DNA from: Bdellovibrio sp. GT3
GTDB lineage: Bacteria > Bdellovibrionota > Bdellovibrionia > Bdellovibrionales > Bdellovibrionaceae
NCBI RefSeq assembly: GCF_037996765.1
Contig: NZ_JBBNAD010000004.1
Coordinates: 248,001-312,000, forward strand
Direction: 5' to 3'
Length of the DNA stretch: 64,000 bases
The notes under the pieces were generated by a model. That model ran no database searches, had not been told where the DNA came from, and saw nothing but the letters and a program-made list of their open reading frames with translations. The position numbers and the translations under genes are program-made. This document shows positions 1 to 64,000 of the stretch, one piece after another (positions within the stretch are counted from its first letter, which is position 1; each line of letters begins with the position of its first letter).

Positions 1-775
1 CTGCAGTGGCGATTGCATAAACTTTCAAATTACGACGGTTTGAACCTGTCCATAAAGAGACTTGCGCGTCTGCCGGAAAGCCAGTCCATTTAAATGGAAT
101 CGGTTGCAGATCGTCGGCATTCATTGCCACAGGTTTGTTTAAACTTGGAGCAAGAATTTTCACCAGATTCTTATCGAACTGCAAACCCGTGGCACCCAAG
201 GCACCCACGCTTCCAGTTGAGATCTCTGTGTTCTTGCCATCTTTGGATTTTACAGAAGCCTTACCTTCAAGGACTTGGACATCGACGGAGTTGCCAGCGC
301 CTTTGGAAAGAGAGGCGGAAGCCTGACTCAAATCGACTTTACCATTGGCGGAGTTCAATACCAACCCAGGAGCATTGGCATCACCAGCACCGGCTTTGGC
401 ATTGACGAAAAGACTACCTTCCATCAAATCAAGGGCGATTTCACCCTGGGATTTTTTAATAACGATCAGTGATTCGGGTTCCAAATCCAAATAGCGGTCA
501 GAATCAGTAAATTGAATTCGCACTTCGCCTCGGTCAGAGGTACGAATGGCTTCGCCATCATAAAGAGGTTCGCCGGTGTTCACCAATTGCCACAATAGAC
601 GTGTGGCTTGTCGACGTTGGATGTCATCGACGACCTTTCCAACATATGCCAGTGGCTTTTCATTGCTATGAGATTTTTGTAGCGTGTCAGTGGTTTGATA
701 CCAAACCCAAGTCAGCGCAAAAACAGATGATGAGCTGATTGCAGCTATCGCGAGTCTCTTCCATTGATTTTTCAT
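1..775 (-). CDS. FecR-domain-like membrane-anchored protein (3' part cut off by window edge)
   Basis: Reading the minus strand from the ATG at 775 gives an open frame that runs off the window start. It opens with a short basic stretch and a hydrophobic segment (about residues 6-23), so the protein is probably membrane-anchored or exported. It continues with a FecR-like region: a GEPLYDGEAIRTS turn, a polar run ending in IQFTDSDR, then a DLMEGSLFVNAK strand. FecR-like domains are periplasmic beta-rich modules; without the neighbouring sigma factor or receptor I cannot say whether this is a signalling FecR or an envelope scaffold. A clear Shine-Dalgarno (GAGGAGG) lies 5 nt before the ATG. The gene is divergent from greB across about 100 bp. 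Confidence 0.7.
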   Translation of the reverse strand, partial: MKNQWKRLAIAAISSSSVFALTWVWYQTTDTLQKSHSNEKPLAYVGKVVDDIQRRQATRLLWQLVNTGEPLYDGEAIRTSDRGEVRIQFTDSDRYLDLEPESLIVIKKSQGEIALDLMEGSLFVNAKAGAGDANAPGLVLNSANGKVDLSQASASLSKGAGNSVDVQVLEGKASVKSKDGKNTEISTGSVGALGATGLQFDKNLVKILAPSLNKPVAMNADDLQPIPFKWTGFPADAQVSLWTGSNRRNLKVYAIATA

Positions 776-836
776 CTGTTTCCTCCTCATCCTTTTTTCG
801 GAAAATTTCTCGATTTTTTGTAGGGGGCCAAAAGAC

Positions 837-866
837 TTGGATTGTGACTGGAAAATGGTCTAGTAT
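837..866 (+). promoter_or_regulatory. Candidate greB promoter, leaderless start
   Basis: TTGGAT (837-842), an 18-bp spacer and TAGTAT (861-866). The expected start is about 873, directly before the ATG at 874. There is no Shine-Dalgarno in front of that ATG, so the mRNA is probably leaderless. Confidence 0.5.
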
Positions 867-873
867 ATTGCAC

Positions 874-1350
874 ATGGATCATAAAAAGAACTACATCACC
901 CCTGAAGGTCTGGCCAAACTCCGCGAAGAGTATCAAACACTGATGCATGGAGAGCGTCCCAAGATTGTTGAAATTGTTCAGTGGGCAGCGAGCAATGGCG
1001 ATCGCTCGGAAAATGCAGACTATCAGTATGGTAAAAAGCGCCTGCGCGAAATTGACCGTCGCGTGCATTTTCTGACGAAAAGAATTGAGGATGCGGAAGT
1101 AGTGGATCCCAAACTTATGAAAGGGGAAACCGTTCTCTTTAGCGCGACTGTTACTTTGATGACGGAAGACGGCGGTGAATTGGTTTACCAAATCGTAGGT
1201 GAGGATGAGTTTGATCCTAAAGTCGGCAAGATTTCCTGGAAATCGCCCGTGGCAAAATCATTGCTCGGGAAAAAATTAGGGGATGAAGTGAAACTGATGA
1301 AGCCTTCTGGAGACGAATTTGTGACCATTGAAGGTGTGGAGTACAAATAG
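874..1350 (+). CDS. greB: Transcript cleavage factor GreB
   Basis: This 158-residue protein matches the Gre family: an N-terminal coiled coil and a C-terminal FKBP-like domain. It carries the block WAASNGDRSENADYQYGKKR followed by LREIDRRVHFLTKRIE, which is typical of GreB rather than GreA, and the usual ending with SPVAKSLLGKKLGDEV. Gre factors bind the RNA polymerase secondary channel and stimulate cleavage of backtracked RNA; the acidic pair at the coiled-coil tip is within GDRSENAD. A longer frame upstream exists, but family length and the promoter place the start at the ATG at 874. It stands alone between a divergent FecR-like gene and a downstream hydrolase with its own promoter. Confidence 0.93.
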   Translation: MDHKKNYITPEGLAKLREEYQTLMHGERPKIVEIVQWAASNGDRSENADYQYGKKRLREIDRRVHFLTKRIEDAEVVDPKLMKGETVLFSATVTLMTEDGGELVYQIVGEDEFDPKVGKISWKSPVAKSLLGKKLGDEVKLMKPSGDEFVTIEGVEYK

Positions 1351-1452
1351 CCTTCATTTTTGTGTCTCAGCAAATGAACATGAGCCTTTGTTTGTTTGGC
1401 GATGAATTTTTTTGTCATCCTTTTTAAACCGAAGACGTGTACAATTTTGACT

Positions 1453-2439
1453 ATGCAGAAGTTAGAGTTACGCGCATGTGAAGCGCCTTTCTGGGCCCAG
1501 AGTGGCCACGCACAAACTTTGTGGGCGCATTTTTTAAAATCTCCCATTCTTGAAGATCAAGGTCTCAGCTTTGAGATAAGTCTTCCGGATGGGGATCAAC
1601 TCTTTTGTTATTATTATCCTGGGCGTACCGACACTGTTATCAGCTTGTATCATGGCCTTTCCGGAGACATGCACGCAGACTACATGCAAAGAACGGCGAT
1701 TCTTTGCCGGCAAATGGGGCACACCGTAGTATTGGTGAATCATCGCGGAGCGGGCCCTGGGATTTCAGCAGCTCGACATCCCTACCATTCGGGCCGTGCA
1801 GAGGATGTGTCTGAAGTTGTTAAAGCTCTTCGTCAGAAATTTCCCAAGAAAAAGCAAATTGCCGTGGGCTATTCCATGAGTGGTTGTATTGTGCTGTGCC
1901 TGGGAGGCGGTTTTCGCGGTGAACATAAGCCCGATGGAATCATCACGGTCAATGCTCCGCTAAATTTGGGTCGTGGTGCACGCACTTTGGGAAGTGGCTT
2001 TAATAGAATTTACGATGTGCGATTTGTTCATCGTCTGCGACAAAATATTGATTTCAAATACCGTGCGGGTCTCATTGATCAGGCTTATCAAATTCCCTGG
2101 TGGGCGACGATTTATGATCTGGATCAAATATACACTGCGCCTGCCGCGGGGTTCAGGGATCGCGAAGATTATTATGACAGCTGTTCAGCGATGCACTATC
2201 TGCACAATGTGGATGTGCCCACATATATGCTGACTGCGGCGGATGATCCATTTGTGATTGTTCAGGATTATTTGGACGCGCGAATTCCTGCCAATGTTTC
2301 ACTTCATATAGAAAGTCATGGCGGGCACTTGGGTTATCTAACCAAAAATAAAACTTCATTGGGCAGTCATCGCTGGCTTGATTACTACCTGGGCGAGGCC
2401 ATTCAGAAAATGTCCCTGGAGTTTACTGCCGGTTCATAA
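1453..2439 (+). CDS. YheT-family alpha/beta hydrolase
   Basis: A 328-residue protein colinear with the YheT/EMB8 hydrolases: APFWAQSGHAQTLW at the N terminus, ISLYHGLSGD (oxyanion-side HG), VLVNHRGAG, the nucleophile elbow GYSMSG, then a late TAADDPF (acid) and SHGGHLGY (His). The Ser-Asp-His triad therefore looks complete. Family members are esterase-like with poorly defined substrates. A longer frame begins at 1396, but family alignment starts near MQKLELRACEAPFW. The ATG at 1453 has no Shine-Dalgarno, and a TACAAT hexamer (1440-1445) sits 7 nt before it, so it may be leaderless, although I see no good -35 at normal spacing. It converges on the glycosyltransferase gene, with the two ends overlapping by 17 bp. 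Confidence 0.82.
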   Translation: MQKLELRACEAPFWAQSGHAQTLWAHFLKSPILEDQGLSFEISLPDGDQLFCYYYPGRTDTVISLYHGLSGDMHADYMQRTAILCRQMGHTVVLVNHRGAGPGISAARHPYHSGRAEDVSEVVKALRQKFPKKKQIAVGYSMSGCIVLCLGGGFRGEHKPDGIITVNAPLNLGRGARTLGSGFNRIYDVRFVHRLRQNIDFKYRAGLIDQAYQIPWWATIYDLDQIYTAPAAGFRDREDYYDSCSAMHYLHNVDVPTYMLTAADDPFVIVQDYLDARIPANVSLHIESHGGHLGYLTKNKTSLGSHRWLDYYLGEAIQKMSLEFTAGS

Positions 2440-3166
2440 GGACGGCATCCTTTAGCAGGTGCCAGCGCTCGCCCCACACATGGTAAGATCGTGATGTTTT
2501 GCCGGAGTCATAAACGGGGATTTCAATAATACTCAAAGTTTGCAGGCGTACACTGTGGTGCAGTGCCGGGGTCAAATACCAGCCACGCATTTTTTGCAAG
2601 GGCAGTTCCCCACGGATTTTCAGCCAGGCCGATTTTTTGATGGCAATCACTTCACACAATGGATCTTGCAGTGAGTGGTTGTACTTGTCGCGCAGGATGT
2701 TGTTGAAAAGGAGTTCTGTTTTGGCACGGCGGCTGACAGCTTGTAAGAAGGGATTTTCTTTTTTCCGATAGCGGTCGCCCCAGCACACGTCGATCTTTTC
2801 TTCGGCGACCAGGTGTTGCCAAAGTTTGAAGACATCACCGAACGGCGAGGCTAATTCTGAATCCAGAATCATGACGTAAGGCGCTTGAGCCAGGTCCATC
2901 CCCTGATAGAGGCTGAGGGCTCGTCCCTTTTTTTTGTCGTTGCGGTGAATCACCAGCAATTCGTTGTCCCCCGAGGAGTCAGCCTGTTCACGCAAAATAT
3001 CGAATGAACGATCAGCCCCTTGTTCCACCAATGCAATCAATTCGTACCTCATGGGAAATTTTTGAAAGAACGAGCGTAAATCCTGAATAAAGGACGGGAT
3101 AATTTCCGCGTCTTTGTTCAGATATACCAAGAGAGAGCAGTGAGGGGTTGACACCGAGGATTCCAT
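2423..3166 (-). CDS. Glycosyltransferase family 2-like protein
   Basis: The protein (about 247 residues from the ATG at 3166) has a GT-A/GT2 layout: an N-terminal strand-loop region with YELIALVEQGADRSFDILRE, then KGRALSLYQGMDLAQAPYVMILDSELASP. In that segment DSE occupies the place of the metal-binding DxD-type motif, and a later WGDRYRKKENPF resembles the acceptor loop. No membrane segment is visible, so it is probably cytoplasmic or peripheral. It is divergent from an Agl23-like membrane glycosyltransferase with only 17 bp between the two ATGs, so they may act in one glycan pathway (inference). An earlier in-frame start at 3184 would overlap the neighbour's start codon. Substrate unknown. 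Confidence 0.68.
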   Translation of the reverse strand: MESSVSTPHCSLLVYLNKDAEIIPSFIQDLRSFFQKFPMRYELIALVEQGADRSFDILREQADSSGDNELLVIHRNDKKKGRALSLYQGMDLAQAPYVMILDSELASPFGDVFKLWQHLVAEEKIDVCWGDRYRKKENPFLQAVSRRAKTELLFNNILRDKYNHSLQDPLCEVIAIKKSAWLKIRGELPLQKMRGWYLTPALHHSVRLQTLSIIEIPVYDSGKTSRSYHVWGERWHLLKDAVLMNRQ

Positions 3167-3183
3167 CTTTACGATTAATACCA
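3148..3183 (+). promoter_or_regulatory. Promoter of the Agl23-like gene, overlapping a divergent minus-strand -10
   Basis: TTGACA (3148-3153), a 16-bp spacer and TACGAT (3170-3175) predict a transcript starting at or just before the ATG at 3184. On the other strand a TATTAA-like -10 (3180-3175) sits 8 nt before the glycosyltransferase ATG at 3166. Both transcripts would be leaderless, and their -10 elements overlap. Confidence 0.6.
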
Positions 3184-4695
3184 ATGAAATCTTTGCGCGT
3201 CACTCAAATCCAGAAATACGTTATTTGGCTTGTCATTCTTCTTTTGGCGATCCTGACCCGTTTTTATATGTTGACCAATAAACCGTTGCACTTTGATGAA
3301 GGCATCAATGGTTGGTTTGTTTTGCAGATGAAGACCATGGGGTTCTATAAGTATGACCCCACGAATTACCACGGGCCTTTGTATTTCTACCTTTTGCGCG
3401 GATTCACAGCGCTTTGGGGTCACAGTGTCGAAGTGTTAAGAGCTCTGCCCTCCGTTTTTTCCGTGTTCGCTGTCATGTTGTTCACGTTTCATTTGATCAG
3501 CTCAAGAATCATCCGTGGCGCAATGGTGGCTCTATTGATGTTCAGTCCGGCCTTTTTATTTTACGGTCGATCGGGCATTCATGAAATGCCGTTTGTATTT
3601 TTTCAGTTGTTGTTTGCCCTGGGAATGCTTCGTTGGGCGGAAAAGTCCGATGGCACGTCGCTGGCGTTGTTGCTGACCGCAACTGTTGGTATGGCCACAC
3701 TGAAGGAAACCTTTGCGATTACACTTGCTTCCTGGGTGGTGGGGCTTGTCTTTGCCGGTCCCAAAGTGATTCGTGAGTACTTTCACTGGGGTAAGTTGAA
3801 AGCGGCATGGTCCCGTCGTCTGACTTACATGGTTGTGGTTCTGTTGATTTCCTTCGTGTTGTTGTTCACCGGTTTTTTGCGAAACCTTCCGGGATTGTTT
3901 GATTTCGTGAAAGCCTTCCTACCGTGGATGAAAACAGGTGTCGGGGAGACTGGCCACAACAAGGAGTTCTTGTATTGGATCAAGACTTTGGCTGAAGCAG
4001 AGCCGTTGGCCTTGTTCGGGGTAGGTATGGCCTTCGTGGGTCTGATTTCAAAAGATGCACGCCTTCGAATGGTGTCGGCATTTTCCTTGTTTCAATTGCT
4101 GATTTACTCTTTGATTCCTTACAAAACCATCTGGTGCATCCTTACACTGGTGTGGGGATTTTATCTGGTGCTGGCAATCTATGCGCAACAGATCCTGTTG
4201 CGTCGCGATTGGCAAAGCTATGTGTTTGGCTCGATTTTAATGATCGGAACGGTCGGAAATGCGCGCAGCGATTGGCGTGCCGTTTTTGCTCAGCCGATTG
4301 ATATGTCTCATCCCTATATCTATGTGAACTCCACATATGAGATGAAGGCGTTGCAGGACGCGACCTTGCAGGTGGTTCGTGAAAATGCGGAGCATCTGAA
4401 GGAGCCGGTGCAAATTGGAATGCGTGAACAGTGGCCATTCCCTTGGGTTTATAGAAACTTTAAAACCCATTGGGATTTGTGTGTGAATAAAGTCATTCCA
4501 GGTGCCTGGATTTACTATTGTGATACTGCTGGTGAAGCCGCAGTGGAAGAGTCTTTAACTGAACCATTCATGCGCGTCAGAATCATGCTGCGTCAGCAGC
4601 GCGAAATTTCGACGGTGTATCTAAAGAAAAGTTTGTTCGAGGATATTTACAAAGGGCAATTTGAGATTGTCGGTCCTGATAAGGAGAATCGCTAA
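3184..4695 (+). CDS. Agl23-like (TIGR03663-type) membrane glycosyltransferase, GT39/PMT fold
   Basis: A polytopic membrane protein of 503 residues. After the first transmembrane helix it has LHFDEGINGWFVLQM, then YDPTNYHGPLYFYLLR. The acidic DE in the first external loop and the HGPLYFY block are hallmarks of the 'flippase activity-associated' Agl23 group of GT39-like lipid-linked sugar transferases. About ten hydrophobic helices follow, then a soluble C-terminal domain of about 150 residues. The frame is open back to a TTG at 3148, but that TTG is the -35 of a good promoter, so the ATG at 3184 is the likely start. The stop codon abuts the next ATG (TAAATG), and AAGGAG at 4681 serves the next gene, so the two are cotranscribed. 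Function in lipid-linked glycan transfer is inferred. Confidence 0.75.
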   Translation: MKSLRVTQIQKYVIWLVILLLAILTRFYMLTNKPLHFDEGINGWFVLQMKTMGFYKYDPTNYHGPLYFYLLRGFTALWGHSVEVLRALPSVFSVFAVMLFTFHLISSRIIRGAMVALLMFSPAFLFYGRSGIHEMPFVFFQLLFALGMLRWAEKSDGTSLALLLTATVGMATLKETFAITLASWVVGLVFAGPKVIREYFHWGKLKAAWSRRLTYMVVVLLISFVLLFTGFLRNLPGLFDFVKAFLPWMKTGVGETGHNKEFLYWIKTLAEAEPLALFGVGMAFVGLISKDARLRMVSAFSLFQLLIYSLIPYKTIWCILTLVWGFYLVLAIYAQQILLRRDWQSYVFGSILMIGTVGNARSDWRAVFAQPIDMSHPYIYVNSTYEMKALQDATLQVVRENAEHLKEPVQIGMREQWPFPWVYRNFKTHWDLCVNKVIPGAWIYYCDTAGEAAVEESLTEPFMRVRIMLRQQREISTVYLKKSLFEDIYKGQFEIVGPDKENR

Positions 4696-6930
4696 ATGAC
4701 AGGTCTGTCTTTTTTAATGAGTGTATTACTGACTTCGGCAACCGCGGCTCCGGCTCCGGTGAATGTCAGCCGTAAGGTCGATTTGAACCGTGATTTAAAA
4801 GTGCCCGGTTTTGTGAATCTATATGAAATGGATGCGAAGTCTGTGGCGAAGCTGCCAGTATTGGCACAGCTCAAGGCCCACGAAATAAATGGCCGCTGGA
4901 ACGAGTGTCTGAACTTGTCCTCGCGTGTGTTTGCAGTTCAAAAAGAACTTAAAGGTTGGGTGGGGCAGACCTGGCTTCATTGTCTGGACAAGACTCAACA
5001 AAAGAAGACCAGCGCAGGACAGGAAGATCGCGTCCTGACAGCGATTGCCCGTCAGTGGCATCTTTTTGAAGAGGGCCCGTGGTCGCAGGATTTGTGGAAT
5101 ATTTGGGTCACGCAGGAGTTAAGTTATTTGAATGCGGAAGCGGGTAAAAAGAACCGCAAAGTGCTTTCCCGTGTGGAGCGCTTGCTGGACAACTCCGGTA
5201 AACTGAATCGGGATCAAAGATCCCAGTGTTATCAGATTCTGGGTGATTTTTCCCTGAATGATAATGATTACCCTCAGGCTCAATTTTTCTACGAAGAGGC
5301 GCAAAGCCTTAAGGATTCAAAATATCTGACGGAAAAACTGGAGTTTTTGGCAAAGACTCGCAATCAAACTGTCGCAGCAGTGCCGACTGCGCAAATCGAA
5401 GCGATCGGTGAGGACGGCAAGCTTGAGGAACGCATTCGCGTTTCGTTAAAGCAGAATGATTTGATACCGGCACTCAAAGACACCGTGACTCTTTTGAATC
5501 AGTATCCGGGTGGTCGCGCGGCTCGTCGTCTTAAAGACAAGCCATTGGAAATTTTTAATTCCATCAATGACAACGCCGTGGCGGCTAAGGCTCTGGAGGA
5601 AATGGGCGAAGCTGATGCTTCACGACTTTTGGAATGGGCGCAGAATCTGCACCGTCGGGGAGAGTGGGAATCCAGCATGAAGCTGGCGGAAAAATCCTAT
5701 GAAAAGAATCCGCAGTCCCCAACGGCTACGAGTGCCTTATGGGTTTCTTCCAGATCCGCGCATTTCCTGGGTCTTTATGACAAAGCTCTGGATCTTTATA
5801 GCAAACAGATTGTGATCTCCAATGGAACTGATGAAAGTTCCGAGGCTTTGTTTCGTTCCAGTCTGATTTACTATCGCAAACAGGACTTCACGACGGCAGC
5901 GGCATTGCTAGAGCGTTTGGTGCAACAGGGGAAAGATCGTTACGATCTGAATGCGCAGTATTGGCTGGTTCGCTCCCTGCAAACCTTCAGCAAGGAACGC
6001 GCAGACAAAGCGGCACAGGAGTTGATGGATAAGTATCCATTTTCCTACTATGGCATGCGCTTGCGTGCAGAGTCTCAGGGTGGAAAGCTGACGTGGCCGG
6101 ATGTCACCGCAAAAGACTTGAAACTTAATTCCTCATTCTGGCTGGTGGGTTCTCAGAAAAAATCCTGGGATCGTTTCGTGGCTCTTTCCGCTGCGGGATG
6201 GGTGGGCGAAGCGCAAACGGAGCTGAGTGATCTGCCGCCAATGAAAGATCCAACGCTGCAAGTTCTTTTTGCGGAAAAGTTGGCTCAACGTGGGCAGTAT
6301 TTTTCAGCGATTCGCATGGTGAACGATGCGATGGAAAATGATCCGCGCTTGCGTCAGCAACAATTCCTGAAAACAGGTTATCCGGAAATTTTCAGCAACT
6401 TCTATCAGAAAGAATCAGACCGTTACGGTATTGACGCGATTTTGTTGCGCAGTCTGACTCGTCAGGAAAGTGGCTTTAACATGAAGGCCGTTTCGACTTC
6501 GAATGCGTTGGGTTTGATGCAAATGATCCCTCCCACAGCGCAAGACACGGCAAAGCGCTTGGGAATGAAGATTGAAATTCCTGAAGACATGTTCCGACCT
6601 GAGATTAATATTCCCATGGGCTCCTTCTATGTTTCCCAGATGTTGGACCAGTTCTCTCAGAACGTGCCATTTGCGCTCGCAGCGTATAACGCAGGACCCT
6701 ATCGTCTGAAAAAATGGGTGAACGCCCGTCCAGAGGTCTCTTCCGCGATGACGGAGCCAGGCTCTTCTCCCGAGGCTGAGGTGTGGGTTGATGAGTTGCC
6801 GTGGAATGAGACGAGCTTTTACGTGAAGGCAATTCTAAGAAATACTCTGCTTTATCGAATGGTAGGTAAGGAGTCCTATGTGGTTCCGCCAATTTTATGG
6901 CAAGACCTGCTTACTAAAAAGGCAAAATAA
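4696..6930 (+). CDS. Soluble lytic murein transglycosylase, SLT type with helical-repeat N region
   Basis: The 744-residue protein has a signal peptide (cleavage near SATAAPAP), a long alpha-helical TPR-like superhelix (about residues 40-560) and a C-terminal SLT catalytic domain (about 575-720). The catalytic Glu lies in LTRQESGFNMKAVS, followed by GLMQMIPPTA and the AAYNAGPYRLKKW block. This is the Slt70 architecture: periplasmic cleavage of MurNAc-GlcNAc bonds with 1,6-anhydro product. Length is somewhat greater than E. coli Slt70. It directly follows the Agl23-like gene with no gap. In a predator such an enzyme may act on self wall or prey wall; the sequence does not decide. Confidence 0.9.
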   Translation: MTGLSFLMSVLLTSATAAPAPVNVSRKVDLNRDLKVPGFVNLYEMDAKSVAKLPVLAQLKAHEINGRWNECLNLSSRVFAVQKELKGWVGQTWLHCLDKTQQKKTSAGQEDRVLTAIARQWHLFEEGPWSQDLWNIWVTQELSYLNAEAGKKNRKVLSRVERLLDNSGKLNRDQRSQCYQILGDFSLNDNDYPQAQFFYEEAQSLKDSKYLTEKLEFLAKTRNQTVAAVPTAQIEAIGEDGKLEERIRVSLKQNDLIPALKDTVTLLNQYPGGRAARRLKDKPLEIFNSINDNAVAAKALEEMGEADASRLLEWAQNLHRRGEWESSMKLAEKSYEKNPQSPTATSALWVSSRSAHFLGLYDKALDLYSKQIVISNGTDESSEALFRSSLIYYRKQDFTTAAALLERLVQQGKDRYDLNAQYWLVRSLQTFSKERADKAAQELMDKYPFSYYGMRLRAESQGGKLTWPDVTAKDLKLNSSFWLVGSQKKSWDRFVALSAAGWVGEAQTELSDLPPMKDPTLQVLFAEKLAQRGQYFSAIRMVNDAMENDPRLRQQQFLKTGYPEIFSNFYQKESDRYGIDAILLRSLTRQESGFNMKAVSTSNALGLMQMIPPTAQDTAKRLGMKIEIPEDMFRPEINIPMGSFYVSQMLDQFSQNVPFALAAYNAGPYRLKKWVNARPEVSSAMTEPGSSPEAEVWVDELPWNETSFYVKAILRNTLLYRMVGKESYVVPPILWQDLLTKKAK

Positions 6931-6992
6931 GTTCGTTGTTTTATTGTAAAAGTCCTTCGAGTTTTGTAGCCTGAAAGCTGTTCGGAGGACTC

Positions 6993-8579
6993 ATGAGGAG
7001 ACTAGTTACATTAAGTATCGTCCTGGGCCTGCTTTCGGGTTGTGTTCATAAGGAAATGGGCAACAACAACGATCAGGCGGCTGGGAATGCAGGCAACGGT
7101 TCTGAAATCAAAGATATTGGTTCTTTCCGTTTGTCAGATCCTGAGGGTCCAAAGGTCGTAGACCAAGAGTTGGATGTTATCCCTACAGAAATCAACCCAT
7201 TGGTGGAAAAATGGGTTACTTACTTCCAAGGCCGCGGCCGCCATCATATGGAAAGATATTTGGCGCGCTCTTCTCGCTACGAAAAACTAATGAAAAAAGT
7301 TTTGCGCGACAATGGCTTGCCGGAAGACATCTTTTACATCGCTTTGATTGAATCCGGTTTCAGTTCCAATGCGACTTCTCACGCGGCAGCTGTTGGTTAC
7401 TGGCAGTTCATCCGTGGGACAGGCAAACGCTACGGTTTGGAAATCAATCCGTTCGTGGACGAGCGTCGTGACCCTGTTTTTGCCACTCAAGCAGCGGCTG
7501 AATACTTCAAAGGTCTTTATTCCGTATTCGGTTCCTGGTATCTGGCGATGGCTTCCTACAACGTGGGTGAAAACCGCGTAAAACGTGAAGTGATGAATCA
7601 CTACACGCGTGACTTCTGGGAGCTGGCTCGTAAAAAACGTCTTCCAGCGGAAACGATCAACTACGTTCCAAAATTTATTGCAGCTAAGATGATCGCAAAA
7701 GAACCGGCTAAGTACGGTTTCGAAGACATCGATTATCTTCCACCGATCGAGTTCGATCACATCACTGTGAACCAACCTATCAATATGCGCCAAATGGCTG
7801 AAAAGCTGAATCTGAACTACGAGGACTTCAAAGCATTGAATCCCAAGTTCAAAGGTGAAGTGGCGATCTTGAAAGGCTCTGAGCTGATCCTTCGTATCCC
7901 ACCGGGTTCTCAGGAATTGGCGAAAGTGGCAGCGAATGAATCTGTGGTTACTGATTTGAAGTTCATCGCGGATAGCGGTGATACTCAAACTTACAAAATC
8001 CGCAGAGGCGACAATCTTAAGTCCATCGCTCGTAAGTACAGAACTTCTGTGGCTTACCTTCGTGACCTGAATGATTTGCCAAGAAAATCACGCCTGACAG
8101 TGGGCCGCACGATCTACGTACCAGATCGTACGCCACTTCGTGATCGTTCAGACCGTAAAAACAACAGCACGATGTCAGCTAAGACCAATGCAAAACCAGC
8201 GGTTGAAAAATCCGTTGAAACTGCAGCGGCGGATTTGACGGGTGGTCGTTTTTACGTGGTTCAATCCGGTGATTCTTTGTTCTCGATTGCACAAAGATAT
8301 TCAACGTCAGTGGCTGAGCTTCAACGTGCAAACAACATCAAACGCAAAAGCAAATTGAAGTTGGGCATGAAGCTTAAAATTCCAGGTGGGGACAGCAGTT
8401 CCGCCCGGGAGGTAGCCAAAAGCAAAGTACACGTAGTCCGTAAGGGCGACAACCTGACTGACATCGCTGCCAAATACAACGTGACAGTGGGGCAGCTGAA
8501 GCAAAAGAACAAGCTTCGCAACCCAGCCTCCCTGATGGTGGGCTCCCGAATCAGAATCCCAATCGCTGACGCGAACTAG
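6993..8579 (+). CDS. mltD: Membrane-bound lytic transglycosylase D with three LysM domains
   Basis: A 528-residue lipoprotein: signal LGLLSGC with the lipobox Cys near residue 17. The SLT/MltD domain (about 80-230) has FYIALIESGFSSNATSHAAAVG with the catalytic Glu, WQFIRGTGKRYGL and ASYNVGENRV. A linker region follows, then three LysM repeats at about 330-375, 418-462 and 481-525, each with a YxVxxGDxLxxIAxxY-type signature. E. coli MltD has two LysM units, so this has one more. GGAGGA lies 5 nt before the ATG. It is 62 bp after the SLT gene, and a strong terminator follows, closing this wall-hydrolase block. Confidence 0.93.
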   Translation: MRRLVTLSIVLGLLSGCVHKEMGNNNDQAAGNAGNGSEIKDIGSFRLSDPEGPKVVDQELDVIPTEINPLVEKWVTYFQGRGRHHMERYLARSSRYEKLMKKVLRDNGLPEDIFYIALIESGFSSNATSHAAAVGYWQFIRGTGKRYGLEINPFVDERRDPVFATQAAAEYFKGLYSVFGSWYLAMASYNVGENRVKREVMNHYTRDFWELARKKRLPAETINYVPKFIAAKMIAKEPAKYGFEDIDYLPPIEFDHITVNQPINMRQMAEKLNLNYEDFKALNPKFKGEVAILKGSELILRIPPGSQELAKVAANESVVTDLKFIADSGDTQTYKIRRGDNLKSIARKYRTSVAYLRDLNDLPRKSRLTVGRTIYVPDRTPLRDRSDRKNNSTMSAKTNAKPAVEKSVETAAADLTGGRFYVVQSGDSLFSIAQRYSTSVAELQRANNIKRKSKLKLGMKLKIPGGDSSSAREVAKSKVHVVRKGDNLTDIAAKYNVTVGQLKQKNKLRNPASLMVGSRIRIPIADAN

Positions 8580-8591
8580 GGAAAACTAAAA

Positions 8592-8619
8592 AACCCACTC
8601 GAGAGAGTGGGTTTTTTTA
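8592..8619 (+). terminator. Rho-independent terminator after mltD
   Basis: Stem AACCCACTC / GAGTGGGTT with loop GAGA, followed by a run of T. Confidence 0.9.
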
Positions 8620-8744
8620 TAGGTAACAGGTTCCTTTTCGTACTGCTGCGCAGAACCGTTCGGTTTTGAAATGCGTTAAAAAGCCCAACTTCAAAGCAAA
8701 GCGAATGCATTCAGAATTAAGTTTTAAAGTGATTTAAAGAAGAT

Positions 8745-8787
8745 AAAAAAAGTGCCTAAGAGGAATCGTCTTTGATAACTCTTAGGC
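8745..8787 (-). terminator. Terminator of the riboswitch RNA
   Basis: Minus-strand stem GCCTAAGAG / CTCTTAGGC with a 16-nt loop, two more nucleotides and then seven T. It shows that the riboswitch RNA ends here without reaching a large gene. Confidence 0.88.
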
Positions 8788-8830
8788 GAGGGGAATGAAA
8801 CCAATCCTTTGTAATAAAAAGACCTTCCAT
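8756..8830 (-). CDS. Candidate 24-residue peptide ORF downstream of the c-di-GMP aptamer
   Basis: ATG at 8830 to TAG at 8758-8756 encodes 24 residues beginning MEGLFITKDWF. The ribosome-binding site GAGGTG (8842-8837) is 6 nt upstream of the ATG. It lies in the 3' arm of a small hairpin (ACCTAAG, GGAA loop, CTTAGAGGT; 8857-8838) placed directly after the aptamer. The ORF ends inside the terminator stem. This geometry would allow c-di-GMP to control access to the site. The ORF may equally be chance, as merRNA is regarded as non-coding. Confidence 0.3.
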   Translation of the reverse strand: MEGLFITKDWFHSPRLRVIKDDSS

Positions 8831-8866
8831 TTTGCACACCTCTAAGTTCCCTTAGGTACTCTGTGA

Positions 8867-8944
8867 CCTTTGGCAGCTGGCTGGCAGTGAAGCCCCTGTA
8901 GCTTTGCGCCCTACGGTTTCCCGTAGTTTGCCTTGAGGCAAAGG
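8867..8944 (-). promoter_or_regulatory. Cyclic-di-GMP-I (GEMM) riboswitch aptamer
   Basis: On the minus strand: outer helix CCTTTG/CAAAGG (8944-8939 with 8872-8867), then AAGGCAAAC, a GAAA-capped hairpin CTACGG-GAAA-CCGTAG (8926-8911), GGCGCAAAGC, CAGGGGCT and the closing CAGCTGCC block. These are the conserved GEMM-I blocks, including the GNRA loop that docks into the tetraloop receptor of the second helix. The usual GGGACGCAAAGC appears here as GGGCGCAAAGC. Confidence 0.88.
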
Positions 8945-9074
8945 AAGGATCTAAATCCTAACGAGTATAACCCTAGGAACCTCCTTTGAGTTATTCGATA
9001 TGATCCTACCGGTTCATCATTCTTTTGCGAGGCCTGAACTAAAACCTCGATTTAGCAATCCTTGTGTACGGTCG

Positions 9075-9119
9075 TCACTTCGGTGCTTCATCATGATGGT
9101 CGTGGATACGATGCTTCAT
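9075..9119 (-). CDS. Candidate 14-residue His-rich leader peptide in the riboswitch RNA
   Basis: A near-perfect Shine-Dalgarno (AAAGGAGG, 9133-9126) sits 7 nt before an ATG at 9119 that opens a 14-codon frame, MKHRIHDHHDEAPK, ending TGA at 9075. Four of 14 residues are His. The position in the 5' part of the riboswitch RNA suggests a leader peptide or ribosome-docking site. A second perfect AAAGGAGGT at 8988-8980 has no start codon at useful spacing. Confidence 0.4.
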   Translation of the reverse strand: MKHRIHDHHDEAPK

Positions 9120-9319
9120 CACTGTCCTCCTTTAGCTGGCCCAATAAGCATTCACCCGAACAAGTCGAGTCTAACGAGCCACTCGGTTTCAACTTTTACA
9201 GAATAGCGCGAATTTATTTTTCGAAAAAGTGATCGACATCATTTTCTCAAAACAGTTCGAGAAGTGTCTCACGCAGGGAAACCTAGAGTGAAAGCACGTC
9301 GCTATATTCGCCAATAAAA

Positions 9320-9350
9320 CAAAGGCACCGGGATTATTCGGTGCCTTTGT
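9320..9350 (-). terminator. Terminator after the six-Cys gene pair
   Basis: Stem AAAGGCACCG / CGGTGCCTTT with an 8-nt loop, followed on the minus strand by TGTTTTATTG. It separates the cysteine-rich genes from the riboswitch RNA. Confidence 0.75.
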
Positions 9351-9382
9351 TCATTTGTTAGTGGTGGGAAAACTAGCTTTTT

Positions 9383-9697
9383 CTAGTAACAAACGCGGCC
9401 GTAGTAGTACCAGCCCCAGCTATAGCAGTAACAACTGTAACCCACAGGAGCCCATTGATTCAGATAACACCAGCCATAGTTCGTACAGCATTTGTTGCCG
9501 TAATAGTATTTGGCATCGGCATCGTCTTGTTTGGCCATGTCCAATACTTCTTGTTCTTCGGTGGTGCTCATTAATCCGGATGATTGGGTTTCAATAGGGA
9601 AGAGCGGACGATCTGCGGGGAGTTGTGATTGCGGAGCTGCATTCGCCGAAAGCGCGAACGCGAGGGCCAGAGCAAAGGTGGTTAGTGCCTTTCTCAT
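9383..9697 (-). CDS. Small secreted six-cysteine protein (paralogue A)
   Basis: 104 residues with a clear signal peptide (cleavage near SANAAPQ) and a mature C-terminal module with CC, C, CxC and a final GxVC: NKCCTNYGWCYL, VGYSCYCYS, YGRVCY. The same spacing pattern recurs in the next two minus-strand genes, so these form a tandem paralogous family. Six Cys suggest three disulfides formed in the periplasm. This copy is unusually aromatic, with many Tyr and Trp. A strong site (AAGGAGG) precedes the ATG. It is 27 bp after the stop of paralogue B, so the two are probably one operon. I do not recognise the family; extracellular or prey-directed action is only a guess. Confidence 0.75.
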   Translation of the reverse strand: MRKALTTFALALAFALSANAAPQSQLPADRPLFPIETQSSGLMSTTEEQEVLDMAKQDDADAKYYYGNKCCTNYGWCYLNQWAPVGYSCYCYSWGWYYYGRVCY

Positions 9698-9724
9698 AAA
9701 ATCCTCCTTAATTTTTTGCGATAA

Positions 9725-9988
9725 TTATTTACCGCAAACTGTACCAGGATAAACTTTGTTGCCGTGTTTGCAGTAGCACTCGCTGCCGACAGGGAAATCA
9801 CCCCATCCACAAGCGGGACCACTTACGGGACAGCAGACACCCATGATTTGCACATCATCTGGTTTTTGAATCGTGGAGATTTGAGCAGGTTTTGTGAAAG
9901 ACGACCAAATGTCGTTTGTAAGAGGCGAAGCCAAGGTCGCCGAAGAAAAAATCATTCCAGAGAGAAGTGCGAAAATCAGTGTTTTCAT
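9725..9988 (-). CDS. Small secreted six-cysteine protein (paralogue B)
   Basis: 87 residues: signal peptide (LLSGMIFSSATLAS), a short linker, then the shared module VCCPVSGPACGWG, PVGSECYCKHG, GTVCGK. The Cys order CC-x(6)-C-x(8)-C-x-C-x(9)-C aligns with paralogues A and C around a conserved VG two residues before the CxC. Probably cotranscribed with paralogue A. A hairpin-rich stretch lies upstream. No known domain was recognised. Confidence 0.7.
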   Translation of the reverse strand: MKTLIFALLSGMIFSSATLASPLTNDIWSSFTKPAQISTIQKPDDVQIMGVCCPVSGPACGWGDFPVGSECYCKHGNKVYPGTVCGK

Positions 9989-10037
9989 ACATGCCTCGAT
10001 TGAACGGCCACAAGTCTATTGTCGCTCAACTTCCATA

Positions 10038-10073
10038 TTCCGCAAGACGGTATCAAGATACTTTGTTGCGGAA
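10038..10073. repeat. Nested inverted repeat between cysteine-rich genes
   Basis: Perfect outer arms TTCCGCAA / TTGCGGAA (10038-10045 and 10066-10073) enclose inner arms GTATC / GATAC (10050-10054, 10057-10061). It sits upstream of paralogue B and downstream of paralogue C on the minus strand. It could be an operator, or a terminator without a T run. Confidence 0.45.
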
Positions 10074-10114
10074 CATGGGGAGCGGACTCATGGCCGAGCT
10101 GGTTTATTACCAAA

Positions 10115-10405
10115 CTAGCGGCAAACGTGACCAGAGATAGTGCCAGCACCACCTGAAGAGCATTTGCATGGAGTTCCTACGTTGTAGTAAGCGTTCAATT
10201 CGCAGAAACCACCACCATGACTTTGGTAGCAGCAGTATTTACCTTGAGTTTTCCAAGCAAGTGCTTCAGCAGACTCAGCTTGTTCAGCAGATGTAGCGTA
10301 AACTTCAGCAGCTTGAACCACTGGAAGTTGTGGCATAGCGTATTCAGCTTGTGCAGAAACACAGAAGCCCAATGCGATCAAAGTTGCAGCGAAGAATTTT
10401 TTCAT
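10115..10405 (-). CDS. Small secreted six-cysteine protein (paralogue C)
   Basis: 96 residues: signal peptide ending SAQAEYA, an Ala/Glu-rich helical spacer (about 25-50), then the same C-terminal module with YCCYQSHGGGFCELN, VGTPCKCSSG and SGHVCR. A GAGGGGGA site precedes the ATG. It is transcribed in the same direction as paralogues A and B, but 126 bp before B with a nested hairpin between, so it may be separately expressed. Function unknown. Confidence 0.72.
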   Translation of the reverse strand: MKKFFAATLIALGFCVSAQAEYAMPQLPVVQAAEVYATSAEQAESAEALAWKTQGKYCCYQSHGGGFCELNAYYNVGTPCKCSSGGAGTISGHVCR

Positions 10406-10504
10406 GAGATCCCCCTCTATATTGGTTTTCAGTCATTCAACAGACAAACACTCGCGTTTGCAAGTTGTAAAACCTCAATGTGCTCGAGGGGGATATGCGG
10501 TACG

Positions 10505-11299
10505 TTACGGAAGCATTTCGCGCAGCTTGTCAGCGATCGCCATGAACGCTTGAGCTTCTGCGCCGTTGCTGTTCGCTTCAACAATTGGAATTCCCGCTTC
10601 ACACGCCAGTCCGACAGACGGGTTGAATGGAATTTCCCCAAGCTTTGCAATGCCTTTTTGTGCTGCGTAAGAATCCATCTCACCCTTAGGGAAGAGCTGC
10701 ATTTTTTCGCCATTCACGGGATTGACCATGTAGGCCATGTTTTCAACCATACCTAGCAATGGGACGTTTACGCGCTGGAACATATCGACAGCTTTTTTAA
10801 CGTCGATCAAGGCCACATTTTGCGGTGTAGACACAAGAACCGCGCCAGCTACGGGTACTTTTTGAGCGAGAGTCAGTTGGATGTCACCAGTTCCTGGAGG
10901 CAAATCCACCACCAGGTAATCCAACTCGCCCCAGTTCACATCACGCAGGAATTGATCCATCGCTTTGAACAACATTGGTCCACGCCATACAACTGCGGAA
11001 CCTTCCTCGATCAAAAAGCCGATAGACATCAGTTTGATGCCGTAACGGTTGATTGGCTCAAGTTGATTCGTGTCGGGGTGAATTTGAGGTTTTTGGGCAA
11101 GGGTTCCCAACATGCGAGGAATACTCGGGCCGTAGATGTCGGCATCAAGTAAACCAACTTTTGATTTGCGCCCAAGGGCCATTGCCAAGTTGGTTGCAAC
11201 GGTGCTTTTGCCAACTCCGCCCTTACCCGAGGATACCGCGATAATATGTTTCACTCCGGGAATTGAGGTTTGTTTTTCAAACGGATTTGGTGCAGCCAT
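10505..11299 (-). CDS. Mrp/ApbC-type P-loop ATPase lacking the CxxC motif
   Basis: 264 residues of the Mrp/NBP35 fold: deviant Walker A SSGKGGVGKST (about residues 23-33), GLLDADIYGPSIPRML, VVWRGPMLF, YLVVDLPPGTGDIQLTL and VSTPQNVALIDVKKA. These proteins carry and transfer Fe-S clusters. Two departures are visible. There is no N-terminal MIP18/DUF59 domain, and the CxxC that bridges the cluster at the dimer interface is absent: the segment after VENMAYMV reads NPVNGEKMQLFPKGE. The fold and ATPase core seem intact, so it may serve another role or use other ligands. Divergent from the J-like gene. Confidence 0.85.
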   Translation of the reverse strand: MAAPNPFEKQTSIPGVKHIIAVSSGKGGVGKSTVATNLAMALGRKSKVGLLDADIYGPSIPRMLGTLAQKPQIHPDTNQLEPINRYGIKLMSIGFLIEEGSAVVWRGPMLFKAMDQFLRDVNWGELDYLVVDLPPGTGDIQLTLAQKVPVAGAVLVSTPQNVALIDVKKAVDMFQRVNVPLLGMVENMAYMVNPVNGEKMQLFPKGEMDSYAAQKGIAKLGEIPFNPSVGLACEAGIPIVEANSNGAEAQAFMAIADKLREMLP

Positions 11300-11351
11300 T
11301 TTTAACGGACTCCTTGCTAATTTTGAACTGACAACGAATAATAGACTTTAC

Positions 11352-11768
11352 ATGAATAGCCAAGATTTTTTGACGTTGAACCTTGTGGGAGCAGGGGCTT
11401 TCGTTGTCTGGTACCTTTTATCGAGAGGTGGGAACAAAAATCCTACGCGCCTCGACATGAATGCCAAGGACAGCGCGCCGCCGCTGATCAATCCCGAGCC
11501 CGCTCAAAGCATCGCCCAAGAGGTGGTGCCTGTGGCAGTTTCGCGTCCAGTGGTTCACCCGGATTTGGCGGGGCGCCGGCAAAAAAATCTAAATGTGATG
11601 TTCTCCTACAATTCGCACACCTGGGATGCCTATGAGGTTTTGGGGGTTCCAGCAGGGGCTTCGATCAGCATGGTCACCGAAGCCTATCAGACGCAGATCC
11701 GTCGTTGCGATAAGGAATCTGTCGAGTTTTTCGAGACAGCCTACAAGGCGATATTGAATAAAATCTAA
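11352..11768 (+). CDS. Membrane-anchored protein with degenerate J-like domain
   Basis: 138 residues from the ATG at 11352: one N-terminal transmembrane helix (about 9-24), a polar linker of about 60 residues, and a C-terminal domain beginning TWDAYEVLGVPAGASISMV and continuing through TEAYQTQIRRCDKE to FFETAYKAI. This matches helices I-III of a J-domain, but the HPD tripeptide needed to stimulate Hsp70 is missing (RCD at that place). It may be a J-like adaptor, as in some membrane translocase partners. There is no Shine-Dalgarno before the ATG. Upstream in-frame sequence overlaps the divergent Mrp gene, which argues against an earlier start. Confidence 0.6.
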   Translation: MNSQDFLTLNLVGAGAFVVWYLLSRGGNKNPTRLDMNAKDSAPPLINPEPAQSIAQEVVPVAVSRPVVHPDLAGRRQKNLNVMFSYNSHTWDAYEVLGVPAGASISMVTEAYQTQIRRCDKESVEFFETAYKAILNKI

Positions 11769-11782
11769 ATATTGAAGCCCGG

Positions 11783-12247
11783 TTAGCGGGAATAGAGACA
11801 GCTAAAACCCTGGGTGCCGCGCGAGATGTGCTCCCAGTTGAAGCCTTTGCGAGTTTGATCGAAAATCACGATATCTTCGCTTAAAGGCAGGCGGTCCGCT
11901 CCGAAAAGCAGCTCCTCTTTGTTGTGCACATATTGGTCTTTGAATTCAGCACGGGCCTGCATTTTACCGAATTCCCCGCGAGTGGGGCGCTGGAATTTTC
12001 CAATTGCGCAGATCAGGGTTTTTTCCAGGGCTTGCTCGGAGTTTCTGTGAAGCAGCGCGAACCCTCCGCATTGCTCAGTCCATGTCACGGATGTCGGGCA
12101 ATTGTCAGCCCCTGCGACCAGGCGATAAAGACCATCACGACCCTGCCAGACAGCGCGCGGGGACGTCGAAGCGAATTCGCTCGTCGTCGGAGTTCCGTAG
12201 TTCGCAATGGTCAGTCCCAACATGAGACAGCATAAAAAGAATCGCAT
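11783..12247 (-). CDS. Secreted protein of unknown function
   Basis: 154 residues with an N-terminal signal-like hydrophobic segment (MRFFLCCLMLGLTIANYG). The mature part has four Cys (DNCP, EQCGG, LICAIG, FSCLY) that could form two disulfides. No recognised domain. The gene converges on the J-like gene with 14 bp between the stop codons. GGGAGC lies 8 nt before the ATG. Confidence 0.6.
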   Translation of the reverse strand: MRFFLCCLMLGLTIANYGTPTTSEFASTSPRAVWQGRDGLYRLVAGADNCPTSVTWTEQCGGFALLHRNSEQALEKTLICAIGKFQRPTRGEFGKMQARAEFKDQYVHNKEELLFGADRLPLSEDIVIFDQTRKGFNWEHISRGTQGFSCLYSR

Positions 12248-12382
12248 CAGGTTTGCTCCCGTATGCCAATAGTAAAAGCAAAGGGCGTGCGCAACTCAGA
12301 AGGGTGGTATTTTATCTAGGAGGGGAATTCCCACTTTGGATCGCACAAGGTCGGCAAAGGTGACGAACCAGGGCACACAGTA

Positions 12383-12736
12383 CTAGTGGGCTTTGGCGGA
12401 GACGGGCTCTTTGTAATCGGGCTGCACTTTGCCGCGATGACACATGTAACAAGTGGCCGTAGGGCCCTTTTTACCATCGAAGCCGTTTTCTTTCAGCATT
12501 TGCGTAAGCTTCATGTGCTCTTTGCTGACTTTGAAGCTTTTCTTGCTGCTGTCGGTGAAATTCTGAACATTGTGGCATTCGGCGCAGGTGACACCCAGCT
12601 CCCGGGAGATGGTTACCATCTCTTCACGAATCATTTCTTCGGTTTTCACGAATTTTTGAATGGATTGAGCAAGGGCTGGAGTTCCCGTAAGGAACAAGCC
12701 CGTGACAAGAGTGAAAATCATGAAATTGCGCTGCAT
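12383..12736 (-). CDS. Small periplasmic c-type cytochrome with two CxxCH motifs
   Basis: 117 residues from the ATG at 12736: signal peptide FTLVTGLFLTGTPALAQ, then TCAECHNVQNF and TCYMCHRGK. These two CxxCH sites bind two covalent haems. The arrangement (helix with MVTISRELGVTCAECH, FKVSKEHMKLTQMLKE between, TCYMCHRG) resembles half of the tetraheme subunit of photosynthetic reaction centres, a domain also found in small electron-transfer proteins. An upstream in-frame extension of 40 residues lacks signal-peptide character before this Met. Probably a periplasmic electron carrier; partner not visible. Confidence 0.8.
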   Translation of the reverse strand: MQRNFMIFTLVTGLFLTGTPALAQSIQKFVKTEEMIREEMVTISRELGVTCAECHNVQNFTDSSKKSFKVSKEHMKLTQMLKENGFDGKKGPTATCYMCHRGKVQPDYKEPVSAKAH

Positions 12737-12896
12737 AAAAATAGCATGTCTTGGACCCGGTCCCAGATCAAGAAAGACCCGGATTTGTTGACTGTATCTG
12801 GACCCAAGTGTAACTTTCTTACCTGATAACTCAGACCGTCCTGAGTCCAAAAACAACTAGCAACTCCGAAGCCATCGGAGGGGAAAGTAGAGCTTC

Positions 12897-14243
12897 ATGA
12901 GCACTCCTGTAACAGTTAGACCTCTTGCTGACCTAGCAACTCTTGTCAGCCTTAGCAAACGTCGTGGTTTTGTATTTCAATCTTCCGAGATCTATGGTGG
13001 TCTGGGCAGCTGCTGGGACTATGGTCCTTTGGGCTCATTGATGAAGTTGAATGTTAAACGCGCATGGTGGAATGCCATGACTCGCAGACCTGACATTGTG
13101 GGTCTGGATGCAGCGATCCTGATGCACCCGATGGTGTGGAAAGCTTCCGGTCACGTTGACGGTTTCTCGGATCCCTTGGTGGATTGCAAAGACTGTAAGA
13201 CACGTTTCCGCGCGGACAACACTGAATCTTACCTGAAAGACAAAAAGTGCCCGAATTGTGGCAGCAAAAATCTTTCCGAAGAGCGCAATTTCAATTTGAT
13301 GTTTAAAACTCACATGGGTCCTTTGGAGGATTCTGCGAGCGTGGTTTATCTGCGCCCGGAAACTGCGCAAGGTCACTTTGTGAATTTCCTGAATTGCCAA
13401 CAGTCTTCGCGCTATAAAGTACCATTCGGTATTGCGGCGATTGGTAAGTCTTTCCGTAACGAAATCACTCCAGGGAACTTTATTTTCCGTACGCGTGAAT
13501 TCGAACAAATGGAAATGCAATATTTCGTAAAACCAGGCACTGACGATAAATTCTTCGAAGAGTGGAAAGAGCGTCGTTTGGCTTTCTATTCCAAATTCGG
13601 TATCAAAAAAGAAAACTTGAAAGTTCACGTTCACGAAAAGCTGGCGCACTATGCGCGTGCCGCGGTTGACGTGGAATACAAATTCCCAATGGGTTTCTCG
13701 GAGCTGGAAGGTATTCATAACCGTTCTGACTTTGACTTGACTCAACATATGAAGTTCTCTGGTAAGAATCTTGAGTACTTCGATGAAGCGAACAAAGAAA
13801 AATTCATCCCCTACGTTATTGAAACGGCTGTGGGTTGTGATCGCTTGTTCCTGGCGTTCATGTGTGATGCTTACCGCGAGGAAGTAACGACAGACGAGGC
13901 AGGCAAGGAAGACGTGCGCGTGGTGATGGGTCTTCACCCGGAAATCGCTCCATACAAAGTGGCAATTTTGCCGCTTTCTAAAAAAGAGCCACTAACAGAT
14001 ATCGCGGATAAATTGCGTGATCAGCTGGCTGAAGATTTCGACGTGACATACGACGAAGCGGCTTCCATCGGTAAACGCTACCGTCGTCAGGACGAAATCG
14101 GCACGCCATTCTGTGTGACGGTGGATTTTGATACCATCAACGATCAGGCGGTAACGGTTCGTCATCGCGATACGATGGTGCAGGAACGCATCCCAATGTC
14201 GCAGCTGAATGCTTACGTGGCTGGGAAAATCAAAAGCTTCTAA
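12897..14243 (+). CDS. glyS: Glycyl-tRNA synthetase, homodimeric class II type
   Basis: 448 residues with the eukaryote/archaea-like alpha2 architecture rather than the alpha2beta2 form: [18 protein letters not shown] (motif 1 region), a CxxC...CxxC zinc-ribbon-like insert ([16 protein letters not shown]), [36 protein letters not shown] (motif 2), [12 protein letters not shown] (motif 3), and a C-terminal anticodon-binding domain with [12 protein letters not shown]. It charges tRNA-Gly. GGAGGGGAAA precedes the ATG and a strong terminator follows, so it is a single-gene unit. Confidence 0.95.
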
Positions 14244-14267
14244 ATGAAGTCCAAATAAATCAGAAAT

Positions 14268-14300
14268 GGGCTGTCCTGCTACCAGGGCGGCCCTTTTTTT
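14268..14300 (+). terminator. Terminator after glyS
   Basis: Ten-bp GC-rich stem GGGCTGTCCT / AGGGCGGCCC with loop GCTACC and seven T. Confidence 0.9.
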
Positions 14301-14406
14301 GTGCTTTTTTCAAAGTACACCCCAGGTCTCCGAAGATTGCCGGTTCCGAATGACTTTTTTTCCACTTTTTGATAGGTGAATCCCTGTTTATTGAAGGGAT
14401 GTTCTT

Positions 14407-15321
14407 ATGAAAAATCTGCTTATCGCGGTGCTTGTCATTTTCAGTCTGTCTCACGCATTTGCTGAGGAGTCCGATCTTCCAATTCCTGGTGGAGATGAAT
14501 CAGGCACGATCGAACCTATGCCCCTTCCAGAACCGCCACCACCGTCTGACGAGTGGCCTCAAGAACCGCAACCCCTTCCGCCAGAACAAACCCCTGAAGA
14601 GCCGCCAGCTCAGCGTCCTCCTGTGCCGCCACCACCGTCTTCCGGTCTTCCAGGTGCAGATACAGACGATAGAGTTTCCGTGGGGGATCGTGCCTTGGTT
14701 GTTACCGGTAGCATGTTCCTGACCGGCAATGTGGTTTCTGTTTCCCGTGATGGCAAGCTTGTGACTTTGCGTTCGGACTACAACGGCAATATCAGCACTT
14801 ACAAATCCAAACAGATTGGCGTATGGCTTCGTTGCTCCAGCAAGGGTTTATGTGCGGATGGAAAAGCGATGTACGAATCAGATCGCGGTCGTCAGTACAA
14901 TCCGGTGACTGTGTTGGCGACGTACTCCAACGGTTGGTCTTTGGTGAGTGAGGATTTCTCGGGTCGTAAATTTGTTTTGAAAAACAAAGAGCTTTTGAAA
15001 TCAGAAGGCTGTAATGGTCGCACTGGTATTTGCCGTGGCCAAACAGTGTTGTCCGAGGCGATGGGAGCTGAGCCTTATTTCGAAGGGCAAGTTTTGGAAG
15101 TCTACGAGAGCGGAGTTTACTTGATCAGCACTTACAGTGGTGGCAAAGCAATCCGTAAAAATGGCGACCTTGCAAAACAAGTGGGTTGCTACAAAAAACT
15201 TTGCACCGGTCAGCAGTTGTATTTTGGCAATATCCTTCGTGTTTATGAGAGCGGATTCTTTGTCATTCAAGATCCATATTCTGGTAACTTGACTCTGCGC
15301 CCTTACCGCGAGATTCGCTAA
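14407..15321 (+). CDS. Secreted Pro-rich protein with repeated SH3-like modules (paralogue 1)
   Basis: 304 residues: signal peptide (SLSHAFAEE), a long Pro/Glu-rich stretch (about residues 25-85), then about three repeats of 60-70 residues. Each runs roughly as VSVGDRALV...GNVVSVSRDGKLVTLRSDYNG, then a Cys pair such as LRCSSKGLCADG, GCNGRTGICRGQ or GCYKKLCTGQ. The repeats look like small beta-barrels linked by a disulfide. The next gene has the same signal/Pro-rich/barrel plan, so this is a tandem pair of unknown function, presumably periplasmic or surface-exposed. Confidence 0.65.
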   Translation: MKNLLIAVLVIFSLSHAFAEESDLPIPGGDESGTIEPMPLPEPPPPSDEWPQEPQPLPPEQTPEEPPAQRPPVPPPPSSGLPGADTDDRVSVGDRALVVTGSMFLTGNVVSVSRDGKLVTLRSDYNGNISTYKSKQIGVWLRCSSKGLCADGKAMYESDRGRQYNPVTVLATYSNGWSLVSEDFSGRKFVLKNKELLKSEGCNGRTGICRGQTVLSEAMGAEPYFEGQVLEVYESGVYLISTYSGGKAIRKNGDLAKQVGCYKKLCTGQQLYFGNILRVYESGFFVIQDPYSGNLTLRPYREIR

Positions 15322-15375
15322 AAAGGCACTCGGACTTTCATGAAATGAGTGCTCTTAAGAAAGGGACTCGTTTCA

Positions 15376-15912
15376 ATGAAAGCATCTTTGGTTTTGTTCT
15401 CTTTGTTATTTTTATTGGTGCCGAATCTGCGCGCCGAAATGATCGATCTGCCGCAGCCGGGGGATGAATTCCCTCAGCCGCTGCCGCCAGATCCCCCGGG
15501 TTCTGAACCCGCACCTCAACCGCCACAACAACCACCGCAGCAACCAGCACCAGATCCGATACCAGGGCGTATTTCAGTTGGCGACCACGTGCTTTCCGGC
15601 CCTTACGTGGGTAAGCAATATTATTCCGGAACTGTCGTTCAGGTTTCAGGGGATCGTCGTATGATCACCGTGCGTGATGACCGTGATAAAAAGACCTATC
15701 AACGGGATGCGCGTATGATTTCGAAAAGATTGAAATGCGGTGCCAACTCCATCTGCGAAGGAGATCGGGTGCGTGTGGGACCGATGAGTGATTCACGCTA
15801 TTACTACGCCACAGTTTATGCGCCTTATGAGCGTGGTCTATTTATTGTTCGCTATGACAATGACGGAAAATACTACGTGCGTGATCAATCCAAGGTTCAG
15901 CGCATGCAATAA
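15376..15912 (+). CDS. Secreted Pro-rich protein with SH3-like module (paralogue 2)
   Basis: 178 residues from the ATG at 15376: signal peptide (LLFLLVPNLRAE), a Pro/Gln-rich linker (about 20-70) and an ISVGDHVLSGPYVGK...YYSGTVVQVSGDRRMITVRDD module with a Cys pair (LKCGANSICEGD), followed by a second, shorter module. It shares domain order and the Cys-x6-Cys signature with the preceding gene, and the two are probably cotranscribed. Upstream in-frame codons to 15349 are possible but do not add signal-peptide character. Confidence 0.65.
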   Translation: MKASLVLFSLLFLLVPNLRAEMIDLPQPGDEFPQPLPPDPPGSEPAPQPPQQPPQQPAPDPIPGRISVGDHVLSGPYVGKQYYSGTVVQVSGDRRMITVRDDRDKKTYQRDARMISKRLKCGANSICEGDRVRVGPMSDSRYYYATVYAPYERGLFIVRYDNDGKYYVRDQSKVQRMQ

Positions 15913-15917
15913 AAAAA

Positions 15918-15943
15918 GGGAACCTTTTGGGGAGGTTCCCTTT
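15918..15943. terminator. Bidirectional terminator
   Basis: Stem GGGAACCT / AGGTTCCC with a 7-nt loop, flanked by seven A on the left (T run for the minus strand) and TTT on the right. It serves the two convergent secreted-protein genes. Confidence 0.8.
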
Positions 15944-15968
15944 AGAGGGGATCGACGGTTCGGTCTTC

Positions 15969-16283
15969 TTAGTAAAGAAGGATCGGACCTTGAGGGCTGG
16001 TGCGATAAAGGATGCCATCTACTTGAGAGCCAACAACCGGTCCACACTCAAGCAAAACGCCTTGAGCTTGAACTTCGTATTTATCAAGTGGGCAGCCGTA
16101 AGCTGGATTGAACATGTTGTTGCGACCTGCGAAAGAAAGTTGCGCAACACATAGATCGCCATCAGTTTCCTGGATTGCCACCACAGTGCCAACAATTTGA
16201 GCATCTTCACGGGTGCAAGTCTCGCCAGCGGCAAAGGCAGACGAACAAGCAAACAATGACAACAGAACAACCAGCTTTTTCAT
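15969..16283 (-). CDS. Small secreted four-cysteine protein
   Basis: 104 residues, signal peptide LLSLFACSSAFAAG, then a mature domain of about 85 residues with four Cys (ETCTRED, DLCVAQL, YGCPLDK, LECGPV), probably two disulfides. The residues between look beta-rich (VGTVVAIQET, EVQAQGVLLECG). It lacks the CC...CxC pattern of the 9.4-10.4 kb family, so it is a separate family. A CTCCTAAA-complement site (TTTAGGAGAT) precedes the ATG. Confidence 0.65.
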   Translation of the reverse strand: MKKLVVLLSLFACSSAFAAGETCTREDAQIVGTVVAIQETDGDLCVAQLSFAGRNNMFNPAYGCPLDKYEVQAQGVLLECGPVVGSQVDGILYRTSPQGPILLY

Positions 16284-16629
16284 AAAATCTCCTAAACATG
16301 AATTTAAATCGACCCCGTGTTTTTAACACGCGAATCAGTGCTGGCGCGGATGAGATTGACGGGTTTGCAAATTCTCAAGGAATGTCAAAAACGCGAACAG
16401 ATCGCCGGCACAGGGGCTTCGATGTCGGAAGTCAATTTTGGTGTCTTGGAAAAATGGACTTAAGTGGTTGATTTTTAATGGGATTTCCTGAGGTGGTTTT
16501 TCGAGCCCCCACTCTAGTATTGCGAGGGGCGAAGTGTCGTAATATTTCATTGATATTAGGGGTTTAGAGTTGTTTGATCTAAAGGTTTTTAGTATTAAGA
16601 AATCGATCAGACAAACTGGAAGGAAAACA
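16284..16629. promoter_or_regulatory. Intergenic region with candidate ppdK promoter
   Basis: 346 bp without a supported gene. TTGTTT (16570-16575), 17 bp, TATTAA (16593-16598) is a plausible ppdK promoter. AAGGAAGGAAA then lies just before the ATG at 16630. Nothing else was recognised. Confidence 0.4.
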
Positions 16630-19347
16630 ATGGACCAGAACGTCACTATGGAAAAACCAAAAGCGAAAACCGCTGTTCCACAAAAGTTCGTATACTTCTT
16701 TGCGGCAGGCGACTCCGAAGGCAATGCCGGAATGAAGAACATCCTGGGCGGTAAAGGTGCCAACCTTGCCGAGATGACGTCTTTGGGAATTCCGGTTCCT
16801 CCAGGTTTTACAATCTCCACTGAGATTTGCACGCACTTCTACGAGGAGGGTGGCAAGCTTCCTGAATGGGTACGTCCAAAAGTGATCGAAGCCATGCAGA
16901 AAGTGGAATCCAAAATCGGCAAAAAATTCGGCGATGTGAATAATCCATTGCTGGTTTCAGTTCGCTCCGGTGCTCGTGCTTCCATGCCGGGTATGATGGA
17001 TACGATTTTGAATTTGGGTCTGAATGATCAAACTGTTGAGGGCTTGGCCAAGTCTTCCAACAACCCACGCTTTGCCTGGGATTCTTACCGTCGCTTCATT
17101 CAAATGTACTCTGACGTTGTGATGGGGATGAACTCGTCACTTCTGGAAGTGACTTTGGAAGACCTGAAAGAGGAAAAGCACTATAAACTTGATACAGAGA
17201 TGACTGTTGATGACCTGAAACTTCTGGTTAAGAAGTTCAAGGAACTGGTTCACCAAATGACAGGTCAGTCGTTCCCGGCGGATCCGTGGGAGCAACTATG
17301 GGGCTCTGTCTCTGCAGTTTTCCATTCTTGGAACACGCCTCGCGCGATCACGTACCGCGAGCTTCACAGCATCCCGGCCGCGTGGGGTACTGCAGTTAAT
17401 ATTCAATCAATGGTTTTCGGCAACATGGGTGATGATTCCGCGACAGGTGTGGCGTTCACTCGTAATCCGTCGACTGGTGATAAAGCATTCTATGGCGAGT
17501 TCCTGATCAATGCGCAAGGTGAAGACGTTGTTGCGGGTATCAGAACTCCACAGCCAATCACGAAAATCGCAGCGGCAGCAGCCGGTGTTCAGTCTTTGGA
17601 AGAGGCTCTTCCAAAAGCTTATCAACAGCTGGTTGATATCTATAAAAAACTGGAAGGTCACTACCGCGATATGCAGGATATCGAATTCACGATCGAGCGC
17701 TCCACATTGTGGATGCTGCAAACTCGTAACGGTAAACGTACAGCGGCAGCGGCTTTGAAAATCGCTTGTGACATGATCGATGAAAAGTTGATCACTGAAG
17801 AGGAAGCACTTCTTCGTCTGGACCCATCATCTTTGGATCAACTTCTGCATCCAACGTTGGATCCTAAAGCCCAAAAAACTCAACTTGCGAAAGGTTTGCC
17901 AGCGTCACCAGGTGGCGTGAATGGTCAAATCGTATTCACTTCCGAAGAAGCAGTAGAATGGAAAGAGCAAGGCAAAAAAGTTATCCTTGTTCGTGTTGAA
18001 ACTTCTCCAGAAGACATCGCGGGTATGGTGGCTGCACAAGGGATCTTCACAACTCGTGGTGGTATGACATCTCACGCAGCCGTTGTGGCTCGTGGTATGG
18101 GTAAATGCTGTGTGGCTGGTTGTGGTGAGGTCGAAGTCGACTACCGCACTGAAACTATGAAAGTGAAAGGCTACGTTCTTAAAAAGGGCGATGTAATCAC
18201 TTTGGATGGTTCCACAGGTGAAGTGTTCCTGGGCGAAGTTAAAACAATTGAACCTAAATTGGATCAATACTTCGAACGTATCATGAAGGTGGCAGACCGC
18301 ACTCGTAAGTTGAAAGTACGTACGAATGCAGACACTCCGAAAGATGCACAAACAGCGAAAAACTTTGGTGCAGAAGGTATCGGTCTTTGCCGTACAGAGC
18401 ACATGTTCTTCGGTGCTGATCGTATCGACGCAGTTCGTGAGATGATCATCGCAGATAACAAAATGGATCGCGAAAAAGCGTTGGCGAAACTGTTGCCAAT
18501 GCAACGTGATGACTTCTACCAACTATTCAAAATCATGGACGGCTTGCCAGTAACGATCCGTTTGTTGGATCCACCTCTTCATGAGTTTGTTCCGCACTCT
18601 GACGAAGAAACCAAAGAGTTGGCAAAACGTATCGGGACGGACTTTGATCGTCTTCGTTCGAAAGTAAAAGCTTTGCACGAATTCAATCCGATGCTGGGTC
18701 ATCGTGGTTGCCGATTGGCGATCACATATCCAGAAATCTATATCATGCAGGTTCGCGCGATCGCTGAAGCGGCATGCATGATGTTGAAGGAAGGTCTGAA
18801 GCTTTCTGCTCCGGAAATCATGATTCCACTTGTTGCAACAGACAAGGAATTGGACATGCTTCGTGGTCAGGCAGAGATGGAAGTTAAAAAAGTTCAAAAT
18901 GAAAAGAACATGAAGTTCGATTACGCGATCGGTACGATGATCGAGCTTCCTCGTGCAGCTTTGACTGCTGATGCGATTGCAGAGCATGCAGACTTCTTCA
19001 GCTTCGGCACGAACGATTTGACTCAGACGACTTTGGGTCTTTCACGTGACGATTCTGGCAGATTCTTGGGCTCTTACGTTTCCAGTGGTATCTTGGCTAA
19101 AGATCCATTCCAATCTATCGATCAAGTGGGCGTAGGCTCTTTGGTGAAAATGGGTGTGGAATTGGGACGTCGTATGAAGCCGACTTTGAAAATCGGTGTC
19201 TGCGGTGAGCACGGTGGTGATCCTGAATCCATCGAGTTCTTCCATAAGACAGGTTTGGACTACGTATCCTGTTCTCCATTCCGTGTGCCTATCGCAAGAT
19301 TGGCGGCGGCAAGAGCGGCACTTCTGTCGAAGAAATTACATTCTTAA
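16630..19347 (+). CDS. ppdK: Pyruvate, phosphate dikinase
   Basis: 905 residues with the complete PPDK order: N-terminal ATP-grasp (GGKGANLAEMTSLGIPVPPGFTIS, VSVRSGARASMPGMMDTILNLG), the swivelling phosphohistidine domain (TRGGMTSHAAVVARGMGKCC, catalytic His in TSHAA) and the C-terminal TIM barrel (GLCRTEHMFF, GHRGCRLAITYPEIY, SFGTNDLTQTTLG, CGEHGGDP with the catalytic Cys). It interconverts pyruvate + ATP + Pi with PEP + AMP + PPi. In a predator feeding on amino acids and nucleotides it could supply PEP for gluconeogenesis (inference). The frame is open 20 codons further up, but the ATG at 16630 has the ribosome-binding site. Confidence 0.96.
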   Translation: MDQNVTMEKPKAKTAVPQKFVYFFAAGDSEGNAGMKNILGGKGANLAEMTSLGIPVPPGFTISTEICTHFYEEGGKLPEWVRPKVIEAMQKVESKIGKKFGDVNNPLLVSVRSGARASMPGMMDTILNLGLNDQTVEGLAKSSNNPRFAWDSYRRFIQMYSDVVMGMNSSLLEVTLEDLKEEKHYKLDTEMTVDDLKLLVKKFKELVHQMTGQSFPADPWEQLWGSVSAVFHSWNTPRAITYRELHSIPAAWGTAVNIQSMVFGNMGDDSATGVAFTRNPSTGDKAFYGEFLINAQGEDVVAGIRTPQPITKIAAAAAGVQSLEEALPKAYQQLVDIYKKLEGHYRDMQDIEFTIERSTLWMLQTRNGKRTAAAALKIACDMIDEKLITEEEALLRLDPSSLDQLLHPTLDPKAQKTQLAKGLPASPGGVNGQIVFTSEEAVEWKEQGKKVILVRVETSPEDIAGMVAAQGIFTTRGGMTSHAAVVARGMGKCCVAGCGEVEVDYRTETMKVKGYVLKKGDVITLDGSTGEVFLGEVKTIEPKLDQYFERIMKVADRTRKLKVRTNADTPKDAQTAKNFGAEGIGLCRTEHMFFGADRIDAVREMIIADNKMDREKALAKLLPMQRDDFYQLFKIMDGLPVTIRLLDPPLHEFVPHSDEETKELAKRIGTDFDRLRSKVKALHEFNPMLGHRGCRLAITYPEIYIMQVRAIAEAACMMLKEGLKLSAPEIMIPLVATDKELDMLRGQAEMEVKKVQNEKNMKFDYAIGTMIELPRAALTADAIAEHADFFSFGTNDLTQTTLGLSRDDSGRFLGSYVSSGILAKDPFQSIDQVGVGSLVKMGVELGRRMKPTLKIGVCGEHGGDPESIEFFHKTGLDYVSCSPFRVPIARLAAARAALLSKKLHS

Positions 19348-19357
19348 GAATGAAAAA

Positions 19358-19383
19358 GGGAGCCATCTGGCTCCCTTTTTTTG
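19358..19383 (+). terminator. Terminator after ppdK
   Basis: Stem GGGAGCC / GGCTCCC, loop ATCT, followed by eight T. Confidence 0.9.
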
Positions 19384-19411
19384 TCTGCAAACATTTATTT
19401 GGGTAAATAAG

Positions 19412-19440
19412 TTTGCATGTGGAGCACCGTTGTTTAGACT
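19412..19440 (+). promoter_or_regulatory. Promoter of the solute-binding protein gene, leaderless
   Basis: TTTGCA (19412-19417), 17-bp spacer, TAGACT (19435-19440), six nucleotides, ATG at 19447. There is no Shine-Dalgarno. Confidence 0.55.
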
Positions 19441-19446
19441 AAACAA

Positions 19447-20250
19447 ATGGTTCGCATTTGGCCTTTCATATTCATTTGGACTCTGTGTTTGAACATGCCT
19501 TACGGCGCCTTTGCGGCAGTAAAGTGCAACCGCATTTTTCGAGTCGCGGTCATTCAGAACGAGCCTCTTTATTTCCTGGATAAAAATAAGAAAGTCACTG
19601 GAGTCATGTTGGAGGTGACTCAGGAGCTTCATCGAAGAACGGGATGTTCTTTTGATCTTATCGAGATGGTGCGCCCGAGTATGGTGCATAGACTGAAGGG
19701 CGGCTCGGTGGATTTGAGTATTTTGACGATCAAAACGGATGAGCTGGATAAAGCAGGGAAATTCATCAGGGTATTTAAGGCGAATCGGGCTTTGATTTCA
19801 ACTCCGGCATTAAAGAAGAAAAATTACGTACTAAAAGATGTACTGGAGGATAAGAATGTTCTGGTGGGGGGACTTATTAGTTCGCCGGCATTTCTTAATG
19901 AAAATGAAGTTTCCCTTTTAAAAAAGCAGGGCCGCTGGCGCCAGTACCCAGACTATGAATCCATTTTTCAATCCATGAAACGGGACCAGATTCAGGCTTT
20001 TGTGGGATCCATCATGGTGTCTGATTTCTATTTTAAAAAATTGGGATTGAGTGATTTTGGATTTCTTATCGATCGCAGCAAACAGAGCGATGCTGGTTTT
20101 TACTATGCGAAACAACGTTTAACCACCCATGAGGTGGAGTTATTGAGTTCCACCCTTGCGCAAATGTTGAAGGATGGATTCTTTCAAAAAGTTTTATCCA
20201 AGTATTCGTCCCCGTACGCTGTGGAAAACGAGTTCGTCTCTGTAAACTAA
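19447..20250 (+). CDS. Family 3 extracellular solute-binding protein
   Basis: 267 residues with a signal peptide (FIWTLCLNMPYGAFAAV) and a periplasmic binding-protein fold: FRVAVIQNEPLYFLDKNKKVTGVMLEVTQELHRRTGCSFDLIEM, a DLSILTIKTDE strand, then the second lobe. This is the bacterial extracellular solute-binding protein family 3 (SBP_bac_3) plan used for amino acids and related ligands, and also by stand-alone sensors. No permease or ATPase lies next to it, so it may be an orphan receptor. The start at 19447 follows directly on a promoter. Confidence 0.75.
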   Translation: MVRIWPFIFIWTLCLNMPYGAFAAVKCNRIFRVAVIQNEPLYFLDKNKKVTGVMLEVTQELHRRTGCSFDLIEMVRPSMVHRLKGGSVDLSILTIKTDELDKAGKFIRVFKANRALISTPALKKKNYVLKDVLEDKNVLVGGLISSPAFLNENEVSLLKKQGRWRQYPDYESIFQSMKRDQIQAFVGSIMVSDFYFKKLGLSDFGFLIDRSKQSDAGFYYAKQRLTTHEVELLSSTLAQMLKDGFFQKVLSKYSSPYAVENEFVSVN

Positions 20251-20264
20251 TTGGCCTCGTCCAG

Positions 20265-20293
20265 TTGTGGATCTGTCAGAAGGCACCGATACT
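20265..20293 (+). promoter_or_regulatory. Promoter of the MipA/OmpV-family gene, leaderless
   Basis: TTGTGG (20265-20270), 17-bp spacer, GATACT (20288-20293), then TACCAG and the ATG at 20300. The geometry matches the preceding gene's promoter. Confidence 0.5.
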
Positions 20294-20299
20294 TACCAG

Positions 20300-21199
20300 A
20301 TGCGTACTTTCTTGGTTCTTGTGATGGTGCTACTGGTCCCTTTCTTTGCAAAAGCAGAGGATGATGGACGCCCGTTATGGGACTGGGGCATTGGTCTGGG
20401 TTACGTTCGCTACGCCGACTATCCAGCCTCGGATGAATACTCCCAAATAATGTTACCATTCCCAACTTTCCAATATCGGGGCGAATACCTGCGTGCCGAT
20501 GATCGGGAAGGGGGACGTGCTTACCTTTTTAAGACTGACAGCTGGTCCCTGGAGTTTTCGGGATCAGGTCGCTTTCCTTTGGATTCCAGTAAAAACAAAG
20601 CCCGCTTTGGAATGGAAGATTTGCCTTTGGTAGTAAATGGTGGACCACAATTGGTTTATCACAGTGGGGGCACGTGGGAGTTTCAAATAGCGCCGTTCTT
20701 CTCTGTGGCTGCCAAAAATGACGATATCCGTGCGAACGGTATGCTCTTAAAGACGCAAGTGACTTATCGGTGGGAGGGGGAAACCCCGGGACCCCTTGAT
20801 TCCACCATTCTGATCACAGGTACAACTTCTTTTGAAATGAATGCGGCTTCTAGCGATTATATGAAAACTTATTATGAAGTCGACAGCCGGGATGTGCGTG
20901 CCGGTCGAGCTGAGTATGATGCGAAAGCGGGATTTTTAAGTACCAATTTGTCTTACTATCAAAGATTTGCGGCCGGTCGATCGGCAGTCTATTTCGGCGC
21001 ATCGATTTCGGATTACTCGTGGTCGGCAAATCGCCAGAGTCCTTTGCATAAGTCCGATTACAATGTGGGATGGGGTTTGGGTTATATTTACCAGTTTGGC
21101 GAGTCTGCCAAGCCGATGGTTTCCCCGGAAGACACGCAAGGTGTGATCAACCGCTACCGTCAACATCGACGTGATCAACGGTTGATTCCCTTGGAGTAA
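20300..21199 (+). CDS. MipA/OmpV-family outer membrane protein
   Basis: 299 residues: signal peptide (LVMVLLVPFFAKAEDD) and a beta-barrel with alternating pattern. Recognisable are the WDWGIGLGYVRYADYPASDEY start and PFPTFQYRGEYLRAD, followed by FSGSGRFPLDSSKNKAR, all characteristic of MipA/OmpV. E. coli MipA is an outer-membrane-associated scaffold for a murein hydrolase/synthase complex; a similar role here is inferred. The frame continues upstream to a GTG at 20267, but that lies within the promoter. It converges on the lipoprotein gene, whose stop begins at 21200. Confidence 0.82.
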   Translation: MRTFLVLVMVLLVPFFAKAEDDGRPLWDWGIGLGYVRYADYPASDEYSQIMLPFPTFQYRGEYLRADDREGGRAYLFKTDSWSLEFSGSGRFPLDSSKNKARFGMEDLPLVVNGGPQLVYHSGGTWEFQIAPFFSVAAKNDDIRANGMLLKTQVTYRWEGETPGPLDSTILITGTTSFEMNAASSDYMKTYYEVDSRDVRAGRAEYDAKAGFLSTNLSYYQRFAAGRSAVYFGASISDYSWSANRQSPLHKSDYNVGWGLGYIYQFGESAKPMVSPEDTQGVINRYRQHRRDQRLIPLE

Positions 21200-22942
21200 T
21201 TACTGACAGCTGTGAGTGATGGCGCGATTGTCTCGTTGAGCCAACTGTTCACAGGATGCCGGAATTTTTTCTCCCATTTCCACTTTCAACTGCAAAGCGC
21301 GATACAAGTCAGAGGAGTGGATGCTTTCGCCATTCAGGTTGTGCAGGGGTTGCAACAGGTCCATCAAGCCGCAACCATAGTTGCCGGTTTGTATCTGATG
21401 TTTGTTTTTAAGTGCGAGCATCACCTTTGCTGCAAACACATCAGCGAAATCCTCACTTAAATATTGGCGGCTGCCTTGCTTGCGTTCAAGGCACTGTTTT
21501 GTCGATTCAATGGACTGCGGGTAAGAGTGGGCATAGGCGTTGTGGCCGATTTCATGGGCCAGGATTGAGGCCCCCATCTCCGGATATTTCACAGAGTACC
21601 AGCTGATCAGGACATGGCCTGAGTCTGTGTTTGTTTTGTCAGAGATATCGGCATCCGGAATCGTGGGGCATTGATCAGTTTTAGCGCTGTCCGGTGTGTT
21701 GAACATCGCGCGAATCAGGAACATCGCATACAAGGAAGTATCTTCGAGTTTATCCAGTTCATTGATCTCGTCCTGAAGTGTCTGGTTTTTCATTTCCAAA
21801 GCGCGCAACCAAGCCGTGCTGTTTTCCTGAGCGGTCAGTGGGTAATTGAATTTCAAATCCTGAATGCTTTTGTAGCCGGGCTGATGGGAACCCATTTGTT
21901 CAAGGGCTTCCTGGCGGGTGAGTTCGGCCAACTTTTTGAATTTTTCCAATTCCTGAGGCTGTGGATATAAGTTGATGGACTGGAAGTAGCGGGTTTCGCA
22001 GTTGTTTGGAGTTGTGGATTTGGACTGCAATGCCAAAGTCGTTTTGATGCCCGATTCTTGATAAATTTTGAAAAGCTCATCTTTGCTGAAGGTGTGCTTT
22101 TCCATCTGTTTGGTGATGAGGGCCCGGCCGCCACCAAACAAAAAGTGGTGCATCAATCGCACTGCAAATGCCGTCTGTGTCAAGGCTTTGGCTTCTTCGG
22201 TGGTGATCATCTCGCCAGCATTGATTTTGCTGACGATGAGTGGATCTACTTTTTCTGCGCCCTGAATAATATCATTCAATATTTTTAGGGTGGCTTGAAC
22301 CGCTTTTAATTCCTCTTTGACTGCATCCTGTAATTTAAGGTGCCAATGCATTTCCGCAAAATAGGTAAAATTGCCCATTTGGTTGTACGAGGTATAGGCT
22401 TTGAAAAATTTCTGCTGGGGCAGGCTACTGTTCCAGTACTGTTTTAGTTCCGCATTTTTATCGATGTTTTTCATCCAGTACATCGCGTGAAGAATAAAAA
22501 GTTTCTGAGAGTAAAGTTCCAGCGTCGGAAAGGCGCTTTCTTTGGCATTCAGGACTTCCAATCCCATGCGGGCTTTTTCCTGAAGTAGTTGGGAGTTCTT
22601 GGCAAGAGCCGGAACGATGTAAGTATCATAATACTTCTTCTGTTCCTCCGTCGGTTTTGCCGCCGCTTCGACCAGCTTGGGGATGCTTGGGTATTTTTTA
22701 AATTCAGGAGCGCACAAATCCATGGTGCACGCGTACTCCATGGGATATTGCTGTTTCAGGTCTTGCGACGTGCGGGCGTCGGTGACGAAGTCGCGATTGT
22801 TTTTGGTTTGCAGGAGTTCCTGTAATTGCTGTTCGGAAGCGGCTTTATTGGTGGCAACACGAACGGCATCCTGATCATTGGTTTTGCGGCAGGCGGTCAG
22901 GCCAAAAAGCAAAGCGGTCGCGATGATCGTTACATGTCTCAT
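21200..22942 (-). CDS. Lipoprotein with gluzincin-type zinc protease motif
   Basis: 580 residues; lipobox FGLTAC (Cys about residue 18). A long helical region is followed by SILAHEIGHNAYAHSYP, an HExxH zinc site, and about 25 residues later SEDFADVFAAKV, which fits the downstream ExxxD of gluzincins such as M13 neprilysins. The rest does not clearly match M13, so the family is open. Product is expected on the periplasmic face of a membrane. GGGAG lies before the ATG. It is convergent with the MipA gene with no gap. Cys residues around the active domain (DQCPT, KQCLE, YGCG, ASCEQ, HSCQ) may be disulfide-bonded. Confidence 0.65.
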   Translation of the reverse strand: MRHVTIIATALLFGLTACRKTNDQDAVRVATNKAASEQQLQELLQTKNNRDFVTDARTSQDLKQQYPMEYACTMDLCAPEFKKYPSIPKLVEAAAKPTEEQKKYYDTYIVPALAKNSQLLQEKARMGLEVLNAKESAFPTLELYSQKLFILHAMYWMKNIDKNAELKQYWNSSLPQQKFFKAYTSYNQMGNFTYFAEMHWHLKLQDAVKEELKAVQATLKILNDIIQGAEKVDPLIVSKINAGEMITTEEAKALTQTAFAVRLMHHFLFGGGRALITKQMEKHTFSKDELFKIYQESGIKTTLALQSKSTTPNNCETRYFQSINLYPQPQELEKFKKLAELTRQEALEQMGSHQPGYKSIQDLKFNYPLTAQENSTAWLRALEMKNQTLQDEINELDKLEDTSLYAMFLIRAMFNTPDSAKTDQCPTIPDADISDKTNTDSGHVLISWYSVKYPEMGASILAHEIGHNAYAHSYPQSIESTKQCLERKQGSRQYLSEDFADVFAAKVMLALKNKHQIQTGNYGCGLMDLLQPLHNLNGESIHSSDLYRALQLKVEMGEKIPASCEQLAQRDNRAITHSCQ

Positions 22943-23065
22943 TTTGAGAACTCCCGAAAATTGTTACTCGGCTGTCTATGGTTTTGTGGTGCCCTTGAGC
23001 CTATTGGCTTCCGGACTCCGCTGACAGTCTTGCTTATTTACGGGAGCAGAAATGATGCCGTTTTA

Positions 23066-23182
23066 TCAGCGGGTGAAGTATGTCACCAGAATAGCCAGCG
23101 ACAGTGTTGTGAACATGATCTTGAATGCCATGTTTTTGGGAAAAGTCGTACGAGGGTAGACTTCTGTTTTTTTGTATTGCAT
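23066..23182 (-). CDS. Candidate 38-residue single-span membrane protein
   Basis: ATG at 23182 to TGA at 23066 encodes a protein starting MQYKKTEVYPRTTFPK, with a hydrophobic segment (about residues 18-36, MAFKIMFTTLSLAILVTYF) and a final TR. GGAGG lies 5 nt before the ATG. Both the ribosome-binding site and the ATG are inside a perfect inverted repeat (23177-23198), so translation may be structure-controlled. The rest of the 576-bp gap between the lipoprotein gene and smc holds only the smc upstream palindromes. Confidence 0.5.
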   Translation of the reverse strand: MQYKKTEVYPRTTFPKNMAFKIMFTTLSLAILVTYFTR

Positions 23183-23198
23183 GGGAGCCTCCATGCAA
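23177..23198. repeat. Inverted repeat over the start of the 38-residue ORF
   Basis: TTGCATGG / CCATGCAA arms with a GAGCCT loop. Confidence 0.6.
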
Positions 23199-23404
23199 AT
23201 CATCGTAGTCCTGCGCCTGAAAAGACGGCGTCAAATTCCCGGTCGGGGTCATCAATATTTCATAAAGACATTGAGGAAATATCGAAGTTTTAGCGCAGCG
23301 CACGCAACGCGCAATGGTAATGCAGCGGGGTGTCCCATGGAGTTCTGCTTAAGTTTTCAGCGATTGCCTAAGTTTTGAAACCCCACAGTTGACATAGTTC
23401 CGCG

Positions 23405-23458
23405 CTCTCGAGAGAGTTAAATGGCCTTTGGTCTAGCTAGACCTTGGGCTTGTATATT
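23405..23458 (+). promoter_or_regulatory. smc upstream region: two palindromes and a -10
   Basis: CTCTCGAGAG (23405-23414) and GGTCTAGCTAGACC (23430-23443) are perfect palindromes. TATATT (23453-23458) follows the second at -10 distance, and no convincing -35 is seen. The 14-bp palindrome is placed like an operator. A TTGACA at 23390-23395 may belong to another promoter. Confidence 0.4.
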
Positions 23459-23518
23459 TTGAGGGGAAATGTCGGGATTTAAGATTTCGACACTATTAGC
23501 TCAAGAGGGGAATATACC

Positions 23519-26500
23519 TTGAGAATTAAAAAGATTGAACTCATTGGTTTCAAATCGTTCAAAGACCGCACGGTCATTCATTTCGATGCCGGTATCACTG
23601 GTATCGTAGGACCAAATGGTTGCGGTAAATCCAACATCGTGGATGCTCTTATGTGGGTTATGGGTGACCAGTCCGCTAAGGATCTTCGTGCTTCTCAGAT
23701 GACAGACGTTATCTTTGGTGGTGCCGAAGGTTATGCACCGTTGGGTATGTGTGAAGTTTCCCTGACGCTTGAAAACGACGGCGGAGCTTTCCCGGCAAAA
23801 TACATTAAGCACTCTGAAATCATGGTGACTCGTCGTCTGCACAGAAACGGCGAGGGTGAGTACTTCATCAATAAAGAACCTTCTCGTCTTAAGGACTTGC
23901 AAGAGATCTTTATGGATACGGGTGCGGGTTCAAAAGGTTTCTCGATCATCGCTCAAGGTATGATCGGTAAGATCATCACTTCGAAACCTGAAGACCGTCG
24001 TATGCTTATCGAAGAAGCGGCGGGTATCACCAAGTTCAAAGCTCGTAAAAAAGAATCTCAACGTAAATTGGTTCAAACGGACCAGAACTTGCTTCGTTTG
24101 CAGGACATCGTGGGTGAGTTAAAGCGCCAAATCGATTCTTTGCAAAGACAAGCACAACGTGCAGAACGCTATCGTAACATCAAAAACCAAATCGAAGATT
24201 TGGATTTGTGGATTTCCACAGCTCAATATGTTGAGCTGGCTCGTGCTGCTGAAGAAGCTCAGGCAATCTTCAATGAAGCACAAAGCATGGAAATCGAAGG
24301 TGATGCGAACCTTTCGACTCTTCAAGGTCAATTGGAAGTTTTGAAGCTTCAAATTCTTGAAAAAGAGAAAATGGTTGAAGAGCACCAAACAGTATTCTTC
24401 GACAAGCAATCCACTGTTCAAAAGAACGAGATGGAAATCCAAGAGCTTCGTTTCGAAATTGAACAGGCTCGCCGTAATGAGCAAATGACGGGTACGATCC
24501 TGCAAGAACAGCAGGCGCGCCAGGAATTACTGGCTCGTGACAAAGCGACTTTGGAAGAACAAATCACAGAACTTAAGGAAGAAGCAGAGACTTTGGCTGC
24601 GACTTTCACAGAAAAAAACGACATCTTCCAAAACTTCAACTCTCGTATCGGGACTGTTGATGAAGATTTGACTGTAAAACGCCGTGAGCTATTTGCGGTG
24701 GGCCAGTCAGAATCCTCTTTGGATGCTCGTGTGAATTCATTGTCAGCACAAATCGCTGATTTGACAGACCGTCAAGACAACGAACAACAAGTGTTGAATG
24801 AACTTCGCGAAAAACAAGTTGAGTTCGAAAGCCGTCGTAAGAAGGTGACGAACGAACTTGATAAAGAACGTCAAATGCAATTGGACCTGGCAAGTGACGC
24901 CGATTCTTTCGAAGCCAATAAAAAGATCCTTTCGGATTCATTGGCAGAGAAAAAATTGGAAGTGGAATCATTCAAAGACTCTTTGAATGAGACAGCTTCC
25001 CGCCTGTACGGTCTTGAAAACTTGCAAAACAACTTCGAGGGTTTCCAAGAAGGTGTGAAACAAGTGATGTTGTGGCAAAAAACTCGTTCTCAAGAGATGA
25101 TGGCGGATGGTTCCGTTGTTACTCACTTCCAACCGGTTTCTGAGGTTGTTGAAGTTCCAGCTGAGTACGAAGTAGCTATGGAAGCGGCATTGGGTTCACG
25201 CCTGCAAATGCTTTTGTCTTCTGATGCTAATATCGCAGTCGATGCGGTATCTCACTTGAAAGAACAAAAATCAGGTCGTTCAAGCTTCATGTCTGCAAGC
25301 GACCAAAATGTTGCCTTTAACAGAGCGCAAGCTCCGATCGGTCAAGATGGCGTTCAAGCGATCTTGAAAGACGTGGTTAAAGCAGCCGATAAATTCCAAA
25401 ATGCTGTCACTTATATGTTGGACGGTGTTGCGATCGTTGATTCTATCCGTACGGCTTTGAATCTTCGTGCGACATACACTGGTTGGACATTCGTTACTCT
25501 TGACGGTGACACTTTGACTGCTGACGGTGTTTTGACGGGTGGTTCTTCTGAATCAGCTGACTCTGGTATGCTTAAACGCCGCCGTGAGATCAAAGAATTG
25601 TCAGAGAAAAAAGACGAATACGCCGGCAAACTTCAATTGGCTCAAATGGCTTTGAAAAAAGTTGAAGAGCAATTGAACAATGTTGTGAACGATTTCGAAG
25701 GCGCTCAAAAACGCAAAATGGATCAAGAGATCAAAGTTGCGGAATTGAGAAAAGACTTTGAACGCGCTGAAAACGAAGTTCAAAACGCACAAGCTGCGGT
25801 TGAACGCCAGGAGCGCGAAGTCAAAAAATTGACTGAGCAGTTAGAGGTTCAAGAACAAAAGAACGAAGAGTTGAGCCAAGCCTTGATCGAAGCTCGCGAG
25901 AAGAAAGTTCTTCTTGAGGGTGAAGTTGAGACTTTGAATTCTGAATTGAACTCTGTTCGTCTGGGCTTTGACGGTCTGCAGGCGGAAGTCACTGATCTTC
26001 AGGTAAGATCCGCTTCCAAGACTCAAGAATATCAAGGTGTTTTGAGACAGCTTGAAATGGTTACCAAGTCATTGAATGACCTTGAAGCACAACTTGCTCG
26101 TATGAGCGAAGAAGCTGAAGGCTACAACTCTCAAATGACCGAGAGCCAAGTGACTTTGGAAGAAAAGAAAATCGAATTCGAACGTCTATTGGATGAAGTT
26201 GAGCAATTGAAATTGCAAGCGGCTCGTACAAAGGACGAATACGAAGTGATGTCTGAATCCATCCGCGCGATCGAAGAGGAAGCTAGTTCTTCTCAACGTC
26301 TGCGCAATGAAAGACAGCACAAAATGAACGACTCTCAATTGAAGCTTGAACAAGCTAAAATGAAAGAGCAGTACTTGGTTGATTCTATCCGTGAACGTTA
26401 CATGTTGAACCTTCCGGACGTTATCGAGAAGTACATCAATAAAGAAGGCGACTTCCTGGCTGCTGATGCTCAACTTAAAGATCTTCGCGAGAAATTGGCG

Positions 26501-27106
26501 AAAATCGGAGAAGTTAACTTGTCAGCGATTGAAGAGTACGAAGAGACAGCTCAACGTTATGAGTTCCTGACGAAACAACACGCAGATTTGACTGAAGCGA
26601 AAGAGCAACTTCGTAAAGTTATCGATCGTATCAACAGAATCTGTTCTAAACGTTTCAAAGAGACTTTCGACTTGGTTAACGAGCGTTTCACTCGCGTATT
26701 CCCAGTGCTATTCGGCGGTGGTGAAGCGTGGTTGGAGCTGGTTGATGAGACCGAAAAGAACGAAGCGGGTATCGAGATCATCGCACGTCCTCCGGGCAAG
26801 AAAACACAAAACGTTTCCTTGATGTCGGGTGGGGAGAAGGCGTTGACTGCGGTTGCGCTGGTATTCTCGATCTTCCTGGTGAAACCATCACCATACTGTT
26901 TGCTGGATGAGGTTGATGCTCCACTTGATGACGCCAACGTATTCCGTTTCAATGACTTGGTTCGTGAAATGGCGAAGCGCTCACAAATCATCGTTGTTAC
27001 TCATAACAAACACACGATGGAAGTGGCGAAGAAACTTTACGGCGTAACTATGCAAGAGCGTGGTGTATCGACGATGGTTTCTGTTTCTCTTCAGGATATT
27101 AAGTAG
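23519..27106 (+). CDS. smc: Chromosome segregation protein SMC
   Basis: 1195 residues with the full SMC plan: N-terminal ATPase lobe IVGPNGCGKSN (Walker A), coiled coil from about 165 to 500, the hinge (about 510-670, with VVEVPAEYEVAMEAALGSRLQ and TADGVLTGG), a returning coiled coil, and the C-terminal lobe with LMSGGEKALTAVAL (signature) and CLLDEVDAPLDDAN (Walker B). It organises and separates sister chromosomes, which matters in a cell that makes several chromosomes inside prey before septation. The start is TTG, with AGAGGGG about 9 nt upstream; an earlier start is not supported. A terminator follows, so it is monocistronic and not next to scpA or scpB. Confidence 0.96.
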   Translation: MRIKKIELIGFKSFKDRTVIHFDAGITGIVGPNGCGKSNIVDALMWVMGDQSAKDLRASQMTDVIFGGAEGYAPLGMCEVSLTLENDGGAFPAKYIKHSEIMVTRRLHRNGEGEYFINKEPSRLKDLQEIFMDTGAGSKGFSIIAQGMIGKIITSKPEDRRMLIEEAAGITKFKARKKESQRKLVQTDQNLLRLQDIVGELKRQIDSLQRQAQRAERYRNIKNQIEDLDLWISTAQYVELARAAEEAQAIFNEAQSMEIEGDANLSTLQGQLEVLKLQILEKEKMVEEHQTVFFDKQSTVQKNEMEIQELRFEIEQARRNEQMTGTILQEQQARQELLARDKATLEEQITELKEEAETLAATFTEKNDIFQNFNSRIGTVDEDLTVKRRELFAVGQSESSLDARVNSLSAQIADLTDRQDNEQQVLNELREKQVEFESRRKKVTNELDKERQMQLDLASDADSFEANKKILSDSLAEKKLEVESFKDSLNETASRLYGLENLQNNFEGFQEGVKQVMLWQKTRSQEMMADGSVVTHFQPVSEVVEVPAEYEVAMEAALGSRLQMLLSSDANIAVDAVSHLKEQKSGRSSFMSASDQNVAFNRAQAPIGQDGVQAILKDVVKAADKFQNAVTYMLDGVAIVDSIRTALNLRATYTGWTFVTLDGDTLTADGVLTGGSSESADSGMLKRRREIKELSEKKDEYAGKLQLAQMALKKVEEQLNNVVNDFEGAQKRKMDQEIKVAELRKDFERAENEVQNAQAAVERQEREVKKLTEQLEVQEQKNEELSQALIEAREKKVLLEGEVETLNSELNSVRLGFDGLQAEVTDLQVRSASKTQEYQGVLRQLEMVTKSLNDLEAQLARMSEEAEGYNSQMTESQVTLEEKKIEFERLLDEVEQLKLQAARTKDEYEVMSESIRAIEEEASSSQRLRNERQHKMNDSQLKLEQAKMKEQYLVDSIRERYMLNLPDVIEKYINKEGDFLAADAQLKDLREKLAKIGEVNLSAIEEYEETAQRYEFLTKQHADLTEAKEQLRKVIDRINRICSKRFKETFDLVNERFTRVFPVLFGGGEAWLELVDETEKNEAGIEIIARPPGKKTQNVSLMSGGEKALTAVALVFSIFLVKPSPYCLLDEVDAPLDDANVFRFNDLVREMAKRSQIIVVTHNKHTMEVAKKLYGVTMQERGVSTMVSVSLQDIK

Positions 27107-27131
27107 TCCGATAAGAATTTTCAAAAATGAA

Positions 27132-27160
27132 AACCCAGGTGCAAAACACCTGGGTTTTTT
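27132..27160 (+). terminator. Terminator after smc
   Basis: Stem AACCCAGGTG / CACCTGGGTT, loop CAAAA, T run. Confidence 0.9.
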
Positions 27161-27292
27161 ATTTTTCGGGGGGCATAGTTTGGCTCCGTAGTTTGGGGGC
27201 TGATGTTTAATTCCTGGAAATTAAGTGCACTGACAGTTGCCTGCGGAATTCTTGTGCAGTAGTTATTTAATCAAAAGATACTCGGGGGTTTT

Positions 27293-27613
27293 ATGTTGGC
27301 GGCAGCAAGTGTGCTTGCGATGGTATTGTTTTCTTTGACGGCATTCGGAAATATTAAAAAAGCGGCTCACGCTGACATTTCCATGAAGGTGAATGCAACG
27401 ACGGCACAAATCAATTTGGAAGAGCCAAGTCGTTTTAAGGTGGGTCAAAAAGTGGGCGTATATCGTGAAGAATGTCGCGGTGGTCGTTACTCGGTTTGTA
27501 CAAGGGACCGTGTTGGCTTTGCTAAAGTATCAAAAATTCATGATCAAAAATTTGCCGAAGTAACAATGGACAATGTTTACTTCGAAGAGGGCTATGTCAT
27601 TCAAAATGACTAG
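27293..27613 (+). CDS. Small secreted protein of unknown function
   Basis: 106 residues with a hydrophobic N-terminal signal segment (AAASVLAMVLFSLTAFGN) and a beta-rich mature part (SMKVNATTAQINLEEPSRFKVGQ, VGVYREECRGGRYSVCTRDRVGFAKVSKI). The two Cys, with an EC...VC spacing of about 8, resemble the Cys pair in the SH3-like modules of the 14.4-15.9 kb genes, and the flanking KVGQKVGVY / GFAKVSKIHDQKFAEVT strands are similar. It may be a single-module relative (inference). The ribosome-binding site is weak (GGGGG, 5 nt upstream). Confidence 0.55.
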   Translation: MLAAASVLAMVLFSLTAFGNIKKAAHADISMKVNATTAQINLEEPSRFKVGQKVGVYREECRGGRYSVCTRDRVGFAKVSKIHDQKFAEVTMDNVYFEEGYVIQND

Positions 27614-27674
27614 ACCCGGAGGAATTTGAAAGTTCGATCGGGACATATTTGAAAAATAATAAGAAACTATTTAA

Positions 27675-27863
27675 ATGAAATATCTGATAGTCAGTTCAAT
27701 AGTTATCTTTTGCCTTGGAATCTGGGTCCGTCATCGTGATGTCAGGATTCGAAAGAACACCACTGTGAATCCCAAGAAGCTTTCCCCAGCACAGGTTGTT
27801 TACTCTCTTTGTTTTGCCTATCCATTTTGTGTCCTTTATATATGGTTGGAAAACCTCCTTTAG
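27675..27863 (+). CDS. Small hypothetical membrane protein
   Basis: 62 residues with two hydrophobic segments (about 3-18 and 40-60) separated by a basic loop (RHRDVRIRKNTTVNPKK), consistent with a two-span inner-membrane protein. No Shine-Dalgarno is visible. No family recognised. Whether it is expressed is uncertain. Confidence 0.45.
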   Translation: MKYLIVSSIVIFCLGIWVRHRDVRIRKNTTVNPKKLSPAQVVYSLCFAYPFCVLYIWLENLL

Positions 27864-27941
27864 TCCGGCTGTGGTTGTTTTTGTATTTTAGAACGTTAAT
27901 AATTAAACCATCTGACTTTTCGATAGAAAACCGGGGCGTTG

Positions 27942-28844
27942 ATGGAATTAAATTATTTGCGTGCATTCTTTGAAGTGGCAAAAGCCGGTAAATTTTCTGA
28001 GGCTGCTCAGAAACTCAATATCAGTCAAAGTGCGCTCAGTCGCTCCGTTTCTCTTCTGGAAGAATCTGAAGGTGTCATTCTGTTTGACCGCTCAAAAAGC
28101 GGTGTGGCTTTAACTGCCAAAGGCCGCGATGTTTTTCAGTTGTGTGAGGACTTGTTTCGAACTGAAAAAGCGATTGAGAACCTGTGCCGAAATGTGCAGG
28201 AAACCTGTGAAGGCCCTTTGAAGTTTGCGGCAACGGATAATGTGGTGAATGACTATTTGATTGAGCCCTTGCATACCTTCCGCAGACAGTATCCCAAGGT
28301 TATACCCAGTATCACTTCGGGTTCTCCGGATGATATTATTAATTCCCTGATTCACACGGATAATGAGTTTGCTCTACTGTTTGCCAAGGTGGCGCTTCCC
28401 AATATTGAATACCAGAAAATCAGCTCCGAAGTGATGACTCTGGTTTGTAAGCCCGAGATCTGGAAGGAATGCAAATCCTCAAGCAATGAGAAAACCATCA
28501 AAAAGATTTTGGAAAAGTATGGCTACCTTTGTTCGATTGGCGCTTTGCAAAGCACGCGACCGAAGCGGGTTGTGATGGAGTTATTTGGTGAAATGCCCCA
28601 AGTCGGACTCGAGATGAACAGCCAGGAAGCGCAGAAGCGCTTCTGTCTTTCGGGGGAGGGGTTTGCTTATCTGACCCGTTTCATGGTTGAGGATGAAATC
28701 AAAAAAGGTATGCTATTTGAGGTGCCGGTTGATAACCCACATGAATTCAATTTGTGGCTGGCTTATCGCAAAGGTCGTCAGCTGAGTCTGACTTCAAGAA
28801 CCTTTATTGAGCACGTAACCAAGTACGTTGAAGGGCACCTGTAA
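27942..28844 (+). CDS. LysR-family transcriptional regulator
   Basis: 300 residues. The N-terminal winged helix reads MELNYLRAFFEVAKAGKFSEAAQKLNISQSALSRSVSLLEESEGVILFDRS, a standard LysR DNA-binding domain, followed by an effector domain of the periplasmic-binding-protein fold (about 90-295). The effector is not deducible. LysR genes are often divergent from their target; here the upstream neighbour is co-directional, so the target is unknown. The ATG at 27942 is preferred over a TTG one codon upstream. Confidence 0.9.
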   Translation: MELNYLRAFFEVAKAGKFSEAAQKLNISQSALSRSVSLLEESEGVILFDRSKSGVALTAKGRDVFQLCEDLFRTEKAIENLCRNVQETCEGPLKFAATDNVVNDYLIEPLHTFRRQYPKVIPSITSGSPDDIINSLIHTDNEFALLFAKVALPNIEYQKISSEVMTLVCKPEIWKECKSSSNEKTIKKILEKYGYLCSIGALQSTRPKRVVMELFGEMPQVGLEMNSQEAQKRFCLSGEGFAYLTRFMVEDEIKKGMLFEVPVDNPHEFNLWLAYRKGRQLSLTSRTFIEHVTKYVEGHL

Positions 28845-28927
28845 AAGACGTTAACACCAAGTAGCTCCTTAGCTGGGGGCTGGTTCGATTTCGCGGTGGC
28901 TGATTCCTTGCTTGGATAAGCCCTGAT

Positions 28928-29848
28928 ATGAAAATGAAAGCTTTCTGGCCGGGTATCCTGGCACTAACACTATTAATGACGGTGGGACCTGCACATGCGG
29001 TAAAGCACATGTGCACGCATATATTTGATCCCAAGTTTGATAGTGAGGCGGCTCTGGCTCCTCAATCAGAGGCCTATGCTAAATTCATCAAACAACACGT
29101 ATCGACGAATAAAGTTCTAAGCGCGATGGAGCGCTATCAAAAACTTATGGGTTTTGAAGTGATCGATCAAAAAGGGGAATCCCTGGATCTGGTCAAAGTT
29201 CGTTTTGCCAAGCTTTCACAAAAACAAAAAGAAGAAATGATGACGTTGGTTAAAGACGTCTATGTGGATGTGAAACTGCTTAAATACTCCAAAGACGGCC
29301 CGGTGAAATTTTTCAAGCGCCACTTGGATATGATGGTTTCCGAGTATCTGAATGTGCGCAGCTGGTTCAAATATATGATCACAGAGCGCCAGGCTCCGAT
29401 CGACAAGGCTATGGATCTTTATTTTAAACGTATTCAGGAATTAACGGATGCACCGATTATTTTGGAAGGTTCTGATGTTCTGTATACGGCTTTACGTTTG
29501 CAGGATAAGTTCTTGCAGCAACAGAAGTTGCCGGGACCGATCGTGATCTATGGAAGCTTTGCTAATGGCAAAGCCTATGAGAAGACCAGTGATTTGGATT
29601 ATGGTGTAGTTGATGCCCGCACCGAACAGGTCATTCGTGAAACAGACACCTTGAAGATGCTTGAGGAGTTCCCATTTTCAGATGCACAGGCACATTTGAT
29701 TCAACCCAAGCAGATTCAGGGCTTGGGGTATATGAACCCTGTGGTTGTGATCGTAAAAGACAAATTCATCGAAGTTCGTGTCTATGGCAGCGGTCCGGAG
29801 AAGGCACATCTTAAAGGCAAAGTTCCCTTTGATGTCTATTACTTCTAA
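28928..29848 (+). CDS. Exported protein with a nucleotidyltransferase (Pol-beta/MNT) motif
   Basis: 306 residues. A strong signal peptide (AFWPGILALTLLMTVGPAHA) precedes about 180 residues of mostly helical sequence. Then comes IYGSFANGKAYEKTSDLDYGV, the GS-x(11)-DxD signature of the nucleotidyltransferase superfamily (G209, S210, D222, D224), with a candidate third acid in KFIEVRV further on. Such enzymes transfer nucleotides from NTPs onto proteins, RNAs or antibiotics and normally work in the cytosol. Export is therefore odd and suggests use outside the cell, for example inside prey (inference). No antitoxin-like partner is adjacent. There is no clear Shine-Dalgarno; a GATAAG hexamer ends 7 nt before the ATG. 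Confidence 0.6.
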   Translation: MKMKAFWPGILALTLLMTVGPAHAVKHMCTHIFDPKFDSEAALAPQSEAYAKFIKQHVSTNKVLSAMERYQKLMGFEVIDQKGESLDLVKVRFAKLSQKQKEEMMTLVKDVYVDVKLLKYSKDGPVKFFKRHLDMMVSEYLNVRSWFKYMITERQAPIDKAMDLYFKRIQELTDAPIILEGSDVLYTALRLQDKFLQQQKLPGPIVIYGSFANGKAYEKTSDLDYGVVDARTEQVIRETDTLKMLEEFPFSDAQAHLIQPKQIQGLGYMNPVVVIVKDKFIEVRVYGSGPEKAHLKGKVPFDVYYF

Positions 29849-30688
29849 TTAGAACCGGGCTGTTAAATACGCTTGCGGCCCGAGGTATTCGTAATTGAAT
29901 TCGCCATTCCATTTCTTTCCGTCCACTTCAACCCCAATGTAAAACCAGTTCAGCGCAGCTCCGACACCCACGTATGTTGAGAACCACCACTCCGTATTGG
30001 CTGCGGCGCTGAGGATATTGCCCTGCATGTCCATTCCCGAAGCCGCGATCTTGTAAGCGAAGGCTCCAACATTGGTTCCCACCGACCAATTGGGTGTGAT
30101 CATATATTTTAAATCGAGACCCAGAAGAGGAAGGGGAGCATTGGCCGCGGCCGTGGCCTCCCGCGAGGTGCTGATCGGACTTAAGGAGACGCTCCCGTTC
30201 AGTTTCAAATTAATTTGCGACCATTGCACGCCGGCCCCGGCAGAAACTTCCCAATCTGGGGTTTTAATGAATGCATAAGACCACGCAATCGGAATAATCG
30301 TGAAAGTAAACTTGCTCGAGAGATCCGCTCCCACGGGATAGATCTGATCACCAATTTGAATCTGTCGATCGATTGTTTTATTTCCGGTGCGACTAAAGTT
30401 GAAAACATCCAGAGTGAGTTTATTACGCTCAGACATGCGCCACATAACGGAGCCTCGGATCGTGGTTTCCTCGACATCGATGCCGAGATCCCTTTCCAGA
30501 TTCACTTCATCCCCGCGACCCAGTCGTTCGTTATTCACCCGCAGTGTGGTGTCGAAGGATGGTAAAAAGTAGCCCAGCTTAAAAACGAATTCCTCATCTC
30601 CTTGAGAGGGCAGTGCATGACTTTGTGAGGAATAAAGAAACAGAAGTGGCAGGAAAAGAACTGGGACATAGTGTTTGAACCGCTTCAT
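29849..30688 (-). CDS. Predicted outer-membrane beta-barrel protein
   Basis: 279 residues from the ATG at 30688: signal peptide (VLFLPLLFLYSSQSHA), then amphipathic strands such as FVFKLGYFLPSFDTTLRVNN, TIRGSVMWRMSERNKLTLDVFNFSR and FTFTIIPIAWSYAFIKTPDWEVSAGAGVQWSQINL, ending YLTARF with a terminal Phe as in barrel proteins. Porin-like or OmpW-like topology is plausible; no substrate is evident. AAAGGA lies 5 nt before the ATG. Its stop abuts that of the exported nucleotidyltransferase gene. Confidence 0.65.
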   Translation of the reverse strand: MKRFKHYVPVLFLPLLFLYSSQSHALPSQGDEEFVFKLGYFLPSFDTTLRVNNERLGRGDEVNLERDLGIDVEETTIRGSVMWRMSERNKLTLDVFNFSRTGNKTIDRQIQIGDQIYPVGADLSSKFTFTIIPIAWSYAFIKTPDWEVSAGAGVQWSQINLKLNGSVSLSPISTSREATAAANAPLPLLGLDLKYMITPNWSVGTNVGAFAYKIAASGMDMQGNILSAAANTEWWFSTYVGVGAALNWFYIGVEVDGKKWNGEFNYEYLGPQAYLTARF

Positions 30689-30765
30689 GACAATCCTTTG
30701 GTTTGTCTGAATATTTCCCCTTAAAGGTAGCGGCAGTTCAATATGTGATTGAGCAGGAAAAACAA

Positions 30766-30806
30766 GCAAAGCCCCACGCGGCGTCCGACTTCCTGCGGGG
30801 CTTTGC
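30766..30806 (-). terminator. Terminator after the nitroreductase gene
   Basis: Minus-strand stem GCAAAGCCCCGC / GCGTGGGGCTTTGC, followed by TTGTTTTT. Confidence 0.8.
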
Positions 30807-30820
30807 CTGTCTTAACAGGT

Positions 30821-31462
30821 TTATTTCACATATTCGATGAGAGCATCGTCAGAGAAACGGACCTTTTTAAGATTTTGAAAAGAGTCTTCTGCGTGACGAT
30901 ATCCTAATGTAACGGTGGCAATCGACTTCCAACCGCTGCCTTCCAGTTTAAGAATACGGTCGTAATCTGAAGGACTGAAGCCTTCCATGGGTGTTGTGTC
31001 AATTTTTAACAAGGCGGCAGTCTCAAGCAAGAAGCCCATGGCGATATAGGCCTGTCGTTGTGACCAGGTTCTGATTTTTTCTTCCGGAGCCTTTACCACA
31101 TTATTGATCAACATCTCTTTATATCCGTTCAAGGATTCAAGAGGGGCACCCCTAACTTCGGCAACGCGATTTATGTATTTTTGCACAAAGGCTTCATCGA
31201 TAGTGTCGCGATAGAGCAGAACAATTTGATGGCTTGCATCTGTGATTTGCGATTGATTCCAGGAAACGGGTTTTAACTCTTCGCGAACCTGAGGATTTTC
31301 CACCACGAGAAACTTCCACGGTTGAATGCCGTAAGAGGACGGAGCCAGTTTTAAAGACTCAAGCAGGGTGTTTAGGTCTTTGTCTGAGATTTTTTTGTTC
31401 GGGTCGAATCTTTTAACTGCATAGCGCCACTCGAGGGCCTCTTGGATCTGTTTATTAGCCAT
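30821..31462 (-). CDS. NAD(P)H-dependent nitroreductase-family oxidoreductase
   Basis: 213 residues matching the NfsB-like FMN nitroreductases: EALEWRYAVKRFDPNKKISD with the FMN phosphate-binding RYAVKRF, LAPSSYGIQPWKFLVVEN, QAYIAMGFLLETAALLKIDTTPMEGFSP and a C-terminal LGYRHAEDSF. These enzymes reduce quinones, nitro compounds or flavins in the cytosol. AAAGGAG precedes the ATG at 31462; the frame extends further up but overlaps the promoter and operator. It is divergent from an Rrf2-type regulator, which probably controls it. Confidence 0.88.
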   Translation of the reverse strand: MANKQIQEALEWRYAVKRFDPNKKISDKDLNTLLESLKLAPSSYGIQPWKFLVVENPQVREELKPVSWNQSQITDASHQIVLLYRDTIDEAFVQKYINRVAEVRGAPLESLNGYKEMLINNVVKAPEEKIRTWSQRQAYIAMGFLLETAALLKIDTTPMEGFSPSDYDRILKLEGSGWKSIATVTLGYRHAEDSFQNLKKVRFSDDALIEYVK

Positions 31463-31481
31463 GGATTGGACTCCTTTTAAA

Positions 31482-31528
31482 TGTATCCAACATAGATACA
31501 ATATGAACCTGACGGAATTTAATTGCAA
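31482..31528 (-). promoter_or_regulatory. Nitroreductase promoter with operator-like inverted repeat
   Basis: Minus strand: TTGCAA (31528-31523), 17-bp spacer, CATATT (31505-31500). A perfect inverted repeat TGTATC-N7-GATACA (31482-31500) covers the predicted start site and would block initiation when bound. The divergent Rrf2 regulator is the obvious candidate. Confidence 0.6.
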
Positions 31529-31606
31529 CAATAAAACGCACATTTAAAGCGAATAATCCTCAAAGAGACGATTAAATCTGTTTTAAAGGGTCTTGTTGCT
31601 GCCCAT

Positions 31607-31634
31607 TGTTTCTTTTTGCAGCATCAGCTATAAT
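31607..31634 (+). promoter_or_regulatory. Rrf2-regulator promoter, leaderless
   Basis: TTGTTT (31607-31612), 16-bp spacer, consensus TATAAT (31629-31634), six nucleotides, ATG at 31641. Confidence 0.6.
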
Positions 31635-31640
31635 GGACGC

Positions 31641-32048
31641 ATGCTTGATCAAAGATTTTCAGTATCAGTACATATTATGACGGTTCTTAGCTACCACAAA
31701 GGTGAGCTGATGACCTCTGAAGTCCTGGCCTCAAGCATTCGCACCAACCCCACAGTGATTCGTCGCCTATTGGCAAAGTTGGTGGAAGCCGGCTTGGTTG
31801 AAAGCTTCAAAGGGAAAGCCGGGGGAGTGCGCCTGAACGACAAGTGTAAAGAGATCACGCTTAAAGATATCTACATGGCAGTTTCAGGAAAACCTCTTTT
31901 AAATACTCCGGATAAAGAACCTTTAAAACAATGTGCTGTATCGTGCGCGATGAAAAAAATCATGTGCGATATCTCATCGGGCCTTGAGAATCATTCGATG
32001 TCTTACCTAAGCAAAATCAAACTTGCTGACCTGACGCAAAAAGTATAA
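31641..32048 (+). CDS. Rrf2-family transcriptional regulator
   Basis: 135 residues from the ATG at 31641: LDQRFSVSVHIMTVLSYHKGELMTSEVLASSIRTNPTVIRRLLAKLVEAGLVES is an Rrf2 winged helix, then KGKAGGVRLNDKCKEITLKDIYMAV. Three Cys follow in QCAVSCAMKKIMCD. The spacing (C-x3-C-x6-C) differs from the IscR/NsrR Fe-S cluster pattern, so a thiol switch or another ligand set is possible. It is divergent from the nitroreductase with an inverted repeat over that gene's start site, suggesting redox-responsive repression (inference). The gene downstream is 7 bp away. Confidence 0.85.
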   Translation: MLDQRFSVSVHIMTVLSYHKGELMTSEVLASSIRTNPTVIRRLLAKLVEAGLVESFKGKAGGVRLNDKCKEITLKDIYMAVSGKPLLNTPDKEPLKQCAVSCAMKKIMCDISSGLENHSMSYLSKIKLADLTQKV

Positions 32049-32055
32049 CCGCGTG

Positions 32056-32247
32056 ATGACTGAACAAGAGAAGCAGGAAATTGAAAGACTTCACAACGAA
32101 GCCTGTAATCAAGGGAAGCTTTTTTATATTGACCCCAAAACGGGCTATCAGGTTTTTACAAAACTCAATCATCTAAAAAGAGGACACTGTTGCAACTCCG
32201 GTTGCCGCCATTGCCCTTACAGAGAAAATAAGCAGGCAGAAAATTAG
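32056..32247 (+). CDS. DUF5522-like small Cys-rich protein
   Basis: 63 residues. The core GYQVFTKLNHLKRGHCCNSGCRHCPYR is the DUF5522 signature, with four Cys in CCxxxCRHC suited to metal or Fe-S binding. Family function unknown. It lies just after the Rrf2 gene without its own ribosome-binding site, so it may be translationally coupled and belong to the same redox-related unit. Confidence 0.75.
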   Translation: MTEQEKQEIERLHNEACNQGKLFYIDPKTGYQVFTKLNHLKRGHCCNSGCRHCPYRENKQAEN

Positions 32248-32553
32248 ATTTTCTGCCCTTTCGCAATCACAGCATAAGATACAAATCGCTCCACAAACTT
32301 TCACTCGTGAGATGAATTTGCCGGGGAAACGTGCATAAACTGTTGAAACGAGTGAACTGTTGGCAGTCTCACGTAACTGGACGAATGTGCATAATCATTA
32401 ACCGAAAATTCGAACAATAGTGCCCTAGACCACCACTGGTGGAATACAAATAGACATTTTCGACTCAATAAAGGTCGTGATTTCTCGAATTGATACACCC
32501 ACTCGTATTTACTCCCTGCTAAGCTTTTATCTGCAAGGTGGGGTGTGTTTGTT
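32248..32553 (+). promoter_or_regulatory. Intergenic region before the motor-like operon
   Basis: 306 bp without a supported gene. A weak sigma-28-like pair, TAAAGGTC (32469-32476), N12, ATTGATAC (32489-32496), could drive the operon. AAGGTGGGG (32536-32544) lies before the ATG at 32554. Confidence 0.3.
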
Positions 32554-34320
32554 ATGGCGTTCAATTATGAAAAACACAAAAGTAGCCATTCCGAAGACAG
32601 CTTCTGGACATCATATTCAGACTTGTTCCTGGGACTCAGTACGATCTTTCTACTATTATATGTAGTGGCGAGTCTGAGAACGGGAACTGATGCGCTCAGA
32701 GGCCAAATCGAGAATCAAAAGCTATCGATGCAAGTCGAAGAATTACAACATCAGCTCAAAATGTATGAGTCGGTGAAGAATGACTATTTGGCGAATCAAG
32801 CGTCAAAAGACGAGGCTCAGGAATACCAGGAGTTGATGGATAAGCTGACTCTTTTGCAAGAGGATGCGAAATCGGAAAAAGACAAGCTGGTGCAACAGGC
32901 TTTGGAAAACGACAAAAAGGCCAAAGCACTTAATAAGTATCAGCAGATGGTGCGCAACGTGATGAATGCCAACAAGATGGCGAAATCCAAGATCATCAAT
33001 CGTGACGATTTGATCAAGGATCAGGACGTTGAAATTGCTGACCAGGAAGTTGAGATCAAGGATTTGAATCAGGATATTCAGCACAAACAACAGTTGATCG
33101 CCCAGGGCGAAAAGCAGATTGCTGACACTGAACAGTCGTTGCAGCGTCGGATGAATGAACTCCGCTACGCTTATAAGCAAAACAAACTGAATAAAACGAA
33201 ATTTGAACAGCAGATGGCTGCGGCAAAAGCGGATGCGAATTCCAAGATCAATGGACTTAGCAATGCCAATGCTCAGTATCAAGCGCAGTTGCAGGAAGCC
33301 AACGATCAGTTGGGACAAACTCAATCTGACCTGAGCAAAACCAAAGGAATGCTGGCACAGAAAGAGGGCGAAGCCCGTGGCTTGCAAGGTCAGTTGGGTG
33401 AAGCCAAAGGACAGCTGGGTAAAACGCAAAGCGAATTGGCCAGCACTCGCGGTGCTTTGTCACAGACTTCCGGTCAATTGGCAGCCACCCAAGGCGAACT
33501 TGGACAAACGAAAGGTCAACTGGGTCACTTGAAAGGCAAAGTTGGCGAACTTGAAGGGGAGCTGGGAGCTACCAAAGGGGCATTGGGTTCCGCAAAAGGA
33601 CAATTGGCCGCTGCACAAGGAGAACTTGGGCAGGCAAAGGGTCAGTTGGGTAACCTGAAAGGCCAAGTGGGCAATCTGCAAGGTCAGGTTGGTAACTTGA
33701 AAGGCCAACTGAATGCGACGGAGGGACAACTGGCAACAGCTCGTGCCGAAATTGAAGCGCGTAAAGCTGTGGCGAATGAAATCAGCAAGGGTTTTGCAAA
33801 AGCCGGTATCAAAGCTGAAATCGACGGTCAGACGGGCGATGTCGTTTTGGATTTCGGTCAGCAATACTTTGATTCTGACTCGGACAGATTGAAACGTGAA
33901 ATGAAGGGTGTGATCGAAAAAGCCATGCCGATTTACTCGCGCTCGCTATTCGGCAATCCGAAAATCTCTGACAAGGTTTCAGCAGTTGAGATCGTGGGTT
34001 TCGCTTCTCCTACGTATCAAGGTCGTTTCATCGACCCGAACAGCAGTAAGCCAGGTGATAAAGAAGCATTGAAATACAACATGGATCTTTCATATCGTCG
34101 TGCGAAGTCGATCTTCAACTATATGTTGGACGAAGACAACGTGCGCTTTGAACATCAAAAACAATTGATGGGATTGATGAAAGTCTCAGGACGAAGCTTC
34201 CTGGAGGTCATGAAAGTTCAGAATCGAGGCGTGGCGACAGCTGCCGAGTTCTGTAAGCAAAATGACTGTAAAAAAGCTCAGCGGGTAATTATCCGCTTCA
34301 GCATGGATCAAAAGAAATAA
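32554..34320 (+). CDS. MotB-like protein: TM Asp, long Gly/Gln heptad coiled coil, OmpA-like C terminus
   Basis: 588 residues. The N terminus has SFWTSYSDLFLGLSTIFLLLY, one transmembrane helix (about 24-41) with an Asp at residue 23, matching the MotB/ExbD/ZorB position of the proton-carrying Asp. A coiled coil (about 45-415) follows; its second half is a regular heptad repeat rich in GQLG, KGQ and GEL units. The C terminus (about 420-588) is OmpA/MotB-like: VVLDFGQQYFDSDSDRLK, VEIVGFASPTYQGRF, LSYRRAKSIFNYML. By family logic the coil and OmpA domain are periplasmic and bind peptidoglycan. A coil of 370 residues is far longer than in flagellar MotB. The next gene encodes the channel partner 12 bp downstream. 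Confidence 0.78.
   Translation: MAFNYEKHKSSHSEDSFWTSYSDLFLGLSTIFLLLYVVASLRTGTDALRGQIENQKLSMQVEELQHQLKMYESVKNDYLANQASKDEAQEYQELMDKLTLLQEDAKSEKDKLVQQALENDKKAKALNKYQQMVRNVMNANKMAKSKIINRDDLIKDQDVEIADQEVEIKDLNQDIQHKQQLIAQGEKQIADTEQSLQRRMNELRYAYKQNKLNKTKFEQQMAAAKADANSKINGLSNANAQYQAQLQEANDQLGQTQSDLSKTKGMLAQKEGEARGLQGQLGEAKGQLGKTQSELASTRGALSQTSGQLAATQGELGQTKGQLGHLKGKVGELEGELGATKGALGSAKGQLAAAQGELGQAKGQLGNLKGQVGNLQGQVGNLKGQLNATEGQLATARAEIEARKAVANEISKGFAKAGIKAEIDGQTGDVVLDFGQQYFDSDSDRLKREMKGVIEKAMPIYSRSLFGNPKISDKVSAVEIVGFASPTYQGRFIDPNSSKPGDKEALKYNMDLSYRRAKSIFNYMLDEDNVRFEHQKQLMGLMKVSGRSFLEVMKVQNRGVATAAEFCKQNDCKKAQRVIIRFSMDQKK
33250..33760 (+). repeat. Internal heptad-repeat DNA in the MotB-like gene
   Basis: About 500 bp of imperfect 21-bp units encoding GQLGxxK/Q-type heptads, with Gly recurring at fixed heptad positions. 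Such DNA can expand or contract by slippage. Confidence 0.7.
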
Positions 34321-34332
34321 AAGGGGTGGGAC

Positions 34333-35238
34333 GTGAATAAGGCTGCTTTAGCTCAATATTTTATCCTGGGACTGCCATATGCAATGGGTGTGGTGTTCTT
34401 GCTGGGATTGTTTTTCCGCGGAGTTATTTACTTCACGGTTCGTCGTCATGAATGGTTTGCGATCGAGTTTGAAAAACGCGTGAATCGCTACATGCACGCC
34501 GAAGTGCCGGGCAAAGTGAAAGACGTGTCTTTCTATGTCCTGTCCAAGCGTATGCTGGAAAGAACATACTACGAAATTTTTGAAGTTCGCGATCGTATGA
34601 AGCGCCGTAAGCCGGACTCTGTGATGGCGGGCAGTGATCGTATCTTTTTGATCCGTCAGGGCTGTGCTTGGCTGGTAAAAGATATTCTGAAGCAATTGAA
34701 GTTCTTGAAGTGGACGGAAGGCACGCCTAAGTTGATCAATATCACAAAAGCGACGTTCCAGCACAATCCGTGCTTCAACCGTGTGTTTGGTATCTTCCCT
34801 ATGTCAGGTTTGAATGACCTGATCAGCTTGCTTCCGGGTTTATTCGTTATCGGGGGGATCCTCGGGACCTTCGTCGGTATCGCCGGCGGTCTTCAGGAGC
34901 TGGGTACGATGAACATGCAGGACCTTGAAGGCACGAAAAACATCATGGACCGCTTCCTTCATGAGATTTCCTTCGCAATGGGAACATCCATTGCTGGTAT
35001 CGTGTTCTCGCTTTTATCTCATATTACAAATACGATGTTCAGCCCGGACCGCTCTTATGTGGCTATGGTGGATCGTTTCGAAAGTGCCCTTGATCAATTG
35101 TGGTACCGTGCCGATAACAATGATTATCCGGATCACGAAAAACCATTTGATGAACACCGCGATGCTGTTGAGGCTTTGGCCGAAGATGCTCTGAACAAAG
35201 AGATCGGCAAAGCTCCGACGGTGCAACGGGGGGCTTAG
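34333..35238 (+). CDS. TolQ/ExbB/MotA-family proton-channel subunit
   Basis: 301 residues with three predicted transmembrane helices: one near the N terminus (about 8-32), then LLPGLFVIGGILGTFVGIAGGLQEL (about 158-182) and FAMGTSIAGIVFSLLSHIT (about 215-235). GILGTFVGIAGGL and the small-residue-rich AMGTSIAGIVFSLL are the conserved channel helices of TolQ/ExbB/MotA. A cytoplasmic loop of about 120 basic residues lies between helices 1 and 2. The start is GTG, with GGGGTGGG 2-8 nt upstream. It sits between the MotB-like gene and an FHA gene in one operon, so it should form the stator channel with the preceding product (inference). Confidence 0.82.
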   Translation: MNKAALAQYFILGLPYAMGVVFLLGLFFRGVIYFTVRRHEWFAIEFEKRVNRYMHAEVPGKVKDVSFYVLSKRMLERTYYEIFEVRDRMKRRKPDSVMAGSDRIFLIRQGCAWLVKDILKQLKFLKWTEGTPKLINITKATFQHNPCFNRVFGIFPMSGLNDLISLLPGLFVIGGILGTFVGIAGGLQELGTMNMQDLEGTKNIMDRFLHEISFAMGTSIAGIVFSLLSHITNTMFSPDRSYVAMVDRFESALDQLWYRADNNDYPDHEKPFDEHRDAVEALAEDALNKEIGKAPTVQRGA

Positions 35239-35274
35239 TCCTCGAGTGAGGGCTCAGTCAGGAGCTAGTTAGAT

Positions 35275-37485
35275 TTGACAAAGTTTACGGTAACCATCCA
35301 CAGGAAGGATCAATCGATCACCAAAGAGGTGATGAAGGATTCCTTTACCATTGGTCGTTCCTTGGATTGTGACCTGTCTCTAAATGATACGCACGTCAGC
35401 CGCGTGCATCTAGTCGTGAACCGCCGTTGGAACCAGATCTGGATCGAAGATAAGAACTCCTCCAACGGCACCTTCTTAAACAGCAACAAAATGGTTCAAG
35501 GAACCCCGGTGAATGTGACCAGCAACGATCGCATTCAGCTGGGTCGTTCTGACTTTATCCTGGTGATTGACCTGGAGACCGATGATGTTCACCCGCCGAT
35601 GCCGGAATTGGAACCAGAAGCTGTTCCTGAAGTTCCCGCTCAGGTGATGACAGCACCTCGGACCTCAGCTGAAGCATCTGGTGAAAAAACCGGACACGAA
35701 GACACCGTTGCAATGCCAGCCCCGGCAATGGCGCCATTTCAGGCCGAAAAGATTCTCCATGATGCGAAAAGAGCAGCAGCTCAGATCGTGCTTGAAGGGG
35801 AGAAGCAGGCCGAGAAACGCACACAGGCTATTTATCAAAAGGCCCGTGATTCCCAGGCACAGGCGGAAATCTTCTATCAAACTCGCATCGCGGAAGCGCA
35901 TAAAGAGGCGGATGCAATTCTTGCGGACTATCAACGTCAAGGGCATCAACTGCTTCATGATGCGCGTAATATGGCGCAGGAACTCCGTGAGGAAGTCGAT
36001 GTCTATGTGCAAAGCCTTCGTCAAAAGGCCAAAGCCGATGTCGAGGAAATTGTCTCAGAAGCGACTTTGAATTCTGAAAAACTGAAAACCGATGCGCTGG
36101 AGCACGCCCGTGTGACTGCGCAAAACGAAAACGCGGCTTCCATTCGCGATGCGAAAGAAGAAGCGGTTCGAATTATTGAATTCGCACGCATGCAGGCCCA
36201 GCAGACGCATGAGCAGCTGGTCGGTGTGAAAGATGACCTGCTTAAAAACTCAAGTGCACTGGCGGTTATCAAGGAAGATCTGGAAACCGCACGTTCGGCT
36301 TTGGCTAAGACCCTGGCTGACACAACAGAGCTTAAAGAGACTTCTGAGAAACAGTACAGTGACCTGCAGGCAAAGTCCCAGGCGGAACTGCGCGCGATCA
36401 CTGAAAAGGTGGCGGCTCAGAATACAGCTCTTGAGGCCTTGCAAAAGTCCATCGACGAAAGCTCCAAGAAAAGTCAGTCCACAGAGGACAGTCTTAAGAA
36501 GCTTCAGGGCAAACAGGCGAACCTGGAATTTGAAGTCAGCGATATCGAAAACAAAAAGAATCATCTGTTCAAAGAATTTGACGCCCAGAAGATTTTCCTG
36601 AACGAGAAATTGGAAAAGGAAAAATCCCAGATCGCCCGCAGTGAAGAGGAGCGACTGGAGGAAATGCGTTTGGAGATGGCAAACCGCCTTTCCAAAATGG
36701 AGCAGGATCTGGTTGAAGATATCATGACCAAAAAAGCGGGCATGATCAGAGACATCCACATGGCTATCGAAAAAGAAGTCGTGCAAGTGCTGGATGTGAG
36801 CGAGTGGAATAAAATCAACGACAAAGTTCAGCAGCAAGTCACAGAGGCTGTCGAAGGCCGCGTGTCTTCGATTTCGCAAAACTCTGTCACTGTGTCAAAA
36901 CCCGCAGACATCGTAAAGAAACGTAAAAACGAAAAAGTGCGCTGGATCACGACGGGCCTGACTGCAGGCGCCTTGGGGCTGTTTGTCGCGCAGATCGGTT
37001 ACGACATTGTTCGCAAGGATTCAAATCCTTTGCAGACCCGTGCCCAACAGGAAGCCGTTGCGCGCGCCCAGGATCTGGAGCGCCGTCGCTTTAATCCTCA
37101 ACAAACGGAAGAGATCAAAGACACCTATACAGATGCTGTGATCTATACGAGCAACTTCAGCCAAATTTATCTGGATAATGATTTTCAGCAAAGACTGTAT
37201 AAGAGTGCTTCCCAATATCTGCTAAAAACATGGCGTATTGATGAGGATAAATCCTTGCAGGTATTGGCCGCTGCCAACGCCTTGGTTAAGGAGCTTCAGG
37301 ATCGTCGTAATAAAATTCATCCGGATTTTGTAAAAGACGGCATCGAAAAAATGCATACCCTGGAAAAAGAGAACATGAACCGCATGAAAGACATTCTGGG
37401 TTCAGAAGTCCGTCTTGAGTCCTTCAGACGTTTCGAAAAGAACTTCTATAAAGAAGAAGTCGACCGGAAAATCGTTCAGCATTAG
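35275..37485 (+). CDS. FHA-domain, coiled-coil membrane protein of the motor-like operon
   Basis: 736 residues. FHA domain at about 5-85: FTIGRSLDCDLSLNDTHVSRVHL, with GRS and SRVH for phosphothreonine contact, and SSNGTFLN. Then a Pro/Glu-rich linker, a coiled coil of about 390 residues (about 160-550), a transmembrane helix at about 556-576 (TGLTAGALGLFVAQIGYD) and a C-terminal helical domain of about 160 residues that would be periplasmic. FHA domains read phosphothreonine, so a Ser/Thr kinase may regulate recruitment. The TTG start is forced by an in-frame stop three codons upstream; GGAG is 11 nt before it. It is 36 bp after the channel gene. Confidence 0.78.
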   Translation: MTKFTVTIHRKDQSITKEVMKDSFTIGRSLDCDLSLNDTHVSRVHLVVNRRWNQIWIEDKNSSNGTFLNSNKMVQGTPVNVTSNDRIQLGRSDFILVIDLETDDVHPPMPELEPEAVPEVPAQVMTAPRTSAEASGEKTGHEDTVAMPAPAMAPFQAEKILHDAKRAAAQIVLEGEKQAEKRTQAIYQKARDSQAQAEIFYQTRIAEAHKEADAILADYQRQGHQLLHDARNMAQELREEVDVYVQSLRQKAKADVEEIVSEATLNSEKLKTDALEHARVTAQNENAASIRDAKEEAVRIIEFARMQAQQTHEQLVGVKDDLLKNSSALAVIKEDLETARSALAKTLADTTELKETSEKQYSDLQAKSQAELRAITEKVAAQNTALEALQKSIDESSKKSQSTEDSLKKLQGKQANLEFEVSDIENKKNHLFKEFDAQKIFLNEKLEKEKSQIARSEEERLEEMRLEMANRLSKMEQDLVEDIMTKKAGMIRDIHMAIEKEVVQVLDVSEWNKINDKVQQQVTEAVEGRVSSISQNSVTVSKPADIVKKRKNEKVRWITTGLTAGALGLFVAQIGYDIVRKDSNPLQTRAQQEAVARAQDLERRRFNPQQTEEIKDTYTDAVIYTSNFSQIYLDNDFQQRLYKSASQYLLKTWRIDEDKSLQVLAAANALVKELQDRRNKIHPDFVKDGIEKMHTLEKENMNRMKDILGSEVRLESFRRFEKNFYKEEVDRKIVQH

Positions 37486-37494
37486 CTGAACGAT
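37471..37494. terminator. Hairpin at the end of the FHA gene
   Basis: Perfect 10-bp stem ATCGTTCAGC / GCTGAACGAT with loop ATTA that contains part of the stop codon. No T run follows, so termination is uncertain. A second, weaker stem AAAGGC / GCCTTT lies at 37529-37551 across the end of the convergent chemoreceptor gene. Confidence 0.4.
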
Positions 37495-37538
37495 CGAGAA
37501 TCGATAATGGAAAATTGAAAATAGACGAAAAGGCTGCT

Positions 37539-38759
37539 TTAGGCGGCCTTTGCTCTTTTGCCTAGGACTATGATGTTGAGGTGAGCTACGTCGTTTTCGA
37601 CATCAGTGGCTTGGGATTGGATTTCTGTTGAGGTCGTGGCGATCTGTTCAGCAGAGGCTGCGTTGGTTTGCGAAGACTGATCGAGGTCGGTCATGGCCTT
37701 GTTGATTTGTTGCAGTCCTGTGGCCTGCTGGGAGCTGGCTTCGGCGATCTCGAAGTTGATGTCTGTCACTTTTTTTACTGAACTTACGATTTCGGCAAGT
37801 ACGGATCCTGATTTGTCGGCCATTTGCGTGCCGTTATCAATTTTACTGACGCTTTCGTGGATCAAATCAGAGATGTCTTTGGCAGCCGACGCAGATCTTT
37901 GCGCAAGTCCGCGGACGGCATCCGCCACAACGGCAAAGCCTTTGCCTTGTTCACCAGCGCGCGCGGCTTCGACCGCAGCATTCAGGGCCAGCAGATTTGT
38001 TTGAAAGGCAATATCATCAATGACTGAAGTGATTTCTTCGATGCGTTTTGAGGATTGCGAGATGTCTTTCATTGATCCAATCAAATGCTTGATTTCTTTT
38101 TCACCACGCTCCGCCGACTGATAAGAAGCCTGGGACAGGCGGGCTGCTTCTTTGGCATTGTTGGAATTCATTTGAACCATCGAGTTCATCTCTTCCAGGG
38201 ACGCCACAGTTTCCTCCAGGGATGCTGCTGCTGAAGTGGAGGAGTGTGAAAGCTGTGTGCCGGCCTTTGAAAGCTGTTCGATGGATTCGCGAACCTGCTG
38301 TCCTGTTTTCGCCAGTTCTGCCGAAACACCGGAAACTTTTTTGACGATGTATTCAGACATCAGGAATGTAATAACAAAAAGTATCAGAGTTGAAATGACG
38401 CTGGTCCATATATTGGCGCTTTTAAGTTCGGCATAGTCGGCTTTGGTTTTCGCACTTTGCTCTTTGCCGTAGGTTTTGTAGTAATTCACGACTTTGTCAG
38501 AATATGTGGAAAGGGCCACGCCGATTTCCAGATAACGGTGATCCATGTCGTAGGTTGCCGCAGCCAGGGACTCCGGAGTTCCTGTTTTGATGTTGTTTGC
38601 GATCTTGTAAAAGACCTGATCATATTCGGGCATCAGGGATTTTATTTTAGGGAATTCCTCTTTTTCAAATCCGACAAAAGGAATGGTGGAATAGGTTTCA
38701 ATATTGGCTACCAGATTCTTGTATTCGCTGATGGCTTTATCCACGTTGGCCAGGCGCAA
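37539..38759 (-). CDS. Methyl-accepting chemotaxis protein, N terminus lost by frameshift
   Basis: 406 residues from a TTG at 38759. Visible are the end of a sensor domain, one transmembrane helix (about 115-138, [19 protein letters not shown]) and a full signalling coiled coil whose hairpin tip reads [37 protein letters not shown]. The frame stays open for about 22 codons upstream of the TTG, but has no start codon and lacks the first transmembrane helix. That helix is encoded in another frame just upstream (38821-38886), so the gene appears frameshifted. As read, the protein could not insert normally as a two-span receptor. It converges on the motor-like operon. Confidence 0.75.
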
Positions 38760-38820
38760 CTCTTGATTTTGCGAGTGAACGACGGCGGACCAAAACCACT
38801 GTCTTGAGGCATTGCGGGAT

Positions 38821-38886
38821 TTACGGAGGCAGCAGTGCTAAGAACAGTAATTTGCCACGAATACCAGACCAAAACTTTCTAAACAT
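38821..38886 (-). pseudogene. Displaced N-terminal fragment of the chemoreceptor
   Basis: ATG at 38886, with GGAG upstream, encodes [21 protein letters not shown] and then a TAA. This is a typical cytoplasmic stub plus start of a chemoreceptor's first membrane helix. The main chemoreceptor frame continues in another register immediately after. Confidence 0.6.
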
Positions 38887-39087
38887 GGTGAACTCCGATT
38901 GATTAACTTTTCGGAAGGTCCTAACGATAGTTAATAAAACATGACCGGTTTTTAACAGGTGCTTAACAACACTAGACATAGGTTTTGCGCGTTGTGTAAA
39001 TTCAGTAATGCTGCTGGTCAATGGTCAGAGGGTTTCCCAGTCTGGCAAATATAAGTTAAAACGCGCCCTGTATTCCGAGGAGGACCT

Positions 39088-40263
39088 ATGTCAGCAGGGC
39101 ATGCATCACAAATTGAAATTCTATTGGGCTTGGTGGCTTTACTGTTCTTTGTGATCTTCGGAGCGATCATTCTTAGTGTCGTAAAAAAATCCCGTGCCGA
39201 GAACAAGCAACTTGAAGAAGCACAGCCTGAGCTGACTCATGAACCAAAAATGGAAATGCCAACAATGGCGGCGGAAGAACCAGTTCTGGCGCACATTGAT
39301 TCCACCGGCCATGTTGTGTCTGATATGGAAGCTGTGGATCTCGCGGCTGCACTTAGAAAGACCGAAGAAAATCTTTTCGGCCGTATCCGCAGCCTGTTCA
39401 AATCTGACGCTAACAAACAGCATTTGGATGATATCGAAGAGATTCTTTATACCAGTGATCTGGGGCCAGCGACGGTGCAACGCCTAATGGGCGCATTGCA
39501 GGAGAAGCTTTCCCGCAAAGAGCGCGCAGATTACGACACTGTTCGCGATGCCTTGAAAGAGGAAATAAAAAACATCTTCGCGGGTTCTCATTCCTCAGCA
39601 CCGACCGCAGGAATTCTATCCAAAATTAACTTCGCAGAATCCGGTCCAACAGTTCTGATGATCGTTGGCGTGAACGGTGCGGGTAAAACGACTTCCATAG
39701 GTAAAATTTCAGCCCAACTGGCGGCCGAAGGTAAGAAGGTTCTGGTTGCAGCCGGGGATACATTCCGTGCGGCAGCCGGTGGTCAATTGAAGGTTTGGAC
39801 AGATCGCGCACAAGTGGAGATCTTTTCGCCGGAGGGTGTGACAGATCCAAGTGCGGTGGCGTTTGATGCTGTGGCGAAAGGCAAAGCACAAAACTACGAT
39901 GTGGTGATCGTGGATACTGCAGGTCGCTTGCATACCCAGGCAAATTTGATGGAAGAGATCAAAAAAATGAAGCGTGTGATGACCAAGGTTATTCCCGAGG
40001 CACCACATGAAACCTTGATTGTATTGGATGCCAATTCCGGTCAAAACGCCCTGATGCAAGCCAAGGAATTCCACAGCACACTGGAATTAACTGGAGCAGT
40101 CCTGACAAAAATGGATGGGACTGCCAAAGGTGGCGTGGCCGTGGGCCTTGCTCAAGAGCTGCAAATTCCAATTAAGTTGATCGGTGTTGGGGAGCGTATC
40201 CAGGATCTTCGCACGTTCTCGGCGCAGGAATTTGTGGATTCCTTATTCCAGGCACATATTTAA
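39088..40263 (+). CDS. ftsY: Signal recognition particle receptor FtsY
   Basis: 391 residues: an N-terminal transmembrane helix (LLGLVALLFFVIFGAIILSVV), an acidic linker (about 35-90), then the N and G domains. G motifs: VGVNGAGKTTSIGK (P-loop), AGDTFRAAAGGQLK, DVVIVDTAGRLHTQANLMEE, TKMDGTAKGG and a final GVGERIQDLRTFSAQEFVDSLF. It docks SRP-ribosome complexes at the inner membrane. Many FtsY proteins lack a true membrane helix, so this is an anchored form. GAGGAGGACC sits before the ATG. Its stop shares the TTAA at 40260-40263 with the convergent gene. Confidence 0.95.
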   Translation: MSAGHASQIEILLGLVALLFFVIFGAIILSVVKKSRAENKQLEEAQPELTHEPKMEMPTMAAEEPVLAHIDSTGHVVSDMEAVDLAAALRKTEENLFGRIRSLFKSDANKQHLDDIEEILYTSDLGPATVQRLMGALQEKLSRKERADYDTVRDALKEEIKNIFAGSHSSAPTAGILSKINFAESGPTVLMIVGVNGAGKTTSIGKISAQLAAEGKKVLVAAGDTFRAAAGGQLKVWTDRAQVEIFSPEGVTDPSAVAFDAVAKGKAQNYDVVIVDTAGRLHTQANLMEEIKKMKRVMTKVIPEAPHETLIVLDANSGQNALMQAKEFHSTLELTGAVLTKMDGTAKGGVAVGLAQELQIPIKLIGVGERIQDLRTFSAQEFVDSLFQAHI

Positions 40264-40943
40264 ATATCTGCTTTGATCGAGTCTGACATTCTTTGAATTT
40301 CGTCAGACTCGTAGATGAACTGTCCTGCATTGAAATTTAAAATCGACAGAGCCATTGCTTTTGCCACATCGGTCGCAGCAATGGCTTTGTACTTTTTAAG
40401 AGGCCCGATCATCAAAGCATTCATGACGGGACTCAGTTTTTGCATCAGCCCTTCGCCAGCGCGCTTTTCTTTGCGATCACCCAGCAAGAGGGACGGTCTG
40501 AAGATCTCGATCTGAGGGATGGATAGCTTTCTAAGATCGCGCTCCATTTCGCCTTTTACGCGGTTATAGAAGATCGATGAACCAGCATCAGCGCCCATCG
40601 CTGAGATCACGATGAATTTCTGGGCTTGGGCCTTTTCAGCGACTTTCGCAAACTCCATCACATAGTCATAATCAACCTTGCGGAAGGCTTCCTGGCTGCC
40701 GGCAACCTTGATGGTCGTACCCAGGCAGCAAACAAAGGTGTGAGCTTTTAATGAAGAACCCTGACTTGCGAGTTTGTCGAAGTCCAAGAGGACGGTTTCC
40801 ACTTTTGCGGGAAAGCGGCCCACGGGTTTGCGGGATACGACAGTCACGTGACCCACGTGTTCTATGTTCGCCAAAAGCAAAAGGAGCTCGTTACCCACGA
40901 GCCCCGTTGCGCCAGTCATGCAAATGTCAGTCGGGAAATTCAT
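40260..40943 (-). CDS. NAD(P)-binding short-chain (atypical SDR) protein
   Basis: 227 residues with an N-terminal Rossmann motif ICMTGATGLVGNELLLLL, then VTVVSRKPVGRF, HTFVCCLGTTIKVAGSQEAFRKVDYDYVMEFAK and FIVISAMGADAGSSIFYNRVKGEMER. This is the atypical SDR/NmrA-like group near HTATIP2-type oxidoreductases; Tyr and Lys in FYNRVKGE fit the YxxxK catalytic pair. Substrate unknown. No Shine-Dalgarno is seen; a TAATCT hexamer ends 7 nt before the ATG, so it may be leaderless. Confidence 0.8.
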   Translation of the reverse strand: MNFPTDICMTGATGLVGNELLLLLANIEHVGHVTVVSRKPVGRFPAKVETVLLDFDKLASQGSSLKAHTFVCCLGTTIKVAGSQEAFRKVDYDYVMEFAKVAEKAQAQKFIVISAMGADAGSSIFYNRVKGEMERDLRKLSIPQIEIFRPSLLLGDRKEKRAGEGLMQKLSPVMNALMIGPLKKYKAIAATDVAKAMALSILNFNAGQFIYESDEIQRMSDSIKADI

Positions 40944-40945
40944 CC

Positions 40946-42430
40946 CTAGTAGATTACATTAGGCGGGTAGTGATAGCCAGTGGCTTTTAGGTGTTCAGGA
41001 ACAGTTGTTCTGAAATCAATAAGTCCGCTGATTTTAACTTTGCCCTTAACAATGCGTGCATCCGGATGTTGATAGTCAATGAAGCGACCTTCATCCACCA
41101 GGAAGTAACCACGGAAGTTCGTTGGTTCTTTGGATTTACCGGCGTCAATACGGTAACGGTCGCCGGATTTGCCAGAACTTGCAGAGTTTTTGTAGTTCAA
41201 TTGGTAAGCTGTTGGGTATTGATCAACCATGTAGCTGCCTTGTTCAAGGAAGTTTTGACCTTGAATCACAGGGATCGCTTTGTTGATGATGTTCGTTGCA
41301 TCCGCACTCAAACCGCCGGATTTCTGTGCTCCATCCGTCAATAGGATGTAGTCCCAGCGCATTGGGTTGTTGTAGTTGTCGCGGTAGCGAGTCAGTGGAA
41401 TCACGCTGTCGTCAGACAAAATGACCTGACGTTCGCGAGTCGATTCACGCGCATAAACACGGTAGATGTCAGTGCCTACTGGCAGATTTTCGCGCAAGAA
41501 CGCGATCGCGCGATTTTCAAGGCGTGTGCAACCATGGGAACCTGGGTTTGAGAACATGTTCATGAAGAAGCCACGAGTGATGTCGATAGCATCAGAGCCA
41601 TCAACACCCCAGCCAATTGTTCCGTGCATCCACTGGCTATTAACGCCATTGACGTCATCAGCAGGGGAAAGCTTTGCCGCGTACCAACCGAAAGCACCGT
41701 AAACAGTGTCTTTGCCGTTTTTCTCGGTCAACCATTTGCGGGAGCCAATTACGCGGGAAGAGTTTTTGGAGATTGGTTTTGGAATTGTCTTAAGATCCTG
41801 ACCAGCTGTGTACCAGCTTGGGTAGGTTTGCATACCATCAGAGTAAAACTTCACCCAAGTGGCAATGCGCGAGTGACCCAACCAGGTCATGTAAGCATAA
41901 CGATCAGATTTAGTGCCTTCTTCGTTACGGCCCACAACCATGTCAGATTCCATCACAAGTTTGTGTGGGCAACCAGGGTAGGTCGTGCAACGTTCATAAA
42001 CACGGGTTTTTTCTGTCGCTACGTTTTGAATGACAAAGTATTTCAAAACAGGCGCAGTGAAAGGTTTCTCAGACAAATAGTCTTTGGAAACAAACAATTG
42101 CGGAGCGATGTTCGTTGGAACAGATTTGGATTTAATCAATCGGATTTGAACCAATGGAGTGCTGCCATCCAAAGTGCTGATCACAGTCACTTCGTCGTTC
42201 ATGGAAAGTTGACCGACAATGTTTCCTGCAGCAGTTGAATTTGAACTGCGAAGATTCAAGTTATCAGCTGCGATGTAATATGTTTTTCCAACTGTAAGCT
42301 GATTTTTTTCAACAGCAGCAATTTGCACCTGAGCTGATGCCTGAGAAATTGCAAATGCGTTGAGTGTCATTGTGGCAACTAGCAAGCTGAATGCAAATTT
42401 GCCGCGATTTTTACCAAGAATGTTATTCAT
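40946..42430 (-). CDS. Secreted L,D-transpeptidase (YkuD) with SH3-like N domain
   Basis: 494 residues: signal peptide (MTLNAFAISQASAQ), an SH3-like segment (about 45-100, YYIADNLNLRSS-type), then a YkuD catalytic domain with WMHGTIGWG and GSHGCTRLEN, Cys about residue 301 being the nucleophile. L,D-transpeptidases form 3-3 crosslinks or attach proteins to peptidoglycan. A C-terminal domain of about 130 residues is unrecognised. GGGGGAG lies before the ATG. Neighbouring genes encode a papain-like candidate and another L,D-transpeptidase, so this is a wall-modification cluster. Confidence 0.85.
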   Translation of the reverse strand: MNNILGKNRGKFAFSLLVATMTLNAFAISQASAQVQIAAVEKNQLTVGKTYYIAADNLNLRSSNSTAAGNIVGQLSMNDEVTVISTLDGSTPLVQIRLIKSKSVPTNIAPQLFVSKDYLSEKPFTAPVLKYFVIQNVATEKTRVYERCTTYPGCPHKLVMESDMVVGRNEEGTKSDRYAYMTWLGHSRIATWVKFYSDGMQTYPSWYTAGQDLKTIPKPISKNSSRVIGSRKWLTEKNGKDTVYGAFGWYAAKLSPADDVNGVNSQWMHGTIGWGVDGSDAIDITRGFFMNMFSNPGSHGCTRLENRAIAFLRENLPVGTDIYRVYARESTRERQVILSDDSVIPLTRYRDNYNNPMRWDYILLTDGAQKSGGLSADATNIINKAIPVIQGQNFLEQGSYMVDQYPTAYQLNYKNSASSGKSGDRYRIDAGKSKEPTNFRGYFLVDEGRFIDYQHPDARIVKGKVKISGLIDFRTTVPEHLKATGYHYPPNVIY

Positions 42431-42556
42431 GGATTGTTCTCCCCCGTGTGACCTGCATTAATTACAAACTGGCGTCGTCATATCACAAACTAGGGATGTG
42501 GGCGTCTGAAATTTGTTCAATTGTAATAAGTGCCCCAAGGCACAGCTGGAGGATTC

Positions 42557-44269
42557 ATGAAATGGATTTTGGGCCTTTGTTGCCTGATAGTGCCTGCATT
42601 GTCTCAGGCGCAATTTAACTCTTTAGCCAGGACAGACTGGCGTGTAATGAAAACGCAATGGTCTACTCAGGACGAGGAAAACTTTAGCAGATTTGTGGCG
42701 CGCTTAGGTGCTGCCGTCGAGAATCGCCAGTGTGATACGGTAAAAGACTGCCTGAAGAGCGATGCCAACCCGTATTATTCTTCAGACCCCGCAGGATTGG
42801 TTTACTATGCTGACTGTGCGGATCTGCCGTACTTTTTAAGAGCCTATTTCGCCTGGAAAAATGGACTGCCTATGTCGGTGGCAAGCCGGGTCAGTGCTCG
42901 GCCCGTGGCTGGAAATACCGGTGACATTCGGTATACGCCACAAGGAAATTACGTGACCGGCCGCTTTGATGTGATCGCCGGCAATGGTCGCAAACGCTTT
43001 GCCTTTATTGATAATATCGAGGACTACGATATCGGTAACTTGATGTTGGCCACTCGTTATCCAAATGCAGTGGCGCTGTTGAATGGCACGATCACGAATT
43101 CAACGCTTTCCGCGACGTTCAGAATGATGGGAACCGAAGACGGAAAAATGTATGCGGATTTCTACCCGGTCAAACTGACCAGATTCAGTGTCCGACCGGG
43201 AACTGTGATTTATGATCCAAACGGACATGTGGCGGTGGTTTACAAAATCACAGCAGATGGACAAGTTTACTATATTGACTCTCACCCTGACAATACTTTG
43301 ACGTCAGGGATGTACAACCCAAAATTCGAGCGCAGCAATCCTTATCAAGGCGCGGGTTTTAAAAACTTCCGTCCATTGACGTTGGTTGATGCAAGACAGG
43401 ATTCGTCGGGAGCCTATGTCGGGGGAAGAGTTGTCGGCGCCAAAAACACGACACTGCCTTATTATTCATTGGAACAATTCTTTGGCACAAATCCTGATCC
43501 CGACGGTAAGTGGAGCAAAGGCAAGTTTGTCTATAACGGTCGCGACGTGGATTACTATGAGTATCTGCGTATCATGATGGCCAACGGCGAGCTGCGCATC
43601 GACCCCTTGGTGGATATGCAAGTGATGTTGCGTGATCTATGTGTGAACGTGAGAGATCGTGTGCAAGCGGTGGATGTGGCACTGCAGTCCGGTGTGCAAA
43701 ACAAACCTCATCCTGAGCGTTTGCCTGTAAATATTTATGGTACCACTGGAGAGTGGGAACAATGGGCTTCTCCGTCGCGGGATGCGCGCCTGAAGGTTTC
43801 CTTTGCAAACCTGCTGATTCAAGTCCGCAGCATGGTTCAGCGTCATCAGGTGGGGGATCCTACGATTGTGTACCATGGAAGCAATCTGCGCGGTGACCTG
43901 ATGGCGATTTATCAAAGAGAATCTGCAAGCTGTCAGTTCGCCTACAAGAATAGCAATGGCGTCGGTGTTCCGTTGAATTTGGATCAGGCAAGACAACGTG
44001 TTTTTGACATGAGCTTTGATCCTTACCATTGTGCGGAACTGCGATGGGGAGCGAAAACTTCCCAGGAACTGGCATCTTGCCGGGACAACCAAAACAAACG
44101 CGCTTGGTATGCAGCGGAACGCTGGTTGCGATATCAAGCGGATCGCACCTATGATGCGAGAATGGATTACACTCTGGGTGAGCTGACCGGTCCTAAACCA
44201 GGAGTGGGAGTGGCGAATCCGCCGGATGTGGATATCGTGCGCTTTCTGCAAACGGGAGCTCGCCGTTAG
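42557..44269 (+). CDS. Secreted protein with a candidate papain/NlpC-like Cys-His-Asp centre
   Basis: 570 residues with a signal peptide (LGLCCLIVPALSQAQ). The N-terminal half contains YADCADLPYFLRAYFAW (Cys about 87 at a helix start), then GTVIYDPNGHVAVVYKI (His about 224) and QVYYIDSHPDN (Asp about 241). Cys at a helix N terminus, then His and Asp on adjacent strands, is the order of papain-like NlpC/P60 and CHAP amidases, although no family is recognised outright. The C-terminal half is helical with several Cys. Location between two L,D-transpeptidases supports a peptidoglycan role (inference). GGAGG lies 5 nt before the ATG at 42557. Confidence 0.55.
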   Translation: MKWILGLCCLIVPALSQAQFNSLARTDWRVMKTQWSTQDEENFSRFVARLGAAVENRQCDTVKDCLKSDANPYYSSDPAGLVYYADCADLPYFLRAYFAWKNGLPMSVASRVSARPVAGNTGDIRYTPQGNYVTGRFDVIAGNGRKRFAFIDNIEDYDIGNLMLATRYPNAVALLNGTITNSTLSATFRMMGTEDGKMYADFYPVKLTRFSVRPGTVIYDPNGHVAVVYKITADGQVYYIDSHPDNTLTSGMYNPKFERSNPYQGAGFKNFRPLTLVDARQDSSGAYVGGRVVGAKNTTLPYYSLEQFFGTNPDPDGKWSKGKFVYNGRDVDYYEYLRIMMANGELRIDPLVDMQVMLRDLCVNVRDRVQAVDVALQSGVQNKPHPERLPVNIYGTTGEWEQWASPSRDARLKVSFANLLIQVRSMVQRHQVGDPTIVYHGSNLRGDLMAIYQRESASCQFAYKNSNGVGVPLNLDQARQRVFDMSFDPYHCAELRWGAKTSQELASCRDNQNKRAWYAAERWLRYQADRTYDARMDYTLGELTGPKPGVGVANPPDVDIVRFLQTGARR

Positions 44270-44294
44270 TTTTTCTGAAACAAAGTATTATTCA

Positions 44295-44335
44295 AGACAC
44301 CGCAGTATCTTCGCTGATCTGCGGTGTCTCATTTT
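44295..44335 (+). terminator. Hairpin terminator
   Basis: Stem AGACACCGCAG / CTGCGGTGTCT with a 13-nt loop, followed by CATTTTG. Confidence 0.65.
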
Positions 44336-44464
44336 GAGACTGTAGATTCTGCGCCAATCGTTGCCGAGGAATGTTACCTCCTTCTATTTAAGAGATGAAA
44401 TCCAACAGATTCCAGCCGAAGCGGCATAAATGTTGGAAGTAAAAGGGTGAGTGAGGCACACCCT

Positions 44465-46246
44465 ATGAAAATGAAAGACTATATCAATTTCAACGAAGTC
44501 CTTTTAATCGCAATTGGGATCATTCTTTTGTTCCCATTGCTGGGTAATGCTCAGGATGTCACATATCCCAACTACTCTACAGCAATTAAAACCGCAGTGA
44601 CGGATCCGACTTCCCAGTTGGGCAGCATGGCTCAGTTTCAATACTTTATGCATACAGATATGATGAAGAAGCTTTATTCTTTGCGTGGTTACGAGCCGAT
44701 CTGGATTAACTTCCAAGGTCGTCCTGCGCCGATCGCCACAGAGCTTCGTCGCTTGCTTTTAGTGGCTTACCGTCATGGCTTGCCAGCAGATATGGAGCAG
44801 GTTGCAGTTAAAGAAAACGGCGCCACAGTTCAAAAGTGGACCTATGTTTCCCGTGGATACTGGGACAGAAGATTAGAAGACTACCTGCGCACAGCGACGG
44901 TTTCCCCGAAAGACGTCATCTGGTTTGAGCTTTTGGCAACAGAGGCTTTTTTGCGTTATACGCAGCACATTTTTGTCGGCCGTTTTGATCCAAGAAAAAT
45001 TGATGAAAAAATCATTCTGGGCCCTCGCGTGATCAACGACAAAACTTACAATGCCCTGAACCATGCTGTCAGTAATCCGGGGCGCTTGCAGGAGTTGATG
45101 GATCGTTTTGCTCCGGAGTCAGCGAACTATAAAGGTCTGATGACTTTATTGAACTACTATCGCCGCGTGAAGTTGGCGGGTGGTTGGCAGGCTATTCCGT
45201 CACCGGGCGTACAGATCGAGCCGGGCATCAGTCATCAGATTATTCCGCAGATCAGAAGTCGTTTGAAGCTTTTTGGGTATGAAATGGGTGATCTCAATAA
45301 TCAAGTCTATGATGAGGGTTTTGGTAGAGCCCTGCGCCGATTTCAAGAGTTGAGTGATCTGGAAAATGACGGTGTGATTGGTGCCAACGTTTCAAAAGTT
45401 TTGCGCTATTTGAATGTGCCGGTAGAGGGGCGCATCGAGCAACTGTCGGTAAATATGGAGCGTCTGCGCTGGTTGCCGAGGAAATTGGGTGATCGCTATG
45501 TATTCGTGAATCTGGCAATGACAGAGTTCCGTCTGCATGACGAGAAGCTTTCTGCGGCAGAACTTGAAAAAATGAAATTCAAAACCATCAACGGTAAGGA
45601 TGTCCGTCAGACGCCATTGATGATTGATGAAATTCGCTATGTGAATTTCAATCCGACGTGGACTGTGCCAAGCTCCATCGCCATCAAAGACAAGTTGCCG
45701 CAACTAAGAGCGGACGCGGGATATCTGGGTAAGCACGGTATGAAACTTATGCGAGGTCAGACGGTCGTAGATCCGATGACAGTGGATTTTAAAAATATCG
45801 CAGAGGATGTTTTCGCAAGCACATATACCATTGTACAGATGCCGGACTATAACAATGCCCTGGGTGTTGTTAAGTTTCCTCTCGTTAAAAACAACAAGGC
45901 TATTTTCATGCACGACACCAACGAGAGAAATCTGTTTAAGACGACCAACCGTCATGGCAGCTCGGGTTGCATTCGCCTGGAAAAGCCCAAAGAGTTTGCC
46001 GAGTACCTTCTGGCTGATAAGGGATATACTTTGGCCAAAATCAACGGCCTGGTTCCACAAAATGCAGAGATGCCTCCGGGGAAAACTTTTTCTGAGACAT
46101 TGAAGCGCCCGATGACGGTTTATATTCAGTATCTGACGACCGAAGTGGGCCCGAAAGGTGAAGTGCGCTTTGCTGACGACGTATACGGCCAGGATGAAAA
46201 AATCAAAGCGGCGCTTTTGGATCCCAAAAACAACGGCGACTTCTAA
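44465..46246 (+). CDS. L,D-transpeptidase, YcbB/LdtD type
   Basis: 593 residues: an N-terminal membrane or signal segment (LLIAIGIILLFPLLGNAQ), a helical scaffold (about 35-230) with YEPIWINFQGRP, a PG_binding_1 repeat (about 260-315, GDLNNQVYDEGFGRALRRFQ), and a YkuD domain with MHDTNERNLFKTTNRHGSSGCIRLEKP, catalytic Cys about residue 502. This is the order in E. coli LdtD/YcbB, which makes 3-3 crosslinks. The start is the ATG at 44465 with a GTGAGG site; a GTG at 44447 is an alternative. It is 195 bp after the papain-like candidate with a hairpin between. Confidence 0.88.
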   Translation: MKMKDYINFNEVLLIAIGIILLFPLLGNAQDVTYPNYSTAIKTAVTDPTSQLGSMAQFQYFMHTDMMKKLYSLRGYEPIWINFQGRPAPIATELRRLLLVAYRHGLPADMEQVAVKENGATVQKWTYVSRGYWDRRLEDYLRTATVSPKDVIWFELLATEAFLRYTQHIFVGRFDPRKIDEKIILGPRVINDKTYNALNHAVSNPGRLQELMDRFAPESANYKGLMTLLNYYRRVKLAGGWQAIPSPGVQIEPGISHQIIPQIRSRLKLFGYEMGDLNNQVYDEGFGRALRRFQELSDLENDGVIGANVSKVLRYLNVPVEGRIEQLSVNMERLRWLPRKLGDRYVFVNLAMTEFRLHDEKLSAAELEKMKFKTINGKDVRQTPLMIDEIRYVNFNPTWTVPSSIAIKDKLPQLRADAGYLGKHGMKLMRGQTVVDPMTVDFKNIAEDVFASTYTIVQMPDYNNALGVVKFPLVKNNKAIFMHDTNERNLFKTTNRHGSSGCIRLEKPKEFAEYLLADKGYTLAKINGLVPQNAEMPPGKTFSETLKRPMTVYIQYLTTEVGPKGEVRFADDVYGQDEKIKAALLDPKNNGDF

Positions 46247-46303
46247 AGCGACTTCTTTTGAAATAAAATTGGCGAAAATCAAAATCTATGTTTCGATAAA
46301 GGG

Positions 46304-46915
46304 ATGAAGAGAATCATCCCTTTTATTTTTTCAATACCCCTTGTGACGATGGCGCAGGTCTCATCACCAACGCCTTCGCCAGCGGTTTCAGCCAAGCCGG
46401 TTTCGGTTTCCTACGAAAATCTGATCAAGTGTTTCCCGGAGTTGAAGGATGATTCCCTGACGTTCAAGGTCGATCTGACAAAGTTGAAGGATTTGGCGGA
46501 TGAAAAGCTGGTGACTATTCGCTCGCAACTGCGTCAAAGAAAGATTGGATATTTGGATGCAGATCAGGATCAAATGATTTTGACCCTGAAGTCGAGCGGC
46601 GCAGGGAAAAAGCAGAAAACCGAGCTGTCGTTGCAGAAGGTTGCGGCGGACGGGGTGCTTACGGATATAGCACTTACTAAAAATCAACGCACCAATCCCA
46701 AACAAGAGATCATTAATAATTTTCTGCTGAATGGGACGATCAAGAGTGATGAGTACTCCTATCTTGACACGAAGCTGAATGGAATCACAGCGACCTACAA
46801 GCGCAACTTCCGCGAGGTCGTGGAATTCAATTTAGAGGGACCGTCACGAAAGCGCAGTCTGTCTTGCAGTAGCGAGCCTCAACTGGGCATTATTTGCACT
46901 TGCACCAAGAAATAA
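46304..46915 (+). CDS. Secreted protein of unknown function
   Basis: 203 residues; signal-like start (IIPFIFSIPLVTMAQ), a Ser/Pro-rich linker, and a mature region of alternating helices and strands ending with a Cys-rich tail (LSCSSEPQLGIICTCTKK). No domain was recognised. It follows the LdtD-type gene by 57 bp and may be cotranscribed. Confidence 0.6.
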   Translation: MKRIIPFIFSIPLVTMAQVSSPTPSPAVSAKPVSVSYENLIKCFPELKDDSLTFKVDLTKLKDLADEKLVTIRSQLRQRKIGYLDADQDQMILTLKSSGAGKKQKTELSLQKVAADGVLTDIALTKNQRTNPKQEIINNFLLNGTIKSDEYSYLDTKLNGITATYKRNFREVVEFNLEGPSRKRSLSCSSEPQLGIICTCTKK

Positions 46916-46919
46916 ACTG

Positions 46920-46949
46920 TTGAATAGCGCTGATCGTTATAGCTATAAT
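46920..46949 (+). promoter_or_regulatory. Promoter of the zapA operon
   Basis: TTGAAT (46920-46925), 18-bp spacer, consensus TATAAT (46944-46949). This gives a leader of about 70 nt before zapA. Confidence 0.65.
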
Positions 46950-47026
46950 TTTCGTAGTGTTGTTCTAGGTTTTTATCTAGAGTTTTAAAAGGTTTAGCCC
47001 CATTAGCGATTGAAAGAGGAGACACG

Positions 47027-47335
47027 GTGACTGCTGAGAAAAAGAACTTCAATTTCCTCATTGCAGGAGTCCCGTATAAACTTAGATCCTCTCATGACGA
47101 TGCCACAGTTCAGGAACTCGTCGACTTTGTTAATAACAAAATGAATCAAGCTATGGCCGTTACTAAAAACGGTTCTTTCCAAAATGCCGCTGTGTTGACA
47201 GCAATGAATGTCGCGGAAGAACTCATCCTTTTGAAAAGAAAAGCGCAGCGTGAACTCGATAAGCTCGAGGAAAAAACGATGCAGCTTTCTTTGGAACTCG
47301 AAAACTCCAAGAACAACAAGGTTTTGAACAACTAA
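47027..47335 (+). CDS. zapA: Cell division protein ZapA
   Basis: 102 residues starting at a GTG preceded by AGAGGAG. The globular N-terminal part (FNFLIAGVPYKLRSSHDDATVQELVDFVNNKMNQAM) and the C-terminal coiled coil (EELILLKRKAQRELDKLEEKTMQLSLELE) match ZapA, which bundles FtsZ filaments at mid-cell. It opens an operon with 5-FTHF cyclo-ligase, rny, tyrS and a ferredoxin. The zapA/cyclo-ligase adjacency is widespread in proteobacteria. Confidence 0.85.
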   Translation: MTAEKKNFNFLIAGVPYKLRSSHDDATVQELVDFVNNKMNQAMAVTKNGSFQNAAVLTAMNVAEELILLKRKAQRELDKLEEKTMQLSLELENSKNNKVLNN

Positions 47336-47362
47336 CTTTGATGTAACTCTCTTGGAGTGCCC

Positions 47363-47926
47363 ATGCCCTCTTGGAGCTCTAAACAGGAATGTCGTTCCTT
47401 TTATAAATCTCTTTGCGCCCAAGAGTTTGCGCAAGGTCTTGTTCAAAACCAGCAGCAGTTGAATGTATTTCTGCAGGACTTTATGTCCAAGCAGAACGGA
47501 TGTTGGGGGGCTTATCGCTCTCTTTCTCAAGAAGTCAGTGTGGATCAGGTCTTCAAGATCGAACACATTGATTGGGTGTTCCCCCGTATCAAGGGCACCG
47601 AGCTTGAGTTTTGTTTTGCATCAGGTTTTAGCCAAGGCGCATTTGGCGTTTTGGAGCCTGATCCCAACTCCGCTATCATTGATCTTAAAGGCATTCACGG
47701 CCTGCTGATTCCCGGATTAGTTTTTAATAAGAATGGCAACCGCCTTGGCAAGGGTAAGGGATTTTATGACAAAACCCTCGCTCATTTTAAAGGAGTCAAG
47801 GTGGGGGTTTGTTTTGATTTTCAAATTTCAGAACAGACGCTACCGATGGAAGCCCATGACGAGAAGATGGATTACATCCTCACAGAGTCGGGTTTGATCG
47901 TTTGCCAGCAGTTTGAAGTTCATTAG
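47363..47926 (+). CDS. 5-formyltetrahydrofolate cyclo-ligase
   Basis: 187 residues. It has the family core: PRIKGTELEFCFA, FGVLEPDP and GLLIPGLVFNKNGNRLGKGKGFYDKTL, the last being the MTHFS nucleotide/folate-binding block with GxGxGFYD. It converts 5-formyl-THF to 5,10-methenyl-THF with ATP. The ATG at 47363 has TTGGAG upstream, 27 bp after zapA; a GTG two codons earlier is possible. Confidence 0.88.
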   Translation: MPSWSSKQECRSFYKSLCAQEFAQGLVQNQQQLNVFLQDFMSKQNGCWGAYRSLSQEVSVDQVFKIEHIDWVFPRIKGTELEFCFASGFSQGAFGVLEPDPNSAIIDLKGIHGLLIPGLVFNKNGNRLGKGKGFYDKTLAHFKGVKVGVCFDFQISEQTLPMEAHDEKMDYILTESGLIVCQQFEVH

Positions 47927-47950
47927 GAACTTCTAGGAGAAAAGGAAAAG

Positions 47951-49516
47951 ATGGAAATTTTAATCACAGCCATTATCTGTTTAATTTTGGGCGGTGTCGC
48001 TGTTTTCATGGTGAAGCGTATCCAGGACAACAACAGCAAAAAGTCTGCACGCATTGAAGCCGAGCGTATTGTTAATAAGGCTAAATCCGAAGCAGCAAAA
48101 CTTAAAAAAGATGCTGAAACTCGTTCTAAGGATTTTGAAGGTCGCGCCCGCAAAAACGTGGAAGCTGACATTCATAAGCAAAACTCCACTTTGAAAAACA
48201 AAGAGTCTCAGTTGGATCGCCGCTTGAAAGAGATCGAGCAGCAGTTCAAACAAAAGATGGAAGAAAACGAGCGTTACTTGAACACGCTGAAAGACCGCGA
48301 GGAAAAAATCGCGATCTCTGAAAACCGTGTGAAAGAGCTTGAGAAAAAAGGCGAATCACAAATTGGTGATTTGAAGCTTAAATTGGAATCTGTGGCCGGT
48401 ATGTCGCAAGACGAAGCAAAACGTCAGTTGCTATCTGCGATCGAGGACGAAGCAAAAGTCGAAGCTTCCAAAAAAATCACGCAAATCGAAGAACAAGCTC
48501 AAAAAGAATCAGAAGTTAAAGCAAAGCGCATCTTGGCGACAGCATTGTCTCGTTTCGCGTCTGAGTTCACTTCTGAAAGAACTGTCAGCGTTTTGGCACT
48601 TCCGAACGACGAGATGAAAGGTAAAATCATCGGTCGTGAGGGTCGTAACATCAGAACACTGGAAGCTCATTGCGGCGTTGACTTGATCGTGGATGACACT
48701 CCGGAAGCGGTGGTGATCTCTGGCTTCGATCCGGTTCGTCGTGAACTGGCTCGTCGTACTATCGAGAAATTGATGGAAGACGGTCGTGTGCATCCTGCGC
48801 GCATCGAAGAAGTGGTAGAGAAACAACGTAATGAACTTATGAAATCCATCAAAGAAGAAGGCGAACGCCACGTGATGGAATTGGGTATTGCAAACATGCA
48901 CCCTGAGTTGATCAAAATCATCGGTGGCTTGAAATACCGTAACTATCAGGGGCAAAATGCCTTGAACCAATCCCTTGAAGTGGCGAACATTGCCGGTCTT
49001 CTTGCGGGTGAGTTGGGCGTGAGCGTGAAATTGGCTCGTCGTGCGGGCCTTCTTCACAATATCGGTAAAGCGATCGACCACACAGCTGAAGGCAGCTATG
49101 CGTTGGTGGGTGCTGAAGCCGCTAAAAAATACAATGAATCTGAAGATGTCTGCCACGCGATCCGTTCCCATGATGAAGAGGAAAAACCTCATTCCATCCT
49201 GGCTTGGATTGTTCATGCCGCTTACATCCTGTCCAGTGCTCGTCCAGGCGCTCGTCGTCCACAAATGGATTCCTTCATCCACCGTTTGGAAGATCTTGAG
49301 TCCATCGGTAACAGCTTCGACGGCGTTTTGAAAACATTGGCACTTCAGGCAGGTAAGGACGTTCGCGTTCTGGTTGAATCTGCAAAAGTGACAGATGATC
49401 AAGCAGTGATGCTTTCTCGTGATATCGCTCGTAAGATCGAACGTGAAGTTCCTCAAGCTGGCCAGATTAAAGTCACTGTGGTTCGTGAGACTCGCAGTGT
49501 GGAGCATGCACGCTAA
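47951..49516 (+). CDS. rny: RNase Y homologue with degenerate HD active site
   Basis: 521 residues with the complete RNase Y layout: N-terminal transmembrane helix ([18 protein letters not shown]), long coiled coil (about 25-200), KH domain ([15 protein letters not shown]), and the RNase Y-type HD and C-terminal regions ([32 protein letters not shown]). The metal-binding HD residues are mostly replaced: the first His is Gln340, HD is His369-Asn370, the HH of SHHGD is His407-Asp408, and the Asp of AADAISAARPGAR is Tyr425. From knowledge of HD phosphohydrolases this should abolish nuclease activity. RNA binding by KH and membrane scaffolding could remain. The stop overlaps the tyrS ATG by one base (TAATG). 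Confidence 0.85.
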
Positions 49517-50751
49517 TGAGCTTTTTAGATCCTAAAGAACAGTTAGAAAGAATTAAATTCGGCGTTGCTGAGTTTATTAACGACGAGGAGATGCTTAAGA
49601 AATTAAAGCGCTCCAAGGAAACAGGGACTCCGCTTCGTATTAAGCTGGGAGCAGACCCGACTCGTCCTGATATTCATATCGGACACACCGTAGTCATCAA
49701 TAAATTAAAGACGTTCCAGGATCTGGGTCACCATGTGATCTTTTTGATCGGGGATTTCACCGCAACTATCGGTGATCCAACTGGTAAGAGCACGACTCGT
49801 CCGGTCCTTTCCCGTGAAGAGATCGAGGAAAACGGTCGCACTTACGCCAAACAAATTTTTAAAATCCTGGATCCGAACAAAACCGAGATCGTCTACAACT
49901 CCTCATGGATTGGTAAAATGACTCCGGGTGAGTTCATCAAGATGGCGGCACAATATACTGTGGCGCAAATGCTTGAGCGTGATGATTTCACGAAGCGTTA
50001 TCGTGCAGGAACGCCGATTGCGATTCATGAGTTCCTATATCCATTGACTCAGGGTTATGACTCTGTGGCTTTGAAGGCGGACGTTGAGTTGGGTGGAACG
50101 GATCAGAAGTTTAACCTTCTGGTTGGACGTGCCATGCAGTCGGCATATGGTCAGGAACCGCAGTGTATTTTGACGATGCCGATTCTGGAAGGTATCGATG
50201 GCGTTAATAAAATGTCCAAATCTTTGGACAATTATATTTCCGTTGTTGATACACCCAAAGATATGTTCGGTAAGACTATGAAGATCTCGGATGATCTGAT
50301 GTATCGTTGGTACGAATTACTGACGGACATCACAGCCGGTGAGTTGGCGCAATTAAGACAGGACGTAGCGGATAAAAAGAAACATCCACGTACTGTGAAA
50401 GTTGAGCTGGCGAAATTCATCATTAAACGATTCCACTCGGCTGAGGCTGCTCAGGCAGCTGAAGATGAGTTCAATCGTATTTTCGTCGACAAAGGTTTGC
50501 CTGACGATATTCCAACCGTAGAAATTGAGAACGTATTTATCCCGGCTGATGGCTTGGGCGTGGCTCAGTTGTTGGTAAAACTTGGCTTTGCGGCTTCAAA
50601 TAGTGAAGGCGGTCGCATGGTTCAGGGTGGTGCCGTGCAAATTGATGGCAAGAAGATTGCGGATGCTAAAATGAAGTTGTCCGTAGCCGATATCGACGGA
50701 AAGGTCGTTAAAGGCAGTAAAACCAAATTCGCGAAAGTGAAACTGGTATGA
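49516..50751 (+). CDS. tyrS: Tyrosyl-tRNA synthetase
   Basis: 411 residues, class I synthetase: the HIGH signature appears intact as [31 protein letters not shown]-type Tyr pocket as [21 protein letters not shown], and the second signature as [11 protein letters not shown]-terminal S4 RNA-binding domain follows ([33 protein letters not shown]). Overlap with rny upstream and an ATGA overlap with the ferredoxin downstream indicate translational coupling in one operon. Confidence 0.95.
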
Positions 50752-51515
50752 AAATAAAATTTCTTCCGCAAAACATTGAGGTTGAAGCAACTCCGGATAA
50801 ATCGCTATTGCAAATCGCCACGGAAAATCAGCTTGAGATCCGTTCAATTTGCAAGGGTGTTCCAAGTTGTGCTGAATGCCGCGTGCGCATTAAGGAAGGG
50901 GACAGCAATGTCCTGCCTCCAGGCAAAGCGGAGTTGAGTCTCATTGGTACAAGTTACTTTATTGATGGCCGTCGTTTAAGCTGTCAGGTGCGTTGCTTCG
51001 GTGATGTGACTGTGGATCTGACTGAGCAAGTGGAACGCGCGGAAAATCAAACTAAGAAAATCAGAGGCTTCCGTACTAACAAGCAAATGGAATCCAAAGC
51101 TGTGAACGATACCATGCTTCTGGATGCGAAGGTTGATGAATCGGCCTCCGCAGTCGTAAGTGCTGGATCTGAATCTGTGGGTGAGACGGTACAAGCTCCG
51201 GGGGAACGTCCACCTCAGCAGCAACGTCAGCAGAATCAGCAAAAGCAAAAACAGCAACAAAATCAGAATCAAAACCGTCAAAAACAGGGCGGTCAGCAGA
51301 AGCAGCAACAGCAGGCTAAGCAGCAACAAGGTCAGAACCAACAAAGACAGCAGCAAAAGCCAAAAGGTGGTGGCGGACAAAATCAAAATCGCCAGCACAA
51401 TCAGCCAAAGCAGAATCAGAACCAAAATCAGCAGCAGGCCAAGGCGCAGAATCCAAATCAAGGACAGCCACGCCAACAAAACCCGCAGCAAAATCAAAAC
51501 AAGCCCAAGCAATAG
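50748..51515 (+). CDS. 2Fe-2S ferredoxin with Gln/Asn-rich low-complexity tail
   Basis: 255 residues. The first 95 form a plant/vertebrate-type 2Fe-2S ferredoxin: [18 protein letters not shown] (C-x5-C-x2-C) and [16 protein letters not shown] with the fourth Cys. A polar linker follows, and then from about residue 155 to the end a tail made almost only of Gln, Asn, Lys, Arg, Gly and Pro. Such prion-like tails are rare on bacterial ferredoxins and might promote RNA binding or condensation, since the tail is basic (inference). The gene starts inside the tyrS stop (ATGA), and a terminator follows. Confidence 0.8.
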
Positions 51516-51532
51516 CTGGGCTTGTTTTTTTA
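51500..51532 (+). terminator. Terminator after the ferredoxin gene
   Basis: CAAGCCCA / TGGGCTTG stem enclosing the stop codon, followed by a T run. Confidence 0.85.
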
Positions 51533-51616
51533 AAGCTCCTCTTCCTCATCAATTGTTAACTTATTGGATTTAAGTCCAGTGCAATGACATTAGTGGGATG
51601 CCGATAAGAGTGGAGC

Positions 51617-52441
51617 ATGTCTCACAAGATCACTTTCCGCGAACGCGGCCAAGGACCCATTTTGATTCTTCTTCACGGTTACGGAGGAAGTATTCATCAT
51701 TGGGATGCGGTGGCCACCCAGCTGGAGTCCCAGTATCGAGTGATCGTACCCAATCTGACGCATTTGTATTTGAGCTCCGATAAGCTTTTCTTCACAGTTC
51801 AGGTGGAAGTACTGGCAAAGTTTATTCACGACAACTTCCCTCAACAGCGCGTTCATCTGGCCGGATTAAGCTACGGTGGTGCCTTGAGTTGGGCGCTGGC
51901 AACGCAACACCCTCATTTGGTGGACAAGCTTGCACTGATCAATCCTATGGTGACGGATCCGGTGAAGAACTTCCTGTTGAAGGAACTTAGATTTTTCTTC
52001 TCGATTCCTCTTAATTTAAAAAGCATCTATGTCATGTTGTCGACGCCGATGGGGGCGAGCTTTTTACGGAAGGCCGCACATATTTTCCGCGATGAGAGAT
52101 CCGAGGGGCCGATCTCATTGGATCGCCTGAAGGGGCGGAAACTGCAATTGGTGGCGCATATGATCCATCATTTTGCGTGGATTTTAAGGTCCGAAGACTG
52201 GCAGTACTGGCGCAAGAAACTCTTCCACTATCGCGGGGAGTGCCGGTTTATTTTCGATGAAAGTGATTTGCTTTTTAATCAGGACGCTTACCGAAGCTTC
52301 GCACAGCACATTGGGTGTGAGGATCTGGTGATTCTGCAGGGAGCCGGGCATCTGGCTATCAAAACAAAGCCCGAAGTGGTCGCACAGCACTTGCTGGAAT
52401 TTCTGCAAACCACTGCAAGCTATCAGAAGATCGCTAAATAG
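51617..52441 (+). CDS. Alpha/beta-hydrolase
   Basis: 274 residues: FRERGQGPILILLHGYGGSIHHWD (oxyanion loop HGYGG), VHLAGLSYGGALSW (nucleophile Ser in GLSYGG), CRFIFDESDLLF (candidate acid) and LQGAGHLAIKTKPE (His). The catalytic triad appears complete. No signal peptide, so cytoplasmic. Substrate unknown; the fold is shared by esterases, lipases and epoxide hydrolases. GCCGATAA at 51600-51607 resembles a sigma-28 -10 box, but no matching -35 is at proper distance. Confidence 0.82.
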   Translation: MSHKITFRERGQGPILILLHGYGGSIHHWDAVATQLESQYRVIVPNLTHLYLSSDKLFFTVQVEVLAKFIHDNFPQQRVHLAGLSYGGALSWALATQHPHLVDKLALINPMVTDPVKNFLLKELRFFFSIPLNLKSIYVMLSTPMGASFLRKAAHIFRDERSEGPISLDRLKGRKLQLVAHMIHHFAWILRSEDWQYWRKKLFHYRGECRFIFDESDLLFNQDAYRSFAQHIGCEDLVILQGAGHLAIKTKPEVVAQHLLEFLQTTASYQKIAK

Positions 52442-53696
52442 TTTCTGGCTTTCTTTCCTTGTGTTTTTCGGGAAAGGCGCTTTGATACTTGGATGCGATA
52501 TCCTCGGCCAGAACGATTTTATTCTCTTTTACCAAAATACTGATAAAGGCTTCATAGGATTCAGAATCCATGCGATTCGCAGCCGCCATTTTTCTGCCTT
52601 GATCGATAACTTTGGTCAGCTGCTGGGTCTTGCAGTTGAAAAGGAAATGCAGGTTTTCATGCTCCTTGCTGCCGACCTTTGCAGAGGGAAATTGCTGAAT
52701 AAAACGAGCTGCCTGAGTGATGGTTTGCATATCACCTCGTAGCAGTGTTTTTACGATCTTGCTGATATACTCCGGATCAGCTCCGACCACTTGCACGCCA
52801 AGCTCAAAACACTCCACCGCTTTGTGAAGGGCGCCGTTATTCAAGTTGGAACGACCTGCGGTGAATAGTGCCGCTGAAAAAACATGACGAAGTTCTGCCG
52901 TTTTGTGATCCAGTTGGGCGAACAGTTTAAAGAAGTGCGGAACTTGCTCGAGCTTGCCAGAGAATACGGCGGCAATAAAAAGATGCCCCAGGCGCTTTGG
53001 ACCGATCGGGTAGTTGTCGATGATGGTATTCGCCACCGTATAGGCGTTTCCATAATCTTTCTGTTCAAAATAAGAATCAAATTTTCCTGTCAGGCAGCGA
53101 TAGTGAAGGGGCTGATACTGCAGACCCTTGAAGTACTCATCATTGGCGAACTGGTATTCTGTTGCTTTGAATTTGGTATAGCCCAAATAATAATGCGCCA
53201 GAGTGGGTTTCTTTTGATGCCTTAATGCCGTCGTGAACTTGTGATGCGCATCAGCCAAATGTCCATCGAACAGCGCCTGTTTGCCAGCGCGAATGTGTTT
53301 GATGTATTCCGTCGGATTCAATTTGCGGTCAATCAACGATTTCAGTCGGTCGGCCAGAGCACCTGCCTGGACAGGTTTCACGATGTAATCATCCACCAGC
53401 TCTTCGGCTGCTTCGGCAATGGCTGATGAGGAGTTGTTGTGAGTCATGATGATGGAAATATTGTCAGCACTGTTGGCCGTGTGCATGGCAACCAGCTCAA
53501 GACCGAATTTTGAATCCACCATAAATTCTGTGATCAAAATGCTGGGTTTTTTTTCAGCAAGGAATTCCTGGGCACCAAGGTATCTTTTGGTAGTGAAAAT
53601 GCCAGCTGGTTCAAGTCCGATTTCGATCAAAGCCGCCGTTGCCAGATTGGCAAAGGAAGAGGAGTTGTCGACGATTAAAGCTGTGAGGTGTTTCAT
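52434..53696 (-). CDS. Receiver-domain protein with TPR repeats; phospho-Asp replaced by Glu
   Basis: 420 residues. The N-terminal receiver (about 1-120) keeps the fold: TALIVDNSSSFANLA, SILITEFMVDSKFGLEL, MTHNNSS and DDYIVKPVQ with the conserved Lys. The phospho-acceptor position is Glu57 instead of Asp, so it may mimic the phosphorylated state. The rest (about 140-400) is TPR-like helical repeats, with HYYLGYTKFKATEYQFANDEYFKGLQYQP. Related receiver-TPR proteins act as protein-interaction hubs. The ATG overlaps the stop of the upstream gene (TAATG), so the two are coupled. Confidence 0.78.
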   Translation of the reverse strand: MKHLTALIVDNSSSFANLATAALIEIGLEPAGIFTTKRYLGAQEFLAEKKPSILITEFMVDSKFGLELVAMHTANSADNISIIMTHNNSSSAIAEAAEELVDDYIVKPVQAGALADRLKSLIDRKLNPTEYIKHIRAGKQALFDGHLADAHHKFTTALRHQKKPTLAHYYLGYTKFKATEYQFANDEYFKGLQYQPLHYRCLTGKFDSYFEQKDYGNAYTVANTIIDNYPIGPKRLGHLFIAAVFSGKLEQVPHFFKLFAQLDHKTAELRHVFSAALFTAGRSNLNNGALHKAVECFELGVQVVGADPEYISKIVKTLLRGDMQTITQAARFIQQFPSAKVGSKEHENLHFLFNCKTQQLTKVIDQGRKMAAANRMDSESYEAFISILVKENKIVLAEDIASKYQSAFPEKHKERKPETI

Positions 53697-54076
53697 TATT
53701 CATGCTCCCGCATGGATCTGAACAGCAGATCGGTTGTCTGTTGTGCCTGTATGTTTGCACTCATAAAGCTTTCCCAGATCCCTTTATCGAAACGGTGCAA
53801 TTCAACGGTGTATTTTGCAAGTTTACCGTCGTCCAGAGGCTCGCTGTGGGTGACTCGGCCGGTGGCCAGAAATTCAAGGACGTGGCCTTTGATTTGGTAA
53901 GTGCCTTCGAAATTTAAGATAGTGCCCAAACCGCAGATGCGCGGAGCTGCTTCAAAGGTGAAAGATTTCTCTGCGTATTCCAACACCTGAATAGGGCGGG
54001 CCTTAAGATTTTTAATCAATTCAAATTCAGTCGTCAGATTTTGCAGGCTGTGAATTTCCAAATAATTTCGGCTCAT
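53696..54076 (-). CDS. Hypothetical protein coupled to the receiver-TPR gene
   Basis: 126 residues, no signal or membrane segment. Beta-rich middle (FEAAPRICGLGTILNFEGTYQIKGHVLEFLATGRVTHSEPL) and a C-terminal helix. A distant PilZ-like barrel is conceivable, but the c-di-GMP motifs RxxxR and DxSxxG are absent, so I do not assign it. The start codon is 24 bp from the divergent small gene; a TAGCAT hexamer (54088-54083) ends 6 nt before the ATG, suggesting a leaderless mRNA. Confidence 0.55.
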   Translation of the reverse strand: MSRNYLEIHSLQNLTTEFELIKNLKARPIQVLEYAEKSFTFEAAPRICGLGTILNFEGTYQIKGHVLEFLATGRVTHSEPLDDGKLAKYTVELHRFDKGIWESFMSANIQAQQTTDLLFRSMREHE

Positions 54077-54099
54077 TGTTCAATGCTAAACAAAGATCA

Positions 54100-54261
54100 A
54101 TGCATTGCCTAACTTGCCAAGGCACACTCGGGAAAGTTCTAGACGTTGAAATTGAAAATGAATTGAAATCTATAACACTTGTGGGGCCAGAAAATGGTTT
54201 TCTAGCAATGAAATGTCCAGTGTTCCCACGGATGTATTTAGGAGCTTTGTTAGAGAATTAA
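54100..54261 (+). CDS. Small hypothetical CxxC protein
   Basis: 53 residues starting MHCLTCQGTLGKVLDVEIEN and ending YLGALLEN; one CxxC and one further Cys (MKCPVF). Its divergent position, TAAACA 7 nt before the ATG, and stop codons sharing TTAA with the A-type carrier gene all fit a real gene. No family recognised; the CxxC and Fe-S neighbours hint at metal binding. Confidence 0.45.
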   Translation: MHCLTCQGTLGKVLDVEIENELKSITLVGPENGFLAMKCPVFPRMYLGALLEN

Positions 54262-54584
54262 ACGTTGAAACTCGAGCCACAGCCGCAGTGTTTCGTAGCA
54301 TTCGGATTGTTAAAAACAAACCCTTTGCCATTCAAGCCACCCGAGTAATCCAAAGTCATACCCAGGATGTACAACATAGAATTGGAATCCACGGCAATTT
54401 TTTGACCATGGGCTTCGAAAAATTTATCACCATCACGTGGAGTCGTGTCGAAATCCATTTTGTAGGACAGACCTGAACAGCCACCTTTTTTCACTTCCAC
54501 ACGCAGGAATGCAGCGTCCACTTTGCCTTCGTCTTTTTTTAGCGCAGCAAGTTTGTTGGCAGCTTCTGGGGAAATGTTAATCAT
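54258..54584 (-). CDS. A-type iron-sulfur carrier (IscA/ErpA/SufA family)
   Basis: 108 residues from the ATG at 54584. It has the conserved INISPEAANKLAAL start, VKKGGCSGLSYKMDFD with the first Cys, and the C-terminal HCGCGSSF with the CxC pair. These three Cys bind and transfer Fe-S clusters. CAGGAGA sits before the ATG. A cysteine desulfurase gene lies 104 bp upstream, so the two form a minimal Fe-S assembly unit. Which of IscA, ErpA or SufA it is cannot be told from sequence alone. Confidence 0.9.
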   Translation of the reverse strand: MINISPEAANKLAALKKDEGKVDAAFLRVEVKKGGCSGLSYKMDFDTTPRDGDKFFEAHGQKIAVDSNSMLYILGMTLDYSGGLNGKGFVFNNPNATKHCGCGSSFNV

Positions 54585-54688
54585 AGTGATCTCCTGGATA
54601 AATTCGTGTCCAGTGTAGCACAAAGCTGAAGCCCAGGGGAGGGTAGAATCCTAACCCCCAGGGTCTTTACGCTAAAATGCTGAAAATA

Positions 54689-55891
54689 TTATACATTTTC
54701 AGTTGGGATGGCGCCGCGAAGGATGTCGACAGCACGCTGAATATCGTCTTCATTCGTCCAGCGGCCCAGGCTCAGGCGCAAAGTACAGGACGCTTCTTCC
54801 GGAGTAACGCCAATTCCTTTTAACACGTGACTGATGCTCACAGAACCAGAGCTACAGGCAGACCCCATGCTCACACCCAGTTTTTGAATTTTAGCAGCCA
54901 AGGATTCGATTTTGATACCCGGCAAAGTTACATTCAAATTGATCGGGGAACGTTCTGTCGCGTGACCATTCAAGCGAATGCCAGGAATAGCCGCTTGCAG
55001 TTTCTGCCAGAACAAATTTCTTAGTGAAGTCATGCGCGCCGCTTCGGATTCCAGATTCATTTTGCAGATCTCAGCTGCAGCTCCCAAGCCCACGATAGCT
55101 GGAACATTCAGAGTTCCAGAACGCAGACCCTTCTCCTGACCACCGCCGTAAATCAAAGGATTGATTTGTACTTTAGGATCTTTGCCACGGATAAATAGCG
55201 CAGCGGAACCTTTCGGCCCATAGAATTTGTGGGCTGAAAAAGACATCAGATCAATGCCCATGTCAGTTACGTTCACTGGAATTTTGCCGATAGCTTGGGT
55301 GGCGTCAGTGTGAAGAAGAATTTGTTTTTCTTTTACCAGTTTTGCAATTTCTGAAATTGGATTGATGCTGCCAACCTCATTGTTGACCCAGATCAAGCTG
55401 ATCAATTTGGTATGTGGCTTTAAAGCCTGGCGCAAAGTTTCGATTTCCACCTGACCAAATTTATTCACCGGCAGGAAATCAACTTCAACACCTTGCTTTT
55501 CCACGGCTTGCATCGCTTTAAGAACAGAACTGTGTTCAAGGCAGGACGTGATGAAGTGGATAGGTTGATTTGGATTTTCTTCGCGCAGTTTTGACAACAA
55601 ACCGAAAATCACCCAGTTGTTGGATTCAGTGGCGCTCGCAGTGAAAGTGATCTCAGAGGATTTTGCACCAATCAATGATGCCACTTGCATACGTGCTTTT
55701 TGCACAGCATTTTCCGCTGTCCAGCCCCAGTGGTGCGCAACGCTTGCGGGATTGCCAAAGTACTCTTTAAAGTAAGGCTCCATGGCTGCATAAACTTGCG
55801 GGTCTACAGGGGTCGTTGCATTGTAATCCAAATAGAGTCCCTTGTCGGACGCTGTTTGTGCGGTCGTACTGATATGAGTAGTGATTTCCAT
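54689..55891 (-). CDS. iscS: Cysteine desulfurase (IscS/NifS family)
   Basis: 400 residues, PLP fold-type I: LDYNATTPVDPQVYAAM, ATESNN, LISLIWVNNEVGSINPI, LLHTDATQAIGK, SFSAHKFYGPKG with the PLP Lys, and SMGSACSSGSVSISHVL with the catalytic Cys loop, which is of IscS/NifS rather than SufS type. It releases sulfur from cysteine for Fe-S clusters and tRNA thiolation. It is followed by the A-type carrier; no IscU scaffold is in the window. Confidence 0.92.
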   Translation of the reverse strand: MEITTHISTTAQTASDKGLYLDYNATTPVDPQVYAAMEPYFKEYFGNPASVAHHWGWTAENAVQKARMQVASLIGAKSSEITFTASATESNNWVIFGLLSKLREENPNQPIHFITSCLEHSSVLKAMQAVEKQGVEVDFLPVNKFGQVEIETLRQALKPHTKLISLIWVNNEVGSINPISEIAKLVKEKQILLHTDATQAIGKIPVNVTDMGIDLMSFSAHKFYGPKGSAALFIRGKDPKVQINPLIYGGGQEKGLRSGTLNVPAIVGLGAAAEICKMNLESEAARMTSLRNLFWQKLQAAIPGIRLNGHATERSPINLNVTLPGIKIESLAAKIQKLGVSMGSACSSGSVSISHVLKGIGVTPEEASCTLRLSLGRWTNEDDIQRAVDILRGAIPTENV

Positions 55892-55935
55892 GGCACTCAG
55901 CTAATAACGGCGCCAAATTCGGGTCAAGAGGAATT

Positions 55936-57690
55936 CTAGGAAACCAATAATTTCTTAGGGGGAACTGCCTCTTTTTCGAGCTGTTCCTGATACTGATCAA
56001 TTTTGTCGTTAAGATAATTTTGCGCGCGGTATTTATCCAGGTTCTGCAGCTCCATGCGTAAGACATGCATGTGGGTGATGCCCTGGTTGATTAAGCGGTT
56101 CTTTTGCTCTGACAAAAACACGCCACCCTCAGGTGTGTACAGCACATAACGGTTGTTGCGTGGCAGGAACACATAGAGATTGAATTCTACTGGAACGTTT
56201 TCACGCATTTCCTGAATTTTGATGGCCGCCATCTCTTCGTCAGCAGAGGAAGAAATCTCTGCTTTGACATCTTCCCTGGGGAAGAACGCCATGGCCACTT
56301 CATTGCCTTCGTGAACGGACTTGCGCAGAAAGTCTGCATACTCAACCGCCCAGGCGGCAAAAGGCACCTGTTTGATTTTAATCGGCATGGTTTCTTTGTT
56401 TTCCATATTCTCGCCGTTTTCGGATAAAAACTTGAACAGGCGAGTGCGGATCTGCTCGTAAAACTGAAGGTCGATTGTCAGATGTTCAGCCATCGCCGCA
56501 ACCAGGTAACCGGAGAAGCGACCGGACTCAACCAGGATGCAGGCAACATTCGTGGGTTGTTCGATATGGTGCTTTTTTTCCGTGATGAAGCAGGATTTTT
56601 CCATGGCTTCACGTGTACCTTGCAGAATCAACGAAGAGGGATCTTTCGCGACCTCGTCGGCAATTTCTTTGGAAGAACTGTGCTTTTTGTTTTTTGCTTT
56701 GTCATTTTCAACCGGAGCCCACATCGAATCGGATTTTTTCCGAGCCGCATAGGAGTTTGTGCCTGAGTCCCCGTAAGGATCATAATTGGGATCGTTCGGA
56801 TCCAAAGTATCAGACGCACCGCCAGGGCTGCCCCCGCGGTTATAGGGATTGGTGGAGTTGTAGCCCATGCCATTTTCGCCGGAACCATTTTCAGACGGAT
56901 TCATTCCACCGGCAAACTGCGGAGAGTTCCCGTTACCCATCATGCCTTCACCATGAGCGCCTTGTTGTCCACCACTCATCGGTCCGCCAGCAAAACCACC
57001 ATAACCGTTTTCCTGATTGCTGCCACCGATAACACCGTTGTCACCGGAGCCCTGTGCCGTCGGAGGAATATATCCGGCCATTCCAGGTTGAACAGCACTC
57101 ATTGAATCTGAACCATTCCCTTGGGCGAAGGATGCGTAGCCACCGCCAGTATTTGCGTTGCCATCAAGAGCGCCCATTAAATTTGCCAGAAAGTTTTGTG
57201 TGGCTGCGGAATCATCACCGGAGGCGCCTTCACCACCACGAATCGCAATCACTCCCGAACCGGAACCACCACCTTCCCAATTTCGTTGAGTTGCAGCTGC
57301 ATTTGGATTCGCGGATTGGTCCTTGTAGTATTTGTTGACCATACGTTCAACAGCAGGGCCGGTGATGGGATGGTAAATTGCATATCCGGAATTACAATCA
57401 TTCAGCACTTTGACCGAGTTCGCAGTGGAGTGTTCAGCAAATGCGATCACGCAAACCGGAAAAGCCTGACTTAGCACACGAGGCAGATTGCGCACTTTTT
57501 TGTTAGGGTGATCAATACTGACCATGACGAACTGGGGTTGATTTTGTACCAGGAAGACCATGGCTTCTTTAAGGTTGTGTGTGCTTTTGATTTCCCAATC
57601 GCGGTTTTTCAAAAATCCTTCAACAGGCGCAAGGCTTTGCGGGTGGGACTTGATGATCAGCAGTTTGCGCTTTTCTACCTGTTGTTCCAT
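55936..57690 (-). CDS. Signalling protein with receiver-like N domain and long Gly/Asn-rich linker
   Basis: 584 residues. N-terminal receiver-like fold (about 8-120), with Asp60 at the acceptor position but without the usual acidic pair near the start. Then comes a low-complexity Gly/Asn/Ser-rich linker (about 130-330). The C-terminal region includes VEFNLYVFLPRNNRYVLYTPEGGVFLSEQKNRLINQGITHMHVL; this 'FLPRNNRYVLY' module resembles the N-terminal domain of many HD-GYP proteins, but no HD-GYP domain is present. It may be an output scaffold in c-di-GMP-type signalling (inference). Confidence 0.6.
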   Translation of the reverse strand: MEQQVEKRKLLIIKSHPQSLAPVEGFLKNRDWEIKSTHNLKEAMVFLVQNQPQFVMVSIDHPNKKVRNLPRVLSQAFPVCVIAFAEHSTANSVKVLNDCNSGYAIYHPITGPAVERMVNKYYKDQSANPNAAATQRNWEGGGSGSGVIAIRGGEGASGDDSAATQNFLANLMGALDGNANTGGGYASFAQGNGSDSMSAVQPGMAGYIPPTAQGSGDNGVIGGSNQENGYGGFAGGPMSGGQQGAHGEGMMGNGNSPQFAGGMNPSENGSGENGMGYNSTNPYNRGGSPGGASDTLDPNDPNYDPYGDSGTNSYAARKKSDSMWAPVENDKAKNKKHSSSKEIADEVAKDPSSLILQGTREAMEKSCFITEKKHHIEQPTNVACILVESGRFSGYLVAAMAEHLTIDLQFYEQIRTRLFKFLSENGENMENKETMPIKIKQVPFAAWAVEYADFLRKSVHEGNEVAMAFFPREDVKAEISSSADEEMAAIKIQEMRENVPVEFNLYVFLPRNNRYVLYTPEGGVFLSEQKNRLINQGITHMHVLRMELQNLDKYRAQNYLNDKIDQYQEQLEKEAVPPKKLLVS

Positions 57691-57911
57691 GTCACGTTCC
57701 TGTTAAAAAATTATGAGGTATTATTCTTAACGGAGGCTCAGGGCTAAACAAACAGTGGATAATAGATCTTTTGGGGTTGTATTGCTAAAAGTTAATCAAG
57801 ATTTGGGGATCATAGTATATTAGTTAGTGGTGGGTTTAAGGCAACCCAGCCTTTGGGTGGGGATGTCGTAATCCAGATTCTCTTGAGCTTTAACTTCCCT
57901 ACAATGGCCTT
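57691..57911 (+). promoter_or_regulatory. Upstream region of nrdJ
   Basis: 221 bp. TACAAT (57900-57905) ends 6 nt before the ATG at 57912, with no convincing -35 and no Shine-Dalgarno. I looked for a cobalamin riboswitch and did not see a B12 box. Confidence 0.35.
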
Positions 57912-60200
57912 ATGAAGAATCAAACTTTGCACAGCACGCGTTTTTTTGTTCCCGTCGGCCAATCTCCCGAGAGAATGTTCAAATGGAAGAAGGTTAATTG
58001 TGAAATCAAAAATCGCAAGGGCGAAATATTCTTTCAGATGAAATCGGTGGAGGCACCGGAAGGCTGGTCGCAACTTGCCGTTGAAATTGCGGCAAGCAAG
58101 TACTTCAGAAAATCCGGCGTGCCTCGCACCAAGCACGAGACCTCGGTAAAGCAGCTTGTTAATCGTGTGGTGAGTGCCGTGACTGCAGCCGCTCTGAAGC
58201 AGGGCGGGTATTTTAAAAACAAGAAAGATGCTGAGATCTTTGGGAATGAGCTGAAGTTTATTTTGTTCTCTCAACGAGCCGCTTTCAACAGCCCCGTGTG
58301 GTTCAATGCGGGTTTGTTTGAGGCGTACAAAATAAGTTCTCCCAGTGAGCACTACGCGTGGGATTTCAAAAAGAAATCCATTCAGCCGACCAAGAATGCC
58401 TATGAACGCCCGCAGTGCTCGGCCTGTTTCATTCAAAGCGTTGATGACTCCATTGATGGAATATTTGAGCTGTTAAAAAATGAAGCGCGGTTGTTCAAGT
58501 ATGGCTCGGGGACGGGCAGTAATTTTTCCTCCCTTCGTTCCAAGTACGAACCACTTAACTCGGGCGGGCACAGTTCGGGATTGATTTCCTTTCTGGAGGT
58601 TTTGGATCGTGGAGCAGGCGCCATCAAGTCCGGCGGCACCACCCGTCGCGCTGCCAAGATGGTGGTTGTGGATATTGATCACCCGGAGATTTTGGATTTC
58701 ATCGACTGGAAAATGAAGGAAGAGCATAAGGCCAAACTCTTGATTCAGGCGGGCTTAAGCTCTGATTTTGAAGGCGAGGCTTATAAAACCGTCTCGGGGC
58801 AAAATGCCAATAATTCGGTTCGCGTGACGGATCAGTTCATGAAATCAGTACAGAATGAAAAGCCCTGGAAGTTGCTGTCCCGGGTGACGGGTAAATCACT
58901 GCGCGAGATTCCGGCGGCCGAAGTCTGGAGTAAAATCAATCATGCGGCGTGGATGTGTGCAGATCCGGGAATTCAGTTTCATGACACCATCAATCGCTGG
59001 CACACTTGCCCGAATACGGCGGAGATTCGCTCCAGCAATCCCTGTTCTGAATATATGTTTTTGGATGATTCCGCCTGCAATCTGGCCTCTGTCAATCTGG
59101 TCAAGTTTTTGAATTCCGATGGCAGTTTTGACTTCGAATCTTTTATTCATACCGCGCGCACGCTGTTTGTTGCTCAGGAAATTCTGGTGGATTACTCCAG
59201 TTATCCGACGGCGGAGATTGCGCAGAACTCCCATGACTACCGCCCTCTGGGGTTGGGGTATGCAAATCTGGGAAGTGTATTGATGCGCAAGGGAATTCCT
59301 TACGACAGTGACGAAGGCCGTGCCTGGGCCGGAGCCTTGACGGCGCTGATGAATGGCGTTGCCTATCTGACCAGTGCAGAGCTTGCGCGGGCCAAAGGTG
59401 CCTTTGCGGGGTTTAAGAAAAATCGTGCACCTATGCTAAACGTGATGAAGATGCATGAAAAAGCACTGGCCGGCATTGACTGGAAGTATTTGCCTGAAGG
59501 GTTGGATCACGCCGCTCAGAATTTGTGGAAGGCCGTGGTCTTTAATGGTGGCAAGTATGGTTTCAGAAATGCCCAGGCAACGGTGGTCGCACCCACTGGA
59601 ACCATTGGTCTTTTGATGGATTGTGACACCACCGGAATTGAACCGGATTTTTCTTTGATTAAACTAAAGAAGCTTGTGGGTGGTGGAGAAATTCAAATTG
59701 TGAATCAGTCGGTGAAGCCGGCGCTGAAAAGTCTGGATTATGATGACGCGGCTATTGAAAAGATTCTGGCCTGGGTCTCTGAACACAATACGTTGGTGGG
59801 TTGCCCGGAATTTAAGCAGGAACATCTCGCAGTCTTTGATTGTGCGAATGCGGCCCCAGGGGGCCGGGTTTTGTCTCCGGAGAGTCATGTTACCATGATG
59901 GCTGCAGTTCAGCCGTTTATTAGTGGAGCGATCTCTAAAACGGTTAATTTGCCTAACTCTGCCACGGAACGGGATATTGGTGAAATTTATCAGTTGGCCT
60001 GGGAACTGGGAGTAAAGGCCGTGGCGGTTTACCGGGATGGCAGTAAATTGAGTCAGCCGCTGAATGTTAAGAAAAAGAACCAGGAAGACCCTCAGGTTCA
60101 GAAATTTACGATGAAATGCCCTGAATGTGGGGGCGACACGGTGCTTACGAGTGGGTGCTTTCGTTGCCCGAATTGCGGAACCACTGTAGGTTGTTCCTAG
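57912..60200 (+). CDS. nrdJ: Class II (vitamin B12-dependent) ribonucleotide reductase
   Basis: 762 residues with the NrdJ/NrdZ core: [83 protein letters not shown] with the radical-site Cys, and [25 protein letters not shown]. The C terminus is a zinc-ribbon-like [21 protein letters not shown] (four Cys), as in NrdJ. It reduces ribonucleotides using adenosylcobalamin with or without oxygen, useful for fast DNA synthesis inside prey. A long inverted repeat ending in T-rich DNA follows directly. Confidence 0.93.
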
Positions 60201-60202
60201 TC

Positions 60203-60338
60203 GGCCGTTGAAAAGCACCCAATCGACTGCGTTGTCGGAACCTCGCTTGCTCTCCGGCGTACTTGCAAGTACGCCTACGTGGCAGCCCGGCTCCTCCGCC
60301 TTGCGCTTGGGTACTTTTGAACGGCCTTGGTTTTTTTG
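60203..60338. repeat. Long imperfect inverted-repeat element, possible REP/BIME-like unit or terminator
   Basis: Outer arms of 20 bp (60204-60223 and 60307-60326) pair with two mismatches. The centre is a perfect 20-bp palindrome (60256-60275, GGCGTACTT / AAGTACGCC). The whole could fold into one long cruciform. TTGGTTTTTTTG follows the right arm, so it may terminate nrdJ. Its composition (CAAGCGCAAGGCGG on the reverse strand) resembles dispersed intergenic repeats of other proteobacteria. Confidence 0.7.
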
Positions 60339-60351
60339 TTGGGAGTTTTTT

Positions 60352-61551
60352 ATGAGTAAGAAAGATATTTTTGGGGATGATGTTGATTCTAAGAAATCAT
60401 TTGAGGATTTTGAGGCTCTTTTTGCTGAATCATCAGCGGGCGGTCTTAAGACTCGAGTTTCTGTAGGGGATCAAATTCGTGGTGAGATTCTTTCCATCGG
60501 TAAAGAAGAGTCCTTCGTATCCACGGGCACTCCAACAGACGGCATGATTTTTACAAAAGATCTTATGGATGAAAATAAAGAAGTTAAGTACAGCGTCGGC
60601 GACATGATTGACGTTGTGGTTTTGTCCACTAAAGGTGGCGAGATCCGTTTGGCTAAAAAGGGTGCGTTGGGTGCTTCCACGGATTCTTTGGAAGACGCTT
60701 ACGATATGGAACTTCCGGTAACAGGGACCGTGACTGAAGTGGTCAACGGTGGTCTGCGTGTGAATGTTCAGGGCAAAACCGCTTTCTGTCCGATTTCGCA
60801 AATTGATTCCCGCTTTGTTTCTGATGCCACTGAATACGTGGGTCGTAAATTTGATTTCCTGATCACGCAATTCGATAAGCGCAACATCGTGGTTTCCCGC
60901 CGTAAACTTTTGGATCTGCAAAAAGCAGAGTTCGAAGGCGCATTCATGCAGAAGCATGAAGCGGGTGCGATCCTTGAAGGTCGTATCATGCGTTTGGAAA
61001 AATTCGGTGCCTTCGTTGAACTTGAACAAAGTGTTGAAGGTCTGGTTCATTTGTCGGAGCTTAGCTGGTCCCGCGTGCACAGCCCGCAAGAGGTTGTGTC
61101 TGTAGGTCAAACAGTGACTGTCAAACTTTTGAAAATCGAAGAAATCGACGGCAAGTTGAAAATTTCCCTGTCCATGAAACAAGCTGACGGTGACGGCAAT
61201 CCTTGGAATTCAGTTCCAGCGAAATTCCCAGTGGGTACAGTGGTAAACGGTAAGGTTGAAAAGAAAGAATCTTACGGTTTGTTCGTGAACATTGCTCCGG
61301 GTATCACAGGTCTTTTGCCAAAATCCAAATGGCGTGATCATGTTGATGGCCAGCAGTTTGAAAACAAAAAACGTGGTGATGACATCGCAGTGCAAATTGA
61401 TGAAATCAAATTTGAAGACAAGAAGATTTCTTTGGGCGTACCAGGCGCTGGTGAAGACCACTCCTGGAGATCTCACCAACCGGCTTCCGGCAGTGGTTTT
61501 GGATCTTTGGGTGATGCTTTGAAGGGCTTAACGATCAAGCCTAAGAAGTAG
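60352..61551 (+). CDS. Four-S1-domain RNA-binding protein (ribosomal protein S1-like)
   Basis: 399 residues: an acidic N-terminal tail, then four S1 modules at about 35-105, 115-190, 200-275 and 285-360. The third is the most canonical (GAILEGRIMRLEKFGAFVELEQSVEGLVHLSELSW). Full-length S1 in Gram-negatives has six S1 domains, so this is a shorter S1-like protein, perhaps a translation or RNA-stability factor. GGGAG lies before the ATG at 60352; the frame extends into the upstream repeat but without start evidence. A strong terminator follows. Confidence 0.85.
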   Translation: MSKKDIFGDDVDSKKSFEDFEALFAESSAGGLKTRVSVGDQIRGEILSIGKEESFVSTGTPTDGMIFTKDLMDENKEVKYSVGDMIDVVVLSTKGGEIRLAKKGALGASTDSLEDAYDMELPVTGTVTEVVNGGLRVNVQGKTAFCPISQIDSRFVSDATEYVGRKFDFLITQFDKRNIVVSRRKLLDLQKAEFEGAFMQKHEAGAILEGRIMRLEKFGAFVELEQSVEGLVHLSELSWSRVHSPQEVVSVGQTVTVKLLKIEEIDGKLKISLSMKQADGDGNPWNSVPAKFPVGTVVNGKVEKKESYGLFVNIAPGITGLLPKSKWRDHVDGQQFENKKRGDDIAVQIDEIKFEDKKISLGVPGAGEDHSWRSHQPASGSGFGSLGDALKGLTIKPKK

Positions 61552-61582
61552 TTTTCCTCACGTTTTGCTTCAAAACAAAACC

Positions 61583-61619
61583 AAGCCCTTGCCAGAGTCT
61601 GGCAGGGGCTTTTTATTTT
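61583..61619 (+). terminator. Terminator after the S1-like gene
   Basis: Stem of about 12 bp (AAGCCCTTGCCAG / CTGGCAGGGGCTT) with a 3-nt loop and a T-rich tail. Confidence 0.9.
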
Positions 61620-61660
61620 ACCCGGGTGATATTGTGTTCTGAATAAAACCCGGGTAATAT
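61620..61660 (+). promoter_or_regulatory. MFS promoter with two ACCCGGGT operators
   Basis: ACCCGGGT occurs at 61620-61627 and 61648-61655, each followed by (G/A)ATATTGT, so the two units are direct repeats 28 bp apart. TTGTGT (61632-61637), 17 bp, TAATAT (61655-61660) is the promoter. The second site abuts the -10 and the first sits just upstream of the -35, a repressor-type layout. Confidence 0.6.
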
Positions 61661-61692
61661 TGTCTTTAGGTTTTCACACCGAAAGGCACCCC

Positions 61693-62976
61693 ATGAGCTC
61701 GACCAACGACTTTATCCAGCAAGAGAAAACAACCTTCAGCCGTGATCAGTGGATCGTTATTGGTTTGCTGGCCTTCCTGCAGTTCACCATTATTCTGGAT
61801 TTTATGATTTTGTCGCCACTGGGTGCGATTCTGATGCCGGCGATGCAGATTTCTCCGTCGCAGTTCGGGATGGTGGTATCGGGCTATGCCGTCAGTGCTG
61901 CGATCTCAGGTTTTCTGACCGCGGGCTTTGCCGACAAGTTTGATCGTAAGAAGTTATTGATGTTTTTTTACGCCGGATTCATTTTGGGAACTTTGTTTTG
62001 TGCCTTGGCTCCGAACTTCCACATGCTTCTGGCAGCAAGGATCGTCACCGGTCTTTTTGGTGGAGTGATTGGTTCCATCGTGTTTGCCATTATGACGGAC
62101 CTTTTTCCGCTGCAACAGCGTGGTCGCGTGATGGGGATTTTGCAAACAGCATTCGCGGCAAGCCAGGTCATGGGACTTCCATTGGGGTTATGGCTTTCCA
62201 GTAAATGGGGCTGGCATTCGCCGTTCCTGATGATTGTGGCAGTCAGTACCGCCGTGGGATTTATCATCTGGGCAAAGTTACCTTCAATAACTGCTCACTT
62301 GGCTTTGCGTACAGAAAAGAAAGCTTTGACTCACCTGGTGCATACGGTGGCGACTCCCAAATACGCATTTGCGTTCGTGCTGACTGGAATTCTTTCTATG
62401 GGTGGCTACATGATCATGCCATTTGCGAGCGCTTATACGGTTCATAATCTTGGTATCGACCTGGACAGTCTGCCTTTGCTTTATATGGTCACAGGTTGTG
62501 TATCGATTGTGGTAGGGCCGTTGGTGGGAAGAATCAGTGATGCCATCGGTGGCTATCCGACATTTATTTTTGGCAGCATTGTGACTGCAGTGATGACTGT
62601 GATCTATACCAATCTTGGACCAACTTCATTGGGAATGCTGATGTTTGTGAATTCCTGCATGTTCGTGGGGATCTTCTCGCGCATGATTCCGTCACAGGCG
62701 TTGATGTCGGGAATTCCGGCTCCGGCAAGTCGTGGGGCGTTTATGTCTATCAATGCGTCCTTGCAACAGTTGGCGGGTGGTTTGGGTTCCATTTCCGCTG
62801 GGATGATTGTTTCCGAGGGAGCGGGCGGCAAAATTCAGCACTTCGAATATGTCGGCTATTTGATGGTGGTCTTCACAGCAATAACTGTGGTGATGATGTA
62901 CTTCGTAAATCGCGATGTGATGGGTTCGCGTGGTTCCAAAAAAGTGGGCCCGGCAGAGCCATCATTGGGTCACTAG
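61693..62976 (+). CDS. MFS transporter, DHA1/arabinose-efflux type
   Basis: 427 residues with 12 predicted membrane helices. Helix 1 reads WIVIGLLAFLQFTIILDFMILSPLG, followed by ISPSQFGMVVSGYAVSAAISGFLTAGFADKFDRKK (motif A between helices 2 and 3) and GLFGGVIGSIVFAIMTDLFPLQQRGRVMG (motif around helices 4-5). These point to drug/proton antiporter DHA1-type permeases related to arabinose efflux proteins. AAAGG lies before the ATG at 61693. The gene is under a promoter with two operators, suggesting induction by a compound it exports. The DUF2239-like gene follows 9 bp later. Confidence 0.85.
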   Translation: MSSTNDFIQQEKTTFSRDQWIVIGLLAFLQFTIILDFMILSPLGAILMPAMQISPSQFGMVVSGYAVSAAISGFLTAGFADKFDRKKLLMFFYAGFILGTLFCALAPNFHMLLAARIVTGLFGGVIGSIVFAIMTDLFPLQQRGRVMGILQTAFAASQVMGLPLGLWLSSKWGWHSPFLMIVAVSTAVGFIIWAKLPSITAHLALRTEKKALTHLVHTVATPKYAFAFVLTGILSMGGYMIMPFASAYTVHNLGIDLDSLPLLYMVTGCVSIVVGPLVGRISDAIGGYPTFIFGSIVTAVMTVIYTNLGPTSLGMLMFVNSCMFVGIFSRMIPSQALMSGIPAPASRGAFMSINASLQQLAGGLGSISAGMIVSEGAGGKIQHFEYVGYLMVVFTAITVVMMYFVNRDVMGSRGSKKVGPAEPSLGH

Positions 62977-62985
62977 GGGGAATTT

Positions 62986-63573
62986 ATGTCTCATAATTTG
63001 GATCGCACTTGTACTGCATTTGCCGGCCATAAAGAGATTGCCTCTGGTGATGTCGTAGAGGTGGCCACGAAAGTTAAAAAGTACCTCAAAGACAACGCCA
63101 AAGAAAACGTGCTGATCTTTGATGATGTCACAAGCGCGCTGGTGGAGCTGGATTTGCGTGGTACGGTTGAGTCAGTTTCTCGCCGCTATGAAACTCTGGT
63201 CGCCGAAGCTGAAGAAAAAAAGTGCGGCCCCGGTCGTCCTAAGTTGGGCGTTGTCTCTAAAGAGGTGACTTTGCTTCCACAACATTGGGAGTGGCTGGCA
63301 TTGCAGCCGGGTGGGGCCTCTGTGACTTTGCGCAAATTGATTGAAGAAGCCAAAAAGAAAAACTTCGCCAAAGATCAAATTCGCCAGGCGCAGGATGCGG
63401 TTTATAAATTCATGCACGCTGTCGCCGGGGATCTGCCGAATTACGAAGAAGCCCTGCGCGCGATGTATGCCTACGACACCAAGAAATTCAAAAAAATGAT
63501 CGCTGATTGGCCGAAAGATATTCAAGAGCATACTTTGCGGGTCGGTCGCGAAGCACTGGCTAATGTAAAATAG
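62986..63573 (+). CDS. DUF2239-family protein
   Basis: 195 residues matching the DUF2239 pattern: CTAFAGHKEIASGDVVEVATKVKKYL, VLIFDDVTSALVELDLRGT, GRPKLGVVSKEVTLLPQHWEWLALQPGGASVTLRKLIEEA, and a C-terminal DLPNYEEALRAMYAYDTKKFKKMIADWPKDIQEH. The GRPKLGVVSKEVTLLP segment resembles the basic arm and strand of ribbon-helix-helix-like proteins, so DNA binding is conceivable but unproven. It is cotranscribed with the MFS gene and might be its autoregulator acting on the ACCCGGGT sites (inference). Confidence 0.8.
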   Translation: MSHNLDRTCTAFAGHKEIASGDVVEVATKVKKYLKDNAKENVLIFDDVTSALVELDLRGTVESVSRRYETLVAEAEEKKCGPGRPKLGVVSKEVTLLPQHWEWLALQPGGASVTLRKLIEEAKKKNFAKDQIRQAQDAVYKFMHAVAGDLPNYEEALRAMYAYDTKKFKKMIADWPKDIQEHTLRVGREALANVK

Positions 63574-63589
63574 AAAGCGCTTCCGCAAG

Positions 63590-63670
63590 GGCCCGTGGAC
63601 TCAATACCGTGGGATTTTAAGTCCCGTCCTTGGGCCTAGGGCCAGCAATAGCTGGTTAAGGTCGGTGCTT
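63590..63670 (+). other. GC-rich structured stretch after the DUF2239 gene
   Basis: Contains pairing segments GGGCCC...TTGGGCC, GGGA-TTTTAAG-TCCC and CCAGC-AATA-GCTGG. It could be the 3' UTR of the operon. One hairpin superficially resembles a tRNA anticodon arm, but no complete tRNA can be folded. Confidence 0.35.
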
Positions 63671-63702
63671 AATAAACTTTAAAATCGGCCGATAAGAACA
63701 CT

Positions 63703-63796
63703 GGGTGGTATTCATTCGGACCTCCTTCAGAATTCCGGAAGTGAGTCCGTCCTAAAGGTGACCTTGCGAAAGCAGAGTCACCTTTTTCATTTTTTA
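63703..63796 (+). ncRNA. Candidate small RNA with anti-Shine-Dalgarno motif
   Basis: A sigma-28-like -10 box GCCGATAA (63688-63695) is preceded by a TAATAAAC-like -35 at about 10 nt. The predicted RNA has a hairpin (63717-63749) whose 5' arm contains ACCTCCTT (63720-63727), identical to the end of 16S rRNA that pairs with ribosome-binding sites. It ends in a strong terminator (63754-63790). No ORF is evident. It could instead be only the terminator of the MFS operon. Confidence 0.4.
63754..63796 (+). terminator. Terminator with GAAA-capped extended stem
   Basis: AAAGGTGAC / GTCACCTTT with an inner TTGC-GAAA-GCAG, followed by TT, C, A and TTTTTT. Confidence 0.85.
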
Positions 63797-63807
63797 GGCC
63801 CAATTAT

Positions 63808-64000
63808 TTATTGAAAAGATAAAGGCACACTTACACTTAAAGTCATGAGATTGTGCGCGAAGGTATAGTTCGTGAAGTTTTCGGGGGCGTTTTCGATTTC
63901 ATCGCCCTTAATCCCCATCGTATCAAAATTGACGTAAACGGATTTATGGACCAAATAGCCAAAACCAATTTTTGTGCCGGAGCAGATACGGCCTTCGCCC
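63808..64000 (-). CDS. C-terminal end of a probable outer-membrane beta-barrel protein (partial)
   Basis: The minus strand is open from the window edge to a TAA at 63808-63810. The 64 visible residues are strand-rich (KIGFGYLVHKSVYVNFD, FAHNLMTLSVSVPLSF) and end SFQ. Alternating hydrophobic residues in the last strand fit the closing strand of an outer-membrane barrel, although the final residue is Gln instead of the common Phe. The rest of the gene is outside the window. Confidence 0.55.
   Translation of the reverse strand, partial: GEGRICSGTKIGFGYLVHKSVYVNFDTMGIKGDEIENAPENFTNYTFAHNLMTLSVSVPLSFQ

Follow-up and report, generated by a model that had tools for sequence, protein, structure and literature searches.

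The known motors of the 5:2 type differ in what they are anchored to, and their switching is poorly understood. In ZorA and MotA, a ring of Ser/Thr residues in TM2 and TM3 surrounds the Asp of the B subunit (PMC11890865). In Myxococcus xanthus, two-hybrid assays show an interaction of AglR, part of the AglRQS motor, with GltG, a protein with an FHA domain, a transmembrane (TM) segment and a TonB-like C-terminus (PMC3169522). Here, we analysed a window of 64,000 nucleotides from Bdellovibrio sp. GT3, in which positions 32554-37485 hold a cassette for what appears to be a wall-anchored, ion-driven membrane motor, with a long signal-reading protein encoded alongside (Table 1). The three genes lie on the same strand with gaps of 12 bp (MotB-like/MotA-like) and 36 bp (MotA-like/FHA), and their reading frames, order and coordinates agree with the first-pass annotation of this DNA. 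The neighbouring genes are NTR, Rrf2, MCP and FtsY, and the chromosomal position of the cassette is fixed across the genus Bdellovibrio, with NTR-Rrf2 upstream and FtsY downstream.

Table 1. Features of the three-gene cassette (nucleotide positions refer to the window, residues to the named protein).
Feature	Position	Strand	Description
MotB/ZorB-like gene	32554-34320	+	588 aa, ATG start
TM segment, MotB-like protein	residues 17-41		contains Asp23; sole hydrophobic segment
Coiled-coil stalk, MotB-like protein	residues ~42-410		Pro-free; Gly-rich heptads ~279-400
21-bp (one-heptad) repeats in stalk-coding region	33386-33708	+
OmpA-like peptidoglycan-binding domain (predicted), MotB-like protein	residues ~410-588		Y508-N509-xx-L512-S513-xx-R516; Cys567/Cys572 invariant
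MotA/ZorA/TolQ-like gene	34333-35238	+	301 aa
Three TM helices, MotA-like protein	residues ~10-30, ~160-186, ~205-232		hydrophobic segments and AlphaFold model
FHA partner gene	35275-37485	+	736 aa, TTG start
FHA domain, FHA partner	residues ~1-97		pThr-pocket signature G27R28, S42xxH45, N64G65
Pro-rich linker, FHA partner	between FHA domain and coiled coil
Coiled coil, FHA partner	residues 155-542
TM (predicted), FHA partner	residues ~557-579		modest hydrophobic stretch after KKRKNEK
Helical C-terminal domain, FHA partner	residues ~580-736
TM and C-terminal domain, FHA partner	36883-37485	+	modelled alone: all helical, pLDDT 94

The MotA-like protein matched the Pfam family MotA_ExbB weakly (E = 0.017) and a ZorA model better (E = 6 × 10−11). 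The best structural matches of its AlphaFold model (pLDDT 82) were ZorA, ExbB and TolQ, which accounted for 24 of the 25 best VIA rows (Z 10-12.6), most of them spanning about 200 residues; the Foldseek E-values were only 2 × 10−3. The channel-subunit profile matched the ZorA chains 8vvn (E = 4 × 10−8) and 8qyh (E = 5 × 10−7). T179 in TM2 and S219 in TM3 were invariant in 46 sequences, and by analogy they may play the role of the Ser/Thr ring of ZorA and MotA. The model and its VIA matches thus confirm the three-helix TolQ/MotA-type channel subunit that had been annotated. Judged by predicted fold and sequence, the channel subunit and the conserved transmembrane Asp belong to the MotA/TolQ/ExbB/ZorA superfamily of 5:2 motors.

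The MotB-like protein had been annotated with a transmembrane Asp23 and an OmpA-like end, and both were found. D23, together with W18, S22 and L24, is invariant in 27 homologues, and residues 399-560 matched the ZorB1 models of PADLOC (E = 3 × 10−29), with a weak Pfam OmpA match in the same C-terminal part. The stretch FWTSYSDL aligns with FWISYADL of ZorB, and YNLDLSYRRA with YNLHLSLQRS. Residues 1-458 contain zero prolines. For the coiled coil, the earlier figure of about 370 residues fairly describes the span ~42-410, but the heptad period of 3.5 stands out clearly only over ~240-375. The length of the stalk varies among close relatives. A straight helix of 350 residues would measure about 52 nm, which exceeds a typical periplasm; thus, the stalk has to be tilted, folded back or discontinuous. 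Matches to crescentin, Fez1, SMC and lamin were set aside as coiled-coil similarity.

The third protein matched PF00498 (E = 3 × 10−17, 63 bits against a cut-off of 20.7). Among 24 homologues, the pocket residues G27, R28, S42, R43 and H45 were invariant and N64 was nearly so. On this sequence evidence it has an FHA domain with the GR, SxxH and NG residues of the phosphothreonine pocket, and phosphothreonine binding is predicted. Together with the hydrophobic stretch, the match agrees with the earlier description of an FHA-coiled-coil protein that crosses the membrane. No convincing fold match to the C-terminal domain was found among solved structures (best Foldseek E 1.4, best VIA Z 6.3). Its top matches were unrelated helical proteins, and a new fold is not implied. 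The family search gave no Pfam TonB match and, like the all-helical model, no TonB/TolA-type C-terminal domain; no nuclease or helicase domain was detected in the domain search. Three Ser/Thr kinases scored above the cut-off in the GT3 genome.

By profile, the closest characterised relatives of the MotB-MotA pair are ZorA and ZorB. The cassette shares with ZorAB of Zorya I and II the channel fold, a transmembrane Asp in an FW-SY-DL context and a peptidoglycan-binding motif on the B subunit. However, its A subunit has no long C-terminal tail (it ends at 301 aa, with about 40 mostly low-confidence residues past the last long helix), the stalk of its B subunit is very long, its partner is an FHA/TM protein and not ZorC/D or ZorE, and the locus is conserved without defence neighbours. 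The cassette could accordingly be a diverged anti-phage system of the Zorya type, in which the FHA protein would serve as effector or as sensor. However, the scores were far below the Zorya cut-offs (ZorA_2, 42 against 100 bits; ZorB1, 23 against 400 bits), and no model of the effectors ZorC, ZorD, ZorE, ZorF or ZorG matched near the cassette; the remark in the first-pass annotation that Zorya partners were not seen was correct, as none adjoins the cassette. The neighbours are not defence genes (PADLOC gave only a weak match, to the GTPase core of FtsY), the position is fixed in the genus, and the third protein lacks the nuclease and helicase domains searched for. A defence island was considered and rejected, as PADLOC gave no neighbour genes in its support. 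Because the locus is conserved, the defence role named at first is disfavoured, and we consider an anti-phage system very unlikely.

The first-pass annotation took a motor of this kind with an FHA subunit to be unprecedented, which is contradicted by GltG and AglR (PMC3169522). The gliding system AglRQS-GltG of Myxococcus (Bd0828-0838 in Bdellovibrio) also joins an ExbB-family motor to an inner-membrane FHA partner. However, the cassette partner ends in a helical domain where GltG is TonB-like, and the cassette B subunit, unlike AglRQS, carries a predicted peptidoglycan-binding domain. Against the GltG equivalog the partner scored 24 bits (cut-off 650), in the N-terminal region only. In the GT3 genome, two other ExbB-family genes have an FHA gene no more than a few kb away. 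TolQR(A) and ExbBD(TonB) resemble the cassette in their three-TM A subunit and bitopic third subunit, but their B subunits are of the short ExbD/TolR type and their third subunit has neither an FHA domain nor a cytoplasmic coiled coil. Flagellar MotAB has the transmembrane Asp and a peptidoglycan-binding B subunit, but MotA has four TM helices and the cassette channel three. In YscD/SctD, of the inner-membrane ring of the T3SS, a cytoplasmic domain of FHA type precedes a single TM, and the partner matched Pfam Yop-YscD_cpl (E = 3 × 10−13). However, in the cassette partner a long coiled coil separates the FHA domain from the TM, and the C-terminal domain is all helical; no secretion genes were found among the cassette neighbours examined.

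Most of the loci examined, from several families, show the three genes in this order; therefore, the cassette is more than a chance arrangement. Between families of Bdellovibrionota it alone is conserved as a unit, all other neighbours changing, and about a third of the sampled Bdellovibrionota carry it, including Oligoflexia MAGs. Matching contigs labelled Streptomyces, Actinomycetota and Thioalkalivibrio were taken as binning errors, which is unproven. Of 291 genomes, 95 had both the channel and the partner C-terminal domain, 12 the channel alone and three the partner domain alone, where 12 is an upper figure because one genome counted there (G297) has an FHA gene start at a contig end. The partner adjoins the pair in nearly all loci. 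The three genes could be mere neighbours with no common complex, and MotB-MotA pairs without a recognisable partner do exist (in g25 and part of f17). However, their order is kept across families while other neighbours change, exactly these three genes are absent between conserved flanks in B. reynosensis LBG001, and both halves are retained in one strain (G007), where the locus is split and the partner relocated. Mere neighbourhood is thus extremely improbable. The first-pass annotation had let its proposal depend on the FHA gene being conserved with the other two, and the survey of loci and genomes came out in its favour. A stator- or motor-like pair of the 5:2 family, accompanied by an FHA partner that is conserved with it, is thus supported.

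The copy of the cassette in B. bacteriovorus HD100 is probably Bd1167-1169, with tags obtained by counting genes back from Bd1176, taken as the L,D-transpeptidase. In a 2010 array paper, Bd1167 was termed "crescentin-like" and listed as down-regulated on predation; this was the sole relevant paper found to name genes in Bd1163-1174. Most likely, this supposed crescentin-like coiled-coil protein is a membrane-anchored, wall-binding motor subunit. No paper describing the cassette was found in a literature search that covered few subscription papers.

A role in prey entry, as first suggested, or in life inside the prey periplasm would suit the presence of the cassette in nine invasive Bdellovibrio strains, its absence from the epibionts JSS and qaytius, and an HD100 copy that is probably an attack-phase gene. 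However, LBG001 is listed among known invaders and lacks all three genes, Pseudobdellovibrio MAGs and the broad third of Bdellovibrionota mentioned above carry the cassette, and the Tn-seq paper on predation does not mention Bd1167-1169 in its main text. Because the invasive LBG001 lacks it, prey entry is unlikely to need the cassette, and we regard this role as improbable. The predation link through cassette-less epibionts was dropped on account of the same strain.

We propose that the cassette encodes a motor of the ZorAB/TolQR/ExbBD type, driven by protons or sodium ions, in which the third subunit replaces the ZorA tail as an arm, a reading to which we give about even chances. A presumed pentamer of the MotA-like protein would encircle two copies of the MotB-like protein, and the periplasmic stalk of this dimer would hold the OmpA-type domain on peptidoglycan. 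The third subunit, as part of the same machine, would sit in the inner membrane with its helical C-terminal domain probably in the periplasm and its long coiled coil and N-terminal FHA domain in the cytoplasm. Standing in for the cytoplasmic tail of ZorA, this arm may recruit, switch or couple the motor to cytoplasmic structures. In attack-phase cells, the motor would most likely exert force between the peptidoglycan and some structure of the cytoplasm or envelope.

The third protein might instead be the moving output, as is assumed for TonB, TolA and GltG, its TM being pulled or rotated by the motor and its C-terminal domain acting on the envelope, with FHA only recruiting. GltG, with which AglR interacts, was proposed to pass on the work of the motor (PMC3169522), and the TM and C-terminal domain of the partner are retained even in proteins with a degenerate or lost FHA domain. 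However, the all-helical C-terminal domain is not of the TonB/TolA type and has no clear structural match. The TM segments of TonB and TolA carry a characteristic histidine, which the partner TM lacks, and the MotB-like subunit has its own predicted peptidoglycan-binding domain. A moving third protein is therefore possible and rather doubtful.

Returning to the arm, its FHA pocket is degenerate or missing in one Bacteriovorax/Halobacteriovorax clade, where the partner is otherwise kept. Because of this loss, and because some pairs are partnerless, phosphothreonine gating cannot be the core of the mechanism; the phosphothreonine-gated motor first proposed does not hold in general, but the pocket is kept in the Bdellovibrio branch, so a Ser/Thr kinase could control the arm there. 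In a separate clade of similar pairs, a CNB-domain (cyclic-nucleotide-binding) protein occupied the third position in all eight loci read, as would be expected if the third gene were a signal input. Tentatively, Bdellovibrionota may hold an undescribed family of wall-anchored 5:2 motors with exchangeable third subunits (a phosphothreonine-reading FHA protein in one branch, a CNB protein in a second, a silent or absent reader elsewhere), through which kinase or second-messenger signals would engage or release the motor.

We call the cassette a new, uncharacterised form of 5:2 motors. It suggests a family of wall-anchored motors with exchangeable signal-reading partners, and it is carried by Bdellovibrio and many of its relatives. 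If the third gene encodes an FHA protein in some members and a cNMP-binding protein in others, such a family would provide a genetic handle on motor switching.

The first-pass annotation claimed a three-gene operon with an FHA partner, and three ORFs with the predicted domains were indeed found on the same strand at 32554-37485, separated by gaps of 12 bp (first/second) and 36 bp (second/third). The MotB-like protein has a single hydrophobic segment, which contains Asp23, and the first proline after it is residue 459. Its heptad period of 3.5 is clear at about residues 240-375, glycine makes up 21% of residues 280-400, and the C-terminal domain matches ZorB/OmpA. Among 27 homologues, W18, S22, D23 and L24 were invariant, in a region aligning with the ZorB TM motif, as were Y508, N509, L512, S513 and R516, in a region aligning with ZorB YNLHLSLQR. 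Two cysteines of the wall-binding domain with a spacing of five positions, Cys567 and Cys572, were also invariant in the 27 homologues and may form a disulphide. A straight 350-residue stalk helix would measure about 52 nm, which exceeds the usual periplasm; a conserved turn-like stretch near residues 203-222 (for example, YKQNKLNKTKFE) could be a fold-back of the stalk. The gene carries 21-bp repeats encoding Gly-rich heptads (GQLGxxK), and the protein has 588 aa here versus 549 aa in a relative (L032) whose channel subunit is 93% identical.

The MotA-like protein has three hydrophobic segments. The top structural matches of its AlphaFold model (46 aligned sequences, pLDDT 82) were ZorA, ExbB and TolQ (VIA Z 10-12.6, mostly over ~200 residues; Foldseek E 2e-3), and its profile found ZorA chains at E 4e-8. 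T179 and S219 were invariant in the 46 sequences. In ZorAB structures the B-subunit Asp sits inside a ring of A-subunit Ser/Thr, and peptidoglycan binding by ZorB has been shown (PMC11890865). By analogy, T179/S219, Asp23 and the wall-binding motif may play the ZorAB roles. We infer a wall-anchored, ion-conducting MotA-like/MotB-like pentamer-dimer, of which the third protein would be a component.

In the third protein, an FHA domain (E 3e-17) and a proline-rich linker precede a region free of proline (155-542); a modestly hydrophobic TM segment (557-579) then leads into the C-terminal domain. G27, R28, S42, R43 and H45 were invariant and N64 nearly so; we take these residues to be the usual FHA pThr pocket. 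The model of the TM segment and C-terminal domain is all helical (pLDDT 94), and Foldseek and VIA searches gave no clear structural match for it. Because a basic KKRKNEK precedes the TM segment, the N-terminus is probably cytoplasmic. Residues 155-310 have a hydrophobic period near 3.7, hendecad-like, and weakly match archaeal ATP synthase subunit H (E 4e-4), recalling peripheral-stalk proteins. Three Ser/Thr kinases were above the cut-off in the source genome, all of them away from the cassette locus, which has none. Speculatively, pThr might control the motor in the Bdellovibrio branch, and the partner might take the place of the ZorA tail.

Coordinates of the cassette and related features (window positions unless a genome, contig or locus is given)
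Feature	Position	Strand	Basis
MotB-like gene, first	32554-34320	same as other two	ORF reading
MotA-like channel gene, second	34333-35238	same	ORF reading
FHA partner gene, third	35275-37485	same	ORF reading
21-bp repeats	33386-33708		
Cys567 and Cys572	34252-34269		
Partner residues 155-310	35737-36204		
Partner C-terminal domain away from channel gene	G051:C10:18911-19489		
Partner C-terminal domain away from channel gene	G124:C1:190944-191444		
Partner C-terminal domain away from channel gene	G316:C39:16943-17476		
819-aa ORF	L166:6443-8902		
ZorAB-like pair then ~150-aa cNMP-binding protein	L162:5312-8658		
ZorAB-like pair then ~150-aa cNMP-binding protein	L163:4154-8517		
ZorAB-like pair then ~150-aa cNMP-binding protein	L164:7079-10694		
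ZorAB-like pair then ~150-aa cNMP-binding protein	L169:6873-10089		
ZorAB-like pair then ~150-aa cNMP-binding protein	L184:5427-8617		
ZorAB-like pair then ~150-aa cNMP-binding protein	L185:7224-14024		
ZorAB-like pair then ~150-aa cNMP-binding protein	L186:5178-8869		
ZorAB-like pair then ~150-aa cNMP-binding protein	L187:7356-10847		
ExbB-family/FHA pair, source genome	G000:C1:165610-168466		
ExbB-family/FHA pair, source genome	G000:C5:950658-958509		

Among 30 loci, which cover seven families within the order, the MotB-like gene was upstream of the channel gene wherever the contig reached and the FHA gene was downstream with few exceptions; neighbours beyond the three genes varied. In most of 80 GTDB-genome loci, the ORF immediately 3' of the channel gene matched the FHA profile, the C-terminal profile or both. 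The channel (E <= 1e-72) was found in 107 of 291 Bdellovibrionota genomes and the partner C-terminal domain (E <= 1e-19) in 98; both occurred in 95, the channel alone in 12 and the domain alone in 3 (Fisher p = 6e-59, ignoring shared ancestry). Thus, the FHA gene is conserved with the other two, as the operon claim implied. One genome (G007) carries the partner separately, at 1.20 Mb, with the pair at 2.11 Mb. The partner C-terminal domain also occurs, extra or stand-alone, away from the channel gene in three genomes. At locus L166, an 819-aa ORF matching the channel profile overlaps a MotB-like ORF in another frame, possibly a fusion or frameshift.

The cassette was present in HD100, Tiberius, kdesi, SSB218315, KM01, NC01, SKB1291214, W and ZAP7 and absent from LBG001 (G017), P. 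exovorus JSS (G025) and Ca. B. qaytius (G069), all strain names being putative; Pseudobdellovibrio and Oligoflexia MAGs have it. In LBG001 the flanking order NTR-Rrf2-MCP-FtsY-SDR-LDT is intact and exactly the three cassette genes are absent, leaving a gap of ~500 bp. This strain is grouped with invasive strains in a published strain table (PMC11656739). Because LBG001 (name putative) is listed as invasive yet lacks the genes, they are probably not needed for invasion, which speaks against the prey-entry role proposed earlier. Counting genes back from an L,D-transpeptidase assumed to be Bd1176 (weak YkuD match) places the HD100 cassette probably at Bd1167-1169. Bd1167 has been described in print as crescentin-like, with lower expression on predation; the MotB-like protein here also matches the crescentin rod model, which would fit this assignment and is not proof of it.

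The partner varies among lineages. In one clade of Bacteriovoracaceae/Halobacteriovoraceae (support 100/99), the FHA pocket Arg, Ser, His and Asn are lost or the FHA region is missing, and the TM segment and C-terminal domain are retained; the partner genes of loci L137, L141, L145, L146, L150 and L151 are of this form. Some pairs among the loci examined had no recognisable partner. A separate MotB-MotA clade (100/100) has a ~150-aa cyclic-nucleotide-binding protein downstream of the pair at 8/8 loci read, a non-random sample chosen among weaker channel matches. These loci are a second family of ZorAB-like pairs in Bdellovibrionota; the MotB-like protein of L185 has 1758 aa.

An FHA partner on such a motor had been regarded as new. 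However, the FHA-TM protein GltG interacts with AglR (PMC3169522), and the source genome, with nine MotA_ExbB and nine FHA matches, holds two further ExbB-family/FHA pairs, the members of each within ~2-8 kb. FHA proteins beside ExbB-type motors are therefore a recurring arrangement. The novelty lies in a ZorAB-like wall-binding pair joined to a partner made of a coiled coil, a TM segment and a helical domain, and in a related clade where a cNMP reader has apparently taken the place of FHA. In a recent survey of MotAB relatives, many non-flagellar homologues are classed as having unknown function, and very large periplasmic domains occur in some (PMC12505986). The cassette is real, conserved and apparently undescribed, and represents a variation on an established motor type.
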